21,004 bases of DNA from a virus. Positions 1 through 21,004 of this stretch are shown piece by piece; positions within the stretch are counted from its first letter, which is position 1; each line of letters starts with the position of its first letter. The notes under the pieces are model-generated. The model was not told the DNA's origin. It saw only the letters and a program-made list of their open reading frames with translations, and made no database searches. The DNA is taken from the IMG/VR virus record IMGVR_UViG_3300037882_000480, positions 1-21,004 of that record. One strand, 5' to 3'. Both the position numbers and the translations under genes were made by a program.

Positions 1-698
1 AAAACCTCCCCTGCGTAAAAGCTGTTTGCAGTACCAAGAGAATTTCGTGCTCCGAAAAACAAATTGGCGTTATAGCTAAATGACGACATCACCACGTTGT
101 TGGTTGAGAATAGTCCGTTTATGCCCAAAGCAATCGGCGTGACCACGTTGCTGGTCAGCGGATTGAGAAACTCTCCGATAGTAAGTCCAACCCCCGCAGT
201 TGCAGAAAAGCGAAACTTACGAGGAGCAGGTTGAGCACCGTTCACAAATACAGCCGCGGCTGTTTGCGAGATAGCATAATTTCCACCTGCCTTGTATGCA
301 AAAGACAGCACGCCAGACGTTTCAATAGCAACAATAACGCCGTTGTTTGCCAAAGTGCCTTGCACGCCTAATCCAGTAGCGTTGTCTTGCCCACCCAACA
401 CCAGTTGCGATGCCGCTGGCTGCCCATCCGTAGGGTTAAGCCACACGTCGATATTAAACGAATCCGCGCAAAACGTGTTGAAATTTAGCCCCGTTTGAAC
501 ATATTGCGTAGTGCCATTGAATAGATAATCGCTACCAGTTACAACACCACGTGCATCGCCCATGTTCGGGCTTTCATCAAACACAGTTGAGCCTACGGGC
601 AACCGCTTATTAAACAGCACCTGTTGAAGCCCTGCGATGGAAGCGGGGTTGAAGCCGCCTCGTCTACGTCTGCGCCAAATTGGTGAGGATAGCCCCAT
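1..698 (-). CDS. LamG/concanavalin A-like tail or fibre-associated protein, 3' end outside window
   Basis: An open frame starts with ATG at 698-696, directly after the TAA of the 113-aa gene. An AAGG SD lies 7 nt upstream. About 232 codons are visible without a stop before the window edge, so the C-terminus is missing. The N-terminus is basic, with four consecutive arginines near residues 9-12. A beta-rich region follows with the phrases FNGTTQYV and SFNIDVWLNPTDGQ. This pattern (FNG..-YV, then a W-containing strand) is typical of LamG / concanavalin A-like jelly rolls. Such domains in phage fibre regions often bind glycans, so host-surface binding is a reasonable inference from its place downstream of the fibre gene. 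No signal peptide or membrane segment is visible. It could instead be a minor capsid or baseplate-type decoration. Confidence 0.8.
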   Translation of the reverse strand, partial: MGLSSPIWRRRRRGGFNPASIAGLQQVLFNKRLPVGSTVFDESPNMGDARGVVTGSDYLFNGTTQYVQTGLNFNTFCADSFNIDVWLNPTDGQPAASQLVLGGQDNATGLGVQGTLANNGVIVAIETSGVLSFAYKAGGNYAISQTAAAVFVNGAQPAPRKFRFSATAGVGLTIGEFLNPLTSNVVTPIALGINGLFSTNNVVMSSFSYNANLFFGARNSLGTANSFYAGEV

Positions 699-1040
699 TT
701 ATACACCTTTAGTTCTTACAATTACTGTGCCAGTTGTTGATGCACCAGCTATAAAGCGGATATATCTTTCATCTGGCGGAAATGAACTGCCGAATGAATA
801 TCTGCTTTCGTTTGTGCCATCGCAAGTAAACTGAAATGTAGTTACTGTCATGTCATCAGCAACAAGCTCGCTATCAGCAAAAGTGCCATTTGATTTATCA
901 GCCCCTTGAATTTTAAGAGTTGTTGCCGTAAAACCTGCAGGAATAGTAATCCCCATAAGTGTTTCGCTACCCAAATCCAATACTGAACTTGTTGTACTGG
1001 CAGTAAAAGTTACTGTTCTATAGTTAATTGCTCCGCTCAT
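699..1040 (-). CDS. Small beta-rich tail-associated protein (113 aa)
   Basis: The ATG at 1040 overlaps the preceding TAA by one base (TAATG), and a GGGGGA SD lies 3 nt upstream. The protein is rich in Thr, Ser and Gly, with no membrane segment, no cysteine pair and no catalytic motif. The central phrase LMGITIPAGFTATTLKIQGAD, followed by an RYIRFIAGA-like strand near the C-terminus, resembles small phage proteins that recur beside fibre genes. I know no assigned function for these. The alternation of hydrophobic and Thr/Ser residues suggests a beta sandwich. Its position between the fibre and the LamG-like protein suggests a tail or receptor-binding accessory, which is inference. Confidence 0.75.
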   Translation of the reverse strand: MSGAINYRTVTFTASTTSSVLDLGSETLMGITIPAGFTATTLKIQGADKSNGTFADSELVADDMTVTTFQFTCDGTNESRYSFGSSFPPDERYIRFIAGASTTGTVIVRTKGV

Positions 1041-1144
1041 TATTCCCCCGCTTTTTCTTCTTGTTTATTTGGCAAAATGTCTTGGTCATTTTCTACTGCG
1101 CCAAATGCAATCAATAGTCCTAGTCCAAAATCATATAGTTTCAT
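1040..1144 (-). CDS. Tiny protein with hydrophobic N-terminus (34 aa)
   Basis: A 34-codon frame starts with ATG at 1144-1142. It has a textbook SD, AAGGAG, 7 nt upstream, and ends in a TAA that overlaps the ATG of the 113-aa gene by one base. The sequence begins MKLYDFGLGLLIAFGAVEN and continues with a charged tail rich in Glu, Lys and Gln. The first 18 residues could insert in or lie on a membrane, but the segment is short for a full transmembrane helix. Function is unknown. The strong SD and the TAATG junction are the reasons to call it a gene. It may also serve mainly to couple translation into the 113-aa gene. Confidence 0.6.
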   Translation of the reverse strand: MKLYDFGLGLLIAFGAVENDQDILPNKQEEKAGE

Positions 1145-1146
1145 AG

Positions 1147-1254
1147 TTATTCTCCTTCGTTGGTTGGTTGTTCAATTGGGTCAAGCCTATCGTCAATTAG
1201 CTCAACTTCACTTTCAATAATGTGCTTTCCGTCTGTTGTTTTGTAATAATACAT
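1147..1254 (-). CDS. Tiny acidic protein (35 aa)
   Basis: A 35-codon frame starts with ATG at 1254-1252, 16 nt after the tail-fibre stop, with an AAGGA SD 9 nt upstream. It begins MYYYKTTDGK and continues with an acidic stretch rich in Glu, Asp and Ile (ESEVELIDDRLDPIE). No domain is recognisable. Its end overlaps the SD of the next small gene, so translation of the two is probably coupled. Similar very short acidic proteins sit behind fibre genes in other tailed phages without known roles. The call rests on the SD, the spacing and the tiling of this 230-nt stretch by two frames. Confidence 0.55.
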   Translation of the reverse strand: MYYYKTTDGKHIIESEVELIDDRLDPIEQPTNEGE

Positions 1255-1270
1255 TATGCAAATTCCTTAA

Positions 1271-2392
1271 TTACATCGCTACTACATAGAAGCTCATTCG
1301 GTTGCTGTCATAATTTGCGCCGTTACCTTGGTTTCTATTGTATATGTTAAATGTTGTTGTTGTTTTATCAAAAATAATAGGGCTGCCTGAGTTTGTAACC
1401 CCACCAGTGTCACCATTCATAACGTAAATATGGTAATACGCGTCAGCTTGGGCTGATGCAAGAGTCACCGCATAAACACCTGTAGCCGCTTTATTAACAC
1501 TAGTAATTCCTTTTGAAGTAACCAAAGTCTTATTGCCTGTCGCGCCAGTTCCGTCAAAAGTGGCTTGAGCATCTACTAGAGATAGGAAAGTTGCGCTAGG
1601 AACTGCCGCATCAACATAAGCCTTTGTTGCAGCATCTTGTGCGCTTGAAGGGTCTGCCATGTTCACAATCTTTCCAGTTGTGTTCATGGATATGTTGCCG
1701 TAAGCAGTTGAGTTAGCAGTGTTACCAACGCCAAAAGCCATAGAGTCTGTACCGTTGGCTGATTCAATAGTCATGCCAGCAGATGTTTTAGCAGCTATTA
1801 AGTCAGAAATAACATTCCAAACTGTGCCGCCTGCGCTAACTGTAACATCACCCTTATCACCATCACTAACTGGTGGACCAGCAGGTCCTTGTGGACCTTG
1901 TGGACCTACTAAACTATCCACATTCTCTAACGCATCACCAGCAGAATTCCAAGCTAGGAAAGCATTAGCCTCTGGCTCTGGTAGAATAATACCGCTTGTC
2001 GGGCTGGCAATGGCAAATTTAATTGACCTATCAATAGCATCTTGTTGCTCTTGTACCACAGCAGTTAGCTTATCAAAGCTATTCTCGTTTGTTTTGCCCT
2101 GAAATCCTGATGATGTGGTGTAATTCACGTCTTGGTCTTGCTCAGTTTCACGATAACGAATTACGTTGTAAAGCGCACTAGGAGCAACCGCCATAGTCGC
2201 AACATAACCAGAAGCTGTAAATGTTAGGGTGTAATCTGAGCCTTGAGTCTGCGTTGTGCGAACGCCTGTGCTGATAAGCTCTAAATCCAGCTTAAAAGCA
2301 GCCGCAGTTAATGGCGACCAGTTACCAGTGAAAACAGTTGTTACTCCATTCCCTTGTGTAGATTGCGGCAGGTAATTGTCAGCGACTGTCAT
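1271..2392 (-). CDS. Tail fibre protein with T7 gp17-like N-terminus and collagen-like linker
   Basis: This 373-aa protein starts at ATG 2392 with a GGAG SD 8 nt upstream. Residues 1-125 resemble the virion-anchoring N-terminal domain of T7-type fibres. A beta-rich part is followed by the phrase GKTNENSFDKLTAVVQEQQ and an amphipathic helix leading to IDRSIKF. Residues 163-174 form a short collagen-like run (GPQ-GPQ-GPA-GPP). Around residues 243-260 the phrase VNMADPSSAQDAATKAYV is common in fibres before the distal domain. The C-terminal 110 residues are beta-rich and rich in Asn and Gly, probably the receptor-binding tip. At 373 aa it is shorter than T7 gp17 (553 aa). The following LamG-like protein may share receptor binding. 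The fibre is probably a trimer at the tail collar, by analogy with T7. Confidence 0.85.
   Translation of the reverse strand: MTVADNYLPQSTQGNGVTTVFTGNWSPLTAAAFKLDLELISTGVRTTQTQGSDYTLTFTASGYVATMAVAPSALYNVIRYRETEQDQDVNYTTSSGFQGKTNENSFDKLTAVVQEQQDAIDRSIKFAIASPTSGIILPEPEANAFLAWNSAGDALENVDSLVGPQGPQGPAGPPVSDGDKGDVTVSAGGTVWNVISDLIAAKTSAGMTIESANGTDSMAFGVGNTANSTAYGNISMNTTGKIVNMADPSSAQDAATKAYVDAAVPSATFLSLVDAQATFDGTGATGNKTLVTSKGITSVNKAATGVYAVTLASAQADAYYHIYVMNGDTGGVTNSGSPIIFDKTTTTFNIYNRNQGNGANYDSNRMSFYVVAM
1871..1906 (-). repeat. Collagen-like G-X-Y repeat coding for residues 163-174 of the fibre
   Basis: Four G-X-Y triplets (GPQ, GPQ, GPA, GPP) are encoded by near-repeated nine-base units. They link the anchoring domain to the distal part of the fibre. 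Short collagen-like runs are common flexible trimeric linkers in phage fibres and are prone to length change by slippage. Confidence 0.8.
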
Positions 2393-2444
2393 TTCTTATT
2401 CTCCAATCTGCCCAAAAGCAGTTTACATTATTTTTTTATATAGT

Positions 2445-4967
2445 TCAAGGTTTAATAAAGAATTCTTGTTGGTTTTCCTTCGCCATTCTAGTTTCCATTC
2501 TTTTTAGGTATCCTGGATTCAAATCTTCTTGCAAGCCGTATATAAAAAGCCTATTCAACGGCTCTCTTACATAAAATAAATTAGCAAATGGCGTGTTTGA
2601 TAATGTTGTATTGAGTAAACTTGCGCTGAAATCCTCGCCAGTTCTAGCTTTCGCAAATGTTTCTGCAACGTCAGCCAATGCGCCGAACGTTGGTCCAGCA
2701 GCAGTATCAAATAAACTTCTGCCATAGCGGTTATATTCGCCAAATACAAAGTCGCCCATGATACCTAGCCCGCCTCCTTGCAGCATAGCAGATAGCCATG
2801 TTTTAGGCGCAAATGGGTCTCTTGGGTTTTTGCCCTTTACTAAATCCTTTGCCGTCATTGATGCGTAACCCATTATGGTTGTGGCAGTTACTATGGCAAG
2901 CATAGCTAATTTATCTGCCTTACCTTTAGCGTAAAGCTCACGCCCCCATACTTTGGAGAGGAAGGTAATAGGAAAGCTCTTAAATTGCATAATAAATCTA
3001 ACTGCCTCGCCCTCTATAGTGCCCCTCTTTAAGCCTTGATTCAGAATAGAGTTTTCCCTTGCGCCAGGCTCTAATATGGCGTGGTCAATTCTATCTTGGA
3101 AATAAACATTAAATCGGCTGCGAGCATCAGCCTTGAATGCCGCAATATCCTTAACGCTGGAGGGCTTGCCGTTTTCTATCAGGATATTGGCTAGAATATT
3201 ATCATCAAGCGTATCTATCAAATCAGCAGTTAAATGCTTCCTGCCTTTATCTACATAAGGGTCAGCAGCCCTTAATGCGTCCCAATGCGTTTGCTCAATG
3301 CCATAATAGTTGAAAATCTGTTTTGTAATGCTGTTTAACTTATCAAAACTAACGCCTCTAAGCTGCGCTAATCTGCCAGACATAATTGCACCAATGCCGA
3401 TTTTACCCACATCAGTCCACCATGTTAAACCATTATACTTAAAGAAAGTTGTCATTAATGCGTTCATGTGTCCAGGCAAACTGTCGTTAGCGGTAAATTT
3501 AGTCACAACCGCACCTCTAAAAGCATCTAACCCCTGCCCTTGCAAATAACCAACTTTCCTTCTAAATTTGTCCCCACGCCCTTTGAGTCGCTCATTAAAT
3601 ACTTTAGCTTGTGCGGTAAAATGATTATCGCCTTGAAAACTTATTTCTGCTGCCGCAACTGGTATATCAGAAAAGCTAGATAACAACGCACCACCTAACT
3701 TTGCCATGCTTTGCACCGCACGAAATATACTAGAATTACGTGCAAAATTAGGATTTTCAGCAATCATCACCTCGCCGCTTACGTTAGCATAGAAATTATT
3801 AATTCTGCGCTCTGTGGAAGATAATTTGCTAGTATTAAAAGTCGTTCTATATTTTGCTTTTGAATCTTCAAGCAACTTAGCTAACATTGCTTTTGGGTTT
3901 GTGCCTAGCGTTTCCAGCAAAGCAATATCTCTTGCGCCTTTATCAAACCCACGCAATAATGCTTCTGCCAACCCGTCTTTGCCAGTCCCGAATATATCAT
4001 TATAATCATGCCATGAGTCAGCATCTTTGAAATGCAATACACGTTTTTGGCTAATTTTCTTAGCAAGGTTTGCTGGTCCTTTGAAAGCGAATAACTTTTC
4101 ATCACCTTCTACTGATTTCAAATGAATACCAGTTACAAAAGAATCATACGTTTTGCGCAAAAAATCCTCTTTACTCTCAACGTCTTTGAATGTTCTATTT
4201 TCATCTAGCTTAGGTAAGATAAAATCCCGCCAAGCCTCATAATTACTTTTATCACGTGCGGGTTTATCTAGTGGGTTTAATCGTTGCCCAAGCGTTCTTT
4301 GCTGAACATAATAAGCTGCATTCTGTATTTTATATTGGTCGTGGCTAGTACCCGCTATATAATCCGCTAAATCACCAATATCTGCACCAGCTTTATTAAG
4401 CCTAATTTTCATGTAATCTTGCGTATCCTTCAAAATTTTAGCAATTTGCTTTACTTCGTTGGTACTGCCTTTAATTTCAACGCCTTCGTTCAACGCTTGC
4501 ATTTCTCTAGCTATCTGGCGGCTATTTGTTGAGTCTCTCCATATATCTAGCAATCCCGCTTCTTCCATTTTGGAAATAGTCGTTCCTAACAATTCTGATT
4601 GCAGGGTTGATTTTGCTTTTTTATCTATAGAGAATAAACCATTTTTAATATTAGCTTCCACACCTACAAGAATTGCTTGAAAAGATTTCTCAACAGTTAG
4701 CCCATTAACTACCATGTCATCTATTTGGTTTGTTAATTGAGCATATTTAACAGCATTAATCTTAGCATTACGGGCTTCAATTAAGGCTTCATGTTTTATC
4801 GCCGTTTGGATTTCTGCCGCTTTTGCCATAATATAATCGTCAGCAGAAAACCCTTTGGCAATAGCCTTATCTTTGCCTTGCTCAAGCAATTCAAATATCT
4901 CTTTGGCTTGCTGTGCGTTCAAAGCCCCTTTAGATTGCTCAACTAATCTTTTTATACAATCTCTCAT
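2445..4967 (-). CDS. Internal virion (ejection) protein, C-terminal part of a T7 gp16/DarB-like protein
   Basis: The 840-aa product starts with ATG at 4967-4965, immediately after the TAA of the upstream gene and in the same frame. An AGAGGA SD lies just before that stop, only 3 nt from the ATG. The protein is mostly alpha-helical and charged, with coiled-coil-like stretches in the first 180 residues. Near residues 634-673 it carries the pattern EPGARENS ... RFIMQFKSFPITFL, which resembles the QFKSFP motif seen in large phage internal proteins of the gp16/DarB group. A hydrophobic segment lies at about residues 686-703, and glycine-rich hydrophobic stretches at 730-765. The family role is to be ejected from the virion and help form a conduit through the envelope during infection. 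I see no lysozyme or transglycosylase active-site pattern. Together with the 563-aa protein before it, the length is close to that of T7 gp16 (1318 aa). Confidence 0.8.
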   Translation of the reverse strand: MRDCIKRLVEQSKGALNAQQAKEIFELLEQGKDKAIAKGFSADDYIMAKAAEIQTAIKHEALIEARNAKINAVKYAQLTNQIDDMVVNGLTVEKSFQAILVGVEANIKNGLFSIDKKAKSTLQSELLGTTISKMEEAGLLDIWRDSTNSRQIAREMQALNEGVEIKGSTNEVKQIAKILKDTQDYMKIRLNKAGADIGDLADYIAGTSHDQYKIQNAAYYVQQRTLGQRLNPLDKPARDKSNYEAWRDFILPKLDENRTFKDVESKEDFLRKTYDSFVTGIHLKSVEGDEKLFAFKGPANLAKKISQKRVLHFKDADSWHDYNDIFGTGKDGLAEALLRGFDKGARDIALLETLGTNPKAMLAKLLEDSKAKYRTTFNTSKLSSTERRINNFYANVSGEVMIAENPNFARNSSIFRAVQSMAKLGGALLSSFSDIPVAAAEISFQGDNHFTAQAKVFNERLKGRGDKFRRKVGYLQGQGLDAFRGAVVTKFTANDSLPGHMNALMTTFFKYNGLTWWTDVGKIGIGAIMSGRLAQLRGVSFDKLNSITKQIFNYYGIEQTHWDALRAADPYVDKGRKHLTADLIDTLDDNILANILIENGKPSSVKDIAAFKADARSRFNVYFQDRIDHAILEPGARENSILNQGLKRGTIEGEAVRFIMQFKSFPITFLSKVWGRELYAKGKADKLAMLAIVTATTIMGYASMTAKDLVKGKNPRDPFAPKTWLSAMLQGGGLGIMGDFVFGEYNRYGRSLFDTAAGPTFGALADVAETFAKARTGEDFSASLLNTTLSNTPFANLFYVREPLNRLFIYGLQEDLNPGYLKRMETRMAKENQQEFFIKP

Positions 4968-6659
4968 TTATCCTCTCGTTAGGCAAAAAGCCGCTTTTTT
5001 AATAGAATCAACGTAACTGTCAGCGTCGTTAATACCCTGCTCAAATTTCGTCAACACACTATCTAATTCATCATCAATAAAACCCGCCGCACGTAACGCT
5101 TCAATATCAAAACCAACCTCGTCAATCTCACGTTGCAAAGCATCATCGTCTAATTCATCACGATATTGGTTATTATAATCATCTACAGTCTTTATTGCCG
5201 CCGCATCATAAGTGCTTGAATGTTTTGGGTTATTTAATGATTCATCTATAGCCCTTATTTTTTCTGGCAAGTTGGCTTGCTTTTCTGCAATAACTGGTTT
5301 ACGAACCATTTTATCACCTTTTTTCACAAAACCAAATTTCTCATAAAATTTTACTAATCGTGGCATATCTGCGCCATAAGCAGTAGTTGGCGCAACTTCC
5401 ATAGTTTGTTTTGCATTATCGGCATAAGAAACTAGCTCACGCATTGCCGCCGAACCAATGCCTTTATTAGTTTCGCCCTTTGGAGCAGAAAACGCAGAAA
5501 CGTATATATCATTTTCTCTTTGCACTAATTGCGCTTGAGTGCCGTATTTTCTATTTACTACTTCTGTAAATTCTTCTGGCGTCAGAACCTCGTCAATATT
5601 CTTTTTAACCCCAACCGCAGATACATCTACCACTTGCCCTGCCATTATTTGCTGGCTGGCTAATTCTGCCGCTTCCGCATGAGTATTATCGTCTATACGG
5701 CGCATAACAACCGCAGCTTTATCTTTAGCAATAATACCACCTTTTGCTAAATCTTTTGACTCTAAGGCAGTCAAAGCGCTTTCTGAAAACTCCACACCTT
5801 TTTTCTTTAATTTACTTAAGCTGGCTTCTTGCGCTTGCTTGCGTGATAATTTAAGTTGCCTACTTTGTTGAAGGTTTCTAAAAGCCACGCCACCGCCCTC
5901 TATAGCCGCCCCAAATGCAACGGAAGTTACAAGATTCATTAGAGTGTCTGTCATGGTGTAATCATCACCCACTAACTTAGCAGAAGCTCTATTACTAGGC
6001 TCTGTAATACCAACTGCAATAGCACCCTCTGCACCTGCCCTCGTGGCAACCGCAGCAACTTCACCAAATTTTGCTCCAACTTTTGCAGTTAGAAAATTCT
6101 TCATGGATAGAAAGCGAGTTGATGTGTTGCTCAAGCCAACTATAGGCGCACGAATTAACCCACCTGCCACTACACCAGATACTAAATTTTTAGGCTCAAA
6201 TACACCAGCACCCAAGCCCGCAGTAAATGCAGCAACACTTTCTGCTGTGTTGGCTTTTGATAATATCAAGCCATTTTTCAAGCGAGCATCATATCTTTCA
6301 GCTTTTATCCTTGCTTCACCTTGAGTTAAGCCAACTTGAAACGGCAAGCCCTCACGAAAGTATTTAGATTGTTTGTATTCGTCTTCTAATAAGTATTGCT
6401 TGCCTTGCTCAGAAACTCCGAAGAAATCTACCAATGCGCCACTAATACCGCTAGTTTCTTCACCCCTATATGCTTTTATCTGCTCAGCTTTTATATCATT
6501 AACAAATGTCCCTACACCCTTTGAGGCTTCGTCAACAGAGGCTCGCACCGCATCAAAAGTTGATGATTCGGATTCTCTTGCTAAGTTGCTGCGCTCACCA
6601 GCTTGGTTAAACTGCTGCTCTTTTTTACCCATTAAGCCTGATGCGCTATATACTGCCAT
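4968..6659 (-). CDS. Internal virion protein with an embedded GNAT-like domain
   Basis: The 563-aa product starts with an ATG sharing its A with the preceding TAA. Residues 135-260 contain several Gly/Ala-rich hydrophobic stretches (AAFTAGLGAGVF, LVSGVVAGGL, MNLVTSVAFGAAIEGGG), typical of membrane-active ejection proteins. Residues 265-340 are charged and helical. Residues about 370-455 look like a GNAT acetyltransferase fold: a strand (IYVSAF), a glycine loop (KGIGSAAMREL), and the classical ending RLVKFYEKFGFVKKGD. The last 100 residues are very acidic. The stop is TAA, followed directly and in frame by the ATG of the 840-aa gene. T7 gp16 carries a transglycosylase in its N-terminal part, and nothing like that is visible here. 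It most likely acts inside the virion or is ejected into the host. The assignment to the gp16/DarB-like group rests on context and composition. Confidence 0.75.
   Translation of the reverse strand: MAVYSASGLMGKKEQQFNQAGERSNLARESESSTFDAVRASVDEASKGVGTFVNDIKAEQIKAYRGEETSGISGALVDFFGVSEQGKQYLLEDEYKQSKYFREGLPFQVGLTQGEARIKAERYDARLKNGLILSKANTAESVAAFTAGLGAGVFEPKNLVSGVVAGGLIRAPIVGLSNTSTRFLSMKNFLTAKVGAKFGEVAAVATRAGAEGAIAVGITEPSNRASAKLVGDDYTMTDTLMNLVTSVAFGAAIEGGGVAFRNLQQSRQLKLSRKQAQEASLSKLKKKGVEFSESALTALESKDLAKGGIIAKDKAAVVMRRIDDNTHAEAAELASQQIMAGQVVDVSAVGVKKNIDEVLTPEEFTEVVNRKYGTQAQLVQRENDIYVSAFSAPKGETNKGIGSAAMRELVSYADNAKQTMEVAPTTAYGADMPRLVKFYEKFGFVKKGDKMVRKPVIAEKQANLPEKIRAIDESLNNPKHSSTYDAAAIKTVDDYNNQYRDELDDDALQREIDEVGFDIEALRAAGFIDDELDSVLTKFEQGINDADSYVDSIKKAAFCLTRG
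5295..5552 (-). other. GNAT acetyltransferase-like domain inside the internal virion protein
   Basis: This segment encodes residues about 370-455 of the 563-aa protein. The acetyl-CoA pyrophosphate loop of GNATs has the form R/Q-x-x-G-x-G/A. Here it reads NKGIGSAAM, with Lys in place of the usual first Arg/Gln. The C-terminal phrase FYEKFGF matches the common GNAT motif B ending (YEKxGF). The first strands of a full fold may be contributed by residues 340-390 and are less clear. Activity cannot be judged from sequence. Confidence 0.65.
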
Positions 6660-8443
6660 TATTCTAGCTCGCTTTGGTATCTATTAAAAAGCCCTACTCC
6701 AATAGCCAACTTTGCTTTAGGGTCTCTTTCTAAAGTTTCTTCAATTTGTTTCTTTTCCAAGTCAGCAATAGGCGTTGAGATAATCTTTCCTTTCTTGTCA
6801 AGAACGTATAGCCCTTTATTATCTACCAACATAAGATTTTTGCCGTCTCTTGCATTAACCCAGCCACCGCCTACTTTAATTGCGTTCAAATATGCCTCTG
6901 GCGTGTAACCAGTTTCCGTAGTAATGTCATCGGTGTATATATCTGATAGCTTAATAGAGTCTATTTTATCTTCCAGCACGTCTTTAGCAGTCGCTTCAAA
7001 GAAATCATCTTCCGCTAGTGTAGCTGGAAGCATGAATTTGTGGTTTCCTATTTGCGTAATCGCAGAACCCTCTGTAAGCCAACCAGTTGCTTTATTCGTA
7101 GCTTGCTCAACATCGTAACCTTGTGTTATGTAATAAGCCGCTAAGTCTTGTACTTTCTGCCCAATAAACGCAGTATCCGCAGGGTCATTCTTGCCGCTAA
7201 TGTTTACTTCTAACCAACCTTTAGTTTTCTCTAAAGCGGCAGTCGTTACATCAGATATTTTTATACCTTCGCCCTTTGCAGTCAATATATCTTGCGCTAG
7301 CTTTTGCGGCTCAACTGGCTTACCTTGTGCATCTCTAAGTTTCCCCATGTCAAAGAACGATTGCACAGTTGCTTGGTCTGCGTCTTCTGTATTCATTAAC
7401 GTCATGGTAATTCTAGCGTTATTGTTAAGCCCATTCTTACTCAAATCATTCAAAGCATTTTGAGAGTAGTATCCGTAAGTTTGGTTTATATTCTGTAAAG
7501 CAGTTTCAAGTTCCGCAGGGTCTTTTATTTGGTTAATTTTAGTTGCCAGCAATTCAGCCTCTTTATTTGGAATAACTGAAGCATTTTCCTCGCTACCTTG
7601 CGCTTCTACAATTTGGTCTAAATCTAATCCTTGCTTTGCATAAAAGTTGGCAGGGTCTTCAATCTGCATTTTCAGCATTTTTAAGCCGTTAGTAACCGCC
7701 GCTCTTTCGCTTCTTTTAATCCCCCTATCAATAGTTTTGCTTAATTTTAGTCTATCTTCAACATTGATAGATGCGTCAAACTTCCCACTATCCAGCAAAC
7801 TCTTGGCTCTATACGGATTTTCACTAGCAACCGCACCCACAAACGCACTAGCCATTTCTGAGTCGTATGCGCCTAATATTTTGTTAGCTGTTACCTCACC
7901 AACTGCGCCGCTTGTTTTTGCAAACTCAACTAACTGCTGCCGTGAAGCCTCAAAATCTAAGATAGCATCTAAATCACCTTCGCCAGTTTTGCCATAATTA
8001 ACGCCATGTTGCATCATGAGCTGCTTGTTATTCTGCCCCATTGTGTCAATGCTAGTCAGCGTATTAATCTCAGCTTGCTTGTATCCCCAATTCTGCATCT
8101 GCAAATCAGAATTACCCTCAAGTGTTGCAGCTTGCGTGGAAAAATCATTTGCCCATAACGAGCCAATATCGCTGTTATACTTACCTAAAACCGCTTTGCG
8201 CTGTGATTTATACGCATCAATGGCTTTCTTATCAAATGGGTTAGCTTCATTCTTAATACGAAAATCAGTATCCAGCTTGGCAATTTCTAACTGAGCCGCA
8301 GATAAACCCTCAGCAACCTTTGCTTTCTGGCTCATGTCTACAATTTTTTGCCCCATTTCGCCAGCAGCAATTAGCTCCTGCCCTGCAAGTTTGCCTTGAA
8401 CCTGAGTTACATCACGAAAGTTTGATAAATCTCTGTTAGCCAT
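6659..8443 (-). CDS. Internal virion protein, T7 gp15-like
   Basis: The 594-aa protein starts with ATG at 8443-8441, directly after the TAA of the preceding gene, with a weak SD (GGGG) inside that gene's last codons. It is long, charged, mainly alpha-helical and soluble. It begins MANRDLSNFRDVTQVQGKLA, followed by helical segments rich in Gln, Ala and Lys, and shows no membrane segment or enzyme motif. Size (T7 gp15 is 747 aa), composition and position between a gp14-like and a gp16-like gene support an ejection-channel protein that forms part of the inner core and leaves the particle with the DNA. The stop TAA shares one base with the ATG of the next gene, so the ejection proteins are probably made by coupled translation in related amounts. 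Confidence 0.7.
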   Translation of the reverse strand: MANRDLSNFRDVTQVQGKLAGQELIAAGEMGQKIVDMSQKAKVAEGLSAAQLEIAKLDTDFRIKNEANPFDKKAIDAYKSQRKAVLGKYNSDIGSLWANDFSTQAATLEGNSDLQMQNWGYKQAEINTLTSIDTMGQNNKQLMMQHGVNYGKTGEGDLDAILDFEASRQQLVEFAKTSGAVGEVTANKILGAYDSEMASAFVGAVASENPYRAKSLLDSGKFDASINVEDRLKLSKTIDRGIKRSERAAVTNGLKMLKMQIEDPANFYAKQGLDLDQIVEAQGSEENASVIPNKEAELLATKINQIKDPAELETALQNINQTYGYYSQNALNDLSKNGLNNNARITMTLMNTEDADQATVQSFFDMGKLRDAQGKPVEPQKLAQDILTAKGEGIKISDVTTAALEKTKGWLEVNISGKNDPADTAFIGQKVQDLAAYYITQGYDVEQATNKATGWLTEGSAITQIGNHKFMLPATLAEDDFFEATAKDVLEDKIDSIKLSDIYTDDITTETGYTPEAYLNAIKVGGGWVNARDGKNLMLVDNKGLYVLDKKGKIISTPIADLEKKQIEETLERDPKAKLAIGVGLFNRYQSELE

Positions 8444-8869
8444 TTAGAACCCCAATGGTTGATATGGACCAGTAGGGCTTGAACTAAACCCACTTCCCAA
8501 TGTTTGCCCAAAAGAATTTGCTGAGAACCCTGCGCCTTGTGAAGCGCCAAATCCACCCATTGCAGCCATACCCACGCTACTTGCAATGCCGCTTACTGCG
8601 CTGTTAAATGCGCTGCTCATGACATTCCTTGAACGTGTATTTGCATTTTTAATAATCTGCTCAGTATCTGCAATACCCACGTTAAACGTATCGCTAATTG
8701 CTGCGCTTGGTGTGCCTTCTAATTCTAAACCAGATTGTAGGAATGAGCTTTTTATCCTTGCAGCTTTAATGCGAGTTTCTCGTGCTTTATTCGCAGCGTT
8801 AAGCGCACCCTCTTGAGTGATAGCCTTAGCTTCCGCTTTGGCTTGCTTTGCTTGTCCTATAGCTGACAA
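8444..8869 (-). CDS. Small internal virion protein, T7 gp14-like, start uncertain
   Basis: The 141-aa form given here starts at TTG 8869-8867 because the frame has no ATG or GTG near its 5' end. The protein begins with an Ala/Lys/Gln-rich helix (QAKQAKAEAKAITQEGALNA), followed by a helical core and a Gly/Ser/Phe-rich C-terminal tail (residues 100-141). This matches the usual build of the small ejection protein at this position. The frame stays open upstream to 8929. The extra codons encode a hydrophobic stretch, NFFTALFIGFQLLSAIG, of the kind often found at the N-terminus of gp14-like proteins. A strong SD, GGAGG, lies at 8912-8908, before those codons. The true protein may therefore be 10-14 residues longer and start at a non-standard codon. 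It overlaps no other gene. Confidence 0.7.
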   Translation of the reverse strand: MSAIGQAKQAKAEAKAITQEGALNAANKARETRIKAARIKSSFLQSGLELEGTPSAAISDTFNVGIADTEQIIKNANTRSRNVMSSAFNSAVSGIASSVGMAAMGGFGASQGAGFSANSFGQTLGSGFSSSPTGPYQPLGF

Positions 8870-8907
8870 CAGTTGAAAACCTATGAATAAAGCTGTAAAG
8901 AAGTTCG

Positions 8908-8912
8908 CCTCC
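8908..8912 (-). promoter_or_regulatory. Strong SD (GGAGG) not matched to a usual start codon
   Basis: GGAGG follows the stop of the tail tubular protein B gene by one base. No ATG, GTG or TTG lies within the usual 5-13 nt in any frame. The first accepted start in the gp14-like frame is TTG at 8869, 38 nt away. ATA at 8884 and CTG at 8872 are in frame but atypical. Confidence 0.6.
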
Positions 8913-8913
8913 G

Positions 8914-11187
8914 TTATCCTGTTGTTACGCTATGGTTAGCTTCTATAATAACACTTGTTACAAAGAATGGCAAAGGCAAATCTTGCACCAAGTAAAACTG
9001 TTTATCAATCTCGTGTTTATCTAAAAATGGCAGCGTTTCTGTGCCGTCTAATGGCAATGCTGGCAGATAGTTTATGTCGCCTTGCTGCAATTTTTGTATA
9101 TCTTTCAGCGCATAGAAATCAGTACCGAACTTCCCGCCCAAACTTGTTGTAGTGCGGATAGATAATCTATTCAACGCTTTGAATGTAGCTTGAGTATTGT
9201 ACTGCTGGATAACAAAGCCAAGCACAAAGCTTTTTACAATGCCAGTATATCCATAGCCCACAACCGCATGAGTTACTTGCCTATCTAGCGCAATAGCTCC
9301 GCCACTCACAACTGCAGTACCATAATAACCGCCGTCAGCAACAACGCTCAAAGTCTGTCCATTATATGCACTTGCAAGCCCTGATATGGTTGAGAATGTC
9401 AAATACCAATTAGTATAAGTATTCACAGTCGGAGTTTGTAGAACTGTAACAGTTACCACAGTTCCACTTGTATATCCTGTAATTTCAAACCGCCCTGACT
9501 CATAACCAGTTAGTGTTTTATAAACAATATGCTTGCCAATATCGCCCGCTGAAAACACGCTTGATGTGGCTGTTATGGTATTCGTACCATTGAATGTGAT
9601 TGAGTTGCTTTTCAAATTGCTGATAATCTGAGCGTTATCAAGGTAAATACACTCTTTTAGCTGTTCAGCTCTCATGCGGTAATATGCAGCTTTATCTGCC
9701 GCTTTCGTTGTGGATAGGTATTCTTCGGGTTTAACAAACTCAACAGTTTGTGCCTCACGCTCAATGTAATATACTCCATTTCGTAGCGATAAAACAAATA
9801 TTTGCGGGTTGCCGTCATTGTCAGTTATTTGTGCAATATCTTCAAAGCTGCCGCTAGTTGTGTGATTATGCCAGCCAGCAATATTCTCATCAGCATTAAA
9901 GTTGAGGGTTTGGATTGAGCCATTGCCATTGAGAGAATAGATAAAATCCTCCTTATCCCGCTTGTATCTTAATTTCTCAAGCCCGCCCTTTGTTATCTCA
10001 TATGCAAGTAGGTTAGCATCTTTGGCTTTAAACGTTTCAGTCAATAAGTCATAAGAGAAATACAACATACGCCGCTTAATAATATCCATATAGAATATCA
10101 ATCCGTCTTTCGTAACTGGGTATACATCGCTCGCAGGATTAGCCGAAGTCAGAATAGTATCAATGCTTTCAGCCGTGATAGATTTACCCACCTCGCCGCC
10201 ATTAATCGCAACAATGCCGTCAGCACTTCCAGCAATTAAGCTATTCTCACCAGCAAATAACCAAAGTATTTCTTGGCTAATATCTGCTAGTGTAAACTGC
10301 AAAGCACTTGTTGCTAACACGCTTGTCGGTATTTTGAACCTATCATACTCACTATCTTCTGAACCCCAGATAGTAGTTATCTTCGTTGCAGATGCGCCGT
10401 AATAGAGCTTAGCGCCATAATAAAGAGCAAGATTAGGATAGGAAGCTGTCGCCACCTTCTCTGCCGTTCCAGCGCTTGTATAGGCTGTAAAATCCCTTGT
10501 GTCTAGACTCACAGTTACATTATTAGCATCAACCACAGAAACCACGCCAACTGTGTAGTCGTTAATCTCAGTCATTCCGCTAACGCCAGTTACCTTGAAA
10601 CTATCGCCAGCCACATATCCATGCGCTGCAATAGTTATCTGAGCTTTTAACGCTTTCGTGATAGCGGTAATTGTTTTGCTAGCATCATACGTTAAATTAA
10701 ATGGATTATCCTTTAAGCTAGTAACTACCAACTCAAAGTTATCTGCTGCCAGCCTGCGTAATGAGCGAGGCGCATAACTCTTATGCGTTATCTGCATAGC
10801 ATCATCATTCTGCGTATATTGCTTTCTGCGGGCTATTTCCTTTATTTGCGCCAGCGTGTAAGGTGTTGCAACTTCAAGAGGTGAACCACCACTTAAAACC
10901 CAGCCAAAGTTACCGCTCCCGTCATAAGATAGAAAACGAAACTTATTCGCATATCCTACCACAATATAATTTTGTGAAACTGAAAACTTAAATTCAATAA
11001 AAGCGCAATCTTGAAATACAAGCATTTGCTCATATGCTGTGCGATAGAACGTATTGCCTTTGAAATTAGTTTTGAAGTTACGCACAATCTCTGCGCTGGT
11101 GTTGTAAATCGGCAAATCAAATCTGCCGTTCATATCTCTATCAACTTGTCCCTTAGCAAAGTTTACATATGAGCTTACTATCTTCAT
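8914..11187 (-). CDS. Tail tubular protein B (T7 gp12-like nozzle protein)
   Basis: The 757-aa protein starts in an ATGA overlap with the stop of tail tubular protein A and has no clear SD of its own, so it is probably translated by coupling. Length is close to T7 gp12 (794 aa). It is beta-rich throughout. The first residues (MKIVSSYVNFAKGQVDRDMNGRFDLPIY) contain the 'F..Gq...d..gR.Dl..Y' pattern usual at the start of gp12-type nozzle proteins, followed by NFKTNFKGNTFYRTAYE. Near residues 110-130 it has RRKQYTQNDDAMQITHKSYAPR, a version of the 'QsaD.m.ithp..aPr.L' phrase typical of the family. The nozzle forms the distal tail tube below gp11 and contacts the fibres. The order gp11-gp12 matches T7. 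Confidence 0.9.
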   Translation of the reverse strand: MKIVSSYVNFAKGQVDRDMNGRFDLPIYNTSAEIVRNFKTNFKGNTFYRTAYEQMLVFQDCAFIEFKFSVSQNYIVVGYANKFRFLSYDGSGNFGWVLSGGSPLEVATPYTLAQIKEIARRKQYTQNDDAMQITHKSYAPRSLRRLAADNFELVVTSLKDNPFNLTYDASKTITAITKALKAQITIAAHGYVAGDSFKVTGVSGMTEINDYTVGVVSVVDANNVTVSLDTRDFTAYTSAGTAEKVATASYPNLALYYGAKLYYGASATKITTIWGSEDSEYDRFKIPTSVLATSALQFTLADISQEILWLFAGENSLIAGSADGIVAINGGEVGKSITAESIDTILTSANPASDVYPVTKDGLIFYMDIIKRRMLYFSYDLLTETFKAKDANLLAYEITKGGLEKLRYKRDKEDFIYSLNGNGSIQTLNFNADENIAGWHNHTTSGSFEDIAQITDNDGNPQIFVLSLRNGVYYIEREAQTVEFVKPEEYLSTTKAADKAAYYRMRAEQLKECIYLDNAQIISNLKSNSITFNGTNTITATSSVFSAGDIGKHIVYKTLTGYESGRFEITGYTSGTVVTVTVLQTPTVNTYTNWYLTFSTISGLASAYNGQTLSVVADGGYYGTAVVSGGAIALDRQVTHAVVGYGYTGIVKSFVLGFVIQQYNTQATFKALNRLSIRTTTSLGGKFGTDFYALKDIQKLQQGDINYLPALPLDGTETLPFLDKHEIDKQFYLVQDLPLPFFVTSVIIEANHSVTTG

Positions 11188-11819
11188 TTTTTAACTGGCA
11201 ATGAGGTTAAGTTTGTATATCTCGCCTGCTTAAAACGTGATTCGCTTACCCTAACTGGTCTATTTTCCTGTGCGTTTAATGCGCTATGTCCCGCCATAGC
11301 CTTTATTGCTCTCGCATCTGCAAGCTGTGCTGCTTCTGCATTCTGTGTTACGTTCATAGCCACCGCCGCCGCTAATTGCTGGCTGAATAAATTAATAAAA
11401 TCAGGTGTGTATTTGCTTACATCAATCTCATCAAACACAAACCTAATGGGCAAGCCTTCGTCAGCGTCAGTATCTGTCCATATTTTTAGATTACCATTAG
11501 CATCTGCCTCAACAACATAGTTGTTTTCTTTATTTGAAATCTCACCAATACCCAATAACTTTAAACAATCTTGTGGATATTCATAATAAAAACCATAACC
11601 AAATGCAGGATTAGAACCTTCTTTAGCTAGTAGCCTGCGTCTTAGCGCAAAATTAGGTAATGTTTTCCGCAATAAGTCTTGGCGGATAATGTCGTAATGA
11701 ACTGCAAATGCAATCTCAATGTCTTCAACTGGCGTTTCAATGTCATTGACTGTGCCGTTGCTGCCTAAATGTGCTAGGGCTAAATTACAAATCTGATTTT
11801 TGCTAGTATAATACGCCAT
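11184..11819 (-). CDS. Tail tubular protein A (T7 gp11-like gatekeeper/adaptor)
   Basis: The 211-aa product starts with ATG at 11819, after the terminator and a GGGG SD 8 nt upstream. T7 gp11 is 196 aa. The family signature is clear: ICNLALAHLGSNGTVNDIETP near the N-terminus, then HYDIIRQDLLRKTLPNFALRR and a YEYPQDCLKLLGI phrase. These are the conserved helix, W/Y-P and KLL patterns of gp11-type adaptor proteins that sit between portal and nozzle as a ring of twelve in T7. The C-terminal tail is basic. It is the first gene after the terminator and overlaps the next gene by four bases. Confidence 0.92.
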   Translation of the reverse strand: MAYYTSKNQICNLALAHLGSNGTVNDIETPVEDIEIAFAVHYDIIRQDLLRKTLPNFALRRRLLAKEGSNPAFGYGFYYEYPQDCLKLLGIGEISNKENNYVVEADANGNLKIWTDTDADEGLPIRFVFDEIDVSKYTPDFINLFSQQLAAAVAMNVTQNAEAAQLADARAIKAMAGHSALNAQENRPVRVSESRFKQARYTNLTSLPVKK

Positions 11820-11834
11820 TTATAACCCCGCAGT

Positions 11835-11867
11835 AAAAGGGGAGTAAGCGGGCAGTGCCTACTCCCC
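11835..11867 (-). terminator. Intrinsic terminator between capsid and tail genes
   Basis: On the minus strand the arm GGGGAGTAGGC (11867-11857) pairs with GCTTACTCCCC (11849-11839) in an 11-bp stem with one G-U pair and a 7-nt loop (11856-11850). Four U's follow at 11838-11835. It lies 8 nt after the stop of the 169-aa gene and before tail tubular protein A. The short U-tract suggests partial termination, as T7 Tphi is partial, so tail genes would be transcribed at a reduced level. Confidence 0.85.
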
Positions 11868-11874
11868 AGTTCTA

Positions 11875-12384
11875 CTATTTTGTAGTAGCTTCTTCAAGTA
11901 CAACTTCAAGTTTTAGAACTTCTGAGGTTGCTGTTGATGCTGTCTTGATTAGCAAACCTAGATACACGCCGCCAACTGGTTGTTCTTCAATTGTTTTACC
12001 AAGCAAAGTTCCGATGTTGTCGTCACGGTCTAGAGATGTATTCAATGTACCTAGCAATTCACGATATGTTAAAGCTGACGCAAGAGTTACGCCGTCCCAA
12101 AGAATATCTGGGTCAATATCATCAAAAGTGCCGTCATCATTTTGCTTGTAAAAGCCCAAATCATTGTCTGTTGCTGATGTCAAAGCTGGTGTAGCTCCGA
12201 TAATAGCCGCAACTTTTGTGTCGTAAGACATTGGACCTGCTAGAATGTGAAGGCGATTAGTACCCTCACCTGTAACGATAGTTTTTTCGTAAAAAACAGA
12301 GCGCAATTTCTTGCCTACTGAGTTTGCTGGATTGTTCGGATATTCCGTAAATCCATTGCTTCTAATTCCTGTAAAAGTAGCCAT
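11875..12384 (-). CDS. Structural protein downstream of the major capsid gene (169 aa)
   Basis: ATG at 12384 has an AAGGA SD 9 nt upstream. The 169-aa protein is soluble, has no membrane segment or catalytic motif, and is acidic in the middle (residues 92-110: FYKQNDDGTFDDIDPDILWDG) with a beta-rich, acidic C-terminus. I do not recognise the family. It lies between the capsid/153-aa genes and the terminator, so it belongs to the unit likely to be transcribed most strongly. That suggests an abundant virion component such as a head decoration or head completion protein. This is inference from position. Confidence 0.75.
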   Translation of the reverse strand: MATFTGIRSNGFTEYPNNPANSVGKKLRSVFYEKTIVTGEGTNRLHILAGPMSYDTKVAAIIGATPALTSATDNDLGFYKQNDDGTFDDIDPDILWDGVTLASALTYRELLGTLNTSLDRDDNIGTLLGKTIEEQPVGGVYLGLLIKTASTATSEVLKLEVVLEEATTK

Positions 12385-12410
12385 AATATTTATTCCTTAT
12401 TGTTTAATTG

Positions 12411-12872
12411 TTATACTGTTGCTGAGAATGGAGTTACCGCAATACCAGATGCAACGCCGTGCATTGATACTTGCCATAGACCAGTTGCCACGTCTGTCAA
12501 TTCTACATATGTACCTCTCAAACCTGCGGAGGTTGAGCCATTCATAGTAATAGTATCAGATGTTGCTGCTGTACCTACAGATGCAGATGTACCGCCAGAC
12601 GAGCCCATTGTTGCAACGCCACCCATAATGTCAGTTGAATTAGCAACTTTGATTATGTAGTTATTGCTTGTTACAGAAGTATCTACCACAAAACGATAAA
12701 TATCTCCTGTCCCCGCTGAAGCTGGCAACGTAGCTGTTAAGCCAGCCGCTGCTCTCAACACAATGATTTTGTCCTCATGCAAAGTTTTAGAAACAGTCAG
12801 AGATGCAGTTGCTGGAACTAGCCTTCCCTTCCCTTCTAACACTTCAATTCTTGTTAATTGTGGTTTAGACAT
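12411..12872 (-). CDS. Putative capsid decoration or head fibre protein (153 aa)
   Basis: ATG at 12872 has an AAGGGG SD 4 nt upstream and lies 11 nt after the major capsid stop. The 153-aa protein is rich in Thr, Ser, Ala and Gly and has few charged residues after residue 45. The central pattern LRAAAGLTATLPASAGTGDI, then YRFVVDTSVTSNNYIIKVAN, is a beta-strand arrangement that I associate with small phage proteins encoded next to capsid genes and with heads of fibre proteins. Decoration of the capsid is the best guess from its place immediately behind the capsid gene. No signal peptide is visible. Confidence 0.75.
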   Translation of the reverse strand: MSKPQLTRIEVLEGKGRLVPATASLTVSKTLHEDKIIVLRAAAGLTATLPASAGTGDIYRFVVDTSVTSNNYIIKVANSTDIMGGVATMGSSGGTSASVGTAATSDTITMNGSTSAGLRGTYVELTDVATGLWQVSMHGVASGIAVTPFSATV

Positions 12873-12883
12873 AAATCCCCTTA

Positions 12884-13801
12884 TTACATTGTTGTTGAGA
12901 TAACTTGAACTTTAGCACCTTCCAAGCGCATTGCGTTCAACCATAGGTCAATTGTAATGTCTTTAGAGTTTACTTTGTTTGGGTTATCAGTTACTGACAA
13001 ATCGCCAATTTCCATTGCAACTTCAATAGATTGAGGAGCTAAAACAATACATTTGCGTGTTGTTGTTGCTTCTGGCAAATAAGGATTAGCAACTTGTGCG
13101 CCACCCGTTACAGAACCAGCAAAGCGAACTAGGTCATACATACCCGCTTTTCTGATACCATTTTCAACAGCACCTTTGTTTACATAATCATTGCTGATGA
13201 ATTGGTCTTCACCCATTAGGTCTGTCCACTCTTTACCAGTAACTGCCACGATAGCCCCCATTTCTTCAACTTCGTTGTTGATGAAGTTTTGAGTAACTTC
13301 TAGCATTTTTTCGTAAGTCAAGCCAGCAGTCGCATCAACAGTAATAACGCCGTCTGTCGCAGCAGAAATGCTTGAAGGTGTGCCGTCTGGCTTACCTACT
13401 AGCACCGCACCTGTCGCAGCAGAAGCAATTACTCGGTCAATTTGACGCTCTTTAGCAGCAACTAATTGTGCCACCAAATCACTTGTTGGGTCATTCAAAA
13501 GCTCATTAATGTCATGCTTTGCGTCAATAGTTAGCGTTGAAGTAAAACGACGCTTTGTGTATTGGCGATTATCAATAGCATAATCAATGTAGTTTTTGTC
13601 TGGGTTACGTCCAGCAACTTCTGTTAGCTCAATGCGCCCCATGCGTCCAGTCATGAACGTTTTACCTTTTGGGTCACGATAAGTAACAGCAGATGTGCTG
13701 CCAAGTTTAGAGGTTGTTTGTTGGGCTAGTTTATAAAAAGCCTCTTTGAATGTAAGCAATGCACCTGAGTCAATGCTTGGTTGATATGTGTTTGATGCCA
13801 T
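12884..13801 (-). CDS. Major capsid protein
   Basis: ATG at 13801 has an AAAGG SD 7 nt upstream and follows the longest leader in the window. The 305-aa protein begins MASNTYQPSIDSGALLTFKE and contains GRMGRIELTEVAGRNPDKNY, then RRFTSTLTIDAKHDINELLNDP. This lay-out (N-arm, long helix with repeated Gln, strand-rich E-loop region, then a DLV..L...K..QIDR helix) fits the non-T7 branch of podovirus HK97-fold capsid proteins. The middle helix EKMLEVTQNFINNEVEEMG and the phrase KCIVLAPQSIEVAMEIGDLSV near the C-terminus also fit that fold. Position after the scaffold-like and portal genes agrees. T7 gp10A is 345 aa. Confidence 0.85.
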   Translation of the reverse strand: MASNTYQPSIDSGALLTFKEAFYKLAQQTTSKLGSTSAVTYRDPKGKTFMTGRMGRIELTEVAGRNPDKNYIDYAIDNRQYTKRRFTSTLTIDAKHDINELLNDPTSDLVAQLVAAKERQIDRVIASAATGAVLVGKPDGTPSSISAATDGVITVDATAGLTYEKMLEVTQNFINNEVEEMGAIVAVTGKEWTDLMGEDQFISNDYVNKGAVENGIRKAGMYDLVRFAGSVTGGAQVANPYLPEATTTRKCIVLAPQSIEVAMEIGDLSVTDNPNKVNSKDITIDLWLNAMRLEGAKVQVISTTM

Positions 13802-13841
13802 GATTGTACCTTTGTTAAATTGTTAAACTGAATTGTTTATG

Positions 13842-13859
13842 ATTTTAACGAAAGGTGTC
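13842..13859 (-). repeat. Copy A of GACACCT-N4-TTAAAAT motif in the capsid leader
   Basis: On the minus strand the copy reads GACACCT, four unrelated bases, then TTAAAAT. Thirteen of fourteen fixed positions agree with copy B, 67 bases upstream in transcription order. By eye I found no third GGTGTC/GACACC core elsewhere in the window. Tandem promoters or operators are possible. Confidence 0.55.
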
Positions 13860-13874
13860 CTGCATCAGGGCTTT

Positions 13875-13897
13875 CTAAGCATTATTCGGCTGCCTAG
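13875..13897 (-). other. Hairpin in the capsid leader RNA
   Basis: On the minus strand CTAGGCA (13897-13891) pairs with TGCTTAG (13881-13875). The stem has seven pairs, one of them G-U, and a 9-nt loop. It is not followed by a U-tract, so it is not an intrinsic terminator. It could be an mRNA-processing or stability element ahead of the capsid gene. Confidence 0.5.
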
Positions 13898-13908
13898 CTC
13901 AGTTGGCT

Positions 13909-13926
13909 ATATTAAATATAGGTGTC
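13909..13926 (-). repeat. Copy B of GACACCT-N4-TTAATAT motif in the capsid leader
   Basis: On the minus strand the copy reads GACACCT, ATAT, then TTAATAT. It is preceded by TT, so that TTGACA is formed, but no matching -10 element follows at normal spacing. The spacing inside the motif is identical in both copies. Confidence 0.55.
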
Positions 13927-13941
13927 AACATCAACACTATA

Positions 13942-14598
13942 TCAGATATTTTGCTGGCTGTCAAACTGATTTATTGCTTCAAGGATAGTATCGTAACCAG
14001 CTTTGTGGTGATACTTCACGCCTTTGCTATCAGCAATACGTTTTAACGCTTCCAAGCTATCTGTTTGCACTTCTGGAGCTTCCTCAGTAAATGTCGGCTT
14101 AACTTCACGTTGAACTTTATGCGCTTTGCCTACAAAAATAGGCGGCATATCATTTACTGAGAAATATTCTTCCTTGTGATTTACTGGCTTGTGGTCAATC
14201 TTTGTACTGTAAATCCCATACAAACTGTTGAGTTGGTGACGCAATCCACCAATTTTATACAATGGCACTTCACGCAAATCAAACATAACCGCTACATCTT
14301 GGATTTCTTCAAACGTCAATGTGCGTATATCTTTGCCCTCAAAACTAAACTCATGTTCCACTTCTTCCACGCTATCCACATAAGAGTTACGCACGTTTTT
14401 AATTGCTTTCAAAGCCAACTCGCCGCCTTTCTTTGCAGCCATTTGATTTAGCTTCATTGGCAAATGTCTAGCTCTTGCGTGCAATGTAGCAATATCCACT
14501 TCTTGAAATGGAATAATTACTTCAACGCCATCATATCCAAATATATCGCCATTAGTTGCTTTGTAATCGCCCGAGAATGTTAATTTTAATGCTTTCAT
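13942..14598 (-). CDS. Head-region protein with possible C-terminal HeH/LEM-like motif (218 aa)
   Basis: ATG at 14598 overlaps the scaffold-like stop (ATGA), with an AGAGGG SD upstream. Residues 1-45 form a beta-strand start (LKLTFSGDYKATNGDIFGYD), followed by a basic helical region (residues 35-75) and a middle part without known motif. The C-terminal 35 residues (SLEALKRIADSKGVKYH..AG-YDTILEAI) match the pattern of helix-extension-loop-helix (HeH/LEM-like) modules found at the ends of several phage head-region proteins. That assignment is by pattern memory only. The role is unknown. Lying between scaffold and capsid genes, it may be a head completion or minor capsid protein. Confidence 0.7.
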   Translation of the reverse strand: MKALKLTFSGDYKATNGDIFGYDGVEVIIPFQEVDIATLHARARHLPMKLNQMAAKKGGELALKAIKNVRNSYVDSVEEVEHEFSFEGKDIRTLTFEEIQDVAVMFDLREVPLYKIGGLRHQLNSLYGIYSTKIDHKPVNHKEEYFSVNDMPPIFVGKAHKVQREVKPTFTEEAPEVQTDSLEALKRIADSKGVKYHHKAGYDTILEAINQFDSQQNI

Positions 14599-15374
14599 TG
14601 TGCTGCCCTCTTTTGGTTAATTTCACGTAGTTGTTGTTTTAGCCCTTCTAGTTTCTTGAAATCTGGCGGTTTCTGTGCGTTAGCTTGTGTAATTTGCTCT
14701 AGCAACTCGTTAGCCTGCGCTGCCATATCTATTTTAACTGGAGCTTGTCCGCCACCAGCTTGTGAACCGCTTTCTTTTGCGCCATATTCCGTAGCCACCT
14801 TGTTAGCGAATTTATATAAATCAATCAATGCAGTATTAGGTAATTTATCCAACAACTCTGCATCAGGTAGATTAGCACGCAAGAACGCAAGGCTCTCATC
14901 TTTTGTTTTCTTCCAATTAGCACCAAACGCTTCTTCGGTTAGTTTGTCAAACTCAACTGGGTCTTGCATCTTAGCCAACTGCTCAGTTTCGTACTTACTC
15001 ACAATTTCCATTACGCCATTAACCTTGCTAGGGTGAACGCCCGCAAAATGCAATGCTTCGCCATAAACTGATTTAATTTCATCAGCTACACCTTCGGGAA
15101 ACTCATATTTATCCGCACTCTCAGGGCGTAAACTATTAAGAAACGCATCAAATTCTTCTGGTTTCTCAGGGTTATATTCAGGTACTAGCGACTTTTTACC
15201 CACTAAACTTGTGAGATTATCAAGCTGTTTATATAAATCATCTTGGGTTTTAACCTTGCCAGCCCATGATTTTTCTTTGTATTCATCAGGGATTGTAAAC
15301 TCTGTAGGTGTAACTGGCTCGCTCGGAGTTGCTACTGGCTCTGATGTAGTTGATTCTTGGTTTTCATCTGTCAT
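14595..15374 (-). CDS. Capsid scaffold-like protein (T7 gp9-like)
   Basis: ATG at 15374 lies in an ATGA overlap with the preceding stop, and an AAGGG SD is upstream. The 259-aa protein is acidic and hydrophilic. Its N-terminus is disordered-looking (residues 3-28 rich in Ser, Thr, Glu, Pro). It continues with WAGKVKTQDDLYKQLDNLTSLVGKK and a helical middle, and ends with a basic helix after about residue 222. The phrase around residues 65-90 (PEEFDAFLNSLRPESADKYEFPEGVAD) is typical of podovirus scaffolds, which have the pattern 'kPedydey.......f.....'. Size compares with T7 gp9 (307 aa). The basic C-terminal helix is the usual coat-binding element. It sits between portal and capsid genes, the usual place. 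Confidence 0.8.
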   Translation of the reverse strand: MTDENQESTTSEPVATPSEPVTPTEFTIPDEYKEKSWAGKVKTQDDLYKQLDNLTSLVGKKSLVPEYNPEKPEEFDAFLNSLRPESADKYEFPEGVADEIKSVYGEALHFAGVHPSKVNGVMEIVSKYETEQLAKMQDPVEFDKLTEEAFGANWKKTKDESLAFLRANLPDAELLDKLPNTALIDLYKFANKVATEYGAKESGSQAGGGQAPVKIDMAAQANELLEQITQANAQKPPDFKKLEGLKQQLREINQKRAAQ

Positions 15375-15661
15375 AACTGCCCTTCTATTAGTTGTTTAAC
15401 TTGTGGTGTTAATTGTGGACGAACATAACGCAAATAAAACCTCTTTGCGCCTTTGCTTTCCACTAAACTCATTCCGTCTTTTGATTCATCATAACCAAAC
15501 AGCCCCATTTCCTGCAACCAGCATTTGGCAAAATACATACCACTATCGGTTGCGAATATGCTATTACAAGCCTTGCCTAGCTCTTTCAATGCCTCTTGGC
15601 TTAATTGCAAAGCCTCTTTGCGCTTTAACTCACGCTCAATGAGCTTGTCTACTGTTTCCAT
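15371..15661 (-). CDS. Small protein between portal and scaffold (96 aa), possibly Bbp19-like
   Basis: ATG at 15661 has an AAGGG SD about 7 nt upstream and starts 9 nt after the portal stop. Residues 8-30 form a basic/acidic helix. Residues 34-80 read IFATDSGMYFAKCWLQEMGLF, followed by a short loop and GAKRFYLRYVRPQL. The layout 'F.t..G..vL..L....GlF....eG.R...L.i' recalls the small Bbp19-type proteins that follow portal genes in Bordetella BPP-1-like and other podoviruses. The likeness is only by eye. There is no membrane segment. The function of that family is not known to me. Confidence 0.65.
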   Translation of the reverse strand: METVDKLIERELKRKEALQLSQEALKELGKACNSIFATDSGMYFAKCWLQEMGLFGYDESKDGMSLVESKGAKRFYLRYVRPQLTPQVKQLIEGQL

Positions 15662-15670
15662 ATTCTGCCC

Positions 15671-17461
15671 TTATCTCCCAGCTTCTGCACTCATTTTCTG
15701 CGCTGCCGCTTGGTCTTTCTGTGATGTTGCTTCCGTCGCCCCTAGCTGTGATGCTACTTGCGCTTGCGCCATTGCAGCATCTGCTTCAATACCAGCCATG
15801 AATTCCTCTTTAGAAATCATCATGTCAGCAGGTATGTTAAGCGACTCACGGAAATTGTCAAGCAAATCATACCAGTTTACAGATTGGATAATCTGCGGGA
15901 ACATACCAGCCATTGCGCCACAACCCTGCAAGAACTGCAACATAGACTCCAAAGCCCTTGTATTTGTTAGCTGCTCAAGCTCATTCTTGTATTTAATCTT
16001 ATACCACGGCTTGCCTTGCTTCATTATTTTGAGCACCGCCTCAGGGATAATGCGCTCCACTTTTTTAGCCTCTGCAAATCCTTCTGCCAATTCCTTATCA
16101 ATCTCAGGATTTACACCCAAACGTTTAGCTTGCATAAGTAGGTCAATGCTACGTGGTAGGATAACATCTAAACATTCTGTCTTTTGTTGCCCCAGTAAGC
16201 CAGCTAACGACTTCCCACGAATAGCAAAACGCTGCAAACTCTCTGTAGCAGTCATATCTTTTGCGCTTGAGAAGTCTAGCAACACGTCAATCTTAAACGC
16301 TGTCGCAATCTTCTCATTCAAATACGGAACTAACCATTGCAACAATCCAGTTGGGTCGCCCACGTCCATCATCGGGAATACTGGCGAGCCGCTATTACCT
16401 GCAAAATCAGGATTAAACACAGTCATGCCATCAGGGCTTGTATCAAGTACAGCATCACCAAACAACGCATTGCCAAACACACCAAGGCTAGGACGAGCCA
16501 TTTTCTCAATTACTTCAATCGCCTGTCCTACTGCGAAATTAACTAAACGAATAGTGCTTATTAGTAGAGTACCGCTCGAACGCCCATACTTCTCACCACG
16601 AACTTTAATCGCTCTTGCCATTGCAATAGGTTTTGTAGCGAAATCTTCTTCAAGGAATGGTTTAGATGTCGGCTCATCATGAAACCACCATGTGCCTTTA
16701 TATCTTGCTCCACGCTTGCCTTTAAGCATAGGGTGGTAATTCTCTCTCGGAGTCATAGCAAACACAACTACAAACTCAGTTGTAGTGTCCATTTTATCCC
16801 ATGCTTGTTTAACTTTGTTTGGCATAGTTGCCAGCTTAGCAGCGTCAACGCCATTATCACCGCAACAAAACTCACTCACAATGCGTACAGCGTCCCAATA
16901 ATAGGTTACATAAATGTAATCTACTAGCCCAGATTTACCTTCGTTTATGCAAGTGCTATCAACGCCAAAGTCTTTGTAAACAATAACATTACCCTCTATG
17001 CCTTGGTCAAATAGCTTATTTTTGAACGCACCAATGCCAGATGTGCCAAACGCCACTTGGTCCGTTGTGTAGCAACGGAGCGCAGAACCAAACCCAGCCT
17101 CTGCATGGTTTACTTGCTCAAGCACTTCCTCAGTAATGAAATCGTAATAGCTTTGCAGTGCTTGCTTATTGCCAATGTCTAGTACTTCACGGCTAGGCTC
17201 AATGGCAATAGCCTCAGAACCAGTACCCCAAATAATGCCTAGCAAGTAATCTGCCGCTTGCGTAACGCTAAGTGCAGCAGTCGGGTCATCAATAGATTGG
17301 TCAAGCTGCTTGGATTTATTACCTTTCGTGCCGTCATTGATATAATTAATATCGGTTTTAATGCCTACGAAATTAGAAATCGTTTGCCAGAGGGACGAGT
17401 ATTCTTCACGCTCTGTTCTAGCTCGTGTGTAACCTTGCCTAATGCGCTTGAAATCGTCCAT
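15671..17461 (-). CDS. Portal (head-tail connector) protein, T7 gp8-like
   Basis: The 596-aa protein starts at ATG 17461, two bases after the stop of the 64-aa gene. T7 gp8 is 536 aa. The N-terminus (MDDFKRIRQGYTRARTERE, then WQTISNFVGIK) and the phrase AADYLLGIIWGTGSEAIAIEP match the early helix and 'la..L.....P...WF.l' region of T7-type portals. Residues 115-230 contain the wing domain with VYKDFGVDSTCINEGKSG. Around residues 385-450, AFKIDVLLDFSSAKDMTATESLQR matches the 'mTAtEv..r' phrase conserved before the clip and crown of this family. The last 60 residues are rich in Ala, Gln and Met and helical, as expected for the barrel. It should form a dodecamer at one vertex. Confidence 0.9.
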   Translation of the reverse strand: MDDFKRIRQGYTRARTEREEYSSLWQTISNFVGIKTDINYINDGTKGNKSKQLDQSIDDPTAALSVTQAADYLLGIIWGTGSEAIAIEPSREVLDIGNKQALQSYYDFITEEVLEQVNHAEAGFGSALRCYTTDQVAFGTSGIGAFKNKLFDQGIEGNVIVYKDFGVDSTCINEGKSGLVDYIYVTYYWDAVRIVSEFCCGDNGVDAAKLATMPNKVKQAWDKMDTTTEFVVVFAMTPRENYHPMLKGKRGARYKGTWWFHDEPTSKPFLEEDFATKPIAMARAIKVRGEKYGRSSGTLLISTIRLVNFAVGQAIEVIEKMARPSLGVFGNALFGDAVLDTSPDGMTVFNPDFAGNSGSPVFPMMDVGDPTGLLQWLVPYLNEKIATAFKIDVLLDFSSAKDMTATESLQRFAIRGKSLAGLLGQQKTECLDVILPRSIDLLMQAKRLGVNPEIDKELAEGFAEAKKVERIIPEAVLKIMKQGKPWYKIKYKNELEQLTNTRALESMLQFLQGCGAMAGMFPQIIQSVNWYDLLDNFRESLNIPADMMISKEEFMAGIEADAAMAQAQVASQLGATEATSQKDQAAAQKMSAEAGR

Positions 17462-17463
17462 GT

Positions 17464-17658
17464 TTAATTCCCAAAAGTGGTGGAATTGCGCCCGCCAACT
17501 TGTTGCGGGTTAAGCTCTGAGCCTACAACTCCACCTTCCGTTAGGAACTGGTTACGCTTGCTCTTTTTGGATTTAGCTTCTTCGTCTTTAAGCTCAACTG
17601 GAGCTGTGCTTTTTACTTTTGGGGCTGAGAAGCCTAGTAGTTTGGAAAATTTACCCAT
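17464..17658 (-). CDS. Small basic protein upstream of the portal (64 aa)
   Basis: ATG at 17658 has an excellent SD (AAGGAG, 7 nt) and overlaps the GNAT stop by 8 nt. The protein has an amphipathic start (MGKFSKLLGF), a Lys/Glu-rich middle (KSKKSKRNQ) and ends in GGRNSTTFGN. Short proteins that end in a GR-x-ST-hydrophobic motif are common beside portal genes in T7-like and related phages, and I know no function for them. Structure is probably largely disordered. A role in head assembly is only a guess from position. Confidence 0.7.
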   Translation of the reverse strand: MGKFSKLLGFSAPKVKSTAPVELKDEEAKSKKSKRNQFLTEGGVVGSELNPQQVGGRNSTTFGN

Positions 17659-18103
17659 GGTTGTACTCCTTAATTAAAAAACTGCCCATGTTTTTGTAAC
17701 CAACTCGGCTAAATAATCTGGTGAAAGCTCTTTCGTTTATTCCGCCATCATCAAACCCGCCAGTTGAAGAAGCATAACACATTGCAATTTTATGTTCAAG
17801 CAATAAGTTATCCATTCCAAAAGCAAGCTGCAACGCTATTTTACCATTCCTGCACTCAGGTTTAACATAGAATAGGAATATATGCGCCACTTCCTCAATA
17901 GTCCAATATCGCTCATGTGTCCACGCAACAAAGCCTTGTCCCTCTGCAATTAAGCAGAAACACCGCCCATCTGTGAGTATTTCGCATATTTCTTTGGCTT
18001 TTTCCTCGTCCCACGTAAGTTTGCCATAGTTACTTTCAGCAAAGAATTGTTTGCTGCACTCCATAATGAAATCAAAATCTTCTGGTGTAGCTGGTCTAAT
18101 CAT
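17651..18103 (-). CDS. GNAT-family acetyltransferase (150 aa)
   Basis: ATG at 18103 lies in an ATGA overlap with the terminase large subunit. Length is typical of single-domain GNATs. The start MIRPATPEDFDFIMEC is the classical beta1-alpha1 of the family. Residues 40-62 form beta2-beta3. LFYVKPECRNGKIALQL is strand beta4 with the acetyl-CoA loop; the usual R/Q-x-x-G-x-G/A loop is altered to CRNGKIA. Residues 123-145 (RAFTRLFSRVGYKNMG) form the motif B ending 'F...GF'. Substrate is unknown. Small GNATs next to terminase or portal genes occur in several podoviruses, and roles in host or virion protein modification are only proposed. Cotranscription with the packaging genes suggests late expression. 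Confidence 0.85.
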   Translation of the reverse strand: MIRPATPEDFDFIMECSKQFFAESNYGKLTWDEEKAKEICEILTDGRCFCLIAEGQGFVAWTHERYWTIEEVAHIFLFYVKPECRNGKIALQLAFGMDNLLLEHKIAMCYASSTGGFDDGGINERAFTRLFSRVGYKNMGSFLIKEYNHG

Positions 18104-19446
18104 CTCATGCCCTTTCTGGTTACGTTTTTTCTTCTAATATTCATACTTGCTTGCTCTGCAAACGTATTAGCTGATTTACCCAAATGCTTAACAGCGCAAT
18201 AAACTGCCATCATCAAGCTATCTGCGTCATCTGGCGAATAGCCTAATTGCTTCTTCATATCCACCTTGGCTTGAATTAATCTGCGCCCATTACTGTGGAA
18301 TTTCATTTTAATCTTTTCAAGCTGCTTTACAATCTCGTTATCTTTTTGCCTATCCAACGATAGAAAGCCGTTATCAAACCAATCTTTGAGGATATAATAG
18401 CCCTCTGCTCTGGCGTTTGCGTAATGTACTTGGTCAATGCCTTGCGTGGTTGCTCCGTCAAACCGCTTCACTTTCAAACCTATCTCAGTCAGTCTGTTAT
18501 GCACTACGTGTCCCATACCACCAACATCAAGGATTGCATTATCTGGCTTGTAATCGCCTAGCAGGTTTACAATTTTACCCACGCTCACCATAGCGTCTGG
18601 CTCGTCCCATGCAATGCGGTCAGCAATAACCCAATGCTGGTTGCTTTTGCGGTCCAGAATAGTCGCCACACATTGGTCATTACCTTGCGCTGCAAAGTCA
18701 ATACCCATAACACGTTGATTGCCAAACACATCGCCATATGGCTCAATATCAAACGCTTCGTGTAGCTTATCGTAGTTGAATAGGTAGTCATCAGCAGTTG
18801 CTAGCGGCTCACCCAAATAGATATGCTTGTAATCACGCATGGATTTTTCTTTCACAATCTCAGCTTCATGCTTGAGATTTAGCGGGCAATGCGGGTTTTC
18901 AAAATAATTTATCTTGATATGCAAGCAATCCTCACGCCCAACTAGGTATTCGTAAACAGCATCATCTCTCATGTGCCTGTTCATTGTAAATATGAGCTTG
19001 GCTTTTTCTTTACGAATTGTCGGTATAATAACATCAAGCGTGTTCTTTTGAATAGCCTGCGCTTCGTCAATCCAAAGTATATCCACACCCTCTAACCCCT
19101 TGATATTAACTGAACCTTGCTCACGGAAGCCCTTGAATAGGAATGTAGACTCTTTGGCTCTGTGGCGGATTTTGTTACTCAGTACCTCGTAATAAAGGTT
19201 ATTATCACGGATTAAATCCTTCAATGCGGTGTAAACTGATTCCTCAATGGAGTTTTGCGTTTCCCTGCCACACACAATCCGCACTTGCCTTTGCTCTGCT
19301 ATGTAAAGCAATATGCGGGAGATTGATTGCGTTTTGCCGCTTCCACGCCCGCCTTCAATTAAGAAATATCTGTATTTGTTGAAGTCCGTAAGAATAGGCA
19401 ACAACTTATCTGGTATGTCAAGAATTTCTGGCAGCTCTAACTGCAT
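18100..19446 (-). CDS. terL: Terminase large subunit (packaging ATPase and nuclease)
   Basis: The 448-aa protein begins at ATG 19446, right after the terS stop (TAG then ATG, same frame), with only a weak SD. It is intact for all expected elements. Walker A is GGRGSGKT (32-39), Walker B is VDILWIDEAQ (121-130, catalytic Glu128), and the coupling motif is IFTMNR (152-157). The RNase H-like nuclease domain has VMGIDFAAQGND (Asp250), NAILDVGGMGH (Asp307) and SPDDADSLMMAV (Asp406/407/409). The overall build and length fit the PBSX/Terminase_3-like group rather than T7 gp19 (586 aa). It pumps DNA into the prohead through the portal and cuts the concatemer. The neighbour upstream is its small subunit. 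Confidence 0.95.
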   Translation of the reverse strand: MQLELPEILDIPDKLLPILTDFNKYRYFLIEGGRGSGKTQSISRILLYIAEQRQVRIVCGRETQNSIEESVYTALKDLIRDNNLYYEVLSNKIRHRAKESTFLFKGFREQGSVNIKGLEGVDILWIDEAQAIQKNTLDVIIPTIRKEKAKLIFTMNRHMRDDAVYEYLVGREDCLHIKINYFENPHCPLNLKHEAEIVKEKSMRDYKHIYLGEPLATADDYLFNYDKLHEAFDIEPYGDVFGNQRVMGIDFAAQGNDQCVATILDRKSNQHWVIADRIAWDEPDAMVSVGKIVNLLGDYKPDNAILDVGGMGHVVHNRLTEIGLKVKRFDGATTQGIDQVHYANARAEGYYILKDWFDNGFLSLDRQKDNEIVKQLEKIKMKFHSNGRRLIQAKVDMKKQLGYSPDDADSLMMAVYCAVKHLGKSANTFAEQASMNIRRKNVTRKGMR

Positions 19447-19827
19447 CTAATCACCCACATCAAAGCTGAGTGAAGCCTTGCCATTCTTAATTGTACCCAT
19501 TTGAGCGAATGTGTGATTGTTGTTTACATCACTGGTGTCTTTGTAACCGTAATGGTTTTTACTTACCCAAATAGCTATCGTGGGATTAATCTTGCCGTCC
19601 ATTGCTCTGCCCATAACATGGTTAGCAATACGCAGCTTTGCATTTTCTAGAATATCTGCGTATCCGTCTTTTTCTTCATAATTCAAGATAGTTTGTTTAT
19701 CACACTCAAGAAATAAACAAAGCCCTTCAACTATCGGATTTTGCTCTTCTTTTTTACAATAGTCGAAAAATGCATCAACTTTTTGTTGAAGCTCCTCAGG
19801 TGATTGAAATTTTAATGGTCTAGCCAT
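19447..19827 (-). CDS. terS: Terminase small subunit (P22/Sf6 gp3-like)
   Basis: The 126-aa protein begins MARPLKFQSPEELQQKVDAFFDYC. This is the start typical of P22/Sf6-type small terminases, in which 'GRPlkF.s.eelq..id.YF..C' precedes a helix-turn-helix. LFLECDKQTILNYE is the likely recognition part. A helical oligomerisation region (residues 75-105: ENAKLRIANHVMGRAMDGKI) and a short tail complete it. It is shorter than P22 gp3 (162 aa). Family function is recognition of the packaging site and regulation of TerL. The ATG at 19827-19825 has no SD. A good promoter lies so close that the transcript may begin at or next to the ATG. The last codon is followed directly by the terL ATG. Confidence 0.9.
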   Translation of the reverse strand: MARPLKFQSPEELQQKVDAFFDYCKKEEQNPIVEGLCLFLECDKQTILNYEEKDGYADILENAKLRIANHVMGRAMDGKINPTIAIWVSKNHYGYKDTSDVNNNHTFAQMGTIKNGKASLSFDVGD

Positions 19828-19833
19828 GTTTCA

Positions 19834-19863
19834 ATTCTACACCATAACTCTGTTACTTGTCAA
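19834..19863 (-). promoter_or_regulatory. Sigma-70-like promoter upstream of terS
   Basis: On the minus strand TTGACA (19863-19858, a perfect -35) and TAGAAT (19839-19834, five of six for -10) are separated by 18 nt. Transcription would start about seven bases after the -10, at 19827 or so, which is the first base of the terS ATG. The -35 overlaps the stop codon of the 26-aa gene. The match is good but only one copy, and no operator is evident. Confidence 0.6.
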
Positions 19864-19940
19864 GAGTGATATTTTTGTAGGTAACTTCCAAGTGCAAAGC
19901 CAACTACAAGGCAGATAATTGCTAAATCTATATCGTCCAT
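19860..19940 (-). CDS. Tiny membrane peptide (26 aa)
   Basis: ATG at 19940-19938 lies in a TAATG overlap with the preceding 21-aa frame and has an AAGGGG SD 5 nt upstream. It reads MDDIDLAIICLVVGFALGSY plus a short basic tail (LQKYHS). The middle 15-17 residues can span or insert into the membrane. Function is unknown. Similar short hydrophobic peptides recur upstream of terS in this window. A holin-like role is conceivable but unsupported. Confidence 0.6.
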   Translation of the reverse strand: MDDIDLAIICLVVGFALGSYLQKYHS

Positions 19941-20005
19941 TATAACCCCTTTCCCGTAGCATAACCAGCGAAAAATACTGCTATTAGTGTTATTGCGTAT
20001 TCCAT
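19940..20005 (-). CDS. Very small hydrophobic peptide (21 aa), tentative
   Basis: A 21-codon frame starts at ATG 20005 inside the end of the 109-aa gene. It has a GAGAGA SD-like run 5 nt upstream and ends in a TAA that overlaps the ATG of the 26-aa peptide by one base. It reads MEYAITLIAVFFAGYATGKGL, a single hydrophobic segment. Its main support is the coupled TAATG end and a similar hydrophobic character to its neighbours. It could be only a leader that feeds translation into the next frame. Confidence 0.4.
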   Translation of the reverse strand: MEYAITLIAVFFAGYATGKGL

Positions 20006-20319
20006 GATATTCTCTCTAGTTTGTAAATAAATGCATTAAACGGGTGTGCGACATACTCATCAAGCGTTTCGTGGGTAAGCATAGGGTTAACGTCGTTGTA
20101 ATAGCCTAACACCCAGAACTCGTTTGTAGTTTTATTCTTTACTGCGAATTCCATGTTGTTATATTTTTTTGCTTTTTTCCAAAAGCCCTTGCGTTTAGTG
20201 CAAGTAAAATGCTCTACGCCGTGTTGGCTGAATATCTGTAAATCACCAATCACATTAACCGCTTTAATGGTTGGGAAGAAATAATCTCTAATCGTTGAAA
20301 GCTTCATTTCAAGAACCAT
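19990..20319 (-). CDS. Hypothetical protein (109 aa)
   Basis: The first ATG is at 20319 with a GGTGAG SD 8 nt upstream; it overlaps the previous gene by 11 nt. A second ATG at 20307, one base after that gene's stop, would give a 105-aa form. The SD favours the first. The protein is soluble and basic, with MKLSTIRDYFFPTIKAVNVIG at the N-terminus, a basic patch (FTCTKRKGFWKKAKKYNN, residues 38-55), then a beta-rich part with WVLGYYNDVNPMLTHETLDEY. I do not recognise the family. It lies in a block of small genes between an unseen region to the right and the terminase. Confidence 0.7.
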   Translation of the reverse strand: MVLEMKLSTIRDYFFPTIKAVNVIGDLQIFSQHGVEHFTCTKRKGFWKKAKKYNNMEFAVKNKTTNEFWVLGYYNDVNPMLTHETLDEYVAHPFNAFIYKLERISWNTQ

Positions 20320-20473
20320 TAAATTGACTCACCCATTCCCTTTCCAAAATTGGCTGCTCACCTTCCGTATTAACGACTACTACCTTTGGCGGGTTAGTTT
20401 CCCTCAACAGCCTAGCGGTGTGCTCTTTGCGGTCGCAGGAATTGGCTAGTTGTTTGGCTTCGTCTGTATTCAT
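20309..20473 (-). CDS. Hypothetical protein (54 aa)
   Basis: A 54-codon frame starts at ATG 20473-20471, which overlaps the preceding TAA by one base, with a GGAG SD 4 nt upstream. It fills what would otherwise be a 150-nt gap. The sequence starts MNTDEAKQLANSCDRKEHTA and continues with a basic helical part, VVVV in the middle and an acidic end (NTEGEQPILEREW). No motif is recognised. No membrane segment is visible. The TAATG junction, SD and overlap with the next gene make it a credible gene. Confidence 0.6.
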   Translation of the reverse strand: MNTDEAKQLANSCDRKEHTARLLRETNPPKVVVVNTEGEQPILEREWVSQFNGS

Positions 20474-20673
20474 TACGCTCCATACGCTACTATTGCGGGT
20501 TCAGGTTGCATCGTATAATAATTCACTATAATTTCAAAAGCCATATAATGCACTTCAACATTATTTCGCTTGGCATAGCTTTCAAGCATTAGCGCAATAG
20601 GCTCAAATATTCTACTTGGTCTTTCTGCAATATGAGCCGCTGGGTCATAAGATATATAACCTATTTTTCTCAT
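20473..20673 (-). CDS. Hypothetical protein (66 aa)
   Basis: I choose ATG at 20673-20671, which overlaps the previous stop (ATGA) and has GGAG nine bases upstream. A longer form with five extra residues could start at 20688, but it would overlap more. The protein begins MRKIGYISYDPAAHIAERPS and contains a helix IFEPIALMLESYAKR, followed by an amphipathic helix and an acidic end. It is soluble. I recognise no family. The stop shares its last base with the next gene's ATG. Confidence 0.65.
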   Translation of the reverse strand: MRKIGYISYDPAAHIAERPSRIFEPIALMLESYAKRNNVEVHYMAFEIIVNYYTMQPEPAIVAYGA

Positions 20674-20888
20674 AATATCACGCTCCATGTAGTTATCACC
20701 ATCAGCACAGCAAGCAAGGCATAGGCTGCGATGGTTGCACGCTTTAGCAGCCCCTGCAAAAAGAATGTGTGATTTTCTACAGTTTCCAGCTCCTGATGCA
20801 AATTAGCAATACTTCTGTTTTTACTTTGAAGCAAACTTTCTAGGCGGCTTATATCATCATAAAGCTGTTGTTTTGTAGGTTGTTTCAT
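20670..20888 (-). CDS. Coiled-coil protein with C-terminal membrane anchor (72 aa)
   Basis: The best start is ATG at 20888-20886, in an ATGA overlap with the 30-aa gene and 3 nt after a GGAGG SD. A TTG at 20909 in the same frame would add seven residues but has no advantage. Residues 5-48 form a likely coiled coil (LYDDISRLESLLQSKNRSIANL with heptad-like Leu/Ile). A single membrane helix follows at about 51-72 (IAAYALLAVLMVITTWSVIL). Cytosolic coiled coil with a C-terminal anchor is the likely orientation. This is opposite to the N-terminally anchored i-spanin, so I do not call it a spanin. Function unknown. Confidence 0.7.
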   Translation of the reverse strand: MKQPTKQQLYDDISRLESLLQSKNRSIANLHQELETVENHTFFLQGLLKRATIAAYALLAVLMVITTWSVIL

Positions 20889-20977
20889 ACTCCTCCCACA
20901 ATTACCCAAACCACCACTCCAAAAGGAATAGCAGCAAATAGGGCTTCGATTAGGTGGTCTTTGAGGTGTTTTGCCAT
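20885..20977 (-). CDS. Small membrane protein (30 aa)
   Basis: ATG at 20977-20975 has a good SD (AAAGGA, 6 nt), and the TGA stop overlaps the next ATG by four bases (ATGA). It begins with a basic stretch (MAKHLKDHLIE) and ends with a hydrophobic segment (LFAAIPFGVVVWVIVGGV), a single membrane helix with the C-terminus at or in the membrane. Charge pattern suggests an N-in orientation. Function is unknown. Its right-hand neighbour is outside the window. Confidence 0.6.
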   Translation of the reverse strand: MAKHLKDHLIEALFAAIPFGVVVWVIVGGV

Positions 20978-21004
20978 TTTATATCCTTTCGTTGTTGTGT
21001 GGGC

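What the first reader, a model, noticed from the sequence alone, without database searches (positions are those of the whole stretch)
5295..5552. Acetyltransferase-like domain inside an ejected virion protein
Residues 370-455 of the internal virion protein carry a GNAT-like glycine loop (KGIGSAAM) and a FYEKFGF ending. T7 gp16 carries a transglycosylase in its large ejection protein, and here no such motif is visible. If active, the domain could be delivered with the DNA into the host cell at the start of infection, where it might modify host proteins, small molecules or nucleic acids.
Basis: partly seen in the sequence, partly recalled or inferred. Interest (0 to 1): 0.6.

Follow-up and report, generated by a model that had tools for sequence, protein, structure and literature searches.

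The report
Acetyltransferase payload in phage ejection protein
A short-tailed phage carries a small acetyltransferase-fold domain inside a protein that is probably injected with its DNA, in a position where related phages carry toxin-like enzymes instead, so it may be an interchangeable weapon that reaches the host before any phage gene is read.

Summary
Residues about 356-455 of the 563-aa protein at 4968-6659(-) form a compact GNAT domain. Two separate AlphaFold runs match GNATs almost exclusively; the best is the anti-CRISPR acetyltransferase AcrVA5 (Z 12.3, 2.2 A over 90 residues). By sequence it is a 27-33% relative of the GNAT family known from giant "polyvalent" phage proteins, where it often sits beside an ADP-ribosyltransferase (ART) domain. 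Pfam alone scores it below threshold.

The carrier protein is a podovirus ejection protein (PHROG 3003), apparently the middle piece of a split T7-gp16-like protein. The next gene is the gp16 C-terminal-like piece, and nine homologous contigs encode both as one ORF. In 97 scaffold homologues the region after the conserved N-terminus holds two kinds of ART, ddrB-ParB, NUDIX and others. Only this phage has the GNAT there. I read the region as a payload slot for host-modifying enzymes.

Activity and target are unproven. The copy keeps the motif-A glycines and the invariant tyrosine (Y439). Alone among 66 relatives it has no Arg/Gln/Lys at the first motif-A position (T397), and it has the shortest beta6-beta7 loop, so decay or a non-enzymatic role remains possible. 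Verdict: new variant of a known kind.

The parts
4968..6659 (-). 563-aa ejection (internal virion) protein: N-terminal scaffold + GNAT domain + C-terminal tail
   Evidence: ORF; phrog_3003 match at residues 110-342, E=1.5e-8; scaffold profile E=1e-48; same place in the gene order as in Pelagibacter, Pseudomonas and Vibrio podoviruses
5784..6659 (-). Conserved N-terminal scaffold, about residues 1-292, with a hydrophobic Gly/Ala-rich stretch near residues 158-177
   Evidence: 97 homologues in the loci fetched here; hydropathy; homologues match T7-gp16-like phrog_342 at profile positions about 253-490
5295..5594 (-). GNAT (acetyltransferase-fold) payload domain, about residues 356-455
5451..5483 (-). 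Motif A loop PKGETNKGIGS (residues 393-403), expected to bind the acetyl-CoA pyrophosphate; first motif residue is T397 where 60 of 66 relatives have Arg
5328..5348 (-). FYEKFGF (residues 438-444); Y439 invariant in 66 of 66, the usual general acid of GNATs
   Evidence: role of the Tyr from general knowledge of GNATs (for example AtaT Y144)
4968..5294 (-). C-terminal tail with the conserved end ...AAxCxxR/K (AAFCLTRG) just before the next gene
   Evidence: alignment A6, near-invariant Cys; tails compared
2445..4967 (-). Next gene: 840-aa virion structural protein, phrog_684, C-terminal T7-gp16-like
   Evidence: phrog_684 E=6e-174; phrog_342 positions 1007-1215 of 1235, E=1.6e-9; fused to the scaffold in nine homologous contigs
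6659..8443 (-). 594-aa protein at the position of the large internal virion protein of related podoviruses
   Evidence: gene order; weak BLAST to the Vibrio and Pseudomonas positional homologues
8444..8869 (-). 141-aa internal virion protein B-like (phrog_418, E=0.0019)
   Evidence: gene order

Best explanation
The protein is a middle, gp16-like ejection protein of an Ab31/epsilon15/pelagiphage-type podovirus. Its N-terminal scaffold helps build the trans-envelope conduit, and its central region is an exchangeable payload slot. In this phage the slot holds a compact RimI-type GNAT domain from the GNAT family of polyvalent phage effectors. Shown here: the fold, the family kinship, the scaffold family and the alternative payloads after the same scaffold. 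Inferred: the protein is packaged in the head, ejected with the DNA, and the GNAT part reaches the cytosol, where acetyl-CoA is available, to acetylate a host protein (a defence or transcription/translation factor) before phage genes are expressed.
For: GNAT fold: AlphaFold pLDDT 85.5; matches are GNATs, AcrVA5 first at Z 12.3, 2.2 A, 90 residues; single-sequence model agrees. Kinship with polyvalent GNATs: about 27-33% identity, 18 invariant columns with five phage relatives, tblastn 2e-7, 312 relatives in viral contigs; giants carry LPD22, the GNAT domain and, in two of four scanned, ART-PolyVal, with LPD3 in a third, matching GNAT family 1 in PMC5512222. Ejection scaffold: phrog_3003; homologues match T7-gp16-like phrog_342 at about 253-490 and the next gene matches it at 1007-1215; nine contigs fuse scaffold and phrog_684 in one ORF. 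Alternative payloads in the same family: ART-PolyVal, ADPrib_exo_Tox, ddrB-ParB, NUDIX. ART and GNAT need NAD+ and acetyl-CoA, which are cytosolic, and in T7 the gp16 residues 411-1118 are placed in the host cytoplasm (PMC8954989).
Against: No virion proteomics, ejection assay or activity for this phage. Pfam scores are below curated cut-offs. T397 replaces the near-invariant Arg, and the beta6-beta7 loop is 6 residues instead of 15. The fusion is seen in one lineage only, on two contigs that are 99% identical with identical gene sequence, so selection could not be measured. The N-terminal region of the GNAT giants is not detectably related to this scaffold, so delivery is argued from the scaffold alone.
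Confidence: 0.6

Rival explanations
1. The domain keeps the GNAT fold but is no longer an enzyme: it is a decayed or purely structural/cofactor-binding insert in the ejection protein.
For: T397 is the only non-Arg/Gln/Lys residue at motif-A position 1 among 66 relatives, and the window has the shortest beta6-beta7 loop. Compact PanZ-type GNATs are among the structural neighbours.
Against: G400, G402, P424, R434, F438, Y439, F442, G443 and F444 are kept. The first motif-A side chain is not strictly required in GNATs, where backbone amides hold the pyrophosphate (general knowledge). The fold is predicted intact.
Confidence: 0.2
2. The acetyltransferase works in the infected cell during assembly (on virion proteins or on itself), not after injection.
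For: It is encoded among late structural genes, so it is made late; a second, unrelated GNAT gene lies in the same module at 17651-18103.
Against: Fusion to an ejection scaffold would be unnecessary, and sister payloads are ARTs, whose packaged and injected example is T4 Alt (PMC5512222, PMC9503650). In L123 the ART part matches Alt-like PHROGs.
Confidence: 0.08
3. The domain acts on small molecules or tRNA (as AtaT/TacT toxins or antibiotic acetyltransferases do) rather than on proteins.
For: TacT, AtaT and polyamine acetyltransferases are among the fold matches.
Against: RimI, Naa50, Ard1 and AcrVA5 protein acetyltransferases score about as well or better; the published view of the polyvalent GNAT family is RimI-like (PMC5512222). 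Substrate cannot be told from fold.
Confidence: 0.1
4. The GNAT resemblance is a chance motif match.
For: Pfam E-values of 0.003-0.011, below curated cut-offs.
Against: All.
Confidence: 0.01

Closest known systems
GNAT domain family 1 of phage polyvalent proteins (Iyer et al. 2017, PMC5512222)
   Same: Same sequence family (about 27-33% identity, shared LTPSxDFGG...RLxxFYKRFGF pattern), virion-linked, ART domains in the same kind of protein
   Different: There the domain sits in giant proteins (often 2000 aa or more) with LPD22 and often an ART in the same chain; here it is alone in a 563-aa ejection protein with an unrelated N-terminal scaffold, with a changed motif A and a short beta6-beta7 loop
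T7 gp16 / epsilon15-type ejection proteins (phrog_342, phrog_684, phrog_3003)
   Same: Scaffold family and next gene match different parts of the gp16-like family; same gene order; domain swapping (lysozyme) already known in ejection proteins (PMC8954989)
   Different: gp16 appears split into two genes here; the inserted enzyme fold is a GNAT rather than a peptidoglycan hydrolase
AcrVA5 anti-CRISPR acetyltransferase (6iuf; AcrVA5Bsp in PMC10799925)
   Same: Best structural match, the same reduced GNAT of about 95 residues, phage-borne
   Different: No convincing sequence kinship (profile E=0.59); AcrVA5 is a free protein; target unknown here
T4 Alt (injected ADP-ribosyltransferase)
   Same: Model for an enzyme packaged in the head and injected to modify host proteins; Alt-like ARTs occur in the same scaffold family
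   Different: Different chemistry and a free-standing protein

Membership tests
GNAT superfamily | Alpha/beta fold with beta4-alpha3-beta5-alpha4-beta6/7 core | tested here: met
   AlphaFold pLDDT 85.5; GNAT matches, Z up to 12.3; single-sequence model agrees
GNAT superfamily | Motif A R/Q-x-x-G-x-G/A | tested here: inconclusive
   T-N-K-G-I-G: both glycines kept, first Arg/Gln replaced by Thr
GNAT superfamily | Binds acetyl-CoA and transfers acetyl | not testable with these tools
   needs biochemistry
Polyvalent-protein GNAT family 1 | Sequence kinship to GNATs in giant virion-associated phage proteins | tested here: met
   the published accession set itself was not compared
Polyvalent-protein GNAT family 1 | ART domain as neighbour in the same polypeptide (described as typical, not strict) | tested here: inconclusive
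   No ART found in the window protein by Pfam; ART occurs in homologous scaffolds of other phages
Polyvalent proteins (class) | Multidomain (2-15 domains) virion- or transfer-delivered protein | tested here: inconclusive
   scaffold plus one effector domain; delivery not shown
T7 gp16-like ejection proteins | Sequence kinship to the gp16 family | tested here: met
   By transitivity: scaffold homologues match phrog_342 at 3e-9 to 8e-13; next gene 1.6e-9. The window scaffold alone reaches only phrog_3003
T7 gp16-like ejection proteins | Present in virion and ejected into the cell | not testable with these tools
   no proteomics or ejection assay
AcrVA5 | Sequence family of AcrVA5 | tested here: inconclusive
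   profile E=0.59; fold match only
AcrVA5 | Acetylates Cas12a | not testable with these tools
   needs assay

The most novel reading that the evidence does not exclude
Podovirus gp16-type ejection proteins carry a dedicated, exchangeable payload slot through which AcrVA5-like acetyltransferases and ADP-ribosyltransferases are pushed into the cytosol ahead of the genome, so that a host defence or transcription protein is modified before any phage gene is transcribed.
Probability: 0.3. Interest if true: 0.8.

Novelty: new variant of a known kind. Interest (0 to 1): 0.52.

Why it matters
Injected phage enzymes can act before any phage gene is expressed, and few are well studied (T4 Alt, P1 Dar proteins, N4 virion RNA polymerase). 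If podovirus ejection proteins have a variable payload slot, that slot becomes a place to look for injected effectors. It also links giant polyvalent proteins to ordinary split ejection proteins, because scaffold, payload and gp16-C-like part occur both as one ORF and as two genes. The delivery question can be tested in culturable Pseudomonas or Vibrio relatives.

Tried and rejected
Chance motif match: rejected. Kinship between the GNAT and the second GNAT gene at 17651-18103: none detectable. Kinship of the scaffold with the N-terminus of GNAT-bearing giants: none detectable. Selection test using the near-identical contig: uninformative, gene identical. tblastn with the scaffold alone against named phages: no match; the relation appears only through profiles. 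The first two domain searches used a wrong frame and were repeated. Sequence kinship with AcrVA5: weak. The search for a T7-type RNA polymerase in the longer twin contig was void because the control did not ring. The LPD3, PBECR5 and HipA_2 matches were counted per set, not placed on individual proteins; the LPD3 one may lie in an upstream ORF that is not a scaffold protein.

Full report
Observation. The ORF at 4968-6659(-) encodes 563 aa. Residues 370-455 fall on 5295-5552 as stated, with TNKGIGSA at 397-404 and FYEKFGF at 438-444. Pfam finds only sub-threshold GNAT models (E=0.003 to 0.011). NCBIfam gives one weak N-acetyltransferase hit and the PDB sequence search one weak acetyltransferase hit.

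Fold. A single-sequence AlphaFold run on residues 330-470 gave pLDDT 63, and its Foldseek matches were almost all GNATs. With a 66-row alignment of relatives, residues 345-465 reached pLDDT 85.5 and pTM 0.74, with helix 361-372, strands 375-380 and 384-391, helix 401-415, strand 419-422, helix 432-440 and a terminal hairpin 445-453. This is the beta4-alpha3-beta5-alpha4-beta6/7 core of a GNAT with a reduced N-terminal half. Foldseek hits are GNATs. The best VIA-align hit is AcrVA5, 6iuf, Z 12.3, 2.2 A, 90 of 96 residues; the next GNATs score Z 9-10.8. AcrVA5 is itself a reduced GNAT, so this match partly reflects size, and its sequence is not demonstrably related (E=0.59). AcrVA5 and its structural analogue AcrVA5Bsp are reported as active acetyltransferase-type Cas12a inhibitors (PMC10799925), so a domain this small can be an enzyme.

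Sequence family. tblastn of residues 320-475 against named phages finds GNAT stretches inside very large proteins: Skulduggery and Parlo (annotated DarB-like), Klebsiella phage ZX1 (PLxRFG protein), Vibrio phage 1.185.O and Tunturi_5, E 2e-7 to 5e-6. The alignment has 18 invariant columns. IMG/VR holds at least 312 relatives. Many lie in proteins of more than 2000 aa, a number of them on contigs with a tail-tubular-B relative. Four such giants scanned with Pfam carry LPD22; two also carry ART-PolyVal just after the GNAT, and one carries LPD3. That matches the published description of GNAT family 1 in polyvalent proteins, which usually has an ART neighbour and is placed in the RimI-like clade (PMC5512222). 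A leave-one-out profile of 65 relatives scores the window protein 81 bits, against 9.7 for the best of 2000 shuffles.

Integrity. The window keeps G400 and G402 of motif A, P424, G429, R434, L435, F438, Y439, F442, G443 and F444. At the first motif-A position 60 of 66 have Arg; the five other exceptions have Gln or Lys, and the window has Thr. The stretch between F444 and M451 is 6 residues, against 15 in 61 of 66. Activity is therefore plausible but not assured.

Carrier protein. Gene order is terminase, portal, capsid, tail tubular A and B, internal virion protein B, a 594-aa protein, the GNAT protein, then an 840-aa phrog_684 virion protein. A corresponding order is seen in Pelagibacter phage HTVC100P, Pseudomonas phage Flu_PA14_4, Vibrio phage 1.182.O and Salmonella phage SPN1S, although the SPN1S protein at this position was not recognised by the scaffold profile. 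The N-terminus of about 290 aa is the scaffold, phrog_3003. It was recognised in 97 non-redundant proteins from loci fetched through the phrog_684 neighbour. Homologues of the scaffold match the T7-gp16-like phrog_342 at profile positions about 253-490 with E 3e-9 to 8e-13. The phrog_684 neighbour matches phrog_342 at 1007-1215. In nine contigs (L129, L142, L143, L150, L159, L164, L172, L175, L184) scaffold and phrog_684 are one ORF. I infer that the window pair is a split gp16-like ejection protein.

Payload slot. After the scaffold, homologues carry ART-PolyVal (Vibrio phage 1.182.O, residues 310-462, E=3e-17; L093 and L268), ADPrib_exo_Tox ARTs (L123, L131, L154, L204, L205, L207 and others), ddrB-ParB (L163, L129, L150, L159, L164, L172, L267) and NUDIX (L205); single matches to PBECR5 and HipA_2 were counted. 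Pfam counts over two scans were 11 ADPrib_exo_Tox, 6 ART-PolyVal and 7 ddrB-ParB. The exoenzyme-type ARTs lie about 500 residues further on, so 'same slot' is strict only for GNAT, ART-PolyVal and ddrB-ParB. None of the other scaffold proteins fetched carries the GNAT; the fusion is known from the window and its 99%-identical twin contig, whose copy of the gene is identical.

Mechanism. In T7, gp14, gp15 and gp16 leave the head, gp16-N stays in the periplasm and gp16 residues 411-1118 are placed in the host cytoplasm (review PMC8954989). If the scaffold corresponds to gp16 positions near 250-490 (profile positions, only roughly T7 numbering), what follows it would be on the cytoplasmic side. 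That NAD- and acetyl-CoA-dependent domains occupy this position points the same way, since these cofactors are cytosolic. The most likely action is acetylation of a host protein at the start of infection; the target is unknown. Shown: fold, family, scaffold and payload variation. Inferred: packaging, ejection, side of the membrane, activity and target.

Literature. PMC5512222 proposes that polyvalent proteins are injected and contain GNATs and ARTs. Its main text does not contain the terms 'ejection' or 'internal virion'. The ejection-protein review mentions swapping of functional domains (lysozyme) but no acetyltransferase or ADP-ribosyl domain. Two searches for papers joining these terms returned none. 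The library is limited to open-licence papers, so earlier notice elsewhere is possible.

Verdict. It is a new variant of a known kind: a polyvalent-type GNAT on a different, gp16-like ejection scaffold with exchangeable payloads.

Noticed in passing
window 17651-18103 (-): A second, free-standing GNAT gene (phrog_1249, E=5e-16) lies between terminase and portal and is unrelated by profile to the ejection-protein GNAT; Pelagibacter phage HTVC100P and Vibrio phage 1.182.O have an annotated acetyltransferase between tail tubular B and the next internal virion protein.
   Followed up: partly
L129:1246-8532, L159:949-8361, L172:256-8367 and six others: Scaffold, payload and phrog_684 are one ORF of about 1460-2800 aa, in some with ddrB-ParB and endolysin-like parts: a bridge between giant polyvalent proteins and split ejection proteins.
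   Followed up: partly
L123:2513-5986, L131:2186-5803, L154:2411-5806, L207:2473-5976: Ejection-protein homologues of about 1130-1210 aa with exoenzyme/Alt-like ADP-ribosyltransferase domains (Pfam E down to 7e-27).
   Followed up: partly
L205:2420-5977: One scaffold homologue carries both a NUDIX domain (447-557) and an ART (879-1045).
   Followed up: no
window 1271-2392 and 8914-11187 (-): The near-identical twin contig (IMGVR_UViG_3300020044_004166) differs mostly in the fibre and tail tubular B genes (97.5-97.9% identity, with gaps), while the phrog_684, GNAT-protein, protein B and tubular A genes are identical.
   Followed up: partly
L192:4261-6897 (Rickettsia endosymbiont of Culicoides impunctatus chromosome): A scaffold + phrog_684 ejection module lies in a Rickettsia endosymbiont genome, an unusual host for a podovirus remnant.
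   Followed up: no
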